This document shows, piece by piece, positions 1-64,000 of a stretch of 64,000 nt of DNA (positions are counted from its first letter, which is position 1; each line of letters opens with the position of its first letter). The translations under genes were made by a program, and so were the position numbers. Source of the stretch: an uncultured Cytophagales bacterium (GTDB lineage Bacteria; Bacteroidota; Bacteroidia; Cytophagales; Thermoflexibacteraceae); assembly GCA_938039675.1 (NCBI GenBank), contig CALHUI010000001.1, forward strand, positions 1 through 64,000, written 5' to 3'. The notes beneath the pieces were generated by a model that was given only the letters and a program-made list of their open reading frames with translations, did no database searches and had not been told where the DNA came from.

Positions 1-231
1 CCCAATGGCAACGGACAATACAAAGCCCCCAAAAACGGCTGGTTTTATCAAAATCATATCACGTTGCAAACGGGTGTTGGTATAGCGTACTACCAACCGA
101 ATTGGCATATCAATCTCACGGCAGGCTTTCAGTATCAGCCAAACAGGCTTGGGTTAATTGCATTTCCAGACATCGGAATTATGCCATTTTACGGAGGAGT
201 GAACTTTGGATATATAATTCATCGTGATTAA
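1..231 (+). CDS. C-terminal end of a probable outer-membrane beta-barrel protein (partial)
   Basis: An open frame enters from the left edge and reads 76 codons to a TAA at 229-231. The protein fragment alternates polar and aromatic or small residues (for example ITLQTGVGIAYYQPNWHINL and the end GVNFGYIIHRD), with short turns rich in Gly, Asn and Pro. That pattern is what the last strands of a Bacteroidota outer-membrane beta-barrel look like. The start and most of the protein lie outside the window, so no family can be named. It is followed by about 270 bases without a gene, holding an 8-bp inverted repeat (275-282 with 297-304) that might be a weak terminator. Confidence 0.5.
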   Translation, partial: PNGNGQYKAPKNGWFYQNHITLQTGVGIAYYQPNWHINLTAGFQYQPNRLGLIAFPDIGIMPFYGGVNFGYIIHRD

Positions 232-443
232 TAAAAAAAACAGCACACAACACGGGTTTGGCGTAATGATGACACACTGAACTTGTTGAAGTGCGGGTTC
301 AGTGCTTCGATTGAACTTTTGTATTAAAAATCCGCCACCTTCGCCAATGCTTTCCCATTACATCCCATTCAAAATCACCTAACTAATAGGTGTAGAGCGA
401 AATTTTATCGAAACAATACTACCGGAAATGCGTTTAGTGTGTG

Positions 444-451
444 TAAATTTG
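444..451 (+). promoter_or_regulatory. Candidate -7 promoter box for the DUF3667 gene
   Basis: TAAATTTG matches the Bacteroidota -7 consensus TAnnTTTG exactly and lies 49 bases before the start codon at 501. I see no TTG at the expected -33 spacing, so support is only partial. Confidence 0.3.
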
Positions 452-500
452 ATTACTTACCTTTCGAAACCTCGTCGCCATTTCATCAGCGCAGAATTAC

Positions 501-1289
501 ATGGAAGATGCTACTCTTAATAACCAAGCCCCTCAACCACTGCCGCGCCTGAGCATGGCGAAATTGTGGAAAGATGTTCTGATTGCTTTTGACCTTGAGA
601 AAGGTTTGGTCTATACCTTTTATAACTTGCTGATACGACCACATAAGACCGTGCACAGGTATTTGTTTGAAGACCGCAGCCGCCTGACCAATCCGTTTAA
701 GTTTCTGGCTATCAGCATTACATTGTCCATTTTTATCTTACTCAACACACAGATATTGAATAAAAGCATAGCAGACAGCTTACAGCAAGGCTTTGAGCAA
801 GAACTAAAAGAAGAACGCACCGAAAAAGAAACAGTTAGCACCGATTTTCAAAAAATAGTTTCTCCTGAACAATACAATAAAATATTCATTCAACTGCTCA
901 ACGATACTTTCAGCTTTTCATACCTGCTTTTTATTCCCATATTAGGATGGATTTCGTGGGTTTTCTATCCCAAAAAGCAACTCTTTTTTGGCGAACACGT
1001 GGTGATTCATACCTATGTGTCGGGGCTGTGGAACTTTATGCTGGTCATTACCTATCCTTTGCTAATTGTTATGCCGGAGTTGCTCGAACCCATGTTTATT
1101 GTTTACATAACGGGATATGTGGTAAGCAGTGCGATGATATACAAACACCTCAGCAATAGAAACTGGTTCCGGACGGCTATTTATGCGCTGACAACTTCGC
1201 TGATTGGTTTTATGCTTGCAACTGTTGGCTACTCGGCTGCGTTAGCACTCGGAACGGTTTGGAAACTCATGCAACTCACCGCGGCATAG
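501..1289 (+). CDS. DUF3667-like multi-spanning membrane protein
   Basis: This 262-residue protein has a soluble N-terminus, the segment LTNPFKFLAISITLSIFILL that looks like the DUF3667 signature (NP.KFL), a charged loop at about 100-120, and four further hydrophobic segments at about 137-157, 172-195, 198-215 and 228-252. DUF3667 proteins are common in Bacteroidota and usually carry a short N-terminal zinc ribbon. No such cysteines are present here, so this is the short form of the family. The function of the family is not known. The gene stands alone: the next gene on the same strand begins 87 bases later and is unrelated. Confidence 0.7.
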   Translation: MEDATLNNQAPQPLPRLSMAKLWKDVLIAFDLEKGLVYTFYNLLIRPHKTVHRYLFEDRSRLTNPFKFLAISITLSIFILLNTQILNKSIADSLQQGFEQELKEERTEKETVSTDFQKIVSPEQYNKIFIQLLNDTFSFSYLLFIPILGWISWVFYPKKQLFFGEHVVIHTYVSGLWNFMLVITYPLLIVMPELLEPMFIVYITGYVVSSAMIYKHLSNRNWFRTAIYALTTSLIGFMLATVGYSAALALGTVWKLMQLTAA

Positions 1290-1376
1290 CTGCCATTCCG
1301 CCTACTTTTACTAACTTGCAGCCCGTTGTAAACCTTATTTCCCACGATTGGTGTATTTTATCATAACATCCTCAAA

Positions 1377-2225
1377 ATGAGCGACATACAAAAACTCAAA
1401 ACACTTGCAACACAAATCAGGCGCGACATTTTACGCATGGTACATGCTGTTCAATCAGGTCATCCGGGCGGTTCGCTGGGTTGTACGGAATATTTTGTAG
1501 CTCTCTACGGCTCTGTCATGAAGCATAATCCACGCTTTCAACCCGACGCCATTGGCGAAGACCTGTTTTTCCTTTCCAATGGTCATATTTCGCCTGTGTG
1601 GTACAGCACATTAGCGCGTTTTGGCTATTTCAGTACCGAAGAATTGGCAACTTTCCGCAAAATCAATTCCCGATTGCAAGGCCATCCGGCAACGGAAGAA
1701 GGGTTGCCGGGAGTGCGTGTAGCTTCCGGCTCGTTAGGTCAGGGACTTTCTGTGGCCATAGGCGCTGCGCAAACCAAAAAGCTAAACAACGACCCGCATC
1801 TGGTTTATGTACTCATGGGAGACGGAGAACAACAGGAGGGACAAATTTGGGAAGCTGCCATGTACGCCGCTCATCACAAGGTGGATAATTTAATTGCCAC
1901 CGTTGACCTAAACGGCCAGCAAATTGACGGCCCTGTAAGCAAAGTAATGGACTTAATGGATTTGGGGGCTAAATATCGCGCCTTTGGATGGGAAGTAACC
2001 GAGTGTGCCAATGGTAATGACTTAGAGCAGGTAATTGCCGCACTGCAACATGCCAAAACACTTACGGGCAAGGGCAAACCCGTCCTTATTTTGATGCGTA
2101 CCGAAATGGGCTATGGCGTGGACTTTATGATGCACTCCCACAAGTGGCACGGAGTAGCGCCCAACGATGAGCAACTCGCCCAAGCACTGGCACAATTGCC
2201 CGAAACAGAGTTGAAAGATTATTAA
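1377..2225 (+). CDS. Transketolase, N-terminal (thiamine diphosphate-binding) subunit
   Basis: The 282-residue protein matches the N-terminal half of transketolase. It carries the early motif SGHPGGSLGCTEYFVALYG, the middle motif GSLGQGLSVAIGAA, and the ThDP/metal signature GDGEQQEGQIWEAAMYAAH followed by N at LIATVDLNGQQIDG. The protein stops after about 280 residues, where a single-chain transketolase would continue to about 660, so it is the first subunit of a two-subunit enzyme. It would act in the non-oxidative pentose phosphate pathway, moving two-carbon units between sugar phosphates. The C-terminal (pyrimidine-binding) subunit usually sits directly downstream, but here the next gene is rseP, so the partner must lie elsewhere. 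Confidence 0.9.
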   Translation: MSDIQKLKTLATQIRRDILRMVHAVQSGHPGGSLGCTEYFVALYGSVMKHNPRFQPDAIGEDLFFLSNGHISPVWYSTLARFGYFSTEELATFRKINSRLQGHPATEEGLPGVRVASGSLGQGLSVAIGAAQTKKLNNDPHLVYVLMGDGEQQEGQIWEAAMYAAHHKVDNLIATVDLNGQQIDGPVSKVMDLMDLGAKYRAFGWEVTECANGNDLEQVIAALQHAKTLTGKGKPVLILMRTEMGYGVDFMMHSHKWHGVAPNDEQLAQALAQLPETELKDY

Positions 2226-2306
2226 GAACTTTATCGCTGTTTAGTGCGTTTATTCATTTGATGACCAAAACAGCGATATGCTGCACTAACTGTTTAAATT
2301 ATAAGC

Positions 2307-3623
2307 ATGGAAGGATTGATTATGACCGCCCAGTTAATTCTTGCAATCACCATTATGGTAGGTTTGCACGAACTGGGGCATATGTTACCGGCCAAATGGT
2401 TTGGTATGCGAGTGGAAAAGTTTTCCATTGGATTTCCACCTAAACTTTTTGGCTTTAAAAAAGGAGAAACCGAATATATGGTAGGCGCATTGCCGCTCGG
2501 CGGATTTGTAAAAATTTCAGGAATGGTAGATGAGTCCTTAGATACGGCCAACCTGAGTTCTAAGCCGCAGCCTTGGGAATATCGCTCCAAACCTGCCTAC
2601 CAACGACTGATTGTCATGCTTGGTGGCATTACGGTAAACATACTCACAGGCATTGTAGTGTTTGTGGGGCTTGCCTATTTTCTTGGCGAAACTTATTTGC
2701 CTGTTAGCGAAGTAAACAAACATGGCATTCATGTGAGCAAACTGGCCGAAGAAATGGGGCTGAAAGAAGGCGACAAACTAATTGCCATTAACGGAAAACC
2801 CTTGGAGCGCTACGAAGATGCACGTAACCCGAGTTTCTTCCTCGAACAGGGCAGCTATTATACCATCCTGCGCGACGGCAAAGAAATGATAATACCTATC
2901 CCTGCCAATCTGATGGATAAACTCGGCGACAAACAAAATATGTCGTTTATTGAGCCTCTTTATCCGTTTGTGATAGCCGAGGTACAGCCCGATATGCCGG
3001 CAGGTAAAGCAGGTTTGTTACCCGGCGATAAAATCATAGCCGCCAACGGAAGCCCGATAGTTTATTTTCAGCATCTGAAAACCTTTTTGGAAAACAACAA
3101 AGGAGCCGATGTTACCTTGACCATTGAGCGCCAAGGCGAGCAAATTATCAAACAGATAAGAATAACACCTGAAGGCACGCTCGGCTTTCGCCCGGAATTT
3201 CTGTTGAAAACAGCCGTGCGGCAGTACAGCCTTGGCGAATCGGTGGTTCGCGGTACAGTGAATGCCTTTGACGTGGTTTTTGTGCAGTTAAAAGCTTTCG
3301 GCAAAATGTTCCGTGGCGAAATGTCCGTAGCTAAATCGCTGAGCGGCCCCATAGGCATCGCAAAAGTATTCGGCGGCACTTGGGACTGGGTGCGCTTCTG
3401 GTCGCTGATAGGGCTGCTCTCTATGGTGCTGGCCTTTATGAACCTATTGCCTATTCCGGCATTAGACGGCGGCCATGCAGTATTTTTAACCTATGAAATT
3501 GTATCAGGCCGCGCCCCTTCGCAGGCATTTTTGGAAGGTGCGCAGAAAATAGGTATGATACTGTTGCTGGGGTTGATGGTATTTGCTTTTGGCAATGATA
3601 TATACAAGTTGATTTTCAACTAA
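2307..3623 (+). CDS. rseP: Site-2 intramembrane zinc metalloprotease RseP
   Basis: The 438-residue protein has the M50 family layout. The zinc motif HELGH lies at residues 21-25 in the first membrane segment, PDZ regions follow in the middle (around GDKLIAING and GDKIIAANG), and the second catalytic motif NLLPIPALDGGH is near the C-terminus between further membrane segments. In other bacteria RseP cleaves membrane anti-sigma factors and remnant signal peptides inside the inner membrane. A membrane anti-sigma-like protein is encoded at 20232-20813, which could be a substrate, but that is inference only. An in-frame ATG at residue 6 is an alternative start. The gene ends at a bidirectional terminator. 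Confidence 0.92.
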   Translation: MEGLIMTAQLILAITIMVGLHELGHMLPAKWFGMRVEKFSIGFPPKLFGFKKGETEYMVGALPLGGFVKISGMVDESLDTANLSSKPQPWEYRSKPAYQRLIVMLGGITVNILTGIVVFVGLAYFLGETYLPVSEVNKHGIHVSKLAEEMGLKEGDKLIAINGKPLERYEDARNPSFFLEQGSYYTILRDGKEMIIPIPANLMDKLGDKQNMSFIEPLYPFVIAEVQPDMPAGKAGLLPGDKIIAANGSPIVYFQHLKTFLENNKGADVTLTIERQGEQIIKQIRITPEGTLGFRPEFLLKTAVRQYSLGESVVRGTVNAFDVVFVQLKAFGKMFRGEMSVAKSLSGPIGIAKVFGGTWDWVRFWSLIGLLSMVLAFMNLLPIPALDGGHAVFLTYEIVSGRAPSQAFLEGAQKIGMILLLGLMVFAFGNDIYKLIFN

Positions 3624-3640
3624 GCAGTATATATAGTAAA

Positions 3641-3677
3641 AAAAAATCGACATGTATTAAAGAAATGTCGGTTTTTT
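3641..3677. terminator. Bidirectional intrinsic terminator between rseP and the ArsC-like gene
   Basis: The arms CGACAT (3648-3653) and ATGTCG (3665-3670) form a hairpin flanked by an A-run on the left and TTTTTT on the right. This gives a U-tract in both directions between two convergent genes. Confidence 0.7.
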
Positions 3678-3680
3678 CTT

Positions 3681-4034
3681 CTACATTTTGAAAAAGTCTC
3701 CCGGCGATTCCACGATAATCGCTTTGGTATTGCTGATAGCAATCGGTGTACGCAACATATCGGGGTTGTGCTGGATAATTTTAATGTAGTCGCTGTCATT
3801 GCTCAAATCAGGAATAGTTCCGTCGTTTTCGCGCAGCAACTCCGACAGCGGTAAATTCAAACGCATGGCAATTTCTTCCAGCAATGTGCCCTTAATCGGC
3901 TCTCGGGCTACATCAAAGGCACGTATATGTTTGAAATTACTCTCCGCATGTGCATACATTTTTCTGTCATTGACAAACTTACTGTTATAAAACAGCAGAA
4001 GTTCTTCGGGATGTTCCTCGAGCATATTTTTCAA
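3681..4034 (-). CDS. ArsC/Spx-like thioredoxin-fold protein without cysteine
   Basis: The 117-residue protein follows the ArsC/YffB plan: an N-terminal strand and turn (LLLFYNSKFVNDRKMYAHAE), a helix-rich middle (LLEEIAMRLNLPLSELLREN) and a C-terminal strand pair with NPDMLRTPIAISNTKAIIV, which parallels the 'P..L.RPI' segment of arsenate reductases. The catalytic cysteine of ArsC would fall in NSKFVNDR, where F replaces it, and there is no cysteine anywhere in the protein. It is therefore unlikely to be a reductase and more likely a binding or regulatory relative. This reading comes from pattern matching only. The gene has its own transcript direction, convergent with rseP. Confidence 0.55.
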   Translation of the reverse strand: MKNMLEEHPEELLLFYNSKFVNDRKMYAHAESNFKHIRAFDVAREPIKGTLLEEIAMRLNLPLSELLRENDGTIPDLSNDSDYIKIIQHNPDMLRTPIAISNTKAIIVESPGDFFKM

Positions 4035-4220
4035 TAATATTTAGTAATGAGGTAAAGGTAACACTTAAAATGCATTCTCAAAGATGACTTTTGTCATTAT
4101 GTAAAGTAATATTCTCCGTTGTGTATTGCAGAGCGCCAAGGTTGCATATTATGACCGAAAGGCGCTTTACAATTCAAAATCTCGGTCAGTACAGGAGGTA
4201 ATTGACAGGAGTGTTTCCAT

Positions 4221-4259
4221 AAAATAGCTGTATAATTGGTAATTTTATACAGCTATTTT
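4221..4259. repeat. Long perfect inverted repeat, possible terminator
   Basis: AAAATAGCTGTATAA (4221-4235) is the exact reverse complement of 4245-4259, with a 9-base loop. It lies 50 bases past the stop of the minus-strand thioesterase, so it may end that transcript. The arms are unusually long and AT-rich for a simple terminator, and the loop is TTGGTAATT. Confidence 0.6.
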
Positions 4260-4308
4260 ACAAAGAAGTCGCCCAATAAACGATGACTTATATCATTATC
4301 CCTGAAAA

Positions 4309-4719
4309 TCAGGCACTAAAGTAGGGTTTCAACGCTTCCACAATCTGCCAAGGTGCGCGGCACGGGCGGCGGCTTTCGCGGTTGATAAATACGAGCACCG
4401 TGTGTCCGGTGTGAATCAACTGCGCCGCTTCATTATAAATTTCGTAGTGGAAAGTAATTTTTACCGAAGGCAACTCTTTGATAAAAACTTTGATAATTAG
4501 CAATTCATCAAAACCCGCCGGTGCGATATAGCGCGAATAATTTTCATACACAGGCATCATAATACCGGCGGCTTCCAATTCCTTATAACTCAAACCAATA
4601 CTGCGAAGCGACTCTATGCGAGCAATTTCAAAAAAAGCGGCATAGTTGCCGTAATAAACATAGCCCATTTGGTCGGTATGGGCATAGCGCACACGCACTT
4701 TGGTCTGGCTTGTAAACAT
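4309..4719 (-). CDS. Acyl-CoA thioesterase of the YbgC/4-hydroxybenzoyl-CoA (hot-dog) family
   Basis: The 136-residue protein has the signature RYAHTDQMGYVYYGNYAAFFEIAR. Asp16 is the expected catalytic acid, and the Gly-Tyr-Val-Tyr-Tyr run leads into the central hot-dog helix. The remaining strands (LLIIKVFIKELPSVKITFHYEI and IHTGHTVLVFINRE) fit the family's single domain. Members hydrolyse short-chain or aromatic acyl-CoA esters in the cytoplasm, and some associate with the Tol-Pal or phospholipid machinery. No tol-pal genes are nearby, so the substrate cannot be inferred. The start at 4719 is divergent from the wbqC-like gene, with 40 bases between them. Confidence 0.85.
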   Translation of the reverse strand: MFTSQTKVRVRYAHTDQMGYVYYGNYAAFFEIARIESLRSIGLSYKELEAAGIMMPVYENYSRYIAPAGFDELLIIKVFIKELPSVKITFHYEIYNEAAQLIHTGHTVLVFINRESRRPCRAPWQIVEALKPYFSA

Positions 4720-4759
4720 AAATTGCTTCTCTTACCTTTCGGGCAAAAATACAACGCAC

Positions 4760-5410
4760 ATGCAGCCCGATGCAATAACTGACCTATATTATTTACCAAG
4801 TATCAATTTTTTTGCTTATTTAACAAACAAAAAGAATATTTTGGTGGAAGTACAAAGCCATTATGAGAAGCAAACTTGCAGAAATCGCTGCTACCTGCTG
4901 GGAGCCAATCAGATACAACGCCTGAGCATTCCCGTGGTCAAGCCTACCCCTCAGCAAACATACGCTGAAATACGCATAGACTACCGCGAGCGCTGGCAAG
5001 ATATTCACTGGCGCACTATTTGCTCGGCCTACGGCAAAGCACCCTATTTTGAGCACTATGCGGAGGATTTACGCCGCATCATTTACACAGGCGAAGAATA
5101 TTTAGTGCTGCTTAATCTAAAGCTACTGACACTTTGTCTTGGTTTATTGAGGTTACCTGTCAATATTTCAGCCACTACTGCTTATGTAGCTGACTATGGC
5201 AACGGCTGCAGCGATATGCGCGGGCGAATTTCTTGTATTCCGACCGATAATACCGACAAGGCAGGCTATGTCCAATTGTTTGGTCAAAGTTTTGTTTATA
5301 ATCTTTCAGTATTAGATCTCCTGTTTTGTGAAGGCCCGCAAAGCATCTTTTATTTGCAAAAAACCGCTTTCAGCAGCGGTAAAACAAAGGTCTTCAAATT
5401 TGGGTTTTAA
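4760..5410 (+). CDS. WbqC-like family protein
   Basis: The frame is open further upstream, but the family begins at the ATG at 4760 (MQPDAITDLYYLPSINFFAY), which leaves a 216-residue protein. It shows the WbqC pattern: YLPSI near the start, then HYEKQTCRNRCYLLGANQIQ, LSIPVV, and WQDIHWRTICSAYGKAPYFEHY. WbqC proteins occur in O-antigen loci and widely in Bacteroidota, and their exact chemistry is not established. The last bases of the gene overlap the -33 region of the clpC promoter. Confidence 0.82.
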   Translation: MQPDAITDLYYLPSINFFAYLTNKKNILVEVQSHYEKQTCRNRCYLLGANQIQRLSIPVVKPTPQQTYAEIRIDYRERWQDIHWRTICSAYGKAPYFEHYAEDLRRIIYTGEEYLVLLNLKLLTLCLGLLRLPVNISATTAYVADYGNGCSDMRGRISCIPTDNTDKAGYVQLFGQSFVYNLSVLDLLFCEGPQSIFYLQKTAFSSGKTKVFKFGF

Positions 5411-5429
5411 GATTTAAATACTATCTTTA
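5399..5429 (+). promoter_or_regulatory. Promoter of clpC
   Basis: TTTG at 5399-5402 is followed after 19 bases by TATCTTTA (5422-5429), a one-mismatch copy of the TAnnTTTG box. The clpC ATG lies 24 bases downstream. The -33 element sits inside the end of the preceding gene. Confidence 0.6.
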
Positions 5430-5452
5430 CAAAAAGCCAAAAGGGGAATTAA

Positions 5453-7993
5453 ATGGAAGCAAAGTTTTCAAAAGTCGTCAAAGATGTAATCTCTCTCAGC
5501 CGTGAGGAGGCGCTGCGGCTCGGGCATGATTATATCGGTACCGAGCATTTAACACTCGGGCTTATCAGAGAGGGAGGCAGCATGGGAGTTATGCTGCTTA
5601 AAAAACTAAACGTACCTTTTAACGAACTGCGCGAAGCAATTGAACACGCAACCCGCAAGTCGGTAAACTTTAACGTGCGCAACTTAGCTAACATTCCTCT
5701 GACACGCCAGGCTGAAAAAGTGCTTAAACTAACGGTTGTAGAAGCAAAAAACTTCAAAAGTGATATTGTAGGCACCGAACATCTGCTGCTCGCTATCCTG
5801 CGCGATGATACCAGCGTTGCCACCCAATTATTAGCCCGCTTCAATGTGAATCATGATGTGGTAAGACAACTACTCGAGTATCACCTGCAAAATCCGACAG
5901 CAGAATTACCCGATACAGATGACCCCGATGATGACAGCGGACGCATGTTTGGTTCGGGCAGCAGCTCAGGCGGAAGAGGCAGCGAAAGCAAACCGGGTGA
6001 AAAATCACGCACTCCTGTGCTAGACAACTTCGGGCGCGACCTTACTAAAATGGCAGAAGAAGGCAAACTAGACCCTATTATCGGTAGGGAAAAAGAAATC
6101 GAGCGCGTGGCACAGATTCTTAGCCGCCGCAAGAAAAATAACCCCATCCTGATAGGCGAGCCGGGCGTTGGTAAAACAGCCATTGCAGAAGGTTTGGCGC
6201 TTCGCATTGTAGAGAAAAAAGTATCGCGCGTACTTTTCGGCAAGCGTGTAGTTACCTTAGACCTTGCTTCATTGGTAGCAGGCACCAAGTATCGCGGACA
6301 ATTTGAGGAACGCATGAAAGCCGTAATGAACGAACTGGAAAAAGCTCCGGAAATCATCCTGTTCATCGACGAAATCCACACCATTGTGGGGGCAGGCGGT
6401 GCTTCCGGTTCGCTTGATGCCTCCAACATGTTCAAGCCGGCACTTGCCCGCGGCGACATCCAATGCATTGGCGCCACTACGCTGGACGAATACCGCCAAT
6501 ACATCGAAAAAGACGGGGCATTGGCACGCCGTTTCCAGATGGTAATGGTAGAAGCTACTTCACCGGAAGAAACCATTGAAATTCTGCACAACATTAAGAA
6601 CAAATACGAAGACCACCACCACGTGCGCTATGAGCCTGGGGCAATTGAAGCATGTGTGAAGTTGTCTGACCGCTATATCAGCGATAAATTCTTGCCCGAT
6701 AAAGCCATCGACGTATTGGATGAAGCAGGTGCAAGGGTGCACATCAATAACATCCACGTACCTGATGAAATTATTAAACTCGAAGAAAAAATCGAGCAGA
6801 TTAAAAAGCAGAAAAATCAGGTTGTAAAAAGCCAGAAATACGAAGAAGCCGCACAACTCCGCGACCGTGAAAAACGCTTAATGGAGCAGTTGGAAATGGC
6901 CAAAAACCGCTGGGAAAGCGAAACACGCAAGCAGATTTATCCCGTAACCGAGGAAAACGTAGCAGAGGTTATTGCCATGATGACAGGCATTCCTGTAAAC
7001 CGTGTGGCACAAAGCGAAAGTCAGAAACTCCTCACCATGAAGGATGACCTGATTAGTAAAGTTATTGGACAGGAAGAAGCCATTACTAAGCTCACCAAAG
7101 CCATTCAACGCACACGCGTCGGCCTGAAAGACCCTAAAAAACCAATCGGTTCTTTCATCTTCTTAGGCCCTACGGGTGTAGGTAAAACAGAATTGGCAAA
7201 AGTTTTGGCTACTTACCTGTTTGACCGCGAAGATGCCCTCGTACGCATAGACATGAGCGAATACATGGAAAAATTCTCTGTATCGCGATTGGTCGGAGCA
7301 CCTCCGGGATATGTGGGCTATGAAGAAGGCGGTCAATTGACCGAAAAAATCCGTCGCAAGCCTTACAGCGTTGTATTGCTCGATGAGATTGAAAAAGCCC
7401 ACCCGGACGTTTTCAACATCTTGCTCCAAGTGCTGGATGACGGTATTTTGACCGACGGTTTGGGTCGTCGGGTAGATTTCCGCAATACAATCATCATCAT
7501 GACCTCAAACATCGGCGTTCGCGATTTGAAAGATTTTGGCACGGGTATCGGATTTGCAACCAAAGCCAAAACCGAAAATCAAGATGCGTTGATGAGAAGC
7601 ACAATTCAGAATGCGTTGAAAAAGGTATTCTCCCCCGAATTCCTCAACCGTCTTGACGATGTGATTGTATTCAACTCATTGGAGCGCAAACATATCCACA
7701 AGATTATCGATTTGTCGCTGGGCAAACTGTTCCACCGCGTCACTAACTTGGGGTATAAAATCGAGCTTACGGATGCAGCCAAAGACTTCCTCTCTGAAAA
7801 AGGCTATGACCCGCAATATGGTGCCCGTCCGCTAAATCGGGCTATCCAGAAGTACCTCGAAGACCCTATCGCCGAGGAATTGCTGAAAGGTGAAATAGCC
7901 GAGGGCGACATTATCCAAGCTGACCACGAAGCAGGTAAAGATGAACTGAAATTGACCATTGTAAAACCTGTTACGGAACAACAGGCAGGTTAA
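5453..7993 (+). CDS. clpC: ATP-dependent Clp protease ATPase subunit ClpC
   Basis: The 846-residue protein has the full ClpC layout. Two Clp N-terminal repeats (about 1-145) are followed by a glycine/serine linker, AAA+ domain 1 with Walker A GEPGVGKT and Walker B ILFIDEIHT, a UVR-type middle region (KYEEAAQLRDREKRLMEQLE), and AAA+ domain 2 with GPTGVGKT. The loop GTGIGFATK carries the I-G-F tripeptide that docks onto ClpP. It unfolds substrates for ClpP and acts in protein quality control and regulated proteolysis. No clpP or mcsA/mcsB genes lie in the window. It has its own promoter and a strong terminator, so it is probably transcribed alone. Confidence 0.95.
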   Translation: MEAKFSKVVKDVISLSREEALRLGHDYIGTEHLTLGLIREGGSMGVMLLKKLNVPFNELREAIEHATRKSVNFNVRNLANIPLTRQAEKVLKLTVVEAKNFKSDIVGTEHLLLAILRDDTSVATQLLARFNVNHDVVRQLLEYHLQNPTAELPDTDDPDDDSGRMFGSGSSSGGRGSESKPGEKSRTPVLDNFGRDLTKMAEEGKLDPIIGREKEIERVAQILSRRKKNNPILIGEPGVGKTAIAEGLALRIVEKKVSRVLFGKRVVTLDLASLVAGTKYRGQFEERMKAVMNELEKAPEIILFIDEIHTIVGAGGASGSLDASNMFKPALARGDIQCIGATTLDEYRQYIEKDGALARRFQMVMVEATSPEETIEILHNIKNKYEDHHHVRYEPGAIEACVKLSDRYISDKFLPDKAIDVLDEAGARVHINNIHVPDEIIKLEEKIEQIKKQKNQVVKSQKYEEAAQLRDREKRLMEQLEMAKNRWESETRKQIYPVTEENVAEVIAMMTGIPVNRVAQSESQKLLTMKDDLISKVIGQEEAITKLTKAIQRTRVGLKDPKKPIGSFIFLGPTGVGKTELAKVLATYLFDREDALVRIDMSEYMEKFSVSRLVGAPPGYVGYEEGGQLTEKIRRKPYSVVLLDEIEKAHPDVFNILLQVLDDGILTDGLGRRVDFRNTIIIMTSNIGVRDLKDFGTGIGFATKAKTENQDALMRSTIQNALKKVFSPEFLNRLDDVIVFNSLERKHIHKIIDLSLGKLFHRVTNLGYKIELTDAAKDFLSEKGYDPQYGARPLNRAIQKYLEDPIAEELLKGEIAEGDIIQADHEAGKDELKLTIVKPVTEQQAG

Positions 7994-8018
7994 TAGAAGT
8001 AAATCCTGACCATATGAC

Positions 8019-8053
8019 AAAGGCTGTCCAAACGATGGGCAGCCTTTATTTTT
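8019..8053 (+). terminator. Intrinsic terminator of clpC
   Basis: AAAGGCTGTCC (8019-8029) pairs with GGGCAGCCTTT (8037-8047), with one G-T pair, and is followed by ATTTTT. It begins 26 bases after the clpC stop. Confidence 0.8.
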
Positions 8054-8114
8054 GATACACCTGAAATTTTTTACTAAAGGCCGATATATCAGGGTACCAT
8101 CTGCCGAAAATGAG

Positions 8115-8147
8115 AAATCCGGCAAAATTTTATAGCCTGCCGGATTT
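8115..8147 (-). terminator. Probable terminator of pckA
   Basis: AAATCCGGCA (8115-8124) and TGCCGGATTT (8138-8147) are exact inverse copies, 45 bases past the pckA stop. The T-rich tail on the minus strand is interrupted, so the efficiency is uncertain. Confidence 0.55.
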
Positions 8148-8191
8148 CACACGTACCTTTGGAAACATTTCTTACCGAATATCAGCTGAGG

Positions 8192-9787
8192 TCAATCAAC
8201 TTTGGGAGCACCTGCCAGAATTTCTTCATTGGCAAGCTCGCTGAACTTCTCAAAGTTATGCACGAACATCTGCGCCAATTGCTGTGCTTTTGCATCGTAG
8301 GCATCTTTATCAGCCCATGTATTGCGTGGATTCAGCAAGTAGTCAGGTACGCCCGGGCACATCGCGGGAACTTCCACACCAAATACGTTGTGTGGCTGCA
8401 TCGGCATTTTGGCAAGGCTGCCGTCTATTGCTGCGGTAATCATTGCACGTGTATAAGGCAACTTCATGCGCGAACCCACCCCATAAGGGCCACCTGTCCA
8501 GCCGGTATTAACCAACCACACCGTTGTTTCGTTTTCTTCTAATTTTTTGCCGAGCAGTTCTGCATACTGCGTAGGGTGTAAAGGCATGAAAGGTGCACCG
8601 AAGCAAGTAGAAAATACAGCCGTAGGTTCAGTTACGCCTAACTCTGTACCCGCCACTTTGGCTGTATAACCCGAAACAAAGTGGTACATGGCCTGTGATT
8701 TACCCAAGCGGGAAATTGGAGGCAATACGCCATAGGCATCGCAGGTGAGGAAGAAAATATGACGCGGCACACCGCCAATAGAATGCTCTAAGGCGTTGTG
8801 AATAAAATAGATAGGATATGAAACACGCGTATTTTCTGTAACGCTGGTGTTAGAGAAATCTACGGTGCGCGTCCCTTCAATGAAACGCGTATTTTCCAGT
8901 AAAGAACCAAAGCGAATAGCATTCCAAATATCGGGCTCGTTTTCTTTACTCAGGTTGATTACCTTAGCGTAGCAACCGCCCTCAAAGTTGAAAATTCCGT
9001 TATCAGACCAGCCGTGTTCATCATCGCCAATCAGGTAGCGGTTCGGGTCGGCTGACAATGTTGTTTTACCCGTACCCGAAAGACCGAAGAAGACCGCCAC
9101 ATCACCGTCTTTGCCCATGTTGGCACCGCAGTGCATCGGCAAAACTCCGTGATTAACAGGCAATAAGAAGTTTAGAATACTAAAAATGCTTTTCTTGGTT
9201 TCACCCGTATAACCCGTACCACCGATGATGACCATTTGTTTAGAGAAATTAATAATAACGAAGTTGGGGTTACGCGTACCGAATATGGCAGGGTCTGCCT
9301 GAAACTCGGGCAAAGCCAACACGGTAAAATCAGGAGCAAAGCCTTGCAGTTCTTCCCGGGAAGGACGGATGAACATATTATGGCAAAATAGATTGTGCGA
9401 AGCCTGTTGCCCAATTACACGAATGCGAAGGCGATATTTTTCATCCGCACCTGCAAAAGCATCGCGTACAAACAGTTCTTTACCTTCTACCCATTGAATC
9501 ATTTTTGCCAACAAAGCATCGAACTTATCTGCGTCAAACGGAAGATTTACATCGCCCCACCATACTTTATCGGCAGTAATGGCATCTTTCACGATAAACC
9601 TATCTTTGGGGGCACGGCCAGTAAACTTACCGGTATCGTACATCAAGGCACCGTCGTCGGTTAGCTGCCCTTCGCCTCTGGCAAGCGCGAGTTCAATCAA
9701 CTCACCAACAGGCAGGTTGTATAAAATCTTGCTTGGTTTCAGGCCTAAAGCGGCCAATCCTTCTGAGACATGAGATAACTGTTGCAT
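8192..9787 (-). CDS. pckA: Phosphoenolpyruvate carboxykinase (ATP)
   Basis: The protein of 531 residues carries the kinase-1a P-loop GLSGTGKTTLS, the kinase-2 region GDDEHGWSDNGIFNFEGGCY and the upstream RAPKDRF segment of ATP-type PEPCK. It converts oxaloacetate and ATP to phosphoenolpyruvate, CO2 and ADP at the entry to gluconeogenesis, or runs in reverse during fermentative CO2 fixation. The frame extends 45 bases upstream into pnuC, but the ATG at 9787 (MQQLSHVSEGL) fits the family and leaves a 20-base gap after pnuC. It is the last gene of the minus-strand run bcp-pnuC-pckA. Confidence 0.95.
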   Translation of the reverse strand: MQQLSHVSEGLAALGLKPSKILYNLPVGELIELALARGEGQLTDDGALMYDTGKFTGRAPKDRFIVKDAITADKVWWGDVNLPFDADKFDALLAKMIQWVEGKELFVRDAFAGADEKYRLRIRVIGQQASHNLFCHNMFIRPSREELQGFAPDFTVLALPEFQADPAIFGTRNPNFVIINFSKQMVIIGGTGYTGETKKSIFSILNFLLPVNHGVLPMHCGANMGKDGDVAVFFGLSGTGKTTLSADPNRYLIGDDEHGWSDNGIFNFEGGCYAKVINLSKENEPDIWNAIRFGSLLENTRFIEGTRTVDFSNTSVTENTRVSYPIYFIHNALEHSIGGVPRHIFFLTCDAYGVLPPISRLGKSQAMYHFVSGYTAKVAGTELGVTEPTAVFSTCFGAPFMPLHPTQYAELLGKKLEENETTVWLVNTGWTGGPYGVGSRMKLPYTRAMITAAIDGSLAKMPMQPHNVFGVEVPAMCPGVPDYLLNPRNTWADKDAYDAKAQQLAQMFVHNFEKFSELANEEILAGAPKVD

Positions 9788-9807
9788 GAAAAACTTGAGT
9801 GGTGTTT

Positions 9808-10404
9808 TTAATGATTGAGTTCTAATTTCCAATGTTGATATCCTTTTACTGCCAATGCCAACAAAATAACGTATACTAAGCTGCTAGCAAACAAATCTTT
9901 TACAAAGTAGACGCCTATGTATAAAACATTGACAAAAATCCAAAAAATCCAATTTTCAATTTTCTTTTTAGCCAACAGCCACTGCGCCAACACACTGAAT
10001 GAGGTGGTGATTGCATCCCAGTATGGCAGAGAAGCAGTCGTGTACCTTGCCAAAATTTCTCCAAATATAAACGCTGCTACCGAACCAACAATGATATAAG
10101 TCACCAATTGTTGAAAAGGCAGTGCAGTAACCGGCAATTTTTCCTCTTTTCCCTTGCCGTACAGCCAATTATACCACCCGTAGATACTCAATAACAGGAA
10201 GTAAATATTCAGAAGAAAATCGCCTAAAAGATAGACTTCGTAAAAAACCCAGATGTAGCAGATGATGCTTAAAATACCGATTGGCCACCCCCATATATTT
10301 TGGCGTGTGTTCAGCCACACACATACAACGGTGAGTACGGCACCCAACAGCTCGATAGGGCTATTGTAAAAATAATCGATAACAGAGTACCAAAAAGACG
10401 TCAT
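9808..10404 (-). CDS. pnuC: PnuC family vitamin transporter (nicotinamide riboside type)
   Basis: The protein of 198 residues from the ATG at 10404 has about seven hydrophobic segments and the PnuC-like features SPIELLGAVLTVVCVWLN, NIWGWPIGILSIICYIWVFY, LLSIYGWYNWLYG and a C-terminal NWIFWIFVNVLYIGVYF. PnuC proteins pass nicotinamide riboside across the inner membrane by facilitated diffusion, and close relatives (PnuT) carry thiamine. Sequence alone does not settle the substrate. The frame is open back to 10476, but that would overlap bcp by 56 bases, so the start 16 bases after bcp is preferred. Confidence 0.85.
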   Translation of the reverse strand: MTSFWYSVIDYFYNSPIELLGAVLTVVCVWLNTRQNIWGWPIGILSIICYIWVFYEVYLLGDFLLNIYFLLLSIYGWYNWLYGKGKEEKLPVTALPFQQLVTYIIVGSVAAFIFGEILARYTTASLPYWDAITTSFSVLAQWLLAKKKIENWIFWIFVNVLYIGVYFVKDLFASSLVYVILLALAVKGYQHWKLELNH

Positions 10405-10420
10405 CTCCAATTTGCAGGGA

Positions 10421-10876
10421 TTATTGTCGGGCATTGAGTGTTTGCAGCATGGTGCGCACATGCTCACTGCCTTCAAACAACGCCTCGTGTACTGCTACTA
10501 TCTTATGAGCAGCATCTAACAAATATGTAATGCGTTTGGGCATACCTATTAGAGGAATGGCAGCACAATACAACTTGGTTACTTTCCCGTCTTCATCGGA
10601 GAGCAGCTCAAAGGGCAATTGGTATTGTTTGATAAAACGGAGATGAGTAGCAATACTGTCGCGGCTGATGCCAATTACGGCTACATCAAGGTTGCGAAAG
10701 GCCTCGAAATGGTCGCGGAAACTGCAAGCCTCTGCCGTGCATACGCCGGTAAAATCTTTGGGATAGAAGTAAATGATGCACGGCTTGCCTGCCATATTGC
10801 GTGAGAGTCGGAAATCGCTGCCCGCAGTTGAAGGCAGTGTAAAATCAGGTGCTTGGGAGTAGAGCGGTAATGTCAT
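10421..10876 (-). CDS. bcp: Thioredoxin-dependent peroxiredoxin (BCP/PrxQ type)
   Basis: The 151-residue protein is a full-length PrxQ/BCP enzyme. The motif PKDFTGVCTAEACSFRDHF places the peroxidatic cysteine at residue 46 and a resolving cysteine at 51, the CX4C arrangement of the atypical two-cysteine subgroup. APDFTLP at the N-terminus and LLSDEDGKVTKLY in the middle also fit. It reduces hydrogen peroxide and organic hydroperoxides in the cytoplasm with electrons from thioredoxin. It is the first gene of a tight minus-strand run with pnuC and pckA. There is no obvious pathway link between these, so the run may reflect simple co-transcription. Confidence 0.93.
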   Translation of the reverse strand: MTLPLYSQAPDFTLPSTAGSDFRLSRNMAGKPCIIYFYPKDFTGVCTAEACSFRDHFEAFRNLDVAVIGISRDSIATHLRFIKQYQLPFELLSDEDGKVTKLYCAAIPLIGMPKRITYLLDAAHKIVAVHEALFEGSEHVRTMLQTLNARQ

Positions 10877-10897
10877 TTTAACAACGGAGGGTTGCCA

Positions 10898-10937
10898 GTA
10901 TAGTAAAAATAAAATGCCACAGAATTGTTCTGCAGCA
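10898..10937 (-). terminator. Probable terminator of efp
   Basis: Read on the minus strand, a hairpin (10928-10937 with 10915-10924, three-base loop, one internal mismatch) is followed by a TTTTATTTTT tract just after the efp stop. Confidence 0.6.
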
Positions 10938-10957
10938 TTCCTGATTTTTCAGCGTAA

Positions 10958-11521
10958 TTATTCTTTGACACGTTCCATATATTCACCGGTGCGGGTATCA
11001 ATCTTGATTTTCTCGCCAATGTCGCAGAACAGAGGAACTTTGATTTGAGCGCCTGTTTCTAAGGTCGCAGGTTTCAGAGTTTTGGTAGCTGTATCGCCTT
11101 TGATACCCGGCTCGGTGTAAGTAATTTCCAGCACTACGGTATGAGGCAACTGTCCAAGTACCGGTGTTTCGCCGTCGAAACTCACCATTACCATCATACC
11201 TTCTTTCAAGAAACCTATGCTATCACCAAACAAGGAAGCATTGATATAGGGCTGTTCGTAAGTTTCATTGTCCATACATACAAGGCTATCTCCCTCGCGG
11301 TAGAGATATTGCAATTCGCGGGTTTCTACACGAACAACTTCAACGCTTTCATCGGGGCGAAAACGAGCCTCAGCCTTACCACCGGTGCGAATGTTGCGCA
11401 TAGTTGCCTGATAAAAAGCACGGAGGTTGCCGGGCGTACGGTGCTGCCACTCAATGATTTGACAAATATCATTGTTGTACCTAATGAAAGAACCCAACGA
11501 TAAATCAGATGCTGATGCCAT
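10958..11521 (-). CDS. efp: Translation elongation factor P
   Basis: From the ATG at 11521 (MASASDLSLGSFIRYNNDI) the protein has 187 residues, the normal EF-P length. The N-terminal KOW-like domain, the middle OB domain and the C-terminal end (YTEPGIKGDTATKTLKPATLETGAQIKVPLF) are all present. EF-P relieves ribosome stalling at consecutive prolines. The tip loop of domain I reads P30-G31-N32-L33-R34-A35, so asparagine stands where E. coli has the modified Lys34. It therefore belongs to the branch without a lysine at that site. The frame is open 48 bases further upstream, but that part does not fit the family. Confidence 0.95.
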   Translation of the reverse strand: MASASDLSLGSFIRYNNDICQIIEWQHRTPGNLRAFYQATMRNIRTGGKAEARFRPDESVEVVRVETRELQYLYREGDSLVCMDNETYEQPYINASLFGDSIGFLKEGMMVMVSFDGETPVLGQLPHTVVLEITYTEPGIKGDTATKTLKPATLETGAQIKVPLFCDIGEKIKIDTRTGEYMERVKE

Positions 11522-11538
11522 AATTCTTAATTTTGGCG

Positions 11539-11546
11539 CAAAATTA
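11539..11546 (-). promoter_or_regulatory. Candidate -7 promoter box for efp
   Basis: On the minus strand TAATTTTG matches TAnnTTTG exactly and ends 17 bases before the efp start. No clear TTG was found at the -33 spacing. Confidence 0.4.
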
Positions 11547-11638
11547 GTCAGAATTAACTTTTTAAGCACCTTTATTAAAATTTAATTTTACAAATAGCGT
11601 TACAATAATAAGCGATTTAGCTAAACGACTTGTTCTTC

Positions 11639-13081
11639 ATGTATTTTTCTTGTTCTTCGATATTGCGATTTGCATATATCTTATGGATTGCTGCTGGGAG
11701 CTTTATGCCTGTATGGGCACAAAATAGACCTTCCGCCTCCCCTACCCAACAACAACCCAAAACTATCCAATTGCTCGACTCGGCAACACTGGCCAAAGTA
11801 AAGCCCGTTACCTCTATTGAAAATGCTCTGAAAGAGCCTCAAAAAGTTATTCGCCTCCACCTAACGCGCATACAAGACGACTTTTGGGATGAAAGCACAT
11901 CCGACACGCTGCAAAAGTTGCCCGAAGCAATTACCCAAATGATTAACCTGCAAGAGTTAATCATAGAAAACTACAACCTGCGAACGCTGCCCGATTATTT
12001 CGGTAAACTGCGCAACCTGCAATTTGTCCGCATACAAAGAAGTAACCTCATGATGCTGCCGCGGGAAATCGGAATGCTTCGCAACCTGAAAGTACTTGAA
12101 CTACCGGGCAATATGCTGGAAACCTTACCCGAAACCGTATCGCTGCTCATCAATTTGCATACCTTAGACCTATCCGATAACCGCTATACACAGTTTCCCC
12201 GACAGATTTACTCGCTCAGTTCCCTGAAAAAACTCATCCTAAGCGGCAATGAACTTATGAACTGGACGATGCCTCAAACCGAAACAGCCTTGGCTCTTGA
12301 AGAAATTGATTTGTCGGAAAACAGGCTGAAAACGCTGCCCAGAAATTTGACAGCCCTGCCTAAGTTATCCCACATCAATATCCGGAATAATCAATTGAAA
12401 ACTATTCCGCAAGGATTTGCCAAAGCAGTACAAATTCGCCATTTAGACCTTTCGTTAAACTCGCTGGAAAATCTGCCGACCGACTTTTCTCAACTGAAAC
12501 AGTTGGAGAGTCTTGACCTTTCGCATAATTATTTCACAACTATTCCTGAAATATTGGCAGAACTCCCCATGTTGAAAAGCCTTGATATGTCGCACAACTT
12601 GCTGCGCATGGTGCCTGCATCGGTTGGCAACCTCAAATCGTTGCGCCAACTGAGCCTGAACTACAACAAAATAGCAACTTTGCCCAAAGAAATAGGGCAA
12701 CTTTCTCAACTCGCCGAACTCGTGCTGTGGAAAAATGAAATCAGCCGACTACCTGCCGAACTGTTTGAATTGTTGGCACTGGAACATTTAGACCTCAACT
12801 CCAATAAAATTTCAAGTTTACCTCCTGAAATAGCTAAATTGCAACGCTTAAAGGTATTAATATTGTGGGGAAATAAACTCACACAGTTGCCCGACGAAAT
12901 TTGCAAACTTAGCAATCTGCTTGCTATAGACCTGATGAACAACGAATTAAATGCGTTTCCGATTTGTATGTCACAGATAAGGTCATTGAAATTAATTGAA
13001 TTGGGCAACAATCAGTTTTCACCTGAGGACAAACAACGCCTGTATCAGGCTTTTCCAAGAGTGCAGGTTTCGTTAGACTAA
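11639..13081 (+). CDS. Secreted leucine-rich repeat protein
   Basis: From the ATG at 11639 the protein has 480 residues, and a TTG nine bases earlier is an alternative start. A signal peptide ends near PVWAQ. After a linker of about 60 residues come roughly sixteen repeats of about 23 residues with the bacterial LRR pattern LPxxIxxLxxLxxLxLxxN (for example LPKEIGQLSQLAELVLWKN). The repeats should form a curved solenoid used for binding, probably in the periplasm or at the cell surface. No enzymatic domain, membrane anchor or type IX sorting domain is visible. It ends 3 bases before rpiB, so the two may be co-transcribed. Confidence 0.8.
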   Translation: MYFSCSSILRFAYILWIAAGSFMPVWAQNRPSASPTQQQPKTIQLLDSATLAKVKPVTSIENALKEPQKVIRLHLTRIQDDFWDESTSDTLQKLPEAITQMINLQELIIENYNLRTLPDYFGKLRNLQFVRIQRSNLMMLPREIGMLRNLKVLELPGNMLETLPETVSLLINLHTLDLSDNRYTQFPRQIYSLSSLKKLILSGNELMNWTMPQTETALALEEIDLSENRLKTLPRNLTALPKLSHINIRNNQLKTIPQGFAKAVQIRHLDLSLNSLENLPTDFSQLKQLESLDLSHNYFTTIPEILAELPMLKSLDMSHNLLRMVPASVGNLKSLRQLSLNYNKIATLPKEIGQLSQLAELVLWKNEISRLPAELFELLALEHLDLNSNKISSLPPEIAKLQRLKVLILWGNKLTQLPDEICKLSNLLAIDLMNNELNAFPICMSQIRSLKLIELGNNQFSPEDKQRLYQAFPRVQVSLD

Positions 13082-13084
13082 ACA

Positions 13085-13525
13085 ATGATGAAAGTAAAAA
13101 AAATTGCCATTGGTGCAGACCACGCAGGATTTCTCTACAAAACAAAAATCATCGCTCACCTTGAATCGCTTAGCTATCAAGTGGATGACAAGGGTACTTA
13201 TTCGGAACAATCCGTTGATTACCCCGATTTTGCGCATCCTGTGGCAGAGGCCGTAGAAACTGGTGCGGCAGATTTAGGCATACTCATTTGCGGCAGCGGC
13301 AACGGTGTTGCCATTACTGCCAACAAACATCAAGGGATTCGTGCAGCACTTTGTTGGACACAGGAACTTGCAGCGCTTGCCCGCCAACATAATGATGCTA
13401 ATATTATCAGCCTGCCGGCGCGGTTTGTATCCATAGAAGAAGCCATAGGAATGGTTGATACCTTCCTTAAAACACCTTTTGAAGGAGGCAGACATCAAAA
13501 CAGAGTCAATAAAATTGCTTGCTAA
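13085..13525 (+). CDS. rpiB: Ribose 5-phosphate isomerase B
   Basis: The 146-residue protein matches the RpiB/LacAB family: IAIGADHAGF at the N-terminus, DYPDFAHPVAEAV, the active-site motif ILICGSGNGVAITANK with Cys69, and RQHNDANIISLPAR. It interconverts ribose 5-phosphate and ribulose 5-phosphate in the cytoplasm. With the transketolase subunit at 1377 it represents the non-oxidative pentose phosphate pathway in this window. Two ATG codons are adjacent at the start, and either could be used. It lies between the LRR gene (3-base gap) and ugd (21-base gap). Confidence 0.93.
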   Translation: MMKVKKIAIGADHAGFLYKTKIIAHLESLSYQVDDKGTYSEQSVDYPDFAHPVAEAVETGAADLGILICGSGNGVAITANKHQGIRAALCWTQELAALARQHNDANIISLPARFVSIEEAIGMVDTFLKTPFEGGRHQNRVNKIAC

Positions 13526-13546
13526 TCTGACAAACCATTATTTATC

Positions 13547-14860
13547 ATGAAAATTGCTGTTATTGGAACGGGGTATGTAGGCCTTGTTTCAGGTACTTGT
13601 TTTGCAGAAACAGGTAATCACGTTATTTGCGTGGACAATAACGCCGAAAAAGTAAACAAACTGCTCAACGGAGAATTGCCTATTTATGAGCCGGGGCTTG
13701 AATTGCTCTTCGAACGCAATACTCGACAAGGACGACTTCAATTTACGACCGATTTGGCATCGGCTGTTAAACAGTCTCAGATTATTTTTCTTGCACTGCC
13801 AACTCCTCCGGGGGAAGACGGCTCAGCCGATTTGTCTTACGTGCTGGGAGTTGCTTCACAACTGGGTAAAATTATTGACGAATACAAAGTAATTGTTGAT
13901 AAAAGTACTGTGCCTGTCGGTACTGCCGAAAAGGTACATGCAGCCATCGCTGCTCATGCCAAAGTACCTTTTGACGTAGTTTCCAATCCAGAGTTTCTGC
14001 GCGAAGGTGTAGCGGTAGAGGATTTTCTCAAACCTGACCGCGTAGTCATAGGTACATCTTCGCAACGCGCCCGCCAGATTATGCAGCGCTTGTATGAGCC
14101 TTATGTTCGCCAAGGCAACCCGATTATTTTTATGGATGAACGCTCTGCCGAGATGACCAAGTATGCTGCTAACTCATACTTAGCCATGCGCATCAGCTTT
14201 ATGAACGAAATTGCCAACCTGTGCGAGCTTGTAGGAGCCGATGTGGACAATGTGCGCAAGGGTATGGGCAGCGACAAACGCATCGGCCCTCGTTTCCTGT
14301 TCCCGGGAGTAGGCTACGGCGGCAGTTGCTTCCCCAAAGACGTGCAGGCACTGAGCCTAACTGCACGCCAATATAAGTACAACTTCCGCATACTGGATGC
14401 CGTTATGTCGGTCAATTATCAGCAACGCCACGTGCTGGCTGAAAAAATCAAAGACTTTTACGGCGATGAGCTGCACGGCAAAAAAATCGCTGTCTGGGGG
14501 CTAGCCTTCAAACCTAACACCGATGATATTCGCGAAGCACCTGCCCTTTACATCATAGAGGATTTACTCAAACAGGGTGCCGTTATCACGGCCTTTGACC
14601 CTGAGGCAATGGAAAATACCAAAAAAGTACTGGGCGACCGAATCAGCTATGCCGAAGACCCTTATCAGGCATTGCAAGGCGCCGATGCGCTGGCTATCAT
14701 AACCGAATGGGGCGAGTTCCGCAACCCCGATTTGGAAAGAATGGCCACTGCTATGGCATCCAAGGTGATTTTTGACGGGCGCAACCTGTACAGCTTAGAT
14801 ATGATGCAACAAACAGGCTGGTATTACGCAAGCATTGGCCGACGTGTTGTTGTTCCGTAA
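13547..14860 (+). CDS. ugd: UDP-glucose 6-dehydrogenase
   Basis: The 437-residue protein has the NAD-binding motif IAVIGTGYVGLVSGTCFA at the N-terminus, the central helix region YAANSYLAMRISFMNEIANL, and the catalytic cysteine Cys261 in GYGGSCFPKD, with a second Rossmann region near KIAVWGLAFKPNTDDIREAP. It oxidises UDP-glucose to UDP-glucuronate using two NAD+, feeding capsule or exopolysaccharide synthesis. No glycosyltransferase cluster surrounds it here. It is followed by a terminator shared with the convergent esterase. Confidence 0.94.
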   Translation: MKIAVIGTGYVGLVSGTCFAETGNHVICVDNNAEKVNKLLNGELPIYEPGLELLFERNTRQGRLQFTTDLASAVKQSQIIFLALPTPPGEDGSADLSYVLGVASQLGKIIDEYKVIVDKSTVPVGTAEKVHAAIAAHAKVPFDVVSNPEFLREGVAVEDFLKPDRVVIGTSSQRARQIMQRLYEPYVRQGNPIIFMDERSAEMTKYAANSYLAMRISFMNEIANLCELVGADVDNVRKGMGSDKRIGPRFLFPGVGYGGSCFPKDVQALSLTARQYKYNFRILDAVMSVNYQQRHVLAEKIKDFYGDELHGKKIAVWGLAFKPNTDDIREAPALYIIEDLLKQGAVITAFDPEAMENTKKVLGDRISYAEDPYQALQGADALAIITEWGEFRNPDLERMATAMASKVIFDGRNLYSLDMMQQTGWYYASIGRRVVVP

Positions 14861-14900
14861 ACCAAGCATATGAGCAAAAAAAATCGGCAAAACAAAAGAA

Positions 14901-14931
14901 CTGTCGGGGTTAAAAATCCGACAATTTTTTA
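14901..14931. terminator. Terminator after ugd
   Basis: TGTCGG (14902-14907) pairs with CCGACA (14918-14923), followed by ATTTTTT. It lies between convergent ugd and the esterase gene. Confidence 0.7.
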
Positions 14932-14938
14932 TTGATTG

Positions 14939-15661
14939 TCAAACTTTCATTTGCGATACGTACTCTGGCAGTACCATATTCCAAGCCGGCCAGTCGTGGT
15001 TAGCTCCCGGGCGAATATCAAGCCAATGCGGAATATGTTTGCTGTGCAGTATCTGCGACATGCGAATGTTGTCTTCCTTGCAGATATCGTATTCGCCGGT
15101 TCCAAGTACAATCCCCATGTTGCGAATATTGTCTAAATACCAGCCCGGGCCAAGATTTGGCATATAGTCCACCGGATTGTTGAAGTAAACATTATCATCG
15201 TAATGCCCCCACATAAAAGAGCGGATATCAAATGCACCGCCCAAACTGAACATGTAGCGCACTTTGTCGGGATGGCGGAATGAGAAGTTCAGCGCATGAT
15301 ACCCGCCAAAACTGCAACCCGCCATACAAACCGTGCTGCGGCCTGTTTCATACATAGCGCGGTAAACAACTTCGTTGAGAATCAGGTCGTCATAAATTAC
15401 ATGGTTGGCAATTTTATGTGCCGGATGGATGTTTCTATTGTAAAAACTGTCATTGTCAATGCTATCTGGGCAGTAAACTTTGATTCTGCCGGTATTAATA
15501 AACCATTCAATGGAATGAATTAGGCCAAAATCCTTGTTCTGATAATATCTTCCCATGGAAGTCGGGTAAATAATCATCGGATAGCCCGAGTGCCCGAAAG
15601 TGAGCATTTCAAAGTCGCGCCCGATGCGGGGCGAGTACCAACGGTGATATTCCTCTTTCAC
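14939..15661 (-). CDS. Esterase-family alpha/beta hydrolase
   Basis: The 240-residue protein belongs to the esterase D/putative-esterase group of alpha/beta hydrolases. The nucleophile elbow is GCSFGGY with Ser117, and a C-terminal histidine sits in PGANHDWPAW. The acidic residue is likely in GTGEYDICKED. No signal peptide is seen, so it is probably cytoplasmic. The natural ester substrate cannot be read from the sequence. It is downstream of the DUF2179-like gene with a 34-base gap, so the two may form one transcript. Confidence 0.8.
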   Translation of the reverse strand: MKEEYHRWYSPRIGRDFEMLTFGHSGYPMIIYPTSMGRYYQNKDFGLIHSIEWFINTGRIKVYCPDSIDNDSFYNRNIHPAHKIANHVIYDDLILNEVVYRAMYETGRSTVCMAGCSFGGYHALNFSFRHPDKVRYMFSLGGAFDIRSFMWGHYDDNVYFNNPVDYMPNLGPGWYLDNIRNMGIVLGTGEYDICKEDNIRMSQILHSKHIPHWLDIRPGANHDWPAWNMVLPEYVSQMKV

Positions 15662-15695
15662 AGATTAAATGAAGTTGATTGCTACAAAGTTAGCA

Positions 15696-16301
15696 CTATT
15701 TTTTAAGGGTGGTAAGCGGCGAAAGCACTTTCGTATTATCATTTTCAATCATCATCAGGCCGCCGTTGCTGGCATAGCGCACATTTTCAATCGTGTAAAA
15801 TGCGTTGGGGTTATATGTCTCTATCAGTTGTACCAATTCGGGCAAGTCTTTGCGCTGCACTACCGAAAAAATGACATTGACATTTCCCTTTCTGCCTTCG
15901 GCTACAATGTTAGTGAACCCAAACCGCGACTGCATCAACACCTTAATCAATTCCGTAGCATCGCGGCGCGTAATTACCCGTACAATCACCTTGCCCAAAG
16001 CCAGCCTGCCTTCAATCCATATACCAACATAAGTTCCTGTACCGAAACCTGCCGCATAAGCGATGTATGCCAACGGACTATTTACCGAGCGGATAATTTG
16101 CCCAATAGCTAAAATCCAGATGAGAGCTTCCAAAAAACCGAGCAAGGGCGCAATCTGCCGACGACCACTCATCAGCAACATAATGCGCATGGTTGCCAGC
16201 GAAACATCTCCTATACGTGCCAAAAAAACCATCAGCGGCAATAGCACCCACTGGTAGTAAAACGGTTCTATTCCGAGCGATTCTACAAAGAAAGTTTCCA
16301 T
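15696..16301 (-). CDS. DUF2179/DUF5698 (UPF0316-type) membrane protein
   Basis: The 201-residue protein has three hydrophobic segments (about 15-40, 50-70 and 75-97) containing LARIGDVSLATMRIMLLMSG, a segment typical of DUF5698. A soluble C-terminal domain follows (VIVRVITRRDATELIKVLM to DLPELVQLIETYNPNAFYTIENV), which fits DUF2179, a small ligand-binding-like fold. Related proteins are called UPF0316 and their function is unknown. The start at 16301 is divergent from the SGNH gene at 16397, so both promoters share 95 bases. Confidence 0.8.
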   Translation of the reverse strand: METFFVESLGIEPFYYQWVLLPLMVFLARIGDVSLATMRIMLLMSGRRQIAPLLGFLEALIWILAIGQIIRSVNSPLAYIAYAAGFGTGTYVGIWIEGRLALGKVIVRVITRRDATELIKVLMQSRFGFTNIVAEGRKGNVNVIFSVVQRKDLPELVQLIETYNPNAFYTIENVRYASNGGLMMIENDNTKVLSPLTTLKK

Positions 16302-16396
16302 ACAGAAACAAAAATAAAGGTTTTAGCAAGCCCAAAAGAAAGCAGGCGCAATTTAATTTTCGTTTAACTTGCGGTGGTTTTAGCCCTTTTGAGCGA

Positions 16397-17941
16397 ATGG
16401 TAACTCCTTTTCGTACAATTCTGCTGTTGTTTTATGTTGCCTGCGCCATCATTATCCTGATGGTTTTATCGCCCGGCCAAATCCCTTTGAGTGAAAACTT
16501 CACCCTTAAAGTCTTTACTTTCAAGGACTTTATGGGTAGGGATACGGCCACGATTGTGAACAAAGAACACATGGCAGACCTAAATGCAATGGCACGCCGA
16601 TTGGACAGTTTGGAGCAAGCCGAAAAGCAAATGCAAAAAAGCCCGATTAATCCCGACAGCTTAGCATTGCCAATCGCAGGGACACCATCGGGCAAGAGAG
16701 AGGAGCGCCCTGAGCCTGTTATAGACCCTAAATACCCCATCCAATTTGCCGACAGCCTGAACCCGACGGCATTAGACCGCATATTTGCTGCTTGGGCAGC
16801 ACTTTCGCAAAAGCCTTCGTTGGTGCGCATTGTACACTATGGCGACTCCCAAATAGAAGGCGACCGCATCAGCGACTATATCCGCTCGAGGTTGCAGCGC
16901 AAATTTGGCGGCTGCGGCGTAGGCATTGTCCCGTTTTTAGAATTGCAAGCCTCGCGCTCAACCATTTCCACCGAAGCATCGGGCAACTGGTCTAAATATG
17001 CCATCTATGGCAACAACAACAGAAGCAATCGGACGGGGCACTACGGCGTGCTGGCTGCTGCCTATCGGTTCAGCCCGCCTGTACCCAAAGACTCTCTGGC
17101 GCCTGCACAACTGTCGTGGCGTGCTACCGCCCGCTTTCGCGAAACTCGCTTCAGTGATGAATTTGCCAATGCCACACAGGTAGAAAACATCAAGTTTATT
17201 TATGCTTCTCCTTTTGCCAAAGTAGCCGCACATATTCAAATGGACGGCTTGCCGCAAGACACCACGCTGGATTTTGCGCTGCAACAGGAACGAAACGTAG
17301 TCGTAGTAGAACAGGCCGTGCCGGGGCGATTCAAAAAGTTGTCCATCAGTTTGGAAAGTGCCGAGGGCAGCGAGTTTTTTGGTGTTGCCTTAGACTGCAA
17401 TCAGGGCATTGCGTTAGATAACGTTGCCATGCGCGGCAGCTCAGGTGTGGAATTTACCAAGATGAATGCCGAGTGGCTGCGCCGCCAATACGAATTGCTG
17501 AACGTGAAACTTATCATTTTGCAATTTGGTGTAAACGTTGTACCCAATGTACTCCGCGATTATACTTTCTATGAAAACATGCTCTATAAGCAATTGCGTT
17601 TTTTCAAATCGGTAGCCCCACAAGCAGATATTCTGGTAGTCGGACTCTCCGATATGGCGCGACGCAGCGGCACAGGCTATGCCTCCTACCCCAACATTCC
17701 CCAAATACGAGATGCACAACGGGCAGCAGCCTTCCGCGCAGGCTGTGCTTTTTGGGATTTGTACGAAGCAATGGGCGGCGAGGGCTCTATGATAAGTTGG
17801 GTAAACAACAAGCCGCCGCTGGCAGGCAAAGACTATACACATTTTACTCCGCGAGGGGCACGTTTGGTAGGCGAAATGCTCTACAACGCCCTAATCAAGG
17901 AGTATGAAAACTATAAAATCAGGAGCAGAATTGCGCAATAA
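16397..17941 (+). CDS. Membrane-anchored SGNH/GDSL-type hydrolase
   Basis: From the ATG at 16397 the protein has 514 residues. A hydrophobic N-terminal segment (TILLLFYVACAIIILMVL) is followed by a linker and a catalytic domain. The SGNH block I is VRIVHYGDSQIEGDR with the nucleophile Ser151; a block near LIILQFGVNVV and the C-terminal DYTHFTPRGARLVGEM (Asp479, His482) complete it. Such enzymes remove or transfer acyl groups from glycans or lipids, here on the periplasmic side. The frame is open 200 bases upstream, but that part is across the divergent promoter region and unlikely to be translated. It overlaps the next SGNH gene by 38 bases. Confidence 0.8.
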   Translation: MVTPFRTILLLFYVACAIIILMVLSPGQIPLSENFTLKVFTFKDFMGRDTATIVNKEHMADLNAMARRLDSLEQAEKQMQKSPINPDSLALPIAGTPSGKREERPEPVIDPKYPIQFADSLNPTALDRIFAAWAALSQKPSLVRIVHYGDSQIEGDRISDYIRSRLQRKFGGCGVGIVPFLELQASRSTISTEASGNWSKYAIYGNNNRSNRTGHYGVLAAAYRFSPPVPKDSLAPAQLSWRATARFRETRFSDEFANATQVENIKFIYASPFAKVAAHIQMDGLPQDTTLDFALQQERNVVVVEQAVPGRFKKLSISLESAEGSEFFGVALDCNQGIALDNVAMRGSSGVEFTKMNAEWLRRQYELLNVKLIILQFGVNVVPNVLRDYTFYENMLYKQLRFFKSVAPQADILVVGLSDMARRSGTGYASYPNIPQIRDAQRAAAFRAGCAFWDLYEAMGGEGSMISWVNNKPPLAGKDYTHFTPRGARLVGEMLYNALIKEYENYKIRSRIAQ

Positions 17942-19178
17942 CACACCGATATACAAACGCCTTTCAATCGTACTGACAAGTCTTTGCTTGTCGGCTTTGT
18001 CGCTGTCGGCACAACCTTACCGATTTATTAACTATTCCGAAAACGTCATACATCAGCCCAACCCCAACGGCGAAGGAATGCGCAACTTCTTTCTGGCAAT
18101 CAAGCAGTTAGAGACCGGCATCAAACGCAAGGTAAACATTGTTCATATTGGCGACTCGCACATTCAGGCAGACTTTTTTTCAGGCCGTGTGCGCGACTTG
18201 ATGCAAATGACCAATAATTTCGGTAATGGCGGACGAGGCTTTGTGTTTCCCTATGCCGCTGCCGGAACCAACAATCCGCAGAACTACTCGGTCAGCTATC
18301 AAGGCAAGTGGGAAGGTGTCCGCAGCATCAAGCGCGATGCCTATGCCAAGTGGGGACTTGCAGGAGTGGTCGCCATTACCAAAGACCCTAATGCAACACT
18401 CACCATTAACCCCAACAGGGAAAATAATGCTACCGTTTACGATATTACCCGCGTCAAAATATTTTACCCTGTTTTTGATAAATCGTCGTTCAATGTAACG
18501 GTAGTAGCCAATCCGTCCGAATTGGTTTCCAGCTACATGAGCCGCGAAGGATTCGTTGAGTTTGAGTTCAGCAAACCACAGGAAGAAATTACCATTAAAC
18601 TGACTCGCTCCGACCCCGTACAAACCCAGTTTGTTTTGCAGGGTTTTTCATTGGAAAACGACCGCGCAGGCATTGTTTACAGCAGTGTAGGCGTAAACGG
18701 TGCGGAGGTAACTACCTATTTTCGCTGTGAAGACTTTGACCGCCAACTGCGCGTACTCAAACCCGACTTGGTAATTCTTTCACTGGGCACTAACGATGCG
18801 CACGTAATCAAGTTTGACGAAGAAGTTTTCCTGACCAACCTACGGTTTTTGGTGAACATGGTCAAACGCGCCTATCCGCGCACCTCTGTGCTGCTGACAA
18901 CACCCGGCGACGCATACCGTGCCCGCCGCTACCTGAACCCGCACAACAACAAAGTGCGTGAACTGATTTTTCAAGTGGCCACGGAATCAGGCGTTTCCGT
19001 GTGGGATTTTTACACGGTCATGGGCGGGCTTCGATCCGTTGACCAGTGGCAACGCAGCCAGTTAGCTACTGCAGACCGCCTCCATCTGACACCCAAAGGC
19101 TATGCGTTCCAAGGCGAACTGCTTTATGATGCGCTAATGGATGCCTACCGTCGCTACTGGGCAAAGGCACAGCCGTAA
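17904..19178 (+). CDS. Secreted SGNH/GDSL-type hydrolase
   Basis: The 424-residue protein starts inside the end of the preceding SGNH gene (38-base overlap), which suggests translational coupling. A signal peptide ends near LSLSAQPYR. Block I is VNIVHIGDSHIQADFF with Ser85, block III is LGTNDAH, and the C-terminal block is DRLHLTPKGYAFQGEL. It is a relative, not a copy, of its neighbour. Pairs of SGNH proteins in Bacteroidota often accompany an MBOAT O-acyltransferase in glycan acetylation, but no MBOAT gene is present here, so that role is only a suggestion. Confidence 0.8.
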   Translation: MKTIKSGAELRNNTPIYKRLSIVLTSLCLSALSLSAQPYRFINYSENVIHQPNPNGEGMRNFFLAIKQLETGIKRKVNIVHIGDSHIQADFFSGRVRDLMQMTNNFGNGGRGFVFPYAAAGTNNPQNYSVSYQGKWEGVRSIKRDAYAKWGLAGVVAITKDPNATLTINPNRENNATVYDITRVKIFYPVFDKSSFNVTVVANPSELVSSYMSREGFVEFEFSKPQEEITIKLTRSDPVQTQFVLQGFSLENDRAGIVYSSVGVNGAEVTTYFRCEDFDRQLRVLKPDLVILSLGTNDAHVIKFDEEVFLTNLRFLVNMVKRAYPRTSVLLTTPGDAYRARRYLNPHNNKVRELIFQVATESGVSVWDFYTVMGGLRSVDQWQRSQLATADRLHLTPKGYAFQGELLYDALMDAYRRYWAKAQP

Positions 19179-19625
19179 TTCTAAAAAATTTTTACATTAA
19201 GCGGGTATATTTTACATAATTTACCTATGTCAAAAGCCTAAAAAAGTATGCCACTCATACCGGATTTTGTAAAAAAGAGAAAAAGCCAATAAAAATATCG
19301 CCAATTGAATTGTACATGGCATACAGAAAGATTTTAACCGCATGATGATGCAGTTCCGAAGAAGCCACAAACGCCACAGTTTCCTGCAGATGCCGGAGTA
19401 GTTTAATAAAATTTTACCTGCCCTAATTCTGGCGCTGTTAATTGCCGCGATGCTCATTTTGTATGCGCGCCTCACTCGTAAAACATTGCTGGTACAAGAA
19501 AAAACGTCCCTACCCTCCAAAGGAGGTAATCTCTTCAAAAACTTTTTGTCGCCATGCAACTTCCCGTTTTTACCGATTGTCTTTGGTTTGAAAATAGTTG
19601 GCAGGAAACCCTGATGAGAGCGTTG
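19179..19625. other. Gene-free stretch before the sigma factor, possible relic
   Basis: No intact gene is convincing in these 447 bases. On the plus strand, an open frame without a good start (about 19410-19613) encodes a hydrophobic run, LPALILALLIAAMLILYARL, followed by a basic tail, and could be the remnant of a small membrane protein. A short palindrome CCTCC-AAA-GGAGG lies near 19514-19526. I cannot assign a function. Confidence 0.3.
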
Positions 19626-20210
19626 ATGAAAATCACTCAAACACCCGGTGAAAGCAATAAAAATGTTTATCACAATGAGCATCAGGCAGTTATAGATGCC
19701 TGCCGCAAGGGAGACAGCAAGGCGCAATTTCAGTTATACCGTCTGTATGCCAAAGCAATGTACAACACTTGCTTGCGCATCACCGGCAACACGGCACTTG
19801 CAGAAGACGCTCTTCAAGAAACTTTTTTAACTGCTTTCCAAAGGTTGGAAAGTTACAGAGGCGAGTCTGCATTTGGGGTATGGTTAAAGCATATTGCCGT
19901 CAATACGGCCATTAACCAGTCCCGAAAGTGGCAAAAAGAACTGCTGACCGGCGAAGAAACAACAGACATTCCCGAAGAAACGGAAGAACCTGATGAAAGT
20001 TTGCCGTTAAAAATAGTGCTTGTACAACAAGCCATCAGCCAATTGCCCGATGGGTTTCGAGTTGTATTTTCGCCGTATGCACTGGAAGGCTATGAGCACA
20101 GCGAAATTGCCGAAATTCTTGGCATTTCGGTTTCTACTTCAAAAACGCAGTACAACCGCGCCAAAGCCAAATTGAGAGACATATTGCGGCAACAACGCAA
20201 CGACTGGTAA
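19626..20210 (+). CDS. RNA polymerase sigma-70 factor, ECF type
   Basis: The protein is about 194 residues. It has region 2 (AQFQLYRLYAKAMYNTCLRITGN followed by AEDALQETFLTAFQRLESYR) and region 4 (LPDGFRVVFSPYALEGYEHSEIAEILGISVSTSKTQYNRAKAKLRD), with no region 1 or 3, as in ECF sigma factors. It directs RNA polymerase to a stress- or envelope-related regulon. An ATG at 19614 is an equally possible start. It is followed after 21 bases by a membrane anti-sigma-like protein and then a DUF4097 protein, a gene order common in Bacteroidota. Confidence 0.88.
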   Translation: MKITQTPGESNKNVYHNEHQAVIDACRKGDSKAQFQLYRLYAKAMYNTCLRITGNTALAEDALQETFLTAFQRLESYRGESAFGVWLKHIAVNTAINQSRKWQKELLTGEETTDIPEETEEPDESLPLKIVLVQQAISQLPDGFRVVFSPYALEGYEHSEIAEILGISVSTSKTQYNRAKAKLRDILRQQRNDW

Positions 20211-20231
20211 ACCCAAAATACTAATAAGGTC

Positions 20232-20813
20232 ATGGAAAAGGATGAAATAGAAAAATTTATTACCCAAAACAGGGAAGCCTTTGACAGCGAAGCACCCGAT
20301 GCGAAAGTATGGGTAAGTATTCAAAAGGGAATGCAACAAGGCAAATCGGTGCGCATGGTGCCTCTGTATCACCTTTGGCAGGTTGCAGCCTCCATCATTG
20401 TGCTGCTTGGCACGGGGATAGGCTGGCTGATGTACGAAAACAGACAACTGCAAGAAAACGCTGCATCCACCCTCCCAACAAATGACGCAATTAGGGTTAC
20501 ACTTGACCAAATAGCACCTGAACTTGCAGAGGCAGAAGATTTTTACACACGCCAAATACAACTGAAATCGGACGAACTCAGCCATTATGACCTCAAAAAA
20601 CTTGGTGTAGGCAAAGATTACGAAACCGAACTCAAAAAACTCAACGAGGCCTATGGCGAACTGAAAAACGACTTTTACAAAACAGGTAGCCAGCGAGTCG
20701 TAGAAGCCATGATTCAAAACTTGCAATACCGCATGGAACTACTCAACAAACAATTAGAAATTCTGGAAAAAGTACAAAAACAAACCCTGCAAAAAAATGA
20801 GAAACTCAGCTAA
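20232..20813 (+). CDS. Probable membrane anti-sigma factor
   Basis: The 193-residue protein has a cytoplasmic N-terminal part of about 45 residues (EKFITQNREAFDSEAPDAKVW, the usual start of Bacteroidota anti-sigma proteins), one membrane segment (LWQVAASIIVLLGTGIGWLMY), and a C-terminal part rich in Lys, Glu and Leu that is likely helical or coiled-coil. By position directly after an ECF sigma gene it most likely holds that sigma factor at the membrane. The assignment rests on context and topology, not on a recognised domain. It overlaps the next gene by 17 bases. Confidence 0.65.
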   Translation: MEKDEIEKFITQNREAFDSEAPDAKVWVSIQKGMQQGKSVRMVPLYHLWQVAASIIVLLGTGIGWLMYENRQLQENAASTLPTNDAIRVTLDQIAPELAEAEDFYTRQIQLKSDELSHYDLKKLGVGKDYETELKKLNEAYGELKNDFYKTGSQRVVEAMIQNLQYRMELLNKQLEILEKVQKQTLQKNEKLS

Positions 20814-21864
20814 ACATATACAAGTTACCCTTCTTAGCCTGCTTCTGACCATGTTCTATTGGACGGCACAGGCCTCCGACCGAATTGAAGTAACCAAAAA
20901 AATCTCCGAAAAATATAGCATGGATGCGGGTGATGTGGCAGAACTGACCAACCGACACGGGGAAATGCACATCAACACTTGGGACAAACCCGAAATTACG
21001 GTAGAAGTTACCATGCGGGCATGGGGCAACAACGAGCGGCGAGCTAAGGAAACACTTGACCGCATTGAAATCAGACACGGCAAAACGGACAATGCCGTGC
21101 GCTTTGAAACTGTCATCAACGCTTCCGGAAGTATCAACATCAACAATATCAATGGCTTTGAGATTAACTATTTGGTCAATATGCCCGCCAAAAATGGATT
21201 AAAACTTAACAACCGCTACTGTGCCGTTTTTTTAGACAATTTCAGTGGTTCATTAGATGCTAACGTTAAGTACGGCAGCTTTAAAGCCAATAAAATTACA
21301 GGCACTAACAAAAAGCTCAATATTGCATATAGCAGCGCAGATATAGAACTGTTGGAAAATGGCAACATTGACCTAAGCTATGGCAACGGCATCATTCGCC
21401 AAGGCGGTAAATTGACTGTAAATAATCGCTATGGTAAAATAACCTACGAAAATGTAAAAGAACTCCGCACAGATACCAAATATGGCGGCATTCTGATTGA
21501 AAATGAAGCCGAAACTATTACAGGAAACATTGCCTATTCCGATTTTAAGGTGCATCGGCTAAAAAAGGAAATCCATATGGAAGCACGCTATGCAGGCAGT
21601 TTCAGTATAGACAAAGTTAGCAAGGGCTTTTCTGCCATAGATTTGGAAGGGGCATACAGTTCTTTTACGGTTTATTTTGGCAGCAGGCAAAACTTTGAGT
21701 TTTCGGCTTCTTCCTCTTATGGCAGCATCAGGATGGACGTAGCAGGAGCAGACATTCGTCGCGATATTTCACAATCGCAAACACAAACGCTGGAAGGTCA
21801 GGTAGGCAAAGGAGGCGGTAAAGTTCGCATTGCCACCAAATACGGCAGCATCCGCATGAGATAG
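20797..21864 (+). CDS. DUF4097-like secreted beta-repeat protein
   Basis: The 355-residue protein begins with a signal peptide (VTLLSLLLTMFYWTAQAS). It then has many short beta-strand repeats with recurring Y-G-x-I/F or Y-S-x-F units (for example KYGSFKANKI, RYGKITYENV, AYSSFTVYF, KYGSIRMR), which is the pattern of DUF4097 proteins. These are thought to fold as a beta-helix and are often paired with anti-sigma factors. It may act as a periplasmic or surface partner in the signalling unit, which is inference. Its start lies inside the anti-sigma gene, indicating coupled translation. Confidence 0.75.
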   Translation: MRNSAKHIQVTLLSLLLTMFYWTAQASDRIEVTKKISEKYSMDAGDVAELTNRHGEMHINTWDKPEITVEVTMRAWGNNERRAKETLDRIEIRHGKTDNAVRFETVINASGSININNINGFEINYLVNMPAKNGLKLNNRYCAVFLDNFSGSLDANVKYGSFKANKITGTNKKLNIAYSSADIELLENGNIDLSYGNGIIRQGGKLTVNNRYGKITYENVKELRTDTKYGGILIENEAETITGNIAYSDFKVHRLKKEIHMEARYAGSFSIDKVSKGFSAIDLEGAYSSFTVYFGSRQNFEFSASSSYGSIRMDVAGADIRRDISQSQTQTLEGQVGKGGGKVRIATKYGSIRMR

Positions 21865-21887
21865 GCCTGATTCACTGCAAGCAGTTT

Positions 21888-21918
21888 AAGCCGCCCCAAG
21901 CAAGGAGCGGCTTTTATT
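21888..21918 (+). terminator. Terminator of the sigma/anti-sigma/DUF4097 operon
   Basis: AAGCCGC (21888-21894) pairs with GCGGCTT (21907-21913), followed by TTATTT, 24 bases after the last stop. Confidence 0.7.
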
Positions 21919-21973
21919 TGCGCACAGCATCAAAATCGCCTGCCAAAAATGCAAATTCTACCCGTTTCACATA

Positions 21974-21981
21974 TAATTTTG
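21974..21981 (+). promoter_or_regulatory. Candidate -7 promoter box for metH
   Basis: TAATTTTG matches the TAnnTTTG consensus and lies 82 bases before metH. No cobalamin riboswitch is recognisable in the leader. Confidence 0.35.
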
Positions 21982-22063
21982 TTGAAATTTATCGTTCCAT
22001 TTTGAGTATTTTATAACGAATTGCCCCAAGGGCGCTATATACATTTCGAAATCAATTCCATTC

Positions 22064-25000
22064 ATGAAAACAGACATACGTCAGTTGTTGAAAGAGCGCA
22101 TTCTGGTGCTAGACGGTGCTATGGGAACTATGATTCAGCGCTACAAACTCAGCGAAGAAGATTTTAGAGGCGAACGTTTCAAAGACCATCCGCACGATTT
22201 AAAAGGAAATAACGACCTGCTTTCCATCACACGCCCCGACATCATCAAAGAAATTCACAGGCAATATTTGCTCGCAGGTGCAGATATTATCGAAACCAAT
22301 ACTTTCAGTAGTACAAGCATTGCACAAGCCGATTACCGATTGGAATCGCTGGCATATGAACTAAACTATCAATCAGCTAAAATAGCGCGTGAAGTAGCCG
22401 ATGAAATTTCATCGCAACAGCCCGATAAACCCCGCTACGTAGCCGGTGCATTGGGACCAACCAACCGCACCGCTTCCATTTCGCCCGATGTAAACGATCC
22501 CGGGTATCGTGCCGTTACTTTTGACCAGTTGGTAGAGGCCTACTACGAACAGGTATGTGGTTTGGTGGATGGCGGCGCAGATGTGCTGTTGGTAGAAACC
22601 ATTTTTGATACGCTGAACGCAAAAGCTGCCCTTTTTGCCATTGAAAAATATTTTGACGAGATTCATCATACATCTACGCTGCCGCGCCACGAGTGTACAA
22701 AAGGCGATAAAACCCAATTCCCTTTCTTGGGCATACCTGGCAAAAAATTGCCCGTGATGGTTTCAGGAACGATTACCGACCAAAGCGGCAGAACCCTTTC
22801 AGGACAAGTAACAGAGGCATTTTGGCATTCCATCTCCCATGCACACATCATGAGCGTAGGTCTGAACTGTGCCTTGGGGGCACGCCTGATGTTGCCTTAT
22901 GCCAAAGAACTGAGCCGAGTAGCCGACGTAGCGGTCAGCATTTACCCCAATGCGGGCTTACCCAACGAGTTCGGGCAGTACGATGAAACACCCGACCAAA
23001 TGGTAGCGCAATTAATTGAGTTTGCAGAGGCCGGTTTACTGAACATTGTCGGCGGCTGTTGCGGCACTACGCCCGAACACATTCGTGCCATTGCTCAAAC
23101 GGTTGCCTGCTACAAACCTCGTCAAATTCCCGAAAAAGACAACTATCTGCACCTCAGCGGATTAGAACCGCTCAACATCACCCCTGAAACGCGATTTGTC
23201 AATATCGGAGAGCGCACCAACGTTACAGGCAGCCGCAAATTTGCCCGCCTCATTAAAGAGGGGAATTACGAAGAAGCATTAGACATTGCCCGCCAGCAGG
23301 TAGAAGGCGGCGCACAGATTATCGATATCAACATGGATGAGGGCATGTTGGATTCCGAAACGGCAATGATAAAATTTTTAAACCTCATTGCCGCAGAACC
23401 CGACATTGCGCGCGTACCTGTGATGATAGACTCCTCCAAATGGAGCGTAATTGAAGCAGGTTTGAAATGTGTGCAGGGCAAAGGCATCGTCAATTCTATT
23501 TCCTTGAAAGAAGGAGAAGAAAAATTCAAAGAACACGCACGTCTGATTCGCCGCTACGGTGCTGCTGTGGTAGTAATGGCATTTGATGAACAAGGACAGG
23601 CCGACAGCTACGAGCGCCGCATAGAAATCTGCAAACGCAGCTACGATATTCTGGTGAACGAAGTCGGTTTCCCGCCGCAAGACATCATCTTTGACCCCAA
23701 CATCCTCACCGTAGCCACAGGCATTGAAGAGCACAACAACTACGCTGTTGATTTTATTCGCGCTACCCGATGGATTAAAGAAAACCTGCCGGGTGCAAAA
23801 GTTTCCGGCGGCGTAAGCAATATTTCCTTCTCCTTCCGCGGCAACGACGTAGTGCGCGAAGCCATGCACTCTGCTTTCCTGTACCACGCCATTCAGGCAG
23901 GTATGGACATGGGCATTGTTAATGCCGGCATGATTGAGGTGTACGAAGAAATCCCGAAAGACTTGCTGGAGCGCATCGAAGACGTGCTGCTCAACCGCCG
24001 CCCCGATGCTACCGAACGGCTGGTAGAATTTGCCGAGCAGGTCAAAAACAAAGGCAAGGAAATCGTAAAAGATGAAGCATGGCGCAACCAACCCGTGCAA
24101 GAGCGCCTGAAACACGCCCTCATCAAAGGAATCGTAGAATACATTGAGCAAGACACCGAGGAAGCACGGCAACTCTACGAGCGGCCGCTGCAAGTGATTG
24201 AAGGCCCCCTGATGGATGGCATGAACATCGTTGGAGACCTTTTCGGCGAAGGGAAAATGTTTTTGCCGCAAGTGGTAAAGAGTGCCCGCGTAATGAAAAA
24301 AGCTGTTGCATATCTGATTCCGTTTATTGAAGAAGAAAAGCGTAACAATCCTGAGGCCTTACAGAGCAGCAGTGCAGGCAAAATTCTGCTGGCAACCGTT
24401 AAAGGAGATGTGCACGATATCGGCAAAAATATCGTAGGTGTAGTACTTGCATGTAACAACTTTGAAATCATTGATTTGGGGGTAATGGTGCCACTGGAAA
24501 AAATCCTTGACACTGCTCAAAAAGAAAATGTAGATATTATCGGCCTTTCGGGGCTGATTACTCCTTCGCTAGACGAAATGGTATATGTGGCTCAGGAGAT
24601 GGAAAAGCGCCAAATGACGACCCCGCTCCTCATTGGCGGAGCAACTACTTCGCGCATCCATACCGCAGTGAAAATTGCGCCTCAATACAGCCACCCCGTT
24701 ATTCACGTATTGGATGCCTCGCGCAGTGTGCCGGTGGCTGCTGCCCTCGTCAGCAAAGAGGAAGGCATCAAAAACGCATTGGTCAATCAAATTCGCGAAG
24801 AATACGAAAAACTTCGCACCGAACATGCCACGCGCCAGAGTGGAAAAAATTACATTTCCATTGAAGAAGCACGTCGGAACAAGGTTGCGATAGACTGGGA
24901 AACAGCACCCATTGTTAAGCCTTCTTTTTTGGGGGTGAAAGTATTTCAGGATTATTCGCTAGCCGAATTGGCGCGATACATTGACTGGACTCCGTTCTTT

Positions 25001-25888
25001 CAGTCTTGGGAACTGGCCGGCCGCTTCCCTGCCATTCTAAATGATTCTGTGGTAGGCAGTGAAGCCCGCAAACTCTATGACGATGCACAGGTAATGCTCA
25101 AACATATTATTGACAACCGCCTGTTGCAGGCAAAAGCAGTAATCGGTTTTTTTCCTGCCAACAGCGTAGAGGACGATATAGAGCTTTATGATTTTGAGGA
25201 ACTTGTGCTCGAAACTGCTTGTGATATACATGGCTCGCATAAGCATGTGCATTACAAGGAAAATCGCCAATCGGTAGCCACACTGCTCCACAATCTGCGC
25301 CAACAAAACAAAAAAGCGAAAAACCTACCCAACTTCTGCCTGAGCGACTTCATAGCACCCAAATCAAGCGGCAGAGAAGATTATATAGGTGCATTTGCCG
25401 TTACGGCAGGCATCGGTGCGGAAGAACTTGCCCGCCAATACGAGGCACAGCACGACGATTACAGCAGCATTATGGTAAAAGCCCTTGCCGACCGACTGGC
25501 AGAAGCCTTTGCAGAACGCATGCACGAACGTGTTCGCAAGGAATTTTGGGGCTACGCACCGGATGAAAATTTGGACAACGATGCCCTGATTCACGAAAAG
25601 TACATAGGCATTCGTCCTGCACCAGGCTACCCCGCCTGCCCTGACCATTTGGAAAAACGCACACTGTTCCAACTGTTGCATGTAACCGAAAACATCGGCC
25701 TGCAACTAACCGAAAGTTGCGCTATGTACCCGGCGGCGGCAGTCAGCGGATGGTATTATGCCAGCCCACAAGCCAAATACTTCGGCTTGGGCAAAATCGG
25801 GAAAGACCAAGTAGAGGAGTACGCTGCCCGCAAAGGAATGTCGGTGGAAGAAATCGAGCGATGGCTTAGCCCTGTACTAGGGTATTAA
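22064..25888 (+). CDS. metH: Cobalamin-dependent methionine synthase
   Basis: The 1274-residue protein has all four MetH modules. The homocysteine domain has [25 protein letters not shown] and zinc cysteines in GLNCALGA and [10 protein letters not shown]. The folate domain starts at [16 protein letters not shown]. The cobalamin domain has the lower-ligand motif [14 protein letters not shown], then SGLITPS and GGATTS. The reactivation domain has [11 protein letters not shown] and [17 protein letters not shown]. It methylates homocysteine from methyltetrahydrofolate in the cytoplasm and depends on vitamin B12. Compared with E. coli MetH from memory, about 25 extra residues (about 199-227) sit just before the strand [11 protein letters not shown]. 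The gene has its own terminator. Confidence 0.96.
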
Positions 25889-25913
25889 TCCTACACCACT
25901 TGTAAAAAATTTA

Positions 25914-25948
25914 AACCTGACAACTCTACAAGACCTGTCAGGTTTTTT
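25914..25948 (+). terminator. Terminator of metH
   Basis: AACCTGACA (25914-25922) and TGTCAGGTT (25936-25944) are exact inverse copies, followed by TTTT. Confidence 0.8.
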
Positions 25949-25972
25949 CATAATCAACAAAATTAAACCCAT

Positions 25973-26524
25973 TTAGCCGATTTTGAGGGTTTTCATTATT
26001 GCCTGCGCAATGGGCTGCCATACCCTGCGATTGGCGGCAGGGCAGGTAAAGTTAATGATATGTACCTTCTCCCCGACAACCGTATAAAGCAAATAGGTGT
26101 AATTTATCTTGGGAGCAGTTTTGACAATCGCATTAGGTTCGCTGCGCACTTCGGAGATAAACTCAAAAGCAGCATACTTGCGCCCGTTGATTTCTTCAAT
26201 CTCTTCCTTAATCATGTTTACGCTGGTAAACATCTGCAGAATACTCGCCTTGTAAAAACTTTTCAAAATATGCAGGTCTTCATACTTCCAAGTGGTAGTT
26301 GAAATATTCAGCCCAAAATCTACCACGGCTTGGCGGTCGGTAAACAGGGCTACAGGCTTGCGGTAGGTAAAATAACGCTGTGCAATCTCATCATCGGTCA
26401 TAGGGCGAAAGTCTTCGGGCATTTGTGCCGTAATACCATCGGTGAGTTTGACCTTCTTCATTTTAGGTAAATCAGTAATAGGGGCAAATAACAGACAACC
26501 GAACAAAATCCATACAAAATTCAT
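25973..26524 (-). CDS. Small secreted protein of unknown function
   Basis: I do not recognise this 183-residue protein with certainty. The first 17 residues are hydrophobic (MNFVWILFGCLLFAPIT) and likely an export signal. Cys10 could be lipidated but the surrounding motif is weak. The rest alternates strands and helices, with VKLTDGITAQMPEDFRPMTDDEIAQRYF near the start and YLLYTVVGEKVHIINFTCPA near the end. That layout recalls the PsbP/DUF1795-like fold of small envelope proteins, but this is only a visual resemblance. It is convergent with metH and divergent from nth. Confidence 0.6.
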   Translation of the reverse strand: MNFVWILFGCLLFAPITDLPKMKKVKLTDGITAQMPEDFRPMTDDEIAQRYFTYRKPVALFTDRQAVVDFGLNISTTTWKYEDLHILKSFYKASILQMFTSVNMIKEEIEEINGRKYAAFEFISEVRSEPNAIVKTAPKINYTYLLYTVVGEKVHIINFTCPAANRRVWQPIAQAIMKTLKIG

Positions 26525-26561
26525 AGGTGAATGATTGGTGGGTGATTAAACAAAAGTGAAA

Positions 26562-26583
26562 TACCTTTGCAAAGGTAGCTTTG
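26562..26583 (+). promoter_or_regulatory. Tandem -7 promoter boxes upstream of nth
   Basis: TACCTTTG (26562-26569) and TAGCTTTG (26576-26583) both match TAnnTTTG exactly. The second lies 23 bases before the chosen nth start, supporting the ATG at 26607 rather than one further upstream. Confidence 0.45.
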
Positions 26584-26606
26584 CAAATCTGATACCGATT
26601 CTGAAA

Positions 26607-27248
26607 ATGACCAAAAAACAAAAGGCGCAGGCAATTGCTGCTATTTTGGAGGAGTTATTTCCCGAAACACCCGTGCCGTTGCACCATTTGGACGCTTATA
26701 CACTGCTAATTGCCGTGCTGCTTTCCGCACAATGTACCGATGAGCGCGTAAACCAGATTACGCCCATATTATTTAGCAGGGCAGCCAATCCTTTTGACAT
26801 GGTCAAATTGTCTGTTGATGAAATCCGAGAGATTATTAGACCCTGCGGGCTTTCGCCGCGCAAATCGGCAGCTATTTATGAGTTGTCAAAAATATTGATT
26901 GACAAATACAAAGGCGAAGTTCCGCAAAGTTTTGAAGCACTGGAAGAATTGCCGGGCGTAGGGCATAAAACCGCTTCCGTGGTGATGTCGCAATGGTTTG
27001 GCGTACCTGCGTTTCCCGTAGATACGCACATCCACCGCTTGGCGGCGCGCTGGGGGCTGAGCAGTGGCAAAAGCGTAGAACAAACTGAAGCAGACTTGAA
27101 AAAATTATTTCCAAAAAAACTTTGGAACAAACTACACCTGCAAATTATCTTTTTCGGAAGAAAATACTGCCCCGCGCGCAGCCACGACCCCGTGCAATGC
27201 CCGATTTGTAGCCGTTATGGAGTAGAAAAAAAGAAAACAAGCAAATAA
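26607..27248 (+). CDS. nth: Endonuclease III (DNA glycosylase/AP lyase)
   Basis: From the ATG at 26607 the protein has 213 residues. It has the helix-hairpin-helix motif LEELPGVGHKTASVV with the catalytic lysine in GHKTA, followed by the catalytic aspartate in VDTHIHRLAARWG. It removes oxidised pyrimidines and cleaves the abasic site. The C-terminal iron-sulfur loop is atypical: CPARSHDPVQCPIC gives three cysteines spaced C-X9-C-X2-C, and the fourth cysteine of the usual C-X6-C-X2-C-X5-C set is missing. The cluster may be absent or differently held. An upstream frame adds 17 residues that do not fit the family. Confidence 0.92.
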   Translation: MTKKQKAQAIAAILEELFPETPVPLHHLDAYTLLIAVLLSAQCTDERVNQITPILFSRAANPFDMVKLSVDEIREIIRPCGLSPRKSAAIYELSKILIDKYKGEVPQSFEALEELPGVGHKTASVVMSQWFGVPAFPVDTHIHRLAARWGLSSGKSVEQTEADLKKLFPKKLWNKLHLQIIFFGRKYCPARSHDPVQCPICSRYGVEKKKTSK

Positions 27249-27335
27249 CAGCATTTCAGATTTTATAAAATCAGCGAAAAAACGCGTCAGTGGCTGAAAA
27301 CGCTGTCAGCAGATTGCCAATAAAAGCATTTCAAA

Positions 27336-27366
27336 TTGCTTACTACCCGCACATAAATTATCATTG
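27336..27366 (+). promoter_or_regulatory. Promoter of the quinone-oxidoreductase-like gene
   Basis: TTG at 27336-27338 is followed after 20 bases by TATCATTG (27359-27366), one mismatch from TAnnTTTG. The start codon is 17 bases downstream. Confidence 0.4.
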
Positions 27367-27383
27367 CAAAAACAACCTAACAG

Positions 27384-28391
27384 ATGAAAATGAAAGCCTT
27401 ACAATTAACCGACCATCCGGAACAACGCATTCAGTTGCTCGATGTTGCAAAACCCGAACCTGCCAACGGACAAGTATTAGTACGACTGCAAGCGGCTGCA
27501 CTCAACCACCGCGACCAGTGGATTCGGGAAGGCAAATATCCAAACATCCGCGCGTTTTGTACCTTGGGTTCGGACGGTTGCGGCATTGTGGAAACTGTTG
27601 GCAGCCAAAGTGATGCACATTGGATAAGCAAAACCGTCATTATCAATCCCAACCAAAACTGGGGCGACAATCCGGCGGTACAGGGAAAAGACTATCGCAT
27701 CCTTGGCAACCCTGTGGACGGCACTTTTGCCGAATATATTGTCGTACCGACCGACCGACTGCACGAAAAACCCGCCTATCTGACAACCGAACAGGCAGCC
27801 GCATTGCCATTGGGTGGCCTGACTGCCTATCGGGCCACGTGCAAACACGGCGCTGTTAAAAAAGGCGACAATGTATTGGTTACAGGTATCGGCGGCGGGG
27901 TAGCACAGCTTGCTATGCAGTTTGCGTTGGCAGCAGGTGCTAACGTATGGGTAAGCAGCAGCGACGAGGAAAAATTGCACAAAGCCATTGCATTGGGCGC
28001 CAAAGGAGGCATCAACTACCGCAGCGACGACTGGGATAAACAACTCATGGCACAAACGAGCGGCCTCAATTTAGTGATTGACAGCGGCGGTGGCACAGGT
28101 TTTAGTCGATTCGTTCGCCTGATGCAACCTGCCGGCAAAATTGTGTTCTATGGCGCTACTGCCGGTCTGCCTACCACGCTCGATTTGCACCGCATCTTTT
28201 TCTACCAACTTACCCTGCAAGGCAGCACCATGGGCAACGACGCGGAATTTACCGAAATGCTGCAATTCTGCGAACAACATCGAATATCCCCCATCATTGA
28301 TTCGGTAAGACCATTAGATGCAATCATTTCTGCCTTTGATGAGATAAAAGTGGGCAAACAATTTGGTAAATTAGTCATCTCAATGGTTTAA
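27384..28391 (+). CDS. Zinc-free MDR dehydrogenase (quinone oxidoreductase-like)
   Basis: The 335-residue protein belongs to the medium-chain dehydrogenase/reductase superfamily. The N-terminal GroES-like part has AAALNHRDQWIREGKYP and LGSDGCGIVETVG. The nucleotide-binding part has VLVTGIGGGVAQLAMQFALAAGANVWVSSSDEEK, a Rossmann motif followed by residues suited to NADP(H). The catalytic and structural zinc cysteines of alcohol dehydrogenases are missing, so it is likely an NADPH-dependent reductase of quinones or enones. The precise substrate is unknown. A second ATG lies two codons downstream. It ends 4 bases before the DUF5723 gene. Confidence 0.85.
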   Translation: MKMKALQLTDHPEQRIQLLDVAKPEPANGQVLVRLQAAALNHRDQWIREGKYPNIRAFCTLGSDGCGIVETVGSQSDAHWISKTVIINPNQNWGDNPAVQGKDYRILGNPVDGTFAEYIVVPTDRLHEKPAYLTTEQAAALPLGGLTAYRATCKHGAVKKGDNVLVTGIGGGVAQLAMQFALAAGANVWVSSSDEEKLHKAIALGAKGGINYRSDDWDKQLMAQTSGLNLVIDSGGGTGFSRFVRLMQPAGKIVFYGATAGLPTTLDLHRIFFYQLTLQGSTMGNDAEFTEMLQFCEQHRISPIIDSVRPLDAIISAFDEIKVGKQFGKLVISMV

Positions 28392-28395
28392 CCGC

Positions 28396-29910
28396 ATGAA
28401 ATCATTTTTACTGAGTGCATGCCTGCTGATGATTCCCACATGGTTACAGGCACAGGCAGAACGCAGCGTTTTCACGGCTGTCGGTCGTGGGGTAGCTACC
28501 ACCTTTACTACCGACTACCAGACCATCGGTATTAACCCTGCCAATCTGGGTTTTCGCAAAAGTTTTCGTGACCCCAAGTTCACGTTGGGGGTTATGGAAG
28601 CTAACGTTTCCATGTTTTCCGGCACACTGAACCGCCGCGAATTAGTGAAAACAGTATTTGCACCACAAAACATCAACCTTTCGCAGGAAGAAAAAGCAGA
28701 AGCTGCACGCCGTTTCACCGATACGCCTTTCGGTTTCAATTTTGATGCAATGCTGATTGGTGCGAGCATATACGTAAAGAAAATAGGCGGTTTTGCATTC
28801 AGTATTAACGATAGGGTACAATTTTTTTCGCGACTCAATCGCACCACCTCCGAAATTGTATTTTTGGGAAGTAATGCATCCTACTTCCCCTTTCTGTTAC
28901 TTTCCAACGGCCGTATCATACCCAATGCACCCAATCTCAGCCCCGATGTGCGCGAGCGGGTAGTAGCAGGTTTCATCAATGAACAAAACGCACAAACCTA
29001 CGGACAGGTGCTCGATGGGTCGCGTTTTTCCTCTAACTGGTACCGCGAATTTAATTTTGCTTATGGCACCAAGTTGATAGATGAATACAACTTTGCGCTG
29101 CATATAGGCGGCGGCGTTCGCTTACTGTGCGGTTTGGCACTCATTAATTTAGTGGCACAAGATGGCCAATTGATTCGCAACAACATCTCCATGTCGCCTA
29201 CCTTTAATCTCAATTTCGGGGCGAGCGTCCAAAACAGCAACCCGAGTTTTGTAGGTTTGCAAGACAATGTATCCGATTTCCGTCGGGTATTTGCCGCCAC
29301 GCCCGTAGGCACGGGTACTGCCTTCGATATCGGTATCAACATGACCATCAAGCGCAACTTCTACCTTGGCATTGCTGCTACAAACATCGGCAGCATTAAC
29401 TGGACGGGTAACGCCTACAATCTTGCCGACAGCAAACTGCGCGAAATTCAGGGCAGCGGCATCAACACCTACAACCTGTTGGTTACTTCGCAAAACAACC
29501 TGCAACTGGCCGGTGAGCGGGCTGCGTTAGAATGGCGCGGTACGAACAATATCCGCCAGCAGTTGCCGGGTGTGCTGCGCATCGGTGCCAGCTACGAATA
29601 CTTCCGTACTTTTCATGCAGGGATAGATGTTATTATACCGCTGACAGAGGCCGCCACTAATATCGAGCACCCCATCATTGCCTTCGGTGGCGACTATCGG
29701 CTCAACCGTTGGTTAAAAATTTCAACAGGTTTTAATTTGGACGGCTACCAAGAGGGTAAAGTTAATTTTCCTGCCGGAATAGCATACACTGCCAGCCGTC
29801 GTTTTTTTGAAATGGGAGTTTCCACGCGCGACTTGGTTACTTTCTTTGCCAAGCCGCCCGGAGGAAGTAATGTTTCCTTTTCTGTGGGCTTTGCCAGATT
29901 TAAGTGGTAA
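28396..29910 (+). CDS. DUF5723 family outer-membrane-like protein
   Basis: The 504-residue protein has a signal peptide (MKSFLLSACLLMIPTWLQAQA) followed by the DUF5723 opening, in which a mature N-terminus is followed by TDYQTIGINPANLGF. That Asn-Pro-Ala/Asn-Leu-Gly signature is shared with FadL-type and PorV-type barrels of Bacteroidota. The remainder alternates polar and aromatic residues and ends in VSFSVGFARFKW with a terminal aromatic residue, as in outer-membrane barrels. Function of the family is unknown. It probably shares a transcript with the dehydrogenase 4 bases upstream, though no functional link is evident. Confidence 0.78.
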   Translation: MKSFLLSACLLMIPTWLQAQAERSVFTAVGRGVATTFTTDYQTIGINPANLGFRKSFRDPKFTLGVMEANVSMFSGTLNRRELVKTVFAPQNINLSQEEKAEAARRFTDTPFGFNFDAMLIGASIYVKKIGGFAFSINDRVQFFSRLNRTTSEIVFLGSNASYFPFLLLSNGRIIPNAPNLSPDVRERVVAGFINEQNAQTYGQVLDGSRFSSNWYREFNFAYGTKLIDEYNFALHIGGGVRLLCGLALINLVAQDGQLIRNNISMSPTFNLNFGASVQNSNPSFVGLQDNVSDFRRVFAATPVGTGTAFDIGINMTIKRNFYLGIAATNIGSINWTGNAYNLADSKLREIQGSGINTYNLLVTSQNNLQLAGERAALEWRGTNNIRQQLPGVLRIGASYEYFRTFHAGIDVIIPLTEAATNIEHPIIAFGGDYRLNRWLKISTGFNLDGYQEGKVNFPAGIAYTASRRFFEMGVSTRDLVTFFAKPPGGSNVSFSVGFARFKW

Positions 29911-29925
29911 CTCAAATCCTGCGGT

Positions 29926-30087
29926 TCATCGTTCAGCAAGTGTGCGAAAACCAAGCATGAAAATGAGCGAAGTAGTGCCAAGTGCCTGAAAACCAAAGTT
30001 CTCGGTCAGATAAGTCCCTACTAAGGGAGCAAAAATATGCGCTGCCGAATATGCCATCACATGCCTTTGTATGCGTTGCGATATCAG
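29926..30087 (-). pseudogene. Remnant of an MFS transporter C-terminus
   Basis: An open frame of 53 codons without a start, bounded by in-frame stops, reads in its middle HIFAPLVGTYLTENFGFQAL and ends FMLGFRTLAER. The sequence (polar helix end, small-residue helix, GTYLTENFGF loop, hydrophobic helix, short basic tail) strongly resembles two of the last membrane segments of drug/sugar MFS transporters of the MdtH/YdhP kind. Nothing of the other ten helices is left nearby. It lies between the DUF58 gene and the DUF5723 gene and is best read as a deletion relic. Homology is judged by eye. Confidence 0.5.
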
Positions 30088-30137
30088 TCAATGATTGCCT
30101 GCATGAATAAAAATCAATCATTCGCACAAACTTATGA

Positions 30138-31469
30138 CTATATCAGATGACGTGCTTTGAGTTCCAGATACTTATTAACCGTATTGACGGTCAGGTGTGT
30201 GGGTTCTGTCAATATTGCGTGAATGCCATTTTGTGCTAATTGCCTGACTATCAAATCTTTTTCATACATAAACTTCTCGGCTGTGGTTTTCAGATAAACA
30301 TCTTCCAAACTGCGCGGATGCATGTGTAACAGGCTGTAAAGTTCCGTATTCTTGAAAATAATCACCACCACCAAGTGCCTTTTGGATAGATTCTTTAGTC
30401 CGGGAAGTTGCCGCTTCAAGGATAGTTGTGTTTCAAAATTGGTGTAAATAATTAACAAACTGCGCTGCTTAATTTTTTGCAACAATGTAGCAAACAATAA
30501 ATCGTAGTCCGGTTCTTTATAGGAGGTTTTCTGGCTGTAAAGTGCTTCTACAATTTTTTGCATCTGTGCCTGTTTCCTCTCGGCAGGCAGCACTGTCCCC
30601 ATCCGCTGGTTGAAAGTTACCAAACCTGCTTTATCACCTTTCAGCAGGCTGACATTAGCCATCACTAAGGCAGCATTGATGGCATAATCCAGCAGTGTCA
30701 GCCCTTCAAAAGGCATTTTCATAGCCCGCCCTTTGTCTATGACATTGTAAACATGTTGTGAGCGTTCATCCTGAAACTGATTAATCATCAACTGATTACG
30801 GCGTGCGGTTGCTTTCCAGTTCAGCGAACGGTAGTCATCGCCCGTTACATACTCGCGAATTTGCTCAAACTCCATGTTTTGCCCGATGCGTCGCAATCGT
30901 TTCAGCCCTGCCTCTTGCAGACGGTCGGAAATCACCATCAGTTCATATTTGCGCATTTGCAGAAATGAGGGGTAAACGGGCACGGTTCTGCCTTCTTCAA
31001 AGCGATAGCGACGTGCCAAAAGACCTATAGGTGAAGTAACCAATACATTCAATGCGCCAAAAGTGTAAATGCCCCGTTTGGTAGGGCGCAACTTATAAAA
31101 AGGAGCAATGCTTTTTTCAGGTGCAATTTTGCCGAACAGTCGGAGATGTCTGGCCTGAAATTGCTCGGGGGCTTCGTCTAATATTTCAACAGTTACGTAA
31201 AAAGGATAAGCATTATGTACCTCAACAGTAACCTGATTTTCATCACCATTGGAGAGTTTTTCCCCCATGAGTCTGCGAGCACGAATGCCCTCTCGCCGCA
31301 TGAACAACAGCACAAAATCAATCACCAAAAAACTAAAAAGTACACCGACCAATATTTTAGCAGGTACAAACAGCCACTCCAAACTAAACGACAAGGCAAA
31401 CAACCCGATAAGGATGCCACAGATAACTAATAAGCGATTTTGCAAATAGGTAGCGGCAAGTTTATGCAT
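30138..31469 (-). CDS. DUF58 domain-containing membrane protein
   Basis: From the ATG at 31469 the protein has 443 residues. Two hydrophobic segments near the N-terminus (NRLLVICGILIGLFALSFSL and ILVGVLFSFLVIDFVLLF) are followed by a beta-rich middle and the DUF58 core EYVTGDDYRSLNWKATARRNQLMINQFQDE. A von Willebrand A-like domain follows (VYNVIDKGRAM). DUF58 proteins usually lie beside a MoxR ATPase and a vWA protein. No MoxR gene is next to it in this window, so its partner may be elsewhere. The frame is open 48 bases upstream, but the chosen start fits the first membrane segment better. Confidence 0.83.
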   Translation of the reverse strand: MHKLAATYLQNRLLVICGILIGLFALSFSLEWLFVPAKILVGVLFSFLVIDFVLLFMRREGIRARRLMGEKLSNGDENQVTVEVHNAYPFYVTVEILDEAPEQFQARHLRLFGKIAPEKSIAPFYKLRPTKRGIYTFGALNVLVTSPIGLLARRYRFEEGRTVPVYPSFLQMRKYELMVISDRLQEAGLKRLRRIGQNMEFEQIREYVTGDDYRSLNWKATARRNQLMINQFQDERSQHVYNVIDKGRAMKMPFEGLTLLDYAINAALVMANVSLLKGDKAGLVTFNQRMGTVLPAERKQAQMQKIVEALYSQKTSYKEPDYDLLFATLLQKIKQRSLLIIYTNFETQLSLKRQLPGLKNLSKRHLVVVIIFKNTELYSLLHMHPRSLEDVYLKTTAEKFMYEKDLIVRQLAQNGIHAILTEPTHLTVNTVNKYLELKARHLI

Positions 31470-31693
31470 TACGGCAAGAAAATATGTTGCAGATAAAAGT
31501 GATAAAAATTCTTGCACTAAATGTGAGCAACACGCAGGGTTTTTATGTTTTCAAAGCAAAGCGAGCAAACGTTCAACCACAGATTGCTTAGGAGATTTGT
31601 TAGTACAAATTAAGCAAGCGTGCTAAGATATTGCAAACATAGTTTGGCTTATCAATTATTTACACATAAAAAATATACACAATACACATAAAA

Positions 31694-31735
31694 TCCCCCC
31701 CTGATAACTACTGACCGATAGCCTATCAGGAGGGA
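31694..31735 (-). terminator. Terminator of tyrS
   Basis: On the minus strand, a stem (31724-31735 with 31694-31705, one mismatch) is followed by ATTTTA. It starts 10 bases after the tyrS stop. Confidence 0.65.
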
Positions 31736-31744
31736 AACTCACCA

Positions 31745-33064
31745 TTAGGGATTTACCCGCACTAAATAATAATTTTTCTTGCCTTTTTGTACAAGCAAAT
31801 AGCGGTTTTGCATGAGATTAAACTCATTCAGGTTGGTATTTTCGTTGATTTTTACCTTGTTGATGCTTACTCCTCCGCCTTGTATCATTTTGCGGGCTTC
31901 GCCTTTGGAAGGAAAAATTTCGCCGTTGGTGGCAACGGAAAGAAAATCTACGATACCGCCTTGCAAGGCCTCGGCGCTGACTTGCACCTGCGCCACGCCC
32001 TCAAAAACCGACAGCAGGGTTTCCTCGTCAATGCGGCTCAGCTCTTCGGTAGCGGCGTTGCCAAACAGGATGGCAGAGGCTTGTACAGCTTTTTCATAAG
32101 CCTCTCTGCCGTGCACGCGAACGGTAACATCTTCGGCAATAGCCTTTTGTAAGATGCGCAAATGAGGCGCTGCGGCATGTTCTGCCTCTAAGGCTTCTAT
32201 TTTTTCGCGGTCAAAAAGTGTGAATACGCGAATCAGTCGGTGCGTATCTTCATCGGCACTGTTGAGCCAGAACTGATAAAACTTGTAAGGCGACGTCAGT
32301 TTGGGGTCTAACCAGATGTTGCCGCCTTCGGATTTGCCAAACTTGCTGCCGTCTGACTTGGTGAGCAACGGAGTAGTGAGTGCAAAGGCTTCGTAGGGCT
32401 GGTCTTCGCTGATTTCGGCTTGTCCGCGCTCGTGAGCTAACTTCCTGCGAATCAGTTCCGTGCCTGTGGTGATGTTACCCCATTGGTCGGCGCCGCCCAT
32501 TTGCAGCTTAATGCTCTCGGCTTTGTAGAGGTGGTAGAAATCGTAGCCTTGCAGCAGTTGGTAAGAAAATTCGGTGAAGCTGATGCCTGTTTCCAATCGC
32601 TTTTTTACCGATTCTTTCGCCATCATGTAATTGACGGTGATGTATTTGCCCGCCTCGCGTAGGAATTGCAAAAAGCCTATTCCTTTAAACCAGTCATAAT
32701 TATTGACCATTTTGGCGGCGTTATCACCATTTTCAAAATCTAGAAAGCGGCGCAATTGGGCGGCGATGCCTGCCTGATTGCGTTGTAAGGTTTCTTCGTC
32801 TAAGAATTGGCGCTCGGCAGATTTGCCCGAAGGGTCGCCGACCATGCCTGTAGCACCGCCTATCAGCACATAGGGCTTGTGTCCGCAGCGCTGGAAATGT
32901 ACCAAGAGCATAATAGTTGCCAAGTTGCCCACATGCAGGGAAGTAGCCGTAGGGTCAAATCCGATGTAGCCTGCTACGGGTTTGTTGTTGTTCAAAAATT
33001 CTTCCACGCCCGGCGTATGGTCTTGCAACATGCCGCGCCAGCGCAGTTCTTCTACAAAATTCAT
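31745..33064 (-). CDS. tyrS: Tyrosyl-tRNA synthetase
   Basis: The 439-residue protein is a class I synthetase of the bacterial TyrRS type. The HIGH-like motif is SLHVGNL (residues 44-47 HVGN), the substrate region is [25 protein letters not shown], and the KMSKS-like motif is KFGKSEGGN. An S4 RNA-binding domain follows at the C-terminus ([21 protein letters not shown]). It charges tRNA-Tyr in the cytoplasm. The KFGKS form marks the common TyrS rather than the TyrZ type. It appears to be transcribed alone, with a terminator directly behind it. Confidence 0.96.
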
Positions 33065-33737
33065 CGTATATTCAGTTGAAACGGGTTAGTTTTTTAAAGT
33101 AATTGAACAGCTTAAATTTTCTGCTGCAAAGTTCGCTAAGTTTTACGCAAAGTACGTTAAGTGGGAATAAACTGTGTCAGGGCAATTTTTTATCGCAAAT
33201 ATAACCGAACGCCCAAGCTGCCGCCAAATACAATGCCTTTTGCAGGAAGTTGGCTTGCCTGAGACTTGATGATAGTTTGCAGACAGATAAAAACTACCTT
33301 GCAGGGCATTTTGCGTGGGTTTTGCGCTGCAACGCCCGCCTACCTGCAATTTTGCCTTTTCTTAGTTAAAAAAATCAACAAAATTATCCTTGCCTTCTGT
33401 AAAAACACCCGATTTTTGTCCCACGAACAGACTGCAAACGGTTTACAAATGAAAACGAACAGCCTCCAAACAGATTATCAACGGATTCACAACATATTCC
33501 AAGCGGGTTAGACCATTTTTTTCGCTTTTACGGATTGAAAGAGTAGTTGAAGTCTATTTTTTGCTGATTTATTTTGCGAAATCCCCATAAATTCCCGCTT
33601 TTATTCAACTGCCTCAACCAACGGCTCTAAGGCATCTTAGAGCGTACTGACGTATTTCATCAGCCTGTCCGGGTCTTTGTGTCTGGTGAATAACTTAATT
33701 TGGTTATTACAGCATACAATTAAAACTGCTCAAGTGC
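33065..33737. other. Long gene-free region with possible relic coding sequence
   Basis: No intact gene is supported in these 673 bases. On the minus strand two stretches look like decayed coding sequence. One near 33180-33350 reads, across a frame change, fragments such as QGSFYLSANYHQVSG and KGIVFGGSLGVRLYLR, reminiscent of the end of an outer-membrane barrel. Another near 33600-33715 reads KLFTRHKDPDRLMKYVSTL, a stop, then DALEPLVEAVE. Neither can be assigned to a family by eye. No tRNA-like or riboswitch-like structure was seen. Confidence 0.3.
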
Positions 33738-34679
33738 CTACCTCTCCGCTGCCGGCAGAATATCGGAAAACTCAATATCGCTGACTTGTTTGTAGAAAAT
33801 AACAAAGAATTTTTGATGTTCATCGCGCTCAATGCGCAAGTGGTAAGTACGGGTTTGGTCGAGGTAATCCCATGCGATGAGTTTCACAGGTTTATTGCCG
33901 TATGCCTGATTAAACATCACTCCGGTCAGTTTATTTTCTCTGTACAGCGTAAAATCGGCATAGTTCAGCACATTAGGCGGGTTGCCATCACGCTGAATCG
34001 CCATATCTAACTGACTGTCAATAGCATACAAATTAATAGCCGTACCTACGCGGCACTCAAGCATAGCGGCTTCTCTTCTAACATTGAGATACAGCAATTC
34101 GTTTCCTGACAGCATTTTGTACTCTCTCTCCGACATGCCATCGTTCCAGTCAAACTGAATTTGATTGACTATCTGCCATGTTTTCAGTCCATAGTCCAGC
34201 AAATAGCCGGTGCGGAGGTTCTCAAGGGTAATGCAGGTGGGGTCAAAGTTTGCTTCCAAATTACGAGGCTGTAATGGGTTTGCAATCCCTGCCGGACGGA
34301 TTGTTGCAGATTGCTGCGCCTGCTGTTTTCCATGTATCATCAGCACATGGCGTAGTACTTCGTCGGCTATTTCGGCATTGCGCCTTTTTACTAACCCCGG
34401 CATGCGAAGTATATCAATCAACCACCAAATGCCCAAGCCGCCAAACGTAAACCAGAAGAACATTTGCATAAGCACCTTGTCTAAGTACAGGTAGTGCGTA
34501 GGAAAGAAAAAGTGCAGCACATAGGGAATAATGATGTTCTTTGAACGGCGGTTATATTCCTTCAAAAACTCTTTCTGCAAATCCTCGGGCAAGGTTGCCA
34601 CTTGTGCATTAACGGCAAAGGGCAAATCCTGCTGGATGTAATAAGGTACAAGTGAGTTGGCAAGGGCTTCCATATCCAT
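33738..34679 (-). CDS. TM2 domain and DUF4178-like fusion protein
   Basis: From the ATG at 34679 the protein has 313 residues; an ATG two codons later is also possible. The first part has a TM2-type pair of membrane segments (NIIIPYVLHFFFPTHYLYLD and FFWFTFGGLGIWWLIDILRMP), where the second ends in the usual G-x-W-x-I-D. After a proline- and glutamine-rich linker, a soluble domain starts at CITLENLRTGYLLDYGLKTW. With its later EYKMLSGNELLYLNVRRE it resembles DUF4178. The biological role of neither domain is established. A fusion of the two suggests a membrane-tethered DUF4178 module. Confidence 0.65.
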   Translation of the reverse strand: MDMEALANSLVPYYIQQDLPFAVNAQVATLPEDLQKEFLKEYNRRSKNIIIPYVLHFFFPTHYLYLDKVLMQMFFWFTFGGLGIWWLIDILRMPGLVKRRNAEIADEVLRHVLMIHGKQQAQQSATIRPAGIANPLQPRNLEANFDPTCITLENLRTGYLLDYGLKTWQIVNQIQFDWNDGMSEREYKMLSGNELLYLNVRREAAMLECRVGTAINLYAIDSQLDMAIQRDGNPPNVLNYADFTLYRENKLTGVMFNQAYGNKPVKLIAWDYLDQTRTYHLRIERDEHQKFFVIFYKQVSDIEFSDILPAAER

Positions 34680-34702
34680 AAAGGACAAAAAAATATGTAA
34701 AA

Positions 34703-34735
34703 CAAAGTTATCGTTTTTATACAAATTGGTAGCAA
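34703..34735 (-). promoter_or_regulatory. Promoter of the TM2-DUF4178 gene
   Basis: On the minus strand TTG (34735-34733) is followed after 22 bases by TAACTTTG (34710-34703), an exact TAnnTTTG box, 23 bases before the start at 34679. Confidence 0.5.
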
Positions 34736-34754
34736 AACTGCCATCAAGCAGTGT

Positions 34755-34762
34755 TACCTTTG
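34755..34762 (+). promoter_or_regulatory. Candidate -7 box for the ALDH7 gene
   Basis: TACCTTTG matches TAnnTTTG exactly and lies 32 bases before the start at 34795. The nearest TTG upstream is 26 bases away, longer than usual. Confidence 0.4.
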
Positions 34763-34794
34763 CCTAATTTTTACGGACATTCCAATAAAAAGTT

Positions 34795-36351
34795 ATGGAG
34801 ACGCTCACATCAATCCACGACCAACAAACAGCCGAATTGCTTGAAATTTTGGGTGTTAAGCCTTTGAACCCTGCTTATAGCACCGGCTTACACTGGGGCG
34901 GCAGACCCGGCGCACCAATCCGCGATATTTTTTCACCTATAGATGGACGGTTAATTGCATCTGTCAAAATAGCAGACAAGGGCGACTATGAACTAATTGT
35001 AGAAAAAGCACACGAAGTCTTCAAAATATGGCAGCGAGTTCCTGCTCCCAAACGCGGAGAGATTGTGCGCCAAATAGGCATGGCACTGCGCGAGTATAAG
35101 GAGCCGCTGGGCAGGTTAGTAACGCTCGAGGTGGGTAAAATTTTGCAGGAAGGCTTGGGCGAAGTACAGGAAATGATTGACATCTGTGACTTTGCAGTAG
35201 GTCTTTCCCGTCAGTTGCACGGCCTCACCATGCACTCGGAACGCCCTGAGCATCGCATGTATGAGCAATGGCATCCGCTGGGCATTGTCGGTATTATCTC
35301 TGCCTTCAACTTCCCTGTGGCGGTTTGGTCATGGAATGCCATGATTGCAGCGGTTTGTGGCAATGTCTGCATTTGGAAACCTTCCGAAAAAACCCCGCTG
35401 ACAGCCATTGCCTGCCAACATATTATAGCTAACGTACTGAAAAACAACCACTTGCCCGAAGGTATTTTCAATTTGATTATCGGCGGTGCAGAAGTTGGTG
35501 AGCTGCTCTCTCACGACACCCGCATTCCGCTCATTTCTGCCACAGGCTCTACCCGAATGGGTAAAAAAGTCGCACAGGCTGTTGCGGCACGCCTCGGCAA
35601 ATCTATTTTGGAACTGGGCGGCAATAACGCCATCATCATCACGGAACATGCGCATTTGGATTTGGCCATCCGCGCCGTAGCTTTTGGTGCAGTAGGCACT
35701 TGCGGCCAGCGTTGCACTACTACCCGCCGCCTGATTGTGCATGAGGATGTATATGACGATGTGCGCGACCATCTGGTGCGTGTGTATCAAAACCTGACCA
35801 TCGGCAATCCGTTGGAGGCAGGCACACTCATAGGGCCGCTGATTGATGCCGATGCAGTGCGCAACTTCCTGCATGCACTTGAAAAAGTACAGGCAGAAGG
35901 CGGAAAACTGTTAGTTGGCGGCAAAGTGTTGTCTGAAATTGGCGCTAACTATGTAGCACCTGCCATTGTAGAAGCCCAAAATCATTATGAAATGGTACAG
36001 GAAGAAACCTTTGCGCCTATCTTGTACCTGATTAAATACTCAGGCGATGTGCAAAATGCCATTGACATGCAAAATGCCGTGAAGCAGGGGCTTTCTTCTG
36101 CCATCTTCACCGACCATTTGCGTCAGGCAGAAATATTCCTGAGCGCATGGGGTTCAGATTGCGGCATTGCCAACGTCAATATCGGCACTTCGGGGGCTGA
36201 AATCGGCGGTGCTTTTGGCGGCGAGAAAGAAACCGGCGGTGGCCGCGAATCGGGCTCGGATGCATGGAAAGCCTACATGCGCCGTCAAACAAACACCATC
36301 AACTTCTCATCCTCACTGCCACTGGCGCAAGGCATCAAATTTGATATCTAA
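34795..36351 (+). CDS. amaB: Aldehyde dehydrogenase of the ALDH7 family (L-piperidine-6-carboxylate/aminoadipate semialdehyde dehydrogenase)
   Basis: The 518-residue protein has the ALDH fold with NAD-binding ISATGSTRMGKKV, the catalytic glutamate in ILELGGNNA and the catalytic cysteine in AVGTCGQRCTTTRRL. The motif GQRCTTTRR and the C-terminal GGGRESGSDAWKAYMRRQTNTIN are characteristic of ALDH7 (antiquitin). Family members oxidise alpha-aminoadipate semialdehyde, which is in equilibrium with piperideine-6-carboxylate, in lysine breakdown. No other lysine catabolic gene lies next to it, so the pathway role is inferred from the family. It has its own terminator. Confidence 0.82.
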   Translation: METLTSIHDQQTAELLEILGVKPLNPAYSTGLHWGGRPGAPIRDIFSPIDGRLIASVKIADKGDYELIVEKAHEVFKIWQRVPAPKRGEIVRQIGMALREYKEPLGRLVTLEVGKILQEGLGEVQEMIDICDFAVGLSRQLHGLTMHSERPEHRMYEQWHPLGIVGIISAFNFPVAVWSWNAMIAAVCGNVCIWKPSEKTPLTAIACQHIIANVLKNNHLPEGIFNLIIGGAEVGELLSHDTRIPLISATGSTRMGKKVAQAVAARLGKSILELGGNNAIIITEHAHLDLAIRAVAFGAVGTCGQRCTTTRRLIVHEDVYDDVRDHLVRVYQNLTIGNPLEAGTLIGPLIDADAVRNFLHALEKVQAEGGKLLVGGKVLSEIGANYVAPAIVEAQNHYEMVQEETFAPILYLIKYSGDVQNAIDMQNAVKQGLSSAIFTDHLRQAEIFLSAWGSDCGIANVNIGTSGAEIGGAFGGEKETGGGRESGSDAWKAYMRRQTNTINFSSSLPLAQGIKFDI

Positions 36352-36375
36352 AAAAACGGTATCCAAATATTAACC

Positions 36376-36418
36376 ATGAGCTATCCCAACTGCGCAGCGG
36401 GATAGCTCATCTTATTTT
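36376..36418 (+). terminator. Strong terminator of the ALDH7 gene
   Basis: ATGAGCTATCCC (36376-36387) and GGGATAGCTCAT (36399-36410) are exact inverse copies, followed by CTTATTTT. Confidence 0.8.
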
Positions 36419-36597
36419 ACAACGGCTTTATCGTGTAATATTTGCGGCGATTGAACAATATTTTTAAATTATCCGGCTATACTATCTGCTTTTATACAAA
36501 ATCGCAAGTCATTTACGAAAAACGATTTTTTGTAAAATGCTGAAAAACAGCTATTTAAACCTGCACGAACCTCTTATTGACAATTTTTCTAAGACAA

Positions 36598-38439
36598 ATG
36601 AACAAATACCGCTTGCATTATTTTTTTACTGCTTTTGCTTGCCTTTGCAGCCTCTGCCACAAAAGCCCAAAACTGCGTATTGGGCGACTGTCAGAATGGT
36701 TTTGGCAAATACGCCTATAAAGAAGGGCATGTTTATCTGGGAGAATTTAAAGGCGGTGAACTCAACGGCTACGGTATCTTCGTTTTTAACAACAAAGAAA
36801 CCTATCTCGGGCAGTTCAGCAATGGTCGCTATAACGGGTATGGTATCTATTTATACCAAAATAGTGATATGGAGCAGGGTATCTGGAATGACATTACCTT
36901 GGTTACTCCTACGCCAAACGATGCCGTCGGTTGTGTTTACGGCAATTGTACCGATGGTTTTGGCGTTTTACATATAACAATGGCGCACTCTACATCGGCA
37001 ATTTCAGGTATGAAAAACTGGACGGTAAAGGGTTATACATGTTTGCAGACGGGGAGATATATATCGGTATGTTCAGCGGCAACAAGTATCAGGGGCGTGG
37101 TACATTCCTCTACAAAGACGGCAAGATAGACGACGGCTATTGGAGCAACAATCAATTTACCAAAGACATGAGCGGCAGCACGGCAAGCGGCTGCGTTTAC
37201 GGAGATTGTGCCAACGGCTATGGCACTTATGTATTTGATGATGGCAGCCGTTATACAGGCTATTTCAGAAAAAACCTGTTACACGGCGAAGGTACTTACA
37301 CCACAGCCAAAGGCTAACGCTACACGGGCTCTTTTGCCAACGGAAAGTACAACGGATACGGCACATATTACTACAACGACGGGCGCGTACAACAAGGCAA
37401 CTGGTTAAACAACGTTTTTCAAGGCGAAGTAAAAGCAAAAATAACTAGCTGTATATCAGCAGATTGCATCAATGGAACCGGTACATACAATCCGAAGGGC
37501 ATAAATACGTAGGGCGATTTAAAAATGGCGAGTTGCATGGACAAGGCTCTTTCTTCTTTGCCAATGGTGATAAATATGTCGGAGAATTTGCCAAAAGCAA
37601 ATTCAATGGAATAGGCAGTTATACTTAGGCTTCGGGTAAAGTAGAAAGCGGCAGGTGGAGCAATAACCAATATTTGGGCACAAACGCATCCGCAGGGCAA
37701 ACCAACACCCAACCTGCGACCACCAACAGGGGCACACAAAGCGGCAGCACGACCCAAGAACGCCGTTTGGCACTGATTATAGGCAACAGCAACTACACTA
37801 ACGCAGGTGTCCTCGAAAATCCCGTTAATGATGCAAGAGACATGGAAATTGCCCTGAAAAATGCCAGATTTGATGTAATGAAGTATGAAAATCTGGGTCG
37901 GGAAGACATGAAGCGCGCCATAGACCGGTTTAGGGCACGCCTGAGCAAGTACGATGTCGGGTTGTTTTTCTTTGCCGGACACGGACTGCAAGTGCGCAGC
38001 AATAACTATTTGTTCCCTTGCACTGCCGCCATTGTTTCGGAAAAAGACGTTGAATACGCATGTGTGGAAGCTGGTCGGATACTTGCCAAAGTAGAGGCGG
38101 TACGCAACAAAATCAATATTGTAGTGCTGGATGCGTGCCGCAACAATCCCTTTGAGCGCTCATGAAGTTGCTCAGTAAACGGGAACGGCTTGGCAGCCAT
38201 CAGTGCACCTGTCGGCTCATTTATTGCGTATGCCACCGCCCCGGGTACAACAGCCTCCGACGGGCTCGGGCAACAATAGGCTTTACACCGAACAACTGCT
38301 CAAATTTATCCAAATGCCCGGGCTAAAAAATTGAGGATATATTCAAGCGAGTACGCATCAACGTAATCAAACTTTTGGGGGCGAACAAACGCCATGGGAA
38401 GCCTCTTCTCTGATTGGCGATTTTTATTTCAAGAAATAA
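36598..38439 (+). pseudogene. Decayed MORN-repeat protein with C-terminal caspase-like (peptidase C14) domain
   Basis: Read in pieces over three frames, this stretch encodes one ancestral protein of about 610 residues. It runs from a signal peptide (LLLLLAFAASATKA) through many MORN repeats (for example YLGEFKGGELNGYGIF) to a caspase-like domain with ALIIGNSNYTNAGVLENPVND. That domain has the catalytic His in FFFAGHGLQV, the catalytic Cys in VVLDACRNNPF, and the end GDFYFKK. Four modules each open with a paired-cysteine motif such as GCVYGDCANGYG. The frame changes near 36620 (T-run), 36965, 37495, 38275, 38327 (A-run) and 38364, and stops lie in frame at 37315, 37626 and 38163. Neighbouring genes are intact, so this is a real pseudogene rather than poor sequence. 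Confidence 0.8.
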
Positions 38440-38546
38440 AAACCTGTTTTTTTGAGTAGCTTTGCGCCATTTCAATAACCGGTCGCAGCATGGATTTTCG
38501 CCGGGCGATTGGCTTAGAATTTACCTACTCGCAAAGTAAACAGCAA

Positions 38547-39887
38547 ATGAAAGAAGAACCCGGCGGGACGCTCCGCAAAGAAATTAATACCGTGCAGTTG
38601 TGGGCTATTGCCGTCGGGCTGGTCATTTCAGGAGAATATTTCGGGTGGAATTACGGCTGGGCAGTTTCGGGGACCATTGGGTTTCTGCTGGCAACGCTGC
38701 TGGTTACGCTGATGTATGTCAGCTTCATTTTCAGTTATACCGAGCTTACCTCGGCCATTCCGCAGGCAGGAGGCCCTTTTTCGTATGCCAAACGCGCATT
38801 CGGGTCACTTGGTGGCTTCTTGGCAGGTTTTGCTACATTAGTTGATTTTTTACTTGCGCCACCCGCAATTGCCTATGCTCTGGGCGGCTATGCCCATTTT
38901 CTCCACCCCGAAGTTCCCGTAGTACCAACAGCTATCGTCTCCTATGCCATTTTTATTGGCGTAAATTTATTGGGGATTAAAGAAGGAGCAAAGTTTTCAT
39001 TAGTAGTTACGCTGCTTTCCGTTGGCGAAATTTTGCTTTTTATGGGGCTGATTGTGCCGCACTTTGAGTGGCGTTCGTTTGCTGCACATAATCCGCAGCC
39101 GCTCAATGCCGGGCACATATTTGCAGGCGTGCCCTATGCTATTTGGTTCTTTGTTGCCATAGAAGGCGTTGCAATGGTTGCCGAAGAAGTGAAAAACCCG
39201 CAAAAAACCATTGCGCGGGGCTATCTGCTCAGCATCGGTACTTTGGTGTTGCTGGCCATAGGAATTATGGTGCTCAGCGGCGGCGTAGGCGACTGGCGGC
39301 AACTGATTGATATAGACCACCCACTCCCCGAAACGCTTGCCATGGCACTGGGACACAACAGTGTTTGGTCAAAAATTTTCACAGGATTGGGGCTTTTCGG
39401 ACTCATTGCATCTTTTCACTGCAATACCATCAGCTATTCGCGACAAATCTATGCCATGGCACGCGAAGGATTTTTACCGCAGTTTCTCACCCGCCTAAAC
39501 AAGCATCAGACCCCTCATTGGGCACTGATTGCCGGAGGTAGCGTAGGATTTATCGCTATTTTTTCAGGAAAAACAGACCAAATTATTACACTTTCGGTAC
39601 TGGGTGCAGTAGTTATGTACATGTTCAGCATGGCCAGTCTGCTTGTGCTCCGCATAAAAGAGCCGAACTTACATCGACCGTTCTGCGTACCGATGTACCC
39701 TTACCTTCCTTGGACAGCCCTCATCCTCACGGTATTGTGCGCCGTGGCAATCGTTTATTATAACCTACTCATCAGCCTGATTTTTATCGGGTTAATGCTG
39801 CTGTCTTTGATTTGGTTTGCGTTGGTCAGAAACCGCCTGACCGTGCTTGCAGTTGATGAGCACGCCAAGCAAACCACTCAGGCATAA
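38547..39887 (+). CDS. APC-superfamily permease, ethanolamine permease type
   Basis: From the ATG at 38547 the protein has 446 residues and about twelve membrane segments. The first ones (VQLWAIAVGLVISGEYFGWN, then GFLLATLLVTLMYVSFIFSY and SAIPQAGGPFSYAKRAFG) match the ethanolamine permease branch of the amino acid-polyamine-organocation superfamily. It should import ethanolamine or a small amine or amino acid across the inner membrane. No ethanolamine ammonia-lyase or eut gene is in the window, so the substrate is inferred from similarity alone. An in-frame ATG 57 bases upstream adds a non-homologous extension. Confidence 0.75.
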   Translation: MKEEPGGTLRKEINTVQLWAIAVGLVISGEYFGWNYGWAVSGTIGFLLATLLVTLMYVSFIFSYTELTSAIPQAGGPFSYAKRAFGSLGGFLAGFATLVDFLLAPPAIAYALGGYAHFLHPEVPVVPTAIVSYAIFIGVNLLGIKEGAKFSLVVTLLSVGEILLFMGLIVPHFEWRSFAAHNPQPLNAGHIFAGVPYAIWFFVAIEGVAMVAEEVKNPQKTIARGYLLSIGTLVLLAIGIMVLSGGVGDWRQLIDIDHPLPETLAMALGHNSVWSKIFTGLGLFGLIASFHCNTISYSRQIYAMAREGFLPQFLTRLNKHQTPHWALIAGGSVGFIAIFSGKTDQIITLSVLGAVVMYMFSMASLLVLRIKEPNLHRPFCVPMYPYLPWTALILTVLCAVAIVYYNLLISLIFIGLMLLSLIWFALVRNRLTVLAVDEHAKQTTQA

Positions 39888-40368
39888 GCAGCGTGCATGA
39901 TGCAATGCAGTTATTATATTATCTTAACAACACTTTCATCAATGCCACCCTTGTGCTCAAAATAGTTGGTGGTGATGAGAAGGCACTTTTTCAAAAACAG
40001 GCTTAGGCTGACAATGAATGTTGATGCGCAAAATATTGTCTGTTTTAACAGCAATATCATTGGTCTTTTTGTTTGCCGCTCATTTGTCGCTAAAACTAAT
40101 GCCGCTTGTTATAACTTAGGTTGAGTAAAAGTGAGTAGAAGCACTTTTTTAAGCGAAAGTTATTGATAATTTTTGTACGTGCAGCCTGCTTATCTGTCAG
40201 CAGCATGATATCGGGCAATAGGTCTCTGTATTATTTTTCCATCATAAACCGATACATGGCTTACGCATCAGCAACAGACCCGCTGAGTTAATTAATTACT
40301 AATACCGATAATTCATCCATAAATTTTTTTGCGCCATACCGATGGTTAATTATTATTACAGGCTGTTG
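39888..40368. other. Gene-free stretch between permease and xseA
   Basis: Nothing in these 481 bases is a convincing gene. A minus-strand frame near 40110-40240 reads DLLPDIMLLTDKQAARTKII but lacks a start and is short. No xseB-like small-subunit gene, tRNA or strong hairpin was found. Confidence 0.35.
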
Positions 40369-41589
40369 TTAATTTATTCTATTACCGATTTTTGCCTCAA
40401 CAACTAATCCATTACCTGCTATCTCTACCTGCATATCAGGCTGCAAATCATTTGCTTTCAGATAGTGGTGATGCTGTCTGATGAGAAAATATCCTTTTTC
40501 AAGTAAGCATTTTGGATTGGAAAAACGAAAAAATTGTTCAAAAACTTCTAACTGATGTTGCGCAGAGCGCATTTTTTCCTTTGCAAAAAATTTGATGCTC
40601 ATTTGAAGACGCTGCTGCTGCATATGTTCACGAGTGATTTTTTCATGAGTTTTTCTCATAAGGCCAAGATGCCATTCGTTAAGCAACGCATGTTGTTCGT
40701 TGATTTTTCCTGAGCCATGTAAGGCAATTTTCCAAATTAAATCAAAAATTTTACTTTCAAATTGTAAATTATTTTGCAAAATAAATTCCGCAACTGCTGT
40801 AGGCGTTTTGAGCGACAAATACGCCGTTCGGTCAGCAATAGTACTGTCGCGCTGATGGCCTATACCTGTCAAAACGGGAATCGGACAGCGGGCAATGGCT
40901 GCTGCAACAACTTCAGAATTAAAAACTTCCAAGTCTAACCTTGCACCACCACCCCGAATAATTACCAATACATCAAAGCGCTTACTTACTCTGCCGATTT
41001 GCTCAACTAATACCGGAACGGCATTTTCGCCCTGCACACTTGCCGGAAACAGGGTAACGGCAAAACGATAGCCCCACGGATTATCATCCAATTGATTGAT
41101 AAAATCGCCAAAGCCTGCAGCTGTTTCAGACGATACCACAGCAATTTTTTGCAGTACGGGCGGCAATGATAGGTTTTGTTGTAAATATAACAGACCACTC
41201 TGTTCTAATTTGGCTAATGTTCGGAGGCGTTGTTGCTCCATTTCGCCCAAGGTGTAGAAAACATCAACTGCATTGATATGCAGAGCAAGCCCGTGCACTT
41301 CGTGAAAATTAACCGCAACTCGGCAGCGTATATTGACTCCCGCTTTGAGTATCATTGGCAATGTTTCGGGCTGTTCGGCTAACAGTTGCTGCAATACACT
41401 TCCCCAAATGATGCCTCGTGCTTTGGCTACAATCCGCTCGTTCTCTTTCTGCACCACTTCAAGGTAGGCGTGTTCCTGTACTTGTATGTGCGCGATTTCC
41501 GCCACAATCCAAAATTCGCGCCCGATGCTTGCCACCAAATTGCGGACACTTTTGTTCAGTTGCAACAGTGTAAAAAACTTTTCTTGCAT
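40369..41589 (-). CDS. xseA: Exodeoxyribonuclease VII large subunit
   Basis: The 406-residue protein has the XseA architecture. An N-terminal OB-fold (FWIVAEIAHIQVQEHAYLEV) is followed by the catalytic domain with IAVVSSETAAGFGDFINQL, the motif IIRGGGARLDLEVFNSE and VLTGIGHQRDSTIAD, and a C-terminal helical part that binds small subunits. It degrades single-stranded DNA in both directions and functions in repair together with XseB. The small subunit, often encoded directly downstream, is not found in the 480 bases that follow. The upstream gene is rmuC, also a DNA-stability gene, with a 283-base gap. Confidence 0.92.
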   Translation of the reverse strand: MQEKFFTLLQLNKSVRNLVASIGREFWIVAEIAHIQVQEHAYLEVVQKENERIVAKARGIIWGSVLQQLLAEQPETLPMILKAGVNIRCRVAVNFHEVHGLALHINAVDVFYTLGEMEQQRLRTLAKLEQSGLLYLQQNLSLPPVLQKIAVVSSETAAGFGDFINQLDDNPWGYRFAVTLFPASVQGENAVPVLVEQIGRVSKRFDVLVIIRGGGARLDLEVFNSEVVAAAIARCPIPVLTGIGHQRDSTIADRTAYLSLKTPTAVAEFILQNNLQFESKIFDLIWKIALHGSGKINEQHALLNEWHLGLMRKTHEKITREHMQQQRLQMSIKFFAKEKMRSAQHQLEVFEQFFRFSNPKCLLEKGYFLIRQHHHYLKANDLQPDMQVEIAGNGLVVEAKIGNRIN

Positions 41590-41838
41590 GAATTGATTTC
41601 AGTAGTATTTTTTTACGAATACTAATTAATTAATAATCAGCAAATTAAAGACATATGTACAAAGTAAAAAAGGTAATATTGGCTAAGAAATTACACACCT
41701 GATTATTACTACTCCAAAAAATTAGTTTTTTTAAATGATGAAGCTCAATTTTGAGGTGCACACTTTGACAATTTAGATGTAGTGCATGCAAATTGTTAAA
41801 GCTGTATATAATGGTATTTTTAGTTTAGTGAAACTTAC

Positions 41839-41876
41839 AAGCACGCCAATCACTTTGTGGTTGGCGTGCTTTTTAT
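41839..41876. terminator. Hairpin behind rmuC
   Basis: AAGCACGCCAA (41839-41849) and TTGGCGTGCTT (41861-41871) are exact inverse copies directly after the rmuC stop. The T-run (TTTTTATA) lies on the plus-strand side, so the hairpin is a better terminator in that direction than for rmuC. Confidence 0.6.
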
Positions 41877-43078
41877 ATCGTATCCTCCTCATTATCAAAT
41901 AGTTCTCCATGCAATACTTTTGAGGTTTTAACACCCAGTTTGCGCATTTTCTCAGCTCTTGCAAGCAGGTTACCCTTGCCCGTACGCAATTTGGCAAAGG
42001 CTTGCTCATAGGCATTCTTTGCCTGTTCTATCTCATGTCCAATTTTTTGCAAATCGGTTACAAAGCCTGTTAATTTCTCGTAGAGGGCTCCGCCTTCGCG
42101 TGCAATTTCTTCGGCATTTTTATTCTGTCTGTCCAATCGCCAAAGGGTTGCCGTGGTTCGCAAAGTTGCCATCAGTGTGGAGGCGCTTACCGGAATAATT
42201 CGCCGCTCAAATGCCCAAAAAAATAAATCTGCATCATGTTGCACGGCCAAGTAAAAGGCCGGCTCGACAGGCAGAAACATTAGCACAAAATCGGGGCTGC
42301 CCGCGCCGACTGCTTGGTGATAATTTTTTTGGCTCAAATCCTGCACATGCCGACGAACAGCTTGCAAATGTTCACGCAGATGGTACTGGCGCTGCTCCTC
42401 CGACTCGGCGGCAATATATTGCTCATAGGCATTAAGCGAAACTTTGGCATCAATGATAAAATATTTGCCATCGGGTAGTGTTACTACTACATCTGGTTGC
42501 AGGCGTTTACCCTCGGCATTGCTCACGACAAGTTGTGTGCGATATTCTCTGTCGCGCTCCAGCCCGCTTTTCTCTAAAATACTTTCCAGAATCATTTCGC
42601 CCCAATTGCCGCGTATTTTGGCTTGCCCGCGCAGTGCTTGCGTCAGGTTGTGCGCTTCTTTGGTAATTTGCTGATTTAATTCACATAAATGCCTAATTTC
42701 TTTTTCCAATGCAAAGCGCTGTTTAGACTCTTTGTCATAAACCTCTTCCACTTTGCGCTGAAAATCCTGCAAGCGTTGTTGCACAGGCGCCAATAGCATT
42801 GCCACTTGTTCATGGTTTGCACTGGCGATTTTCTTTCCTTTTTCTTCCAATACCTCACCAGCAATTTGACGAAACTGTCCCTGTAATTGCTCGCGCAACT
42901 GTTGCCATTCTTTTTCTTTGTCCTGTAATCGCGTTTCTGCTAATTGTTTATCTGCTTTTAATTGAATGATTTGTCTTTCATAATCAACCTGTTGCGTTGT
43001 TGCAAGGTTGCGCATCCACAACCCAATCAGTGCCCCGCCTGCCAGTATGCCTATAAACATGTAGAAGAACTCTTCCAT
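41873..43078 (-). CDS. rmuC: DNA recombination protein RmuC
   Basis: From the ATG at 43078 the protein has 401 residues. One N-terminal membrane segment (FYMFIGILAGGALIGLWM) is followed by a long coiled-coil (about 30-165) and the RmuC nuclease-like domain. The latter includes RGNWGEMILESILEKSGLERDREY, LQPDVVVTLPDGKYFIIDAKVSLNAYE and FVLMFLPVEPAFYLA. RmuC limits recombination between inverted repeats, possibly through a PD-(D/E)XK-type nuclease. The frame extends upstream across the divergent promoter region, which is unlikely to be translated. Only 34 bases separate its start from the divergent gene at 43113. Confidence 0.92.
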   Translation of the reverse strand: MEEFFYMFIGILAGGALIGLWMRNLATTQQVDYERQIIQLKADKQLAETRLQDKEKEWQQLREQLQGQFRQIAGEVLEEKGKKIASANHEQVAMLLAPVQQRLQDFQRKVEEVYDKESKQRFALEKEIRHLCELNQQITKEAHNLTQALRGQAKIRGNWGEMILESILEKSGLERDREYRTQLVVSNAEGKRLQPDVVVTLPDGKYFIIDAKVSLNAYEQYIAAESEEQRQYHLREHLQAVRRHVQDLSQKNYHQAVGAGSPDFVLMFLPVEPAFYLAVQHDADLFFWAFERRIIPVSASTLMATLRTTATLWRLDRQNKNAEEIAREGGALYEKLTGFVTDLQKIGHEIEQAKNAYEQAFAKLRTGKGNLLARAEKMRKLGVKTSKVLHGELFDNEEDTI

Positions 43079-43112
43079 AAAGTTGTAATTTTGAGGGAAA
43101 GATACATCAATA

Positions 43113-43442
43113 ATGGCAGAAAAGAGCCCGATTGAGCGCTTGAAGGAGCGATGGGGGGTAACAAGTAGATGGCAGGTTGCGGTAATTTTGGCAGTGTTTG
43201 CCTGCACAGGGTTCAGCATTTTATATCTGAAAAAACTGCTGTTGCCGCTGTTGGGTATTGGCGATGATTCATCCACTACCGCACGCATTCTTGCTTCTGT
43301 ATTTGTGATACTGCCGTTGTATCAGGTAGTACTTCTGATTTATGGTTTTATTTTCGGACAATTTCGCTTTTTCTGGGAATTTGAGAAGAAGATGTTCCGC
43401 CGGATAGCGGCTTCTTTTCGCAGAAAAACTGTTGAAAAATAA
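43113..43442 (+). CDS. DUF6787-like small membrane protein
   Basis: The 109-residue protein starts with a basic segment (SPIERLKERWGVTSRWQVAVI), has two membrane segments (about 22-47 and 60-82), and ends with GQFRFFWEFEKKMFRRI and a basic tail. This is the layout of DUF6787 proteins, which are widespread and uncharacterised in Bacteroidota and sometimes misnamed as prolipoprotein diacylglyceryl transferase. A TAATTTTG box at 43086-43093 is a candidate -7 element. It is divergent from rmuC, and the function is unknown. Confidence 0.7.
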   Translation: MAEKSPIERLKERWGVTSRWQVAVILAVFACTGFSILYLKKLLLPLLGIGDDSSTTARILASVFVILPLYQVVLLIYGFIFGQFRFFWEFEKKMFRRIAASFRRKTVEK

Positions 43443-43681
43443 TTTACCGAAATTTGCAGCCTTATTTCAAAACATTTTTTGCTGATAACAAGTTATCAAA
43501 GCCAAATTTAAGCACATGTTGCCGGAGTTTTCATTCAGAAAAAAATCATCTAAACCTCTAAAAATATCTTGCCCGTTACTTTGTTGGGATTCTGCACGTC
43601 AGCAATGGGGAGATACGCAACTGAATGAAAATACGCGGCAGATTAAACAGCGAGCTGTATCGCAAATAAAAAATCAACCTG

Positions 43682-43867
43682 ATGAAAAAGAGCCAACCCA
43701 ATAGCGACAATATACCTTCGGGCGAAAATGTTTACTACTACATGGAAAATGGGTTAATTGTATTTACAGAAGCTTATCTGCTCAAACGTGGTTATTGCTG
43801 TAAACGCATCTGTCGCCACTGTCCTTACGGCAATTCTCCCAAAGACAGAGCCGCCAAAGAAAAATAA
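43682..43867 (+). CDS. DUF5522 cysteine-rich small protein
   Basis: The 61-residue protein has YYYMENGLIVFTEAYLLKRG followed by YCCKRICRHCPYGN. The Tyr-Cys-Cys...Cys-x2-Cys-Pro-Tyr pattern is the hallmark of DUF5522, whose members are small and probably metal-binding. Function is not known. It ends 4 bases before the convergent pabC stop. A longer frame beginning at 43516 overlaps its start but shows no conservation that I recognise. Confidence 0.75.
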   Translation: MKKSQPNSDNIPSGENVYYYMENGLIVFTEAYLLKRGYCCKRICRHCPYGNSPKDRAAKEK

Positions 43868-43871
43868 CGGG

Positions 43872-44468
43872 TTATTGAATATTACCGATGCTTACCGTGG
43901 GAGATTCTTCAAAATTTATCATAGCATTTAATAGTTTAAGACACTGAAAATCAGGCAGCTCATAGGGTCTTATATCTGTTGTTTTCAAAATGCCTTCTGC
44001 CAACAATTGAGCGCGTTTAGTACCTTCCAACAGCGGCAAGCGCGGGGTAAACCATTCGTATCCATCCCAAAGAGCAATATTAGCATAGCTTGTATCGGTC
44101 AGTAAGTTATTTTTTACCATCAAAATATCATCGGCAGCGGTACTCTGTTTCAACTGCTCAATCCATGACCGATTTGCCCATTTGGAGGAATAATCTGCAT
44201 CGGAGGGTATAGAAACCAATGCCAGCGACTGTACGGGACGAACGGTGTAAGGCAAGAATTCTATCACTCTAATTTTTTCATCATATACGACCCTACATTT
44301 GTAAACAGTGTTATCCAAACTATTGGGTATGGTAAGTTCTTGTGCCAATAAAATAGGCTTTACTTGAGGAAAGTGTTGCTTCATGCTTCTTTCCAGTCGC
44401 TGCTGGTGATAGGATAAGTTTTGAAACGCTCTATCAACTACCCGTATGGTTTCAAGCAATAGGGACAT
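43872..44468 (-). CDS. pabC: Aminotransferase class IV, probable aminodeoxychorismate lyase
   Basis: From the ATG at 44468 the protein has 198 residues. The class IV fold is visible in LLLETIRVVDRAFQNLSYHQQRLERS, YKCRVVYDEKIRVIEFLPY and NNLLTDTSYANIALWDG followed by TPRLPLLEGTKRAQLL. A lysine in DADYSSKWANRSW is a candidate for the pyridoxal phosphate lysine. The enzyme would split aminodeoxychorismate to 4-aminobenzoate and pyruvate for folate synthesis. The overlap of 17 bases with pabB directly upstream supports this role over branched-chain amino acid transamination. It is shorter than E. coli PabC (269 residues). Confidence 0.8.
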   Translation of the reverse strand: MSLLLETIRVVDRAFQNLSYHQQRLERSMKQHFPQVKPILLAQELTIPNSLDNTVYKCRVVYDEKIRVIEFLPYTVRPVQSLALVSIPSDADYSSKWANRSWIEQLKQSTAADDILMVKNNLLTDTSYANIALWDGYEWFTPRLPLLEGTKRAQLLAEGILKTTDIRPYELPDFQCLKLLNAMINFEESPTVSIGNIQ

Positions 44469-45444
44469 ATATTTTGTCAATAAGCTCGTTGTACTCTGCG
44501 CGGGCAATACTGTGTGAGGTAATACCTCCGCCGCTTTTGAATACCAAGCCGTCGGCTGATTGCTCAATGAAGCGAATCGCTACTGCACTGTCTAAATTTT
44601 TACCATCAAACATACCGAAAATGCCTGTATAGTAGCCGCGGTCATAGCCCTCCGTTGCTCTTATAATTTGAGTTGTTTTGGCTTTGGGTGCACCACTGAT
44701 AGACCCCGCCGGCAAAAGACGGAACAACAAATCGCCAATATGCGCCTCGTAGTTCTTGGGTAAATCGCCAACGATACGCGAACTGACTTGCAGCAGCGTT
44801 TTATCGTGCGCATGAATGGTATCTATATAGCGGAACTTCTCTACGCGAACTTTTTTGGCTACCATGTTTAGGTCGTTGCGAATTAAATCAACAATTGTAT
44901 AATGTTCGGCGGTTTCCTTTAAGTTGGTGAGAAGCAGAGCTTCTGCATTGGGCGTTGCGGCATTAATCGTACCCTTCATTGGACAAGAAATAATCTGATT
45001 GTCAATAACTTGCACAAAAGTTTCGGGAGAAAAGCAAACAAATGCCTCACTGACCCATAACTTGTATTTGGCACGACTGACTGCAAAAATTTCTTTCAAA
45101 GAAAGGTTGGAACTCACAGGAGTAGGACAGGTGAGATTCAGCAAATAGGTATTCCCAATAGCAATTTGTTGCATGACCGCCTGAAATTTGTGTAAATATT
45201 CATCAAAACTGAGCGGATATTTATCAAAATGCAGGTTTGGCAGTGCTGATATTGGCTGATGAAAATTCGTCACATACCCAACTTGGTATAAAATTTCATC
45301 GGTTGCTACCTCCTCTATCGGAATTACACGGCATTTCTGCATCTGATAATCAATAATGAACAGAAAAGGTCTCTGCTCTGCGCCGTAGCGGTTCATGGTA
45401 GAAGCGGCATCCTGCCTACTCAGCAGCGGATAGGAAACACTCAC
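44452..45444 (-). CDS. pabB: Aminodeoxychorismate synthase component I
   Basis: The 330-residue protein matches the chorismate-binding core: CPMKGTINA, EHYTIVDLIRNDLNMVA, LPAGSISGAPKAKT, GYYTGIFG and FKSGGGITSHS. It converts chorismate to aminodeoxychorismate with ammonia from a glutamine amidotransferase (PabA/TrpG). That subunit is not in the window. The N-terminal half is shorter than in anthranilate synthase, which is common in this group. It overlaps pabC by 17 bases and lies 16 bases after nuoC, so the folate genes probably share the nuoC transcript. Confidence 0.9.
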   Translation of the reverse strand: MSVSYPLLSRQDAASTMNRYGAEQRPFLFIIDYQMQKCRVIPIEEVATDEILYQVGYVTNFHQPISALPNLHFDKYPLSFDEYLHKFQAVMQQIAIGNTYLLNLTCPTPVSSNLSLKEIFAVSRAKYKLWVSEAFVCFSPETFVQVIDNQIISCPMKGTINAATPNAEALLLTNLKETAEHYTIVDLIRNDLNMVAKKVRVEKFRYIDTIHAHDKTLLQVSSRIVGDLPKNYEAHIGDLLFRLLPAGSISGAPKAKTTQIIRATEGYDRGYYTGIFGMFDGKNLDSAVAIRFIEQSADGLVFKSGGGITSHSIARAEYNELIDKIYVPIA

Positions 45445-45460
45445 AACAAGAACTTGATTA

Positions 45461-45958
45461 TCAGTATTTTACTTTAACTCCATGATAATATTCCTGCTCT
45501 GCGTAATCTTTCCGCAGAGGAAAACCCTGCCAGTCGGCAGGCAGCAAAATTCTTCGCAGGTCGGGATGCCCCGCAAACTGCACTCCAAACAGGTCGTATG
45601 CTTCGCGCTCGTGCCAGTCGGCAGTTCGCCACAGAGGGGTCAGGCTTGGTGCTTGTGGCATTTCCCGGGGTGGATTGCCGCGCGCTATGCTGATTTTGAG
45701 AACAATGGTTAGGCCTTTTGTAAGTGCTGTCAGATGATAGATAAGGTCTATCGTGCCTGCTTTTTCCCCGTTATCCACTGCCGTGATACAGTTCAGATGG
45801 TCAAAATAATATGTCTTTCGCAACCATTTGCACAGTGGCAAAAGGCTTTCAGGCACTATCTTAAAACAGGGATGTGCAACATCAGTGGCTTGCTGCAACA
45901 GGTTTGCCTCTCCTATGACTGACCGAATAGCTTCCGTAAGTTCCTGAATATCAATCAT
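45461..45958 (-). CDS. nuoC: NADH-quinone oxidoreductase subunit C (30 kDa)
   Basis: The 165-residue protein carries the 30-kDa subunit signature: WRTADWHEREAYDLFGVQF, then GHPDLRRILLPADWQGFPLRKDY. The N-terminal part (WLRKTYYFDHLNCITAVDN) also fits. NuoC belongs to the peripheral arm of complex I, next to NuoD and NuoB. None of these partner genes is in the window. The gene overlaps the preceding small membrane protein gene by 4 bases (ATGA type) and precedes pabB, so it is an isolated subunit gene in an unrelated run, possibly a paralogue. Confidence 0.87.
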   Translation of the reverse strand: MIDIQELTEAIRSVIGEANLLQQATDVAHPCFKIVPESLLPLCKWLRKTYYFDHLNCITAVDNGEKAGTIDLIYHLTALTKGLTIVLKISIARGNPPREMPQAPSLTPLWRTADWHEREAYDLFGVQFAGHPDLRRILLPADWQGFPLRKDYAEQEYYHGVKVKY

Positions 45959-46299
45959 CTGCGTATTTTATACCAGATGTAACCGAACACTAACACGAAA
46001 AATAGCAAAAGTGCCGTACTGCCATAAGTAAAATAGGTATAGGCTATGCCGGCAAAGCCGATAATAAAAATAAGTTGCGAAAAGTCGGCTGCCTTGCGTT
46101 TCAGCCGCGAATGCCGCCTGATGGCACCTCGCAGGGCGTGTTGGCTGGAATAATTTTCATCTTCTTTGTCTGCTTTTACACGTGCTTTAGCTTCGGCAAT
46201 TCGCTGCCTGATTTCCTCCATTTCCGGGTCGTAATGGCGTGGCTCGTAGTTGAATCGCTTATGTTGCGGCAATCTGGTAAGGGTAGGAATTTTGAACAT
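45955..46299 (-). CDS. Small conserved-looking membrane protein of unknown function
   Basis: The 114-residue protein has a basic N-terminus (TRLPQHKRFNYEPRHYDPEM), a charged helix (EEIRQRIAEAKARVKADKED) and a basic stretch (RGAIRRHSRLKRK). Two closely spaced membrane segments (LIFIIGFAGIAYTYFTYG and ALLLFFVLVFGYIWYKI) follow. I do not recognise a named family. Its start is 2 bases after the SCP2-like gene and its end overlaps nuoC by 4 bases, so it is translated as part of the run. Confidence 0.65.
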   Translation of the reverse strand: MFKIPTLTRLPQHKRFNYEPRHYDPEMEEIRQRIAEAKARVKADKEDENYSSQHALRGAIRRHSRLKRKAADFSQLIFIIGFAGIAYTYFTYGSTALLLFFVLVFGYIWYKIRR

Positions 46300-46301
46300 G
46301 A

Positions 46302-46619
46302 CTATTTAGCTTTAGCTACATCACTGAGAATCTGCCCGATAACAGCAGCTTTGCCCATGCTCCCGTAAACTTTGAGTTTACCTAATGTAAATGCCGTAAA
46401 ATTATTAAGCTCGCCAGACATCAGCTTATAGGCTGTATCCAAAGAGAGTTTAATGCTGCAGTCAGCTTCGGCATCGTCGTTGTTCACATAAGCCGGTTCT
46501 TGGTCTGCGTGTATATAAACATTTCCTTCGGGCAATATAAACTTTGCCGTTCCTTTAAAATGCGGATTGTTAGCCACAAGTTCCCGAACGTCTTCAGTAA
46601 ACTGTTCTAAGGTATGCAT
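46302..46619 (-). CDS. SCP2 sterol-binding-like protein
   Basis: The 105-residue protein matches the SCP2 fold: GTAKFILPEGNVYIHADQEP, then ADCSIKLSLDTAYKLMSGELNNFTAFTLGKLKVYG. The 'L..G.l....AF..G.i.v.G' pattern is typical of stand-alone bacterial SCP2 proteins, which bind lipids in a hydrophobic tunnel. Its role here is unknown. It is the first gene of the run leading through a small membrane protein, nuoC, pabB and pabC. A TACCTTTG box on the minus strand lies 25 bases upstream. Confidence 0.8.
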   Translation of the reverse strand: MHTLEQFTEDVRELVANNPHFKGTAKFILPEGNVYIHADQEPAYVNNDDAEADCSIKLSLDTAYKLMSGELNNFTAFTLGKLKVYGSMGKAAVIGQILSDVAKAK

Positions 46620-46644
46620 GTTTTTTTAAGGTTATTAAGTTAGT

Positions 46645-46652
46645 CAAAGGTA
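46645..46652 (-). promoter_or_regulatory. Candidate -7 box of the SCP2-nuoC-pabBC run
   Basis: On the minus strand TACCTTTG matches TAnnTTTG exactly, 25 bases before the SCP2 start. No -33 TTG at the usual spacing was found. Confidence 0.4.
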
Positions 46653-46743
46653 ATGCATTTGCCCAAAATGTTAGACAGATATCGGCAGATTTTTTGCGAC
46701 ACAACAAGCTGTGTTTTTTAGTAAGTTGCTCTGCATTTATCGC

Positions 46744-47724
46744 ATGAAAAATATTATTGGGCTGTGTTTGTTTGTGCTGCTTGGGGCACAAACTGTTTGG
46801 GGGCAAGATGCCAATTTTACACAATTTTACGCCTCGCCATTGTACCTGAACCCTGCACTGACGGGTGCTACGCCGCATTTCAGGCTGAATACGATTTACC
46901 GCAACCAATGGCCGCAAATTCCAGGGGCATATCAAATCAATCAGATTTCTGCCGACTACAACTGGGACTACTACGACAGCGGACTTGGTGTCATGCTTTC
47001 CCAAGACCGCATCGGTGCGTTTGCCATGAGTGCCACTCAACTCAATCTTTTATATGCTTACAAGGTACGCCTGAGGGGTGGAATGGCACTGCGAATGGGT
47101 ATTCAAGGTGGTTTGGGCGTACGCACGGCAGACTTTGGCAACTTTGTGTTTGAAGACCAATTGAGAAGCGGAGGAGCAACAGCCGAAACACTTGCCCAAC
47201 CAACCATTGTTTATCCCGATTTTTCAGCAGGGGCTTTGCTGCATCGCTCCAACTTCTGGCTGGGGCTGGCAGTTCATCATCTCACACGTCCTTCTGTGGG
47301 GCTGCTCAGCGGAACAGAGCGACTCAACATGCGATTTTCTGCACAAGCAGGTTACAGGATAGACTTAGACCCGAGCAGCAACGATAAAATAGCCTTGTCG
47401 CCGGCACTGCTTTTCCAGCAACAAGGCTCATTCAGGCAGTTAGACTTGGGTGCTAATCTATCCTACGACCCGTTGATTGTCGGTATCTGGTATCGCGGTT
47501 TGCCTATCAGCCAAAATGCACGGGGCAGCATTAATCAGGATGCCTTCGCAGGGCTAATAGGTGTGCAGTTGAAAAATTTCCTCACCATCAGTTACAGCTA
47601 TGATGTAACTGTTTCAACACTGAACCGCTCAGGCGGAGCACACGAAATTTCACTGATTTATGAACCGTTTGACAAGCGCCGCAAGCGTGGAAGCAAGCAT
47701 ATTGACTGCCCGATTATGTTTTAA
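46744..47724 (+). CDS. PorP/SprF family outer-membrane protein
   Basis: From the ATG at 46744 the protein has 326 residues. A signal peptide ends near AQTVWGQ and is followed by DANFTQFYASPLYLNPALTG, the conserved opening of the PorP/SprF family. The rest is a barrel-like alternation of residues, and the C-terminus HIDCPIMF resembles the family's short cysteine-containing end. PorP and SprF help type IX secretion and gliding adhesins, and many paralogues exist per genome. No gld, spr or por core genes are nearby, so this is likely a paralogue tied to a particular surface protein. Its stop abuts that of the convergent gene. Confidence 0.88.
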   Translation: MKNIIGLCLFVLLGAQTVWGQDANFTQFYASPLYLNPALTGATPHFRLNTIYRNQWPQIPGAYQINQISADYNWDYYDSGLGVMLSQDRIGAFAMSATQLNLLYAYKVRLRGGMALRMGIQGGLGVRTADFGNFVFEDQLRSGGATAETLAQPTIVYPDFSAGALLHRSNFWLGLAVHHLTRPSVGLLSGTERLNMRFSAQAGYRIDLDPSSNDKIALSPALLFQQQGSFRQLDLGANLSYDPLIVGIWYRGLPISQNARGSINQDAFAGLIGVQLKNFLTISYSYDVTVSTLNRSGGAHEISLIYEPFDKRRKRGSKHIDCPIMF

Positions 47725-48057
47725 TCAGTGTACTATGCCGCACTCTTTGCAGAATTTGCGCTTGTGAACAGGGCGTTTTTTGGGCGGGCGCTTATGACCA
47801 AAATACATCTTGTCGGCGTACTGAGGTTTTTTCATTTCCTCAGCTATTTTCTGACGTTCTTTGATGCGGGCTTCGGCAAATGCATTGCGCGTAGGCGCAG
47901 CCTTGAATCGCCTGCCGAATTTACGTGCGCTTTGCCGCTCGCGCATAAAGACTTCTGCGCTTACGGTTTCTGCCGAGCTGCTGCCGGTACGAGTATTTTG
48001 TGCAATTGCTGCTGTGTGCAATACCACACAGACAAAAACAGCCAAAAGGTATTTCAT
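47725..48057 (-). CDS. Small basic secreted protein with C-terminal Cys pair
   Basis: The 110-residue protein has a signal peptide (MKYLLAVFVCVVLHTAAIAQ) and a mature part rich in Arg and Lys. It ends in YFGHKRPPKKRPVHKRKF followed by CKECGIVH. The CxxC near the very end could bind a metal or form a disulfide. I do not recognise a named domain. It faces the PorP/SprF gene tail to tail with no spacer, which may be chance. Confidence 0.65.
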   Translation of the reverse strand: MKYLLAVFVCVVLHTAAIAQNTRTGSSSAETVSAEVFMRERQSARKFGRRFKAAPTRNAFAEARIKERQKIAEEMKKPQYADKMYFGHKRPPKKRPVHKRKFCKECGIVH

Positions 48058-48126
48058 GGATATATTTAAGAGATATGACTATGACCTGCCATAATCTATT
48101 TTAATGCCAATTTTTAGGCATAAATA

Positions 48127-48156
48127 TTGTAATTTTCCTCGCAGTAGCTACATTTG
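48127..48156 (+). promoter_or_regulatory. Promoter of the beta-lactamase-fold gene
   Basis: TTG (48127-48129), 19 bases, then TACATTTG (48149-48156): an exact Bacteroidota promoter. The predicted transcript begins near 48162, ahead of the ATG at 48279. Confidence 0.6.
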
Positions 48157-48278
48157 GTAAAGTATGGGTGAAAATTATCCGCCAAATTCTTAAACAACAC
48201 ATTTTCATTGAAAAAAGGCACTGCTCAAAGGCAATGTTGCTTTTTATACTAACGTTTTCACAGAAACCGGGCGAAAAA

Positions 48279-49403
48279 ATGAAGCTGTTTATATACTATT
48301 TGCTGATTGCGTTCACCAATATTGCAGCACAGCCGCTGTTCCCTTTGTTTAAAAAAACAGACGATGCATCTGCTGAAAGGCTTGCACTAATTTCGCAATG
48401 CAAAAAAGATTATCAGGTGAGTATGCTCCACTTGTTAATGGACAGCCTTACCCGTTTAGGAAGGTATAACGGCGTTATATTAGTAGCAGATGAAGGTCGA
48501 ATCGTTTTTAAAAAGGCTTACGGCTATTCCAAAGTAGATAACGGCAAGCCGTTTACCGTTGATACGGAAATGCAATTGGCTTCTGTTTCAAAACCTTTCA
48601 CGGCAGTTGCTACGCTGATGCTCATTGAACAAGGTGCTTTAAAATTTGATGACGACATCCGCTCCTACCTGCCCGAACTCCCCTACCGAGGTATTACCGT
48701 GCGGCACTTACTTAACCATACCTCCGGTTTACCCGATTACCTGAACCGCCCGAAAGTATTTGAAAAATATTTTCGCAAAAAAGACTACTTAACCAATCAT
48801 GACTTGCTTAAAATTCTTAGCAAACACCATATTCCCCTTGAATTTCAGCCCGGTAAGAAACATCACTATTGCAACACAGGCTATGCGCTGCTGCCTTTGA
48901 TTATCGAGCGCGTTACTGCACGCTCATTCACCGATTTTATGCAAGAAAATATTTTCAATAAAATCGGGATGAGTGCTACTTATTTGTACAGTCCGGAACG
49001 ACATGCAAAAATGCTGCGCGAAAATGAAAACCGCGACGGTATCTTAGGCGACAAGGGGGTATTTTCTACCGTAGAAGATATGTTCAAATGGGACAGAGCC
49101 CTCTATACAGATATACTCATCAGCCAAAAAACCCTGCAAGCAGCCTTTGAGCGCGGCATTACGCTCGGCGAAGAAAAGTTCAACTACGGCTACGGCTGGC
49201 GCATCTCAGAAACTAACTTTGGTGAAAAGATTATCTATCACAAAGGATTTTGGCAAGGTGCAACCCCTATGCTGATTCGCATCGTGGATTGTAACCGCAC
49301 CATTATTTCCCTGCATCATGCCAATAAAGTAAACTCATGGTACATGGTTCACTCCATCAATCAGATTTTAAACAGTAGCGAGACACGCTGTGCAAATTAT
49401 TAA
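48279..49403 (+). CDS. Serine hydrolase of the beta-lactamase/penicillin-binding-protein fold
   Basis: From the ATG at 48279 (MKLFIYYLLIAFTNIAAQ, a signal peptide) the protein has 374 residues. The class C motifs are present: SxxK as SVSKPFT, YxN as YCNTGY, and HKGFW in place of KTG. The regions VRHLLNHTSGLPDYL and LGDKGVFSTVEDMFKWDRALY are typical of the family often labelled 'serine hydrolase' or D-alanyl-D-alanine peptidase-like. It probably acts in the periplasm on peptides or esters, and a role as a real antibiotic-degrading enzyme is not implied. An upstream GTG (48168) keeps the frame open but adds no signal-like sequence. Confidence 0.85.
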   Translation: MKLFIYYLLIAFTNIAAQPLFPLFKKTDDASAERLALISQCKKDYQVSMLHLLMDSLTRLGRYNGVILVADEGRIVFKKAYGYSKVDNGKPFTVDTEMQLASVSKPFTAVATLMLIEQGALKFDDDIRSYLPELPYRGITVRHLLNHTSGLPDYLNRPKVFEKYFRKKDYLTNHDLLKILSKHHIPLEFQPGKKHHYCNTGYALLPLIIERVTARSFTDFMQENIFNKIGMSATYLYSPERHAKMLRENENRDGILGDKGVFSTVEDMFKWDRALYTDILISQKTLQAAFERGITLGEEKFNYGYGWRISETNFGEKIIYHKGFWQGATPMLIRIVDCNRTIISLHHANKVNSWYMVHSINQILNSSETRCANY

Positions 49404-49433
49404 TACATTTGACAACTTATATTACCTTACCTT

Positions 49434-49835
49434 ATGCAAGTCTATCAAAGTGCTTATCTAACGCTGGAAGTTGTGCCTGAAAATCATATGATTAAGCTGA
49501 CATGGTTGCCTGAAACCATTACAATGACCGACGATATTTTTAAAGCAGAACTGACTAAGTATGCCGAAATAGTTGAACAGTACCACCCGCATTTCTTATT
49601 GATAGATACCAGCGCATTTGCTATGACAGTCGTTCCGGAAACGCAAGAATGGGTACAGAACAATATCCATCCGCGTTCGTTAAAAGCCGGTATTCAAAAA
49701 ATTGCTTATGTAACGAGTAAAGATTTTTTTGCAAAAATTTCCATTGAGCAAACCATGGAAGATTCAATATTAATGTCTATTACTAAATACTTTGACAATC
49801 GGCAAGATGCCATCAGTTGGCTCTTAGAGAAGTAA
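49434..49835 (+). CDS. STAS/SpoIIAA-like small protein
   Basis: The 133-residue protein resembles the SpoIIAA-like (STAS/SEC14) group. It has strands at TLEVVPENHMIKLTWLP and HFLLIDTSAFAMTVVPETQEW, a helix at SLKAGIQKIAYVTSKDFFAK and an end at YFDNRQDAISWLL. These proteins are small, soluble and of unknown function in Bacteroidota. It sits 6 bases before the DUF72 gene and may share its transcript. A second protein of the same general plan is encoded at 62539-62928. Confidence 0.6.
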   Translation: MQVYQSAYLTLEVVPENHMIKLTWLPETITMTDDIFKAELTKYAEIVEQYHPHFLLIDTSAFAMTVVPETQEWVQNNIHPRSLKAGIQKIAYVTSKDFFAKISIEQTMEDSILMSITKYFDNRQDAISWLLEK

Positions 49836-49841
49836 AACAAG

Positions 49842-50753
49842 ATGGACTTTGGCAAATTAGATGATATTTCGGGGGTATATTTCTCTCTGCCCCCCGATTC
49901 TACCGACTGGGCTGCCTTGCCCAACTGCCGCCAAAATACACCACAGATTTATATCGGTTGTCCGGTATGGGCTTGCAAAGAGTGGGTGGGGTCGCTTTAT
50001 CCGACCAACACCCGCGAAAAAGACTATTTGCGGCATTATAGCCGACAATTTAACACCATAGAACTCAATACTACGCATTATCGCATCCCTGACGATGCTA
50101 CCATCCACCGATGGAGTGCTGAGTCGCCTGCGGGGTTTCGCTTTTGTCCTAAAATTCCGCAGGAAATCAGCCATCAGTTGATGCTGCAAAATGCCGAATC
50201 GCTTACGGCTGTGTTCTGCAAACAAGTAATCGGGCTTGGCGAGCGTTTGGGTATTTGTTTTTTGCAAATCCCCCCATACTTCGCACCTGAGCATTTGTCT
50301 GTTCTGACACTGTATCTGCAAAAATTTCCATCGGATGTTCCGCTTTCGGTAGAGTTTCGCCACCCTGCATGGTTTAAGGGAGATTCGGGCAAACGGCACT
50401 TTGACGAAGCTGCAAAAATATTTCAGGAACTTGGCATAGGTACCGTTATCTGCGATGTAGCGGGCAGACGTGATGTATTGCACCAACGGCTGACAACGCG
50501 CACAGCAGTTATTCGCTTTGTAGGCAACGGCCTGCACCCTTCCGACTACACACGCATCGACGAATGGATAAGCCGCCTGCAAAAATGGCTGGAGAAAGGC
50601 ATAGAGGCTATCTATTTTTTTATACACGAACCCGATAACGTGCTATCGCCACAACTGGCTGATTATCTGATTGATAACCTCAATAAACGCCTTGGTTTGA
50701 CATTAAAACGCCCGCAATTTGCCGCAAAAGCCAAACAGATGAATTTGTTTTAA
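49842..50753 (+). CDS. DUF72 (YecE-like) TIM-barrel protein
   Basis: The 303-residue protein shows the DUF72 pattern: IYIGCPVWACKEWVGSLYP, FNTIELNTTHYRIPDDATI, FRFCPKIPQEISH, LSVEFRHPAWF and IYFFIHEPDNV. YecE-type proteins form a TIM barrel with a conserved acidic pocket, and their reaction is unknown. The first 35 residues are not conserved, so a start further in is possible. It follows the STAS-like gene by 6 bases. Confidence 0.86.
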   Translation: MDFGKLDDISGVYFSLPPDSTDWAALPNCRQNTPQIYIGCPVWACKEWVGSLYPTNTREKDYLRHYSRQFNTIELNTTHYRIPDDATIHRWSAESPAGFRFCPKIPQEISHQLMLQNAESLTAVFCKQVIGLGERLGICFLQIPPYFAPEHLSVLTLYLQKFPSDVPLSVEFRHPAWFKGDSGKRHFDEAAKIFQELGIGTVICDVAGRRDVLHQRLTTRTAVIRFVGNGLHPSDYTRIDEWISRLQKWLEKGIEAIYFFIHEPDNVLSPQLADYLIDNLNKRLGLTLKRPQFAAKAKQMNLF

Positions 50754-50802
50754 AGCCCCAACCCTTAAATTCGCAGCCTGTTTTACTAAAAAAACAATAG
50801 CT

Positions 50803-51405
50803 ATGAACATTGCCATTGTAAAGTACAATGCCGGAAACACACAGTCTGTCATTTATGCGCTCAATCGCTTGGGCATAGAACCGATTGTCAGCGATAAAGC
50901 GGAAGTGCTGCAACGGGCAGATAAAGTTATTTTTCCGGGTGTAGGCGAGGCAAGTACTGCAATGAACTACCTCAGGGCATGCGGCTTGGATACCATCATT
51001 AAAAATCTGCAACAACCTGTGTTGGGTATTTGCATAGGGCTGCAACTGCTCTGCCGCTATTCGGAGGAAAATAACACAGAATGCATGGGCATTTTTGATG
51101 TAACAGTACGCCGTTTTCAGCCTTCCGAAGAACAAAAAGCAACCTTGAAAGTGCCGCAAATCGGATGGAACAATCTGTTTGACATGCATTCGCCATTGTT
51201 TGCAGGCATTTCGGAACAAGATGCTTATGTCTATTTTGTACACAGCTACTATGCCGAACTTTCGCCTTATACTATTGCCAAAAGCAATTATTGCTTGGAC
51301 TTTTCGGCAGCCCTGCAAAGGGATAACTTCTATGCCGTACAGTTTCACACCGAAAAAAGCGGTACAGTAGGTGCTAAAATTTTGGACAATTTTTTGCAAT
51401 TATAG
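50803..51405 (+). CDS. hisH: Imidazole glycerol phosphate synthase subunit HisH
   Basis: The 200-residue protein is a class I glutamine amidotransferase of the HisH type. The nucleophile is Cys77 in VLGICIGLQLL, with His182 and Glu184 in VQFHTEKSG completing the triad. IVKYNAGNTQSV at the start and VPQIGWNNL in the middle are typical. It supplies ammonia to HisF for the fifth step of histidine synthesis. No hisF or other his gene is in the window. The threonine in FHTEKS replaces the common proline and should not affect catalysis. Confidence 0.9.
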   Translation: MNIAIVKYNAGNTQSVIYALNRLGIEPIVSDKAEVLQRADKVIFPGVGEASTAMNYLRACGLDTIIKNLQQPVLGICIGLQLLCRYSEENNTECMGIFDVTVRRFQPSEEQKATLKVPQIGWNNLFDMHSPLFAGISEQDAYVYFVHSYYAELSPYTIAKSNYCLDFSAALQRDNFYAVQFHTEKSGTVGAKILDNFLQL

Positions 51406-51437
51406 CACGAAAGCAAGACATTGTATGTTATTACGGT

Positions 51438-51770
51438 ATGAGGAATTGGCAACCTGTTTTTTTTAAAGTTTTGCTGTTGCTTGTTTTGTTGGCAGCGTCA
51501 TCTTCTTGTAGCTTGTTCGGTGGCGGGAAAAAAGCACAGGCACAGGCAAGCGAGGGCACAAAGAAAGGCAAAATTCGCAAGTGCCGTTTAGAATCTTGTC
51601 ATGTTCGCATGATTCACATGCACGAAGGCGCAGAATATTTCGGCAAAAATCACTGGTTTTTAAAGTCGTGGTTCTATACCGGCAAAAATCCGAAAATTGG
51701 AGAAGGTTTTAGGAAAATGAAACGCGACCCGCATCAGGACAAAGTAAGAGGCGCTAAAAAACGCGGTTAA
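51438..51770 (+). CDS. Small basic lipoprotein of unknown function
   Basis: The 110-residue protein has an N-terminal hydrophobic run (VFFKVLLLLVLLAASSSC) whose Cys24 fits a lipobox, so it is probably a lipoprotein. The mature part is rich in Lys, with a cysteine pair in RKCRLESCHVRMIHMHEGAE and an aromatic patch (KNHWFLKSWFYTGKNP). I recognise no named family. Its size, charge and cysteine spacing recall the secreted protein at 47725-48057, but I cannot align them well. It faces menC with a 6-base gap. Confidence 0.62.
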   Translation: MRNWQPVFFKVLLLLVLLAASSSCSLFGGGKKAQAQASEGTKKGKIRKCRLESCHVRMIHMHEGAEYFGKNHWFLKSWFYTGKNPKIGEGFRKMKRDPHQDKVRGAKKRG

Positions 51771-51776
51771 TAAATC

Positions 51777-52841
51777 CTACAGGCCCCACTTTCCTTCGCC
51801 AGTGTAGCAGATGTGTCCGTTGGCTACCACCAGCGGCGAATCTATGTTGTTGTGGTATAATTGTCCTGTACCCAAACCTTGTGGTATAACAGGCTGATAG
51901 GAGGCTGTAAACTGACAAATGGCATTCAACCCGATATTGGACTCTAGCGCAGAGGTAATCCACCATCCGATGCCCATTTGCGCGGCAAGTTCAATCCACT
52001 CGGCAGAGGCGGCCAAACCACCCAACAGGCTGGGTTTCAAGATGATATATGATGGACGGAGCGTTTCCAGTAATCGTTTTTTCTCATCCCATGAATGAAT
52101 ACCGATGAGTTCTTCATCTAATGCCACAGGTACAGGTGAAATGCGGCAGAGGTGTGCCATAGCGTCCCATTGCCCCTGCCTGATGGGCTGCTCGATAGAG
52201 TGGATATGAAAATCGGCAAGTGCAGCCAATTTCATTGGCGCTTCTGCAAGTGTAAAAGCACCGTTGGCATCTACCCTCAGAGTGATTTCATCGGGTGAGA
52301 ATCTTTTTCGGATACCCGCCAAAATATTCAACTCGGCGGTAAAATCTATTGCGCCTATTTTCATTTTCAGGCAGGAAAAACCCGCTGCCAACTTGTCTTC
52401 TACCTGCTGCAACATAAATGCCTCACTTCCCATCCAAATAAGCCCGTTAATCGGGATGGACATGGCACCATGATAAAAAGAATTGTCGACAATCATCCGC
52501 TTACCGCCGTTTTGCAAATCCAGCACGGCTGTTTCGAAAGCAAACCGAAGCGCAGGCAGATTTTCCGTCTGTCGGTCAATCCATTCTTGGGTAATATTGC
52601 AAGCATCTCGAAATTGCGCTTCATATAATTTTTTTTCCAGTAATAAAATTTTTTGTTCGTAATTGGAAAAAAAATCAATGCTTAGGCCTGCCAATGGAGC
52701 TACTTCACCAATACCATACAAACCTGTTTGGGTATCTGTTAAAAAAACAAACCAAACAGGTCGTTCGGTTAGCACACCGCGCGATGTGCCGGCCTCAAAC
52801 TTGAATTTCAGCAGATGATATTGGTGGCGCAGCGTCAGCAC
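51777..52841 (-). CDS. menC: o-Succinylbenzoate synthase
   Basis: The 354-residue protein is an enolase-superfamily enzyme. The catalytic residues lie in SCLKMKIG (Lys), LRVDANGAF (Asp), HSIEQPI (Glu), VALDEEL (Asp) and ILKPSLLGG (Lys). GIGEVAPLAGLS in the capping domain supports the MenC assignment over dipeptide epimerase, though both families share this fold. MenC dehydrates SHCHC to o-succinylbenzoate in menaquinone synthesis. Other men genes are absent. It starts 3 bases after the exonuclease gene stop, so they are co-transcribed. Confidence 0.82.
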   Translation of the reverse strand: MLTLRHQYHLLKFKFEAGTSRGVLTERPVWFVFLTDTQTGLYGIGEVAPLAGLSIDFFSNYEQKILLLEKKLYEAQFRDACNITQEWIDRQTENLPALRFAFETAVLDLQNGGKRMIVDNSFYHGAMSIPINGLIWMGSEAFMLQQVEDKLAAGFSCLKMKIGAIDFTAELNILAGIRKRFSPDEITLRVDANGAFTLAEAPMKLAALADFHIHSIEQPIRQGQWDAMAHLCRISPVPVALDEELIGIHSWDEKKRLLETLRPSYIILKPSLLGGLAASAEWIELAAQMGIGWWITSALESNIGLNAICQFTASYQPVIPQGLGTGQLYHNNIDSPLVVANGHICYTGEGKWGL

Positions 52842-52844
52842 AAG

Positions 52845-53651
52845 TTATTTCTGATTAAACTGGCTCAATCGGATTTGCGTTAGTTTTTGCTTGGTATTGA
52901 GCGGAAAGTCGCCGTTCATCATCCAGTCGTAGTAAGTAGGTTCTTTCTTAAAAACCTCTAAAACCGGTACGCCTTTGTGTTTACCAAAGTTAAATACCGG
53001 CACACCTTTATTGTCCAGCACAATTCTTCCTGCGAAATCTACCATGTTAGAAGCAGTCAGATTATGCAGCGCCTGTATGTCGTTTTGCACGGGATAGAAC
53101 GGGACACCGTCTTTGCCATTGACAGCCACTTCCTTGTAGTACTCCACCTGCGCATCGAGTACCTCAAAAGTAGCAATAGTATCGGCAAGGGCACTGTGCG
53201 CATTTACTAACTCCTTATGGCAGTAAAATTTATAGGCAGCCGAAAGCGTGCGTGGCTCCATCAGATGAAAAATGCGCTGTGCATCTACCACTTTTCGGGT
53301 ACTTGGGTCAAATTCTACGCCGGCTCTGAGAAATTCTTCAGCCAGCATTGGCAAGTCAAATTTCAATATGTTAAACCCTGCCAAATCGGCACCTTCCAAA
53401 AAATTAGCAAGTTCTTTAGCTACTTGCTTAAAGGTAGGCTTATCCTGCACATCTTCATCATAAATACCATGAATCAGACTTACCTCATAAGGAATGGGAA
53501 TGGTCGGATTGATGCGGGTTTCTTTAGTCAATTGCTCGCCATTGGGCATTACTTTCACAACCGCAATTTCTACGATGCGGTCGGTTGTGATATTTGTGCC
53601 TGTGGTTTCTAAGTCAAAAAAAGCAAGCGGGTTGCGCAGTTTCAGATTCAT
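52845..53651 (-). CDS. DnaQ-type 3'-5' exonuclease with C-terminal DUF3820-like domain
   Basis: The 268-residue protein has the DEDDh exonuclease motifs: Exo I FFDLETTGTN, Exo II GFNILKFDLPML, and Exo III NAHSALADTIATFEVL. After the catalytic domain, a small module VFNFGKHKGVPVLEVFKKEP followed by YYDWMMNGDFP matches the DUF3820/exonuclease X C-terminal pattern (F-G-K-x-x-G-x-x-L). It should trim DNA or RNA ends in repair or RNA processing rather than serve as the polymerase III epsilon subunit. It is co-transcribed with menC. Confidence 0.85.
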   Translation of the reverse strand: MNLKLRNPLAFFDLETTGTNITTDRIVEIAVVKVMPNGEQLTKETRINPTIPIPYEVSLIHGIYDEDVQDKPTFKQVAKELANFLEGADLAGFNILKFDLPMLAEEFLRAGVEFDPSTRKVVDAQRIFHLMEPRTLSAAYKFYCHKELVNAHSALADTIATFEVLDAQVEYYKEVAVNGKDGVPFYPVQNDIQALHNLTASNMVDFAGRIVLDNKGVPVFNFGKHKGVPVLEVFKKEPTYYDWMMNGDFPLNTKQKLTQIRLSQFNQK

Positions 53652-53825
53652 GCCAATTTGTAGCTAAATTAGATACAAATCAAATACAGATTCGCCGAAA
53701 ATGCAATTTTTAGCTGCACTTTACAAAAACTGCAAAATGCTTTACAGCCACCGGCATAAATCTTTTGTTCTTTTGTGGTCAAAAAAACAATCCATAGCAT
53801 GTAATTAGCTTCAAAATAAGAACAA

Positions 53826-53860
53826 AAAACCACTCCTAAAATAAGCGGAGTGGCTTTTTT
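53826..53860. terminator. Bidirectional terminator behind acn
   Basis: CCACTCC (53830-53836) pairs with GGAGTGG (53847-53853), with an A-run before and TTTTTTG after. On the minus strand it follows the acn stop by 20 bases. Confidence 0.7.
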
Positions 53861-53880
53861 GTTTCCAAACTTTGTGTTCC

Positions 53881-56145
53881 TTACTTACCTTTGGCTGCAA
53901 TCAGGTTGAGCGCCGAACCTGCTTTAAACCAGCCGATTTGCTGCTCGTTGTAACTGTGCTTCACAGGGAATTCTTCCACAGAACCATCTGCATGAGTCAG
54001 GCGGATGGTCAGATTTTTACCCGGAGCAAACTCTGTCAAGCCAATTACATCAATAGTATCATCTTCTTGAATTTTGTCGTAATCTTCTTTATTGACAAAA
54101 GTCAGCGCAAGCATGCCTTGTTTTTTCAGGTTGGTTTCGTGGATACGGGCAAAAGATTTTACCAGAATCACGCGAACGCCCAAGTGGCGCGGCTCCATAG
54201 CGGCGTGCTCACGGCTCGAGCCTTCGCCGTAGTTTTCATCACCTACAACGATTGAACCTATGCCTGCCGCTTTGTAGGCGCGTTGTACGGCAGGTACTTC
54301 GCCATATTGGCCTGTCAGTTGATTTTTCACGCTGTTAGTAGCGCCGTTGAAGGCATTCGTAGCACCAATCAGCAGGTTGTTGGAAATATTATCTAAGTGG
54401 CCACGATACTTCAACCAAGGACCAGCCATAGAAATATGGTCGGTAGTACACTTTCCTTTTACCTTGATGAGGAGTTTCAACCCTTTCAAGTCTGTTCCTT
54501 CCCATGGTTTGAAAGGTTCCAGAATCTGTAAGCGCTCAGAAGTCGGACTTACAATTACCTGCACTTTGCTGCCATCTTCTGCCGGAGCTTGGTAGCCGGC
54601 ATCTTCTACCGCATAACCTTTCGGAGGAGCAGTAAGACCTTGTGGCTCATCCAGCATCACTTCCTGACCGTCTTCATTAATGAGTTTGTCTTTCATTGGG
54701 TTGAAAGTCAAATCGCCTGCAATAGCAAACGCCGTTACGATTTCAGGTGAAGCTACGAAGGCATGAGTAGAAGAGAGGCCGTCATTGCGCTTAGCAAAGT
54801 TGCGGTTAAAAGAGGTAATGATAGAGTTGGGTTTGTTGGGGTCGTTTACATGGCGTGCCCATTGACCAATGCAAGGGCCGCACGCATTGGCCAGCACTAC
54901 ACCACCGATTTGGTCAAAAATACTCAGAATACCATCTCGTTCAGCAGTATAGCGCACCTGCTCAGACCCTGGAGTAATTGTAAACTCTGCCTTGGCTTTC
55001 AGCTTTTTATCTACTGCTTGCTTGGCCAAAGAAGCGGCACGGGTCAAATCTTCGTAGGAAGAGTTGGTACAAGAGCCAATCAAACCTACCTCTAACTTGG
55101 CAGGATAACCTTTTTCGCGAACTGCATCCGCAAATTTGGAAAGCGGCCATGCCAAATCGGGTGTATAAGGTCCGTTGACATGCGGCTCTAACTCGTTCAG
55201 ATTGATTTCAATCAGTTGGTCAAAATATTTTTCAGGGTTAGCATAAACATCATCATCGGAGCGCAGGTGAGCCTTGTGTTGCTCGGCAAGCTCTGCCACA
55301 TCCCGACGGCCTGTTGCCACCAAATAATCGTACATGTGCCGGTCATAACCAAAAATAGAAGTTGTAGCACCAATTTCTGCCCCCATGTTGCAGATAGTTC
55401 CTTTGCCTGTGGCAGAAATATTATCCGCACCTTCGCCTAAATATTCTACAATAGCATCAGTGCCGCCTGATACAGTGAGAATGCCTGCTACTTTCAAGAT
55501 AACGTCTTTGGCAGAAGTCCAGCCGCTCATTTTACCGGTGAGTTTCACGCCAATCAGTTTTGGCATTTTTAACTCCCAAGCCATGCCGGCCATCACGTCC
55601 ACCGCATCAGCTCCCCCCACACCAATGGCAACCATGCCCAAACCGCCTGCATTAGGCGTGTGGCTGTCGGTGCCAATCATCATGCCTCCGGGGAAGGCGT
55701 AGTTTTCCAATACTACTTGGTGGATGATACCTGCACCGGGCTTCCAAAAGCCGATGCCGTATTTATTCGATACAGAACTTAAAAACTCATAAACCTCTTT
55801 GTTGGTTTGGTTGGCTACTTTGAGGTCTTCCTTAGCACCTGTTTTTGCCAGAATGAGGTGGTCGCAGTGTACGGTAGAAGGCACGGCCACCTTCGGAATA
55901 CCCGCAGACATAAATTGCAGCAAGGCCATTTGTGCCGTTGCGTCCTGCATGGCTACTCGGTCTGGTGCAAAATCAACATAGGTTTTGCCACGCTCAAAGG
56001 CCGCTAACGGCTGGTCTTTGTATAAGTGAGAATACAATATTTTCTCACTCAACGTCAGAGGTCTTCCCAGCACCTTTCTTGCCGCTTCTATACGCTCGCC
56101 CATGCGCGCGTAAACAGCCTTAATCATTTCTATATCGAATGCCAT
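53881..56145 (-). CDS. acn: Aconitate hydratase (mitochondrial type)
   Basis: The 754-residue protein is an aconitase of the mitochondrial type, shorter than AcnA (about 890). The iron-sulfur ligands lie in [13 protein letters not shown] and [11 protein letters not shown]. Other signatures are [34 protein letters not shown] and [22 protein letters not shown] in the swivel domain. It isomerises citrate to isocitrate in the TCA cycle. The start ATG at 56145 is divergent from murF-alr, and a TATCTTTG box lies 43 bases upstream. It ends at a strong terminator, so it is transcribed alone. Confidence 0.94.
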
Positions 56146-56188
56146 TCTCTTAAAAAATTATGGTTTTATTAAAATAGGTTGTCGTTTA

Positions 56189-56196
56189 CAAAGATA
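56189..56196 (-). promoter_or_regulatory. -7 box of acn
   Basis: On the minus strand TATCTTTG matches TAnnTTTG exactly, 43 bases before the acn start. A TTTG 16 bases upstream is slightly closer than the usual 19. Confidence 0.5.
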
Positions 56197-56291
56197 GTTT
56201 AGTAGTACCAAACAAATGAAATCTACAACTAACATTTATTGAAGAAATCTTAGAGCTACACCACCTCCGTAGAAGACCATAAAACATAAAA

Positions 56292-56325
56292 AAACAGTCG
56301 TACCAAATATTGAATACGACTGTTT
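56292..56325. repeat. Perfect inverted repeat between acn and murF-alr
   Basis: AAACAGTCGTA (56292-56302) and TACGACTGTTT (56315-56325) are exact inverse copies with a 12-base loop in a 321-base divergent region that contains no gene. There is no gene end here for it to terminate. An operator or transcript-leader hairpin is possible. Confidence 0.5.
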
Positions 56326-56466
56326 CAACGTTGTTTAAATTTACCCCTTATTAATTATCTTAATGCCACTTGGCCTTAATCCAATTAATAGATATTGCAA
56401 AAGTATATTCTCTTGCTTTGTGTGTAAATCCTGAGAATTACTCAACTTACCTAAGTAGAACTACTC

Positions 56467-58935
56467 ATGCAATTGACTTTTGATAACGCAGAAGACTTTT
56501 ACAGGCTAACCAGAGGAAGACAACTTCAAATAGACAGTCGTTCTATTACGCCTCAAAATGCCGATGAAAGCATATTTGTAGCTCTTCCGGGTAAACATAC
56601 GGACGGACATCAGTTTCTGGCCGATGTACATGCCAAGGGCGTTTGCTTTTTCATTGTTCGTTGGGTGCCCGAAGGGTTAGACGGGTATTTTTTTGTAGCA
56701 GATAACCCGCTGATAGCCTTGCAGGAACTCTGTGCCTTACACAGGCTGCATTTTCACTATCCGGTTGTAGGGATTACAGGAAGTAACGGAAAAACCATCG
56801 TAAAAGAGTGGCTGGCAGAGTTGCTGGCAAAAAAATTTAACATTATCAAAAGTCCTAAAAGTTACAATTCACAGTTAGGCGTACCGCTGTCGGTTTGGCA
56901 AATGGGCAACCGACACAATCTGGCAATTTTTGAGGCCGGTATCTCTACCCGCAACAGCATGAAACCTCTGGCACAAGTAATACGCCCTACTATCGGGATT
57001 TTTACCAATATCGGTACAGCACATGATGAAGGATTTAACAGCAGGAGTGAAAAAATTAGAGAAAAGCTGCAATTATTTAATCAATCGGAAGTGCTGATTT
57101 TTAATAGCGCACAGCAAGAACTGCGCGATGAAATTCTCAATTGGCATTTTTCTCACCCGAACTGCCAACTTATCAGTTGGGGCACCGATGAAAACGATGT
57201 CGTAAAAATCAACATCATAGAAAAAAATACCCAAAAAACGGTACTGGATATCTATTTCAACGCATCGCCCAAGCGCTTACTATTACCGTTTGCCGACTCT
57301 GCCTCACTGGAAAATGTTCTGCATTGCATAGTTGCCATGTGGCATTTGACCAAAGATGCAGATTATATAGACAAATCGCTATCAAAAATATTAAACTCAC
57401 ACATGCAGCCTGCCATGCGTTTGGTGCGAAAAAAGGGTATCAATCGCTGCACATTGATTGATGACAGCTACAACAACGATTTGGCAGGCCTGCGCGTAGC
57501 ACTGGAATTTCTGGCGCTCCATGCAGTGCCTAATCGGCCTCGCACCCTGATTCTGTCCGATATGCTGCAAAGCGGACTTTCGCATGAGGCCATTTACGGC
57601 GAAGTAGAGGCGCTCATCAGTCGTTTTGATGTCAGCCGAATGCTGCTCGTGGGGCAGGAATGGGCGAACTTGCAAGTTTCACCTAATTTGTCCGTACAAA
57701 ATTTTGCCAATACCGCTTCGCTGCTGGCAGCCATTGACCATGCCGAACTTACTTTCATAGAAGAAAATATTCTGATTAAAGGTGCAAGAAGTTTTGGTTT
57801 TGAGCAAATTGTTGCTCGTTTGGAAGAAAAGATACACGGCACGCGTTTAGAAATTAATCTGGATGCGGTTGGGCACAACTTGGGCTATTACAAAAGTTTG
57901 TTGAAACCCGGCGTAAAAATAATGGCAATGGTCAAGGCTTTTGCCTACGGCAGCGGCAGCTATGAAATTGCCCAATATCTGCAACAGAAAGGCTGCGATT
58001 ATTTGGCGGTTGCCTACGCCGATGAAGGCATTACCCTACGACAACAAGGGGTTTCGCTGCCTGTAATGGTAATGAACCCTTCGGCGGACAGTTTCGCTCT
58101 TTTGCACAGCTACCGACTCGAGCCCGAAATTTACGGCTTCCGCATCCTGCAAGAGTGGCTGCGATTCACCGCTGCGGCCGAATCTTCCCTGCCCATCCAC
58201 ATAAAAATAGATACAGGTATGCATCGCTTGGGTTTTTTACCCAATGAAATCGATAGACTTTGTCAAATCATTGAACAACACAAAGACCGCCTATCTATTG
58301 GCGGCATTTTTACGCATCTGGCAGGAGCCGATGAGGAGCGATTGGCAGCGTTCTCGCAACAACAACTGCACTTGTTTGAGTCGGCGGCGGCACAGATAGA
58401 ACGCACCTACGGGAAAACCATGCTGAAATACGCCCTCAATTCGGCCGGTATTGTGCGCTTTCCCGATGCACAGTACGATATGGTTCGGTTGGGTATCGGC
58501 CTGTACGGCATTGAAGCCAACGGTATGCAACAGCCTCATTTACAGGCAGTTGCTACATTAAAAACTACCATTTCGCAAATCAAAAACCTGCAACCGGGCG
58601 ATACGGTCAGTTATGGAAGGCATGGGCAAATCACACATCCCTCGCGCATTGCAACGCTGGCCATTGGCTATGCGGACGGCTATCGGCGCATGTTGGGCAA
58701 CGGCAAAGGTCACTTCTGGATTCACGGCAAAAAAGCCCCCACAGTCGGGCGCATTTGTATGGACATGTGCATGGCAGACATTACGCAAATCCCCGAAGCG
58801 CAGGAGGGCGACGAGGCATTGGTTTTTTACGATGCGGAAACACTGCAACAACTTGCCAATCAGTTAGATACAATCCCCTATGAGATATTGACGGGTATCG
58901 GCGAGCGTGTGAAGCGGATTTATTTTTCGGCGTAG
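56467..58935 (+). CDS. Bifunctional MurF (UDP-MurNAc-tripeptide:D-Ala-D-Ala ligase) and alanine racemase
   Basis: The 822-residue protein is the MurF-Alr fusion typical of Bacteroidota. Residues 1 to about 455 form MurF, with ATP-binding GITGSNGKTIVKEW, FEAGISTRNSM and the C-terminal IDDSYNNDLAGLRVAL. Residues from about 460 form alanine racemase, with the PLP lysine in MAMVKAFAYGSGSYE, KIDTGMHRLGF, and TLAIGYADGYRRMLGNG. The racemase makes D-alanine, which after ligation to D-Ala-D-Ala is joined to UDP-MurNAc-tripeptide by MurF, so one protein covers two steps of cell wall precursor synthesis. A separate D-Ala-D-Ala ligase is needed and is not in the window. Confidence 0.94.
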   Translation: MQLTFDNAEDFYRLTRGRQLQIDSRSITPQNADESIFVALPGKHTDGHQFLADVHAKGVCFFIVRWVPEGLDGYFFVADNPLIALQELCALHRLHFHYPVVGITGSNGKTIVKEWLAELLAKKFNIIKSPKSYNSQLGVPLSVWQMGNRHNLAIFEAGISTRNSMKPLAQVIRPTIGIFTNIGTAHDEGFNSRSEKIREKLQLFNQSEVLIFNSAQQELRDEILNWHFSHPNCQLISWGTDENDVVKINIIEKNTQKTVLDIYFNASPKRLLLPFADSASLENVLHCIVAMWHLTKDADYIDKSLSKILNSHMQPAMRLVRKKGINRCTLIDDSYNNDLAGLRVALEFLALHAVPNRPRTLILSDMLQSGLSHEAIYGEVEALISRFDVSRMLLVGQEWANLQVSPNLSVQNFANTASLLAAIDHAELTFIEENILIKGARSFGFEQIVARLEEKIHGTRLEINLDAVGHNLGYYKSLLKPGVKIMAMVKAFAYGSGSYEIAQYLQQKGCDYLAVAYADEGITLRQQGVSLPVMVMNPSADSFALLHSYRLEPEIYGFRILQEWLRFTAAAESSLPIHIKIDTGMHRLGFLPNEIDRLCQIIEQHKDRLSIGGIFTHLAGADEERLAAFSQQQLHLFESAAAQIERTYGKTMLKYALNSAGIVRFPDAQYDMVRLGIGLYGIEANGMQQPHLQAVATLKTTISQIKNLQPGDTVSYGRHGQITHPSRIATLAIGYADGYRRMLGNGKGHFWIHGKKAPTVGRICMDMCMADITQIPEAQEGDEALVFYDAETLQQLANQLDTIPYEILTGIGERVKRIYFSA

Positions 58936-58940
58936 ATACA

Positions 58941-58973
58941 TTGACCATTTTACTCAATAATCACGTACCTTTG
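58941..58973 (+). promoter_or_regulatory. Promoter of the M16 peptidase gene
   Basis: TTG (58941-58943), 22 bases, then TACCTTTG (58966-58973). The start codon follows only 8 bases later, so the transcript should have almost no leader. Confidence 0.6.
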
Positions 58974-58981
58974 CAAGTCCT

Positions 58982-60217
58982 ATGAAAGATTATGAACTCT
59001 ACGAGTTTCCTTCAGGTTTGCGTTTGGTACACAAGCGCATAACTCATACCAAAATTGCTCATTGCGGCATTATTCTGGATGTAGGCAGCCGCGATGAACG
59101 CCCCCACGAGCAGGGAATTGCCCATTTTTGGGAACACATGGCATTTAAGGGCACGGAAAAACGCAAAGCGTACCATATACTAAGCCGTCTGGAAGACGTA
59201 GGCGGCGAACTCAATGCCTATACTACTAAAGAAAAGGTGTGCTTTCACGCTTCGGTGATGGAGCAACATTTTGAAAAGGCACTGGAACTGCTGGCAGACA
59301 TTGCTTTCCATTCCACTTTTCCCGAAAAAGAGATTGAAAAAGAGAAAACGGTAATTTTAGAGGAAATGGCGATGTACGAAGATGACCCCGCCGATGCCAT
59401 ATACGATGCGTTTGATGAAATCCTGTTCCCCGGACATCCGTTGGGCCGGAATATCGTGGGAACAACGGCAAGCGTGGGCAGCTTCACACGGCAGCATTTT
59501 TTGGAATTTGTGCGCGGGAATATGCAAAACAGCCGCATTGTAATATCTGTTACAGGAAATATTCCCTTTGAAAAAGTCAAATATTTTGCAGAAAAATACC
59601 TGAGCGATTTGCCTCAGTTCAATGCTTCGCTCAATAGGCAAAAACCGCAGCGTTACACCCCCCAAAGCTTCGTACAGCACCGCCCCATCCATCAGGCACA
59701 TTACCTCATTGGCGGACATGCTTACAGCCTATACGATGAAAAACGCATCCCGTTTTTTATGCTTAACAACCTACTGGGCGGGCCGGGCATGAATTCACGC
59801 CTCAACATGAGCCTGCGCGAGAAACACGGTTTGGTTTACAGCGTAGACTCGGGCTATAACATCTACTTAGATGCCGGAACATTCAGCATTTACTTTGCCA
59901 CAGACCCCAATACCCTCAACAAGTGCAAAGGTTTGGTAATGAAAGAGTTGCAGAAACTGCGCGAACAACCGCTTGGCACTTTGCAATTGCAACGCAGCAA
60001 GCAGCAACTGATGGGACAACTTGCCATGGCAGAGGAAAGCAACCACGCAATGATGCTCATGATGGGCAAAAGCATATTAGACCTCGGGCGCGTAGAAAGC
60101 CTGAACGATATTTTCGGGCGAATTGAACGTATTAAGGCAACCGACTTGCAGGAAATCGCCTGTGAGGTTTTTGTAGAAGAACGCCTCAGCGAACTTGTTT
60201 TCATGCCTGAAAAATAA
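58982..60217 (+). CDS. M16 (insulinase-like) zinc metallopeptidase
   Basis: The 411-residue protein has the inverted zinc motif HxxEH at His48, Glu51 and His52 (AHFWEHMAFKG), with the further ligand glutamate in KEKTVILEEMAMYED. The inactive-like C-terminal domain contains GGPGMNSRLNMSLREKHGLVYSV. It matches the single-chain processing-peptidase-like group. No signal peptide is visible, so it is probably cytoplasmic. The substrate is unknown. It has its own promoter inside the short gap after murF-alr and lies 240 bases before exbB. Confidence 0.88.
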   Translation: MKDYELYEFPSGLRLVHKRITHTKIAHCGIILDVGSRDERPHEQGIAHFWEHMAFKGTEKRKAYHILSRLEDVGGELNAYTTKEKVCFHASVMEQHFEKALELLADIAFHSTFPEKEIEKEKTVILEEMAMYEDDPADAIYDAFDEILFPGHPLGRNIVGTTASVGSFTRQHFLEFVRGNMQNSRIVISVTGNIPFEKVKYFAEKYLSDLPQFNASLNRQKPQRYTPQSFVQHRPIHQAHYLIGGHAYSLYDEKRIPFFMLNNLLGGPGMNSRLNMSLREKHGLVYSVDSGYNIYLDAGTFSIYFATDPNTLNKCKGLVMKELQKLREQPLGTLQLQRSKQQLMGQLAMAEESNHAMMLMMGKSILDLGRVESLNDIFGRIERIKATDLQEIACEVFVEERLSELVFMPEK

Positions 60218-60458
60218 TTGGCACGATAATTTGTTATTTTACCGTTGTTTACTTGTGCTTTTCCAATAATGGAAGCTGCGTAAACACAGCAATAACATCG
60301 GATTTGCAGCAAGCAGTAAGCACGGCACGCTGCTAAATGCCTGCTATAACAAAATTGGTACTGAAAACTTGCTGCCAATCGCGCAAAATTCAAAAAAACT
60401 TATCTTATTTAGCGACAAACAACCCATTACCCCGATTTTAAACCCAACAAATTCAACT

Positions 60459-61133
60459 ATGCTACTCTTGCAGGCAGATACCTTAGCCGACAGTGGCTAT
60501 GATGTTCAGGATGAAATTTCACTAATTAGCCTCTTAATGAAAGGCGGACTTATTATGATTCCACTGGCACTGCTTGGCGCCGCCGCTATCTTTATTTTTA
60601 TCGAACGCTATCTGAATATCACGCGGGCTTCTCAAAACCCCGAAGAACTTTTTGAAAAAGTCAAAAAAGCAGTGCTGGAAGGCAATGTGCAAAAAGCCCG
60701 CGCCATCTGTGCAAAGGAAGATAACCCCATTTCACGAATGTTAGACCGCGGTATCGGCAAACTTGGCTTTGATATGAAGAGCATAGAAGCTACCGTAGAA
60801 AACGCTGCTAAATTGGAAATTTACCGATTGGAAAAAAATTTAGGCATTTTGGCGACTATCTCCGGCGCAGCACCTATGATTGGTTTTTTCGGCACGGTAA
60901 CCGGTATGATTTCGGCTTTTATCGCCATTGCGCAGCAGGAAGGCTCCGTAAGCCCCAAACTGCTTTCCTCCGGCATCTACGAGGCTATGATTACAACCGC
61001 CGTGGGCTTGTTTGTAGGTATTATCGCCTATGTAGGCTATAACTACTTGGTAACGCAAATTCAGAAGGTAATCTACAACATGGAGCTTACCACCATCGAG
61101 TTCATGGAATTGCTGGAACGCCCCCATGCCTAA
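60459..61133 (+). CDS. exbB: ExbB/TolQ-type proton channel subunit
   Basis: From the ATG at 60459 (MLLLQADTLADSG) the protein has 224 residues. Three membrane segments are seen: LIMIPLALLGAAAIFIFIE, then GILATISGAAPMIGFFGTVTGMISAF and EAMITTAVGLFVGIIAYVGYNYL. The second has the GFFGTVTGM motif of the MotA/TolQ/ExbB family. It uses the proton gradient to drive TonB or a similar protein at the inner membrane. It is followed 52 bases later by exbD and then a TonB-like gene. The frame is open 90 bases upstream, but that part is not family-like. Confidence 0.9.
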   Translation: MLLLQADTLADSGYDVQDEISLISLLMKGGLIMIPLALLGAAAIFIFIERYLNITRASQNPEELFEKVKKAVLEGNVQKARAICAKEDNPISRMLDRGIGKLGFDMKSIEATVENAAKLEIYRLEKNLGILATISGAAPMIGFFGTVTGMISAFIAIAQQEGSVSPKLLSSGIYEAMITTAVGLFVGIIAYVGYNYLVTQIQKVIYNMELTTIEFMELLERPHA

Positions 61134-61185
61134 TCAGGGTCTATACAATTGATTGACAACCAGTTACATTTAATCCTGAAAACTT

Positions 61186-61590
61186 ATGGCACTTGGTTCA
61201 AAAAATAAAATCAGCCCAGACTTCAACATGTCTTCTATGACGGACATGGTTTTTCTGTTACTCATTTTCTTCTTACTAACCTCCAACTTTGTTACCCCCT
61301 CAGGGCTGAATATCAACCTGCCTACCAGCAAAGCAGGCGGTAAGGTGATTCCTAAAATCAGCGTCAGTGTAAAAAAAGGCAGAGGAGGAGAAATAATGTA
61401 CTTTGTCAATGAGATAGGCGTTAATTACAACCGTTTGGAACGCGAACTGCGCACACAGCTGCACAACCGCGAAGACGGAGTAGTTGTTTTGCAAATAGAT
61501 AAAGACGTTCCCGTACAATACTTAGTGGATGTAGCGGGTATAGCTGCCAAACTGAAAGCAAAGGTTTCGATTGCTACCAAACCCGATTAG
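61186..61590 (+). CDS. exbD: ExbD/TolR-type biopolymer transport protein
   Basis: The 134-residue protein has the ExbD layout. A short cytoplasmic end (SKNKISPDFNMSSM) is followed by TDMVFLLLIFFLLTSNFV, with the membrane aspartate (TDM) that carries protons, and then a periplasmic domain (LNINLPTSKAGGKV to VDVAGIAAKLKAKVSIATKPD). It works with ExbB and TonB. The gene ends 2 bases before the TonB-like gene, so translation is probably coupled. Confidence 0.92.
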   Translation: MALGSKNKISPDFNMSSMTDMVFLLLIFFLLTSNFVTPSGLNINLPTSKAGGKVIPKISVSVKKGRGGEIMYFVNEIGVNYNRLERELRTQLHNREDGVVVLQIDKDVPVQYLVDVAGIAAKLKAKVSIATKPD

Positions 61591-61592
61591 CC

Positions 61593-62453
61593 ATGAACAG
61601 CCTACAACGCGAAGCCAAAGACCGCCGGATAGCAGGCATTCTCACCCTGATAATCTATGCTATCCTGTTGGCTATTTTCATTTTTACAGTCGTGTGGAAA
61701 CGCCCTGACCCGCCTCCGTTTGTTCCTACCTTGGAGATTGAGGGAGGGGTTAATTTTGGTAAAGACAACGCGGGCAGCGGCAAAGTTCAGAGCCGGTCAA
61801 AAGCTAACAACAACAAAAACTTAGAAGATGCACGCCCTTCGGTTACCCGCCCTGCTGCAACCAGTGAGAGTAAACCTGTTAAGCAGCCGGTCGAGCGCAC
61901 GCCCGAAAGAGTAGAGCAACCTACGGCACAGCCTGTAACCACTGAAGACCGCAACAGTCCCGATGTACGTGAGGAAAAAAAGCCATCTACGCAGCCTGTA
62001 ACTACCCGCCATTCGGAGCAGCTGCAAAAATCGGAGCAACCGAGCAATATAGATAGCGGCAAGGGAACAGGCGATAAAAACACGGCCAATAGTAACGGCG
62101 ATGTATCGGGGGCGACAGGCGACCAAGGAAAACCGGATGGCAGCCTCAATAACGATGCGCTGTTAGGAAGCGGCGGCGGAAGCGGCACCTCATTAGACAT
62201 CGCCGGCTGGACGTGGGATACTAAACCTGTGGTCAATGACCGCACCGGAGAAACGGGAAGGTTGGAGTTTGAAATCCGCGTGGACAGAAATGGAGAAGTA
62301 GTCGGCATTCGGCTGCTCTACCGTTCGGTTAGTCCCTCAATCGCACGATTATATGAGGAAGCCTTGAAAGAAGTATCTTTTCGCCCTACGTCGGGCGGAA
62401 GCAGACCTTCTGTTACAGTGGGCAAAGTTGTTTTCAACATCACAGCGCGCTGA
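61593..62453 (+). CDS. TonB-like energy transducer
   Basis: The 286-residue protein has one N-terminal membrane segment (AGILTLIIYAILLAIFIFTVVW) and a long linker of about 130 residues rich in Pro, Ser, Thr, Glu and Lys. The C-terminal domain (GRLEFEIRVDRNGEVVGIRLLYRSVSPSIARLYEEALKEVSFRP) resembles the TonB/TolA C-terminal fold, although the classic YP motif is missing. It would transmit energy from ExbB/ExbD to outer-membrane receptors or another outer-membrane process. No TonB-dependent receptor is in the window. Confidence 0.75.
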   Translation: MNSLQREAKDRRIAGILTLIIYAILLAIFIFTVVWKRPDPPPFVPTLEIEGGVNFGKDNAGSGKVQSRSKANNNKNLEDARPSVTRPAATSESKPVKQPVERTPERVEQPTAQPVTTEDRNSPDVREEKKPSTQPVTTRHSEQLQKSEQPSNIDSGKGTGDKNTANSNGDVSGATGDQGKPDGSLNNDALLGSGGGSGTSLDIAGWTWDTKPVVNDRTGETGRLEFEIRVDRNGEVVGIRLLYRSVSPSIARLYEEALKEVSFRPTSGGSRPSVTVGKVVFNITAR

Positions 62454-62500
62454 AATCAATCCATCAAATAGCAGAAAGAATCATTGATTTTTCAGCATAA
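62449..62500 (+). terminator. Hairpin at the end of the exbB-exbD-tonB operon
   Basis: GCTGAAATCAAT (62449-62460) pairs with 62483-62496, with a two-base bulge. It overlaps the last codons of the TonB-like gene and stands just before the convergent STAS-like gene. Confidence 0.45.
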
Positions 62501-62538
62501 CTCTTTTTGTGTCAAGATTAAACAATTACTTAAACGCC

Positions 62539-62928
62539 CTACGATAATTGCAACCGCTTAGCTGCCTCTGCAAGGCCCTCTTCCACACTTTTTACCACTA
62601 CGTACGGTGCCGGCAACGGCGTAATGAGCAATATAGCATCCAAAATAAAGCGCACCATCATATTGGGAATGACAAAAACAAAGCATTTTTGCACTTCCCC
62701 TATCAGCGCCTCGTGTTGTTTGAGCCAGTTTCCTTGCTTAATTCGGAACTCTGACCCTAAGTATTTCACCTTAGTTGCATCAAACACAAAACTTACGGGC
62801 TGCCGCCGTGCATAGATTTTGTACATGGTATCGAGATAAGCGTCAAACTCCTCATGCGTAGGTTCTTTTTCGCTGAAAGTAATCAATACAATAGGCAGGT
62901 TGCTTTCATCAAAAGTAGCATAGTCCAT
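62539..62928 (-). CDS. STAS/SpoIIAA-like small protein
   Basis: From the ATG at 62928 (MDYATFDESNLPIVLITF) the protein has 129 residues. Strands at LPIVLITFSE and VSFVFDATKVKYLGSEFRIKQ, a helix with LKQHEALIGEVQKCFVFVIPN, and a final helix KSVEEGLAEAAKRLQ give the SpoIIAA-like layout also seen at 49434-49835. Function unknown. It follows the MlaF gene on the same strand after 59 bases and could be part of the same transcript. Confidence 0.6.
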   Translation of the reverse strand: MDYATFDESNLPIVLITFSEKEPTHEEFDAYLDTMYKIYARRQPVSFVFDATKVKYLGSEFRIKQGNWLKQHEALIGEVQKCFVFVIPNMMVRFILDAILLITPLPAPYVVVKSVEEGLAEAAKRLQLS

Positions 62929-62987
62929 AAGTAGTATTCTTGGCAGATAACATAAATACAACAAATTTCATGCGGGAACTTACACGA

Positions 62988-63734
62988 TTATCTTTTGAAA
63001 CGGCGCATCAATTTATTGGAGAAGATAAACTCGTTCAACTCCTTCACGTCCGAATCGAAGATGGTTTCATTACTGCCCTCCCAAAGTTTTGCCCCGCGAT
63101 ACATGAAAATAATATGCTCACCTATTTCCATAACAGAGTTCATATCGTGCGAAACAATCACTGTGGTAATGTTATACTCTGTCGTAATTTCATGAATCAG
63201 GTTATCAATCATGATGGAGGTTAGCGGGTCAAGACCTGAGTTAGGTTCATCACAAAACAGATACTTGGTTTGCAGGGCAATGGCACGAGCTATGCCTACC
63301 CGCTTTTTCATGCCTCCGCTAAGTTCGGAAGGCATTTTCTTGTTCACATTTTCAAGTCCTACGCGCTTTAAGCAGAAATTAACCCTGTCCATTTTTTCGT
63401 CCATGGGCATGTTAGAGAGCATATCCAAAGGGAAACGGACATTTTCTTCCACATTTTTGGAATCAAACAGCGCCGCACTTTGAAAAAGCATGCCTATTTC
63501 CTGCCGCAATGCTTTTTTTTCTTCGCGCGAGCCGCTATGGAAGTCGCGCCCATCGAACAGTACGCTGCCTGTATCGGGTACTACAAGCCCTACAATGTTT
63601 TTGAGCAATACACTTTTGCCCGTACCACTGCCGCCGATAATCATATTGGTAATACCGGGCTTAAATACGGCACTCACGTCAAACAATACCTGTTTGTTAC
63701 CAAATGATTTGTTGATATTTTTAACTTCAACCAC
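62988..63734 (-). CDS. mlaF: ABC transporter ATPase of the Mla lipid-transport type
   Basis: From the GTG at 63734 (VVEVKNINKSFGNKQVL) the protein has 248 residues. Walker A is GGSGTGKS, the signature is LSGGMKKRV, and Walker B is YLFCDEPNSGLDP. The motif SGGMKKRVGIARAIAL and the early FDVSAVFKPGITNMIIGGSGTGKSVLL match MlaF. MlaF powers movement of phospholipids between the inner and outer membrane with MlaE and MlaD. It lies 11 bases after the permease gene. The frame is open upstream to 63797, overlapping the permease, but the GTG start fits the family. Confidence 0.9.
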   Translation of the reverse strand: MVEVKNINKSFGNKQVLFDVSAVFKPGITNMIIGGSGTGKSVLLKNIVGLVVPDTGSVLFDGRDFHSGSREEKKALRQEIGMLFQSAALFDSKNVEENVRFPLDMLSNMPMDEKMDRVNFCLKRVGLENVNKKMPSELSGGMKKRVGIARAIALQTKYLFCDEPNSGLDPLTSIMIDNLIHEITTEYNITTVIVSHDMNSVMEIGEHIIFMYRGAKLWEGSNETIFDSDVKELNEFIFSNKLMRRFKR

Positions 63735-63745
63735 TTTACAGCCGA

Positions 63746-64000
63746 TTAAACCAGAAGTTCGGCCAGCAGATAGTCTGCTAGCAAAAGTGCAATACAACTG
63801 TTAGTTACCGCTTTGGTACTCGCGATACCTACTTCCAAAGCGCCTCCTTGCGTATAATAGCCCTGAAAAGCGGAGATGCTTGTAATCAGGAAAGCAAATA
63901 CAAAGGATTTGATAAGTGCAAAGGTTACGTTGAACTCAATGAAATCGGCGCGGATGCCATAAATATATTCGTCGGGAGTGATTAAGCCTCCCAATGTTCC
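63746..64000 (-). CDS. mlaE: MlaE family lipid ABC transporter permease (partial)
   Basis: The frame continues beyond the right edge. The 84 visible residues are the C-terminal part: GGLITPDEYIYGIRADF, then SFVFAFLITSISAFQGYY and GGALEVGIASTKAVTNSCIALLLADYLLAELL. The small-residue run GALEVGIASTKAVTNS and the last helix match the end of MlaE permeases. With MlaF it forms the inner-membrane core of a retrograde phospholipid transporter. The apparent TTG start at 63994 is an internal leucine, not the true beginning. Confidence 0.88.
   Translation of the reverse strand, partial: GTLGGLITPDEYIYGIRADFIEFNVTFALIKSFVFAFLITSISAFQGYYTQGGALEVGIASTKAVTNSCIALLLADYLLAELLV

What the first reader, a model, noticed from the sequence alone, without database searches (positions are those of the whole stretch)
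36598..38439. Decayed MORN-repeat/caspase gene with both catalytic motifs still readable
Joined across frames the stretch gives a signal peptide, MORN repeats in four modules each opened by a paired-cysteine motif (such as GCVYGDCANGYG), and a C14 caspase domain with AGHG and DACR intact. There are six frame changes and three in-frame stops (37315, 37626, 38163). Two shifts fall in a T-run and an A-run, so slippage is possible at those points, but the other four and the stops point to real decay. A surface MORN-caspase lost in this strain could mark a recently abandoned death, defence or processing system.
Basis: partly seen in the sequence, partly recalled or inferred. Interest (0 to 1): 0.6.

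Follow-up and report, generated by a model that had tools for sequence, protein, structure and literature searches.

The report
Broken MORN-caspase gene, intact in relative
This bacterium carries the wreck of a gene for an exported caspase-like protease with MORN repeats; a sister species still has the whole gene in the same place, so this is a recent loss of a known type of protein rather than a new system.

Summary
Confirmed. Window 36598-38439 is a pseudogene of a MORN-repeat/C14-caspase protein with six frame changes and three in-frame stops. A congener (G002) has the intact 614-aa orthologue between the same neighbours, at 94% DNA identity; a family-level relative has an intact 618-aa protein of the same layout, 60% identical. 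All six length differences in the gene shift the frame; the bodies of the two flanking genes have none. Of 34 G002 ORFs matched in the window, 31 run through, so sequencing noise is unlikely. From the ATG at 36598 only 40 residues can be translated.
The intact protein has a signal-peptide-like start, four modules (a C-x4-C cap plus two MORN repeats each) and a complete caspase domain with His and Cys in place. MORN|metacaspase fusions are already in print (PMC4933709, passage seen).
One addition: in G002 a second caspase gene lies just beyond the neighbouring permease, and the window keeps only its two ends. G002 has five caspase-domain matches; the window's genome has one in an unbroken frame. 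A role in death or defence is not shown.

The parts
36598..38439 (+). Pseudogene of a MORN-repeat/C14-caspase protein
   Evidence: six frame changes, three stops, intact orthologue in G002
36598..36717 (+). What can still be translated from the ATG (40 aa)
36602..36970 (+). Piece in frame 2: signal-peptide-like end, first module, cap of the second module
   Evidence: 36620-36970 matches residues 8-124 of the intact protein
36958..37491 (+). Piece in frame 1: rest of the second module, third module, cap of the fourth; stop at 37315
   Evidence: residues 121-298, one TAA
37476..38276 (+). Piece in frame 0: fourth module and most of the caspase domain; stops at 37626 and 38163
   Evidence: residues 295-561, one TGA and one TAG
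37974..37985 (+). AGHG motif (catalytic His)
38130..38141 (+). DACR motif (catalytic Cys)
34795..36351 (+). Intact upstream neighbour, aldehyde dehydrogenase
   Evidence: Pfam PF00171, continuous against G002
38547..39887 (+). Intact downstream neighbour, amino-acid permease (446 aa from the start homologous to that of G002)
   Evidence: Pfam PF13520, continuous against G002
39960..40299 (-). Remnants of both ends of a second caspase gene that is whole in G002

Best explanation
The stretch is a recently inactivated gene. Its intact form, shown in a congener, encodes a protein with a signal-peptide-like start, four modules that each open with a C-x4-C cap and hold two MORN repeats, a short linker, and a complete C14 caspase (metacaspase-like) domain with its His and Cys. 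Most likely (inferred, about even odds in detail) the intact protein is a stand-alone periplasmic or secreted Arg/Lys-type cysteine protease whose MORN array binds a partner or surface and places or controls the protease, with the cysteine pairs closed as disulfides in the export compartment. In the window's lineage the gene lost its function after the split from G002 and is decaying by frameshifts and stops. Shown: decay, orthology, synteny, domain content, retained catalytic motifs. Inferred: export, activity, specificity, disulfides, role. The confidence given is for the decay and the protein type.
For: Six frame changes and three stops. Intact 614-aa orthologue in the same place in G002; DNA identity 94.1% in the gene against 95.8% and 94.6% in the two flanking ORFs. 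Intact 618-aa homologue of the same layout in G009. Full PF00656 (positions 1-233, 140.4 bits) and MORN (111.8 bits) in the intact protein. Amino-acid-changing differences are raised against the flanks: pN 0.033 against 0.012 and 0.015 at similar pS of 0.14-0.15 (Fisher p = 0.0003 on rounded counts). Of 34 matched G002 ORFs 31 are continuous in the window. The window's own caspase piece matches the MALT1 paracaspase among solved structures (E = 3.3e-13), and the repeats of the intact relative match MORN1 proteins (E = 4.1e-25).
Against: The lean of amino-acid changes to the window side (22 window-derived, 3 G002-derived, 17 unresolved) is not significantly different from that in the two flanking genes (18 to 7, 4 unresolved; Fisher p = 0.29), so that asymmetry alone does not show relaxed selection on this gene; the lesions do. 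The higher pN could partly reflect a naturally faster gene. No reads, transcripts or second strain were available. The structure prediction of a whole relative was poor (mean pLDDT 45.8), so disulfides and domain packing are untested.
Confidence: 0.9

Rival explanations
1. Sequencing or assembly error: the gene is whole in the organism and the frame changes are read errors.
For: Two of the six changes lie in homopolymer runs (36621-36627, 38325-38330); no reads could be inspected.
Against: 31 of 34 matched G002 ORFs run through in the same window; nine lesions in one gene, three of them substitutions to stop codons of three kinds; raised pN in the same gene.
Confidence: 0.04
2. Recoding: the gene is expressed through programmed frameshifts and stop read-through.
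For: The catalytic motifs and all four cysteine pairs are still readable.
Against: Six shifts and three different stops would be needed; two relatives have plain open frames; the lesions are absent in G002.
Confidence: 0.01
3. Partial function: the 163-aa ORF at 37674-38165, with most of the p20 part, is still made as a truncated protein, for example a decoy.
For: It has a TTG start and matches PF00656 at 88 bits.
Against: It lacks the export signal and the last 100 or so positions of the domain (profile 1-130 of 233); the caspase half has the highest dN/dS of the parts tested (0.37).
Confidence: 0.04

Closest known systems
MORN|metacaspase fusion proteins of bacteria (Baltic Sea metagenomes, PMC4933709)
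   Same: Same domain order, one to four Pfam MORN hits before a metacaspase; one such protein is counted in the metatranscriptome column (table passage seen).
   Different: Here the gene is broken. The intact relatives have eight MORN repeats by my pattern in four C-x4-C-capped modules; the passages I saw do not mention such caps.
Prokaryotic metacaspases / orthocaspases (Peptidase_C14, PF00656; surveyed in PMC3501461)
   Same: Complete domain with the His-Cys pair in the intact orthologue.
   Different: Activity and preference for Arg/Lys untested; the window copy cannot make the domain. The term MORN has no occurrence in the main text of that survey (find result).
EACC1-associated caspases (NF047832; two-gene conflict system of PMC7159879)
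   Same: Caspase domain of the same superfamily (52 bits).
   Different: Below the cut-off of 140 bits; caspase at the C-terminus rather than the N-terminus (passage); neighbours are a dehydrogenase and a permease.
MORN repeat proteins of known structure (MORN1, 6t4r and others)
   Same: Repeat sequence (E = 4.1e-25 with the intact family relative).
   Different: Bacterial, signal-peptide-like start, array interrupted by cysteine caps, fused to a caspase.

Membership tests
Peptidase C14 / metacaspase | Significant match to the C14 domain | tested here: met
   Window piece 88 bits; intact orthologue 140.4 bits over positions 1-233
Peptidase C14 / metacaspase | Catalytic His and Cys | tested here: met
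   AGHG at 37974 and DACR at 38130; H463 and C515 shared by G002 and G009. That these are the catalytic residues is recalled knowledge of the family.
Peptidase C14 / metacaspase | Complete domain in one frame in the window copy | tested here: not met
   Stop at 38163 and later frame changes; profile positions 1-130 of 233 in the open frame
Peptidase C14 / metacaspase | Cleavage after Arg/Lys | not testable with these tools
   Needs a biochemical assay
MORN repeat protein | MORN repeats over the curated cut-off | tested here: met
   Window pieces 37.1 and 54.6 bits, cut-off 22.5; intact 111.8 bits
EACC1-caspase conflict system | Score above the NCBIfam cut-off | tested here: not met
   52.3 of 140 bits
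EACC1-caspase conflict system | Adjacent EACC1 gene | tested here: not met
   Immediate neighbours are an aldehyde dehydrogenase and an amino-acid permease by Pfam
Known anti-phage defence system | Match to a PADLOC system with its partner genes | tested here: inconclusive
   Generic 'caspase' model only, 34.7 bits, partial; flanking genes not scanned with PADLOC

The most novel reading that the evidence does not exclude
The MORN-caspase and the caspase-hydrolase that flank one permease in G002 were parts of one sensor/protease system, and the window's species has recently shed that system along with most of its caspase repertoire (five caspase-domain matches in G002, one in an unbroken frame here). 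The species pair would then be a natural before-and-after experiment for what bacterial caspases are for.
Probability: 0.12. Interest if true: 0.55.

Novelty: new member of a known kind. Interest (0 to 1): 0.28.

Why it matters
On its own it is an ordinary gene loss. Its value is as a matched pair: two closely related species (94-96% DNA identity in the three genes compared), one with five caspase-domain genes and one with a single unbroken one, in a phylum where the roles of caspase homologues are open. It also draws attention to MORN arrays that open with paired cysteines, seen here in six MORN-caspases and in two MORN proteins without a visible caspase motif.

Tried and rejected
Plasmid collection, distant blastn with 36400-38500: no match. 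Rfam at gathering scores and ARAGORN on the window: nothing. The one named-genome scan used two patterns, both from the MORN part; of 65 stretches with a pattern, two encoded a relative: a Bernardetiaceae MAG contig with the intact 618-aa protein, and a clostridial MORN protein in which I saw no caspase motif. AlphaFold on that 618-aa protein with a two-row alignment: mean pLDDT 45.8, pTM 0.27; strands followed by mixed helices and strands agree with MORN plus caspase, but the model is too poor for a fold search and none was run. An alignment of separate window pieces with the relative misplaced the repeats and was not used. The polarised amino-acid count did not separate the gene from its flanks. 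Programmed frameshifting, a changed code and assembly error were considered and rejected (see rivals). The defence label rests only on weak PADLOC and NCBIfam matches for this gene; the second caspase of G002 matches the PADLOC model better (132.4 bits). Literature: 'MORN repeat' with caspase and bacteria listed 8 papers, none on bacterial MORN-caspases by title or abstract start; 'MORN repeat' with Bacteroidetes listed one unrelated paper; MORN with metacaspase and signal peptide listed two unrelated papers. Those searches missed PMC4933709, so they are not exhaustive. A first alignment script used the wrong orientation of L024 and its gap list was discarded (redone); an early script failed on a missing file name; another took only one strand of the loci, so its output for reverse-strand loci is meaningless (redone).

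Full report
What is there. The stretch was translated in the three forward frames. In order the pieces are: a start with signal-peptide character; MORN repeats with four C-x4-C motifs (nt 36674, 36932, 37192, 37450); a caspase piece with AGHG at 37974 and DACR at 38130. Pfam finds MORN (37.1 and 54.6 bits) and Peptidase_C14 (88 bits) on separate open pieces; the whole-genome search scores the caspase at 97.8 bits with one TGA inside. From the ATG at 36598 only 40 residues can be translated.

Is the decay real? A DNA search of the genus (4 genomes, own included) found G002 with 92% identity over the whole 3,001-base query at one place. Its gene is open: 614 codons from the ATG. Identity is 94.1% in the gene, 95.8% in the dehydrogenase, 94.6% in the permease ORF and 90% in the two intergenic gaps. 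As a control for read noise, 45 non-overlapping G002 ORFs of at least 120 aa from 59 kb were compared with the window by tblastn, keeping hits over 70% identity. Eleven had no such hit (some may lie beyond the window's edge or be gains in G002). Of the 34 with a hit, 31 run through: 29 over their whole length or all but one or two residues, one cut by the window's edge, one with a single stop. Three are broken: the MORN-caspase, a second caspase gene, and an MFS transporter gene, the last two as remnants.

Selection. Counts of the Nei-Gojobori kind against G002: gene pN 0.033, pS 0.147, dN/dS 0.21 (MORN half 0.13, caspase half 0.37); dehydrogenase pN 0.012, dN/dS 0.08; permease pN 0.015, dN/dS 0.09. 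The share of amino-acid-changing differences is higher than in the two flanks together (Fisher p = 0.0003 on rounded counts), though a naturally faster gene would also give this. With G009 as outgroup 22 changes fall on the window side, 3 on the G002 side, 17 unresolved. Against my reading: with G003 as outgroup the two flanking genes lean the same way (18 to 7, 4 unresolved), and the difference is not significant (p = 0.29). Since most differences are still of the kind selection allows, the gene was probably under constraint for most of the time since the split and was lost late (inference).

The intact protein. G002 (614 aa) and G009 (618 aa) are 60% identical, with a full C14 domain (140.4 and 135.7 bits) and MORN repeats. 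By a simple pattern the G002 protein has eight MORN repeats, two per module, and C-x4-C pairs starting at 26, 112, 199 and 285, a period of about 86 residues. H463 and C515 are shared. The start reads as a signal peptide without a lipobox (my reading; no predictor was run). Closest by sequence among solved structures are MORN1 proteins for the repeats and the MALT1 paracaspase for the window's own caspase piece. The structure prediction was poor and is not used.

Distribution. In 390 genomes of the order (own included) 56 had a match at E <= 1e-30 to the intact protein; among the matches listed, only those of G002 and G009 run over the full length, and most others lie in the caspase part. I picked ten of these loci for Pfam, two of them because their starts looked like MORN: DUF7477 in three, TPR in two, a glucodextranase-B-like domain in one, no partner in two, MORN in two (G120, G154). 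Among all loci fetched by then, 5 of 57 distinct ORFs with caspase motifs carry MORN repeats, and all five carry C-x4-C caps (G002, G009, G120, G154, G426). A sixth MORN-caspase with a cap (G098) has DVC in place of DAC (by eye). The loci were fetched by similarity and are no random sample. The MORN half finds 9 of 380 genomes of the order at E <= 1e-15 and 3 of 395 of the phylum at E <= 1e-20, own included in both. Of seven further MORN loci read, caps are in three (L154, L156, L157) and not in four (L093, L096, L155, L158). G001 and G003, also of the genus, gave no match to the intact protein at E <= 1e-30; in G003 the dehydrogenase and permease ORFs are about 320 bases apart with no ORF of 90 aa between.

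A second caspase next door. Between permease and exonuclease VII, G002 has a 1,094-aa ORF with a caspase domain (90 bits) and a hydrolase-like C-terminal part (DUF7379, LCAT); it matches the PADLOC caspase model at 132.4 bits. The window keeps its ends at 40299-40153 (with three stops) and 40076-39960 and lacks about 2.9 kb between. A PF00656 search of 13 genomes of the family gives G002 five matches, G001 four, G003 one, the window's genome two (this pseudogene and a protein in an unbroken frame on contig 24, 694 aa from its ATG), and the nine others three to nine each; some rows are weak and one genome is 62% complete. DNA of two further G002 caspase loci shows no match over the caspase gene in the window's genome (in one search only 40 of 120 candidates were scored). 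Part of the difference may be gain in G002.

How it works, as far as can be said. Shown: the gene cannot make its protein. Inferred for the intact form: an exported, stand-alone, metacaspase-type protease placed or controlled by its MORN array, with cysteine caps that may close as disulfides. Target and role are open. Death and defence are possible, but little here favours them: the neighbours differ between the two loci compared (dehydrogenase and permease in G002; a methyltransferase and an FtsX-type permease in G009), the PADLOC match is weak, and there is no EACC1 partner.

Known or new. MORN|metacaspase architectures are listed in a table of PMC4933709 (passage seen). PMC3501461 surveys prokaryotic caspase homologues; the term MORN has no occurrence in its main text (find result). 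PMC7159879 describes EACC1-caspase conflict systems (passages seen). Three full-text searches brought no paper on Bacteroidetes MORN-caspases as such, but they also missed PMC4933709. The finding is a dead member of a known kind.

Organism. The family relative with an intact copy is labelled a Bernardetiaceae MAG, a family of Cytophagales. By kinship the window is from the same family-level group; the species was not identified.

Noticed in passing
window 36490-36596, and many places in G000 and G002: A dispersed intergenic element of about 108 bp (starts TTATACAAAA, ends with a CCTGACAGG/CCTGTCAGG hairpin and GTATA). A covariance model built from 27 copies of G000 and G002 gives 91 matches in the window's genome, 135 in G002, 2 in G003, 0 in G001, with 150 candidates scored per genome. 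In 26 of 29 copies read (mechanical ORF calls) it lies 3' of a same-strand ORF, as a terminator or 3'-UTR element would. The window copy scores 64 bits against 118.9 for its G002 counterpart, and about 40 bases beside it are absent relative to G002, just before the pseudogene's ATG.
   Followed up: partly
window 39960-40299: Remnants of both ends of a second caspase gene (caspase plus hydrolase-like part) that is whole in G002.
   Followed up: yes
window 29929-30072: Remnant (residues 347-398) of an MFS transporter gene that is whole in G002.
   Followed up: partly
L069, L072, L095, L154, L156, L157: A C-x-x-G-[DN]-C-x-x-G-x-G cap opens MORN arrays in several Bacteroidota proteins, in front of caspases and in two proteins with no visible caspase motif.
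   Followed up: partly
L127:1944-6171: In G002, a 630-aa caspase ORF beside a 125-aa ORF and a 595-aa ORF that looks like an ATPase (my reading of the translations; only the caspase was tested). It may be a defence locus; no match over the caspase gene in the window's genome.
   Followed up: no
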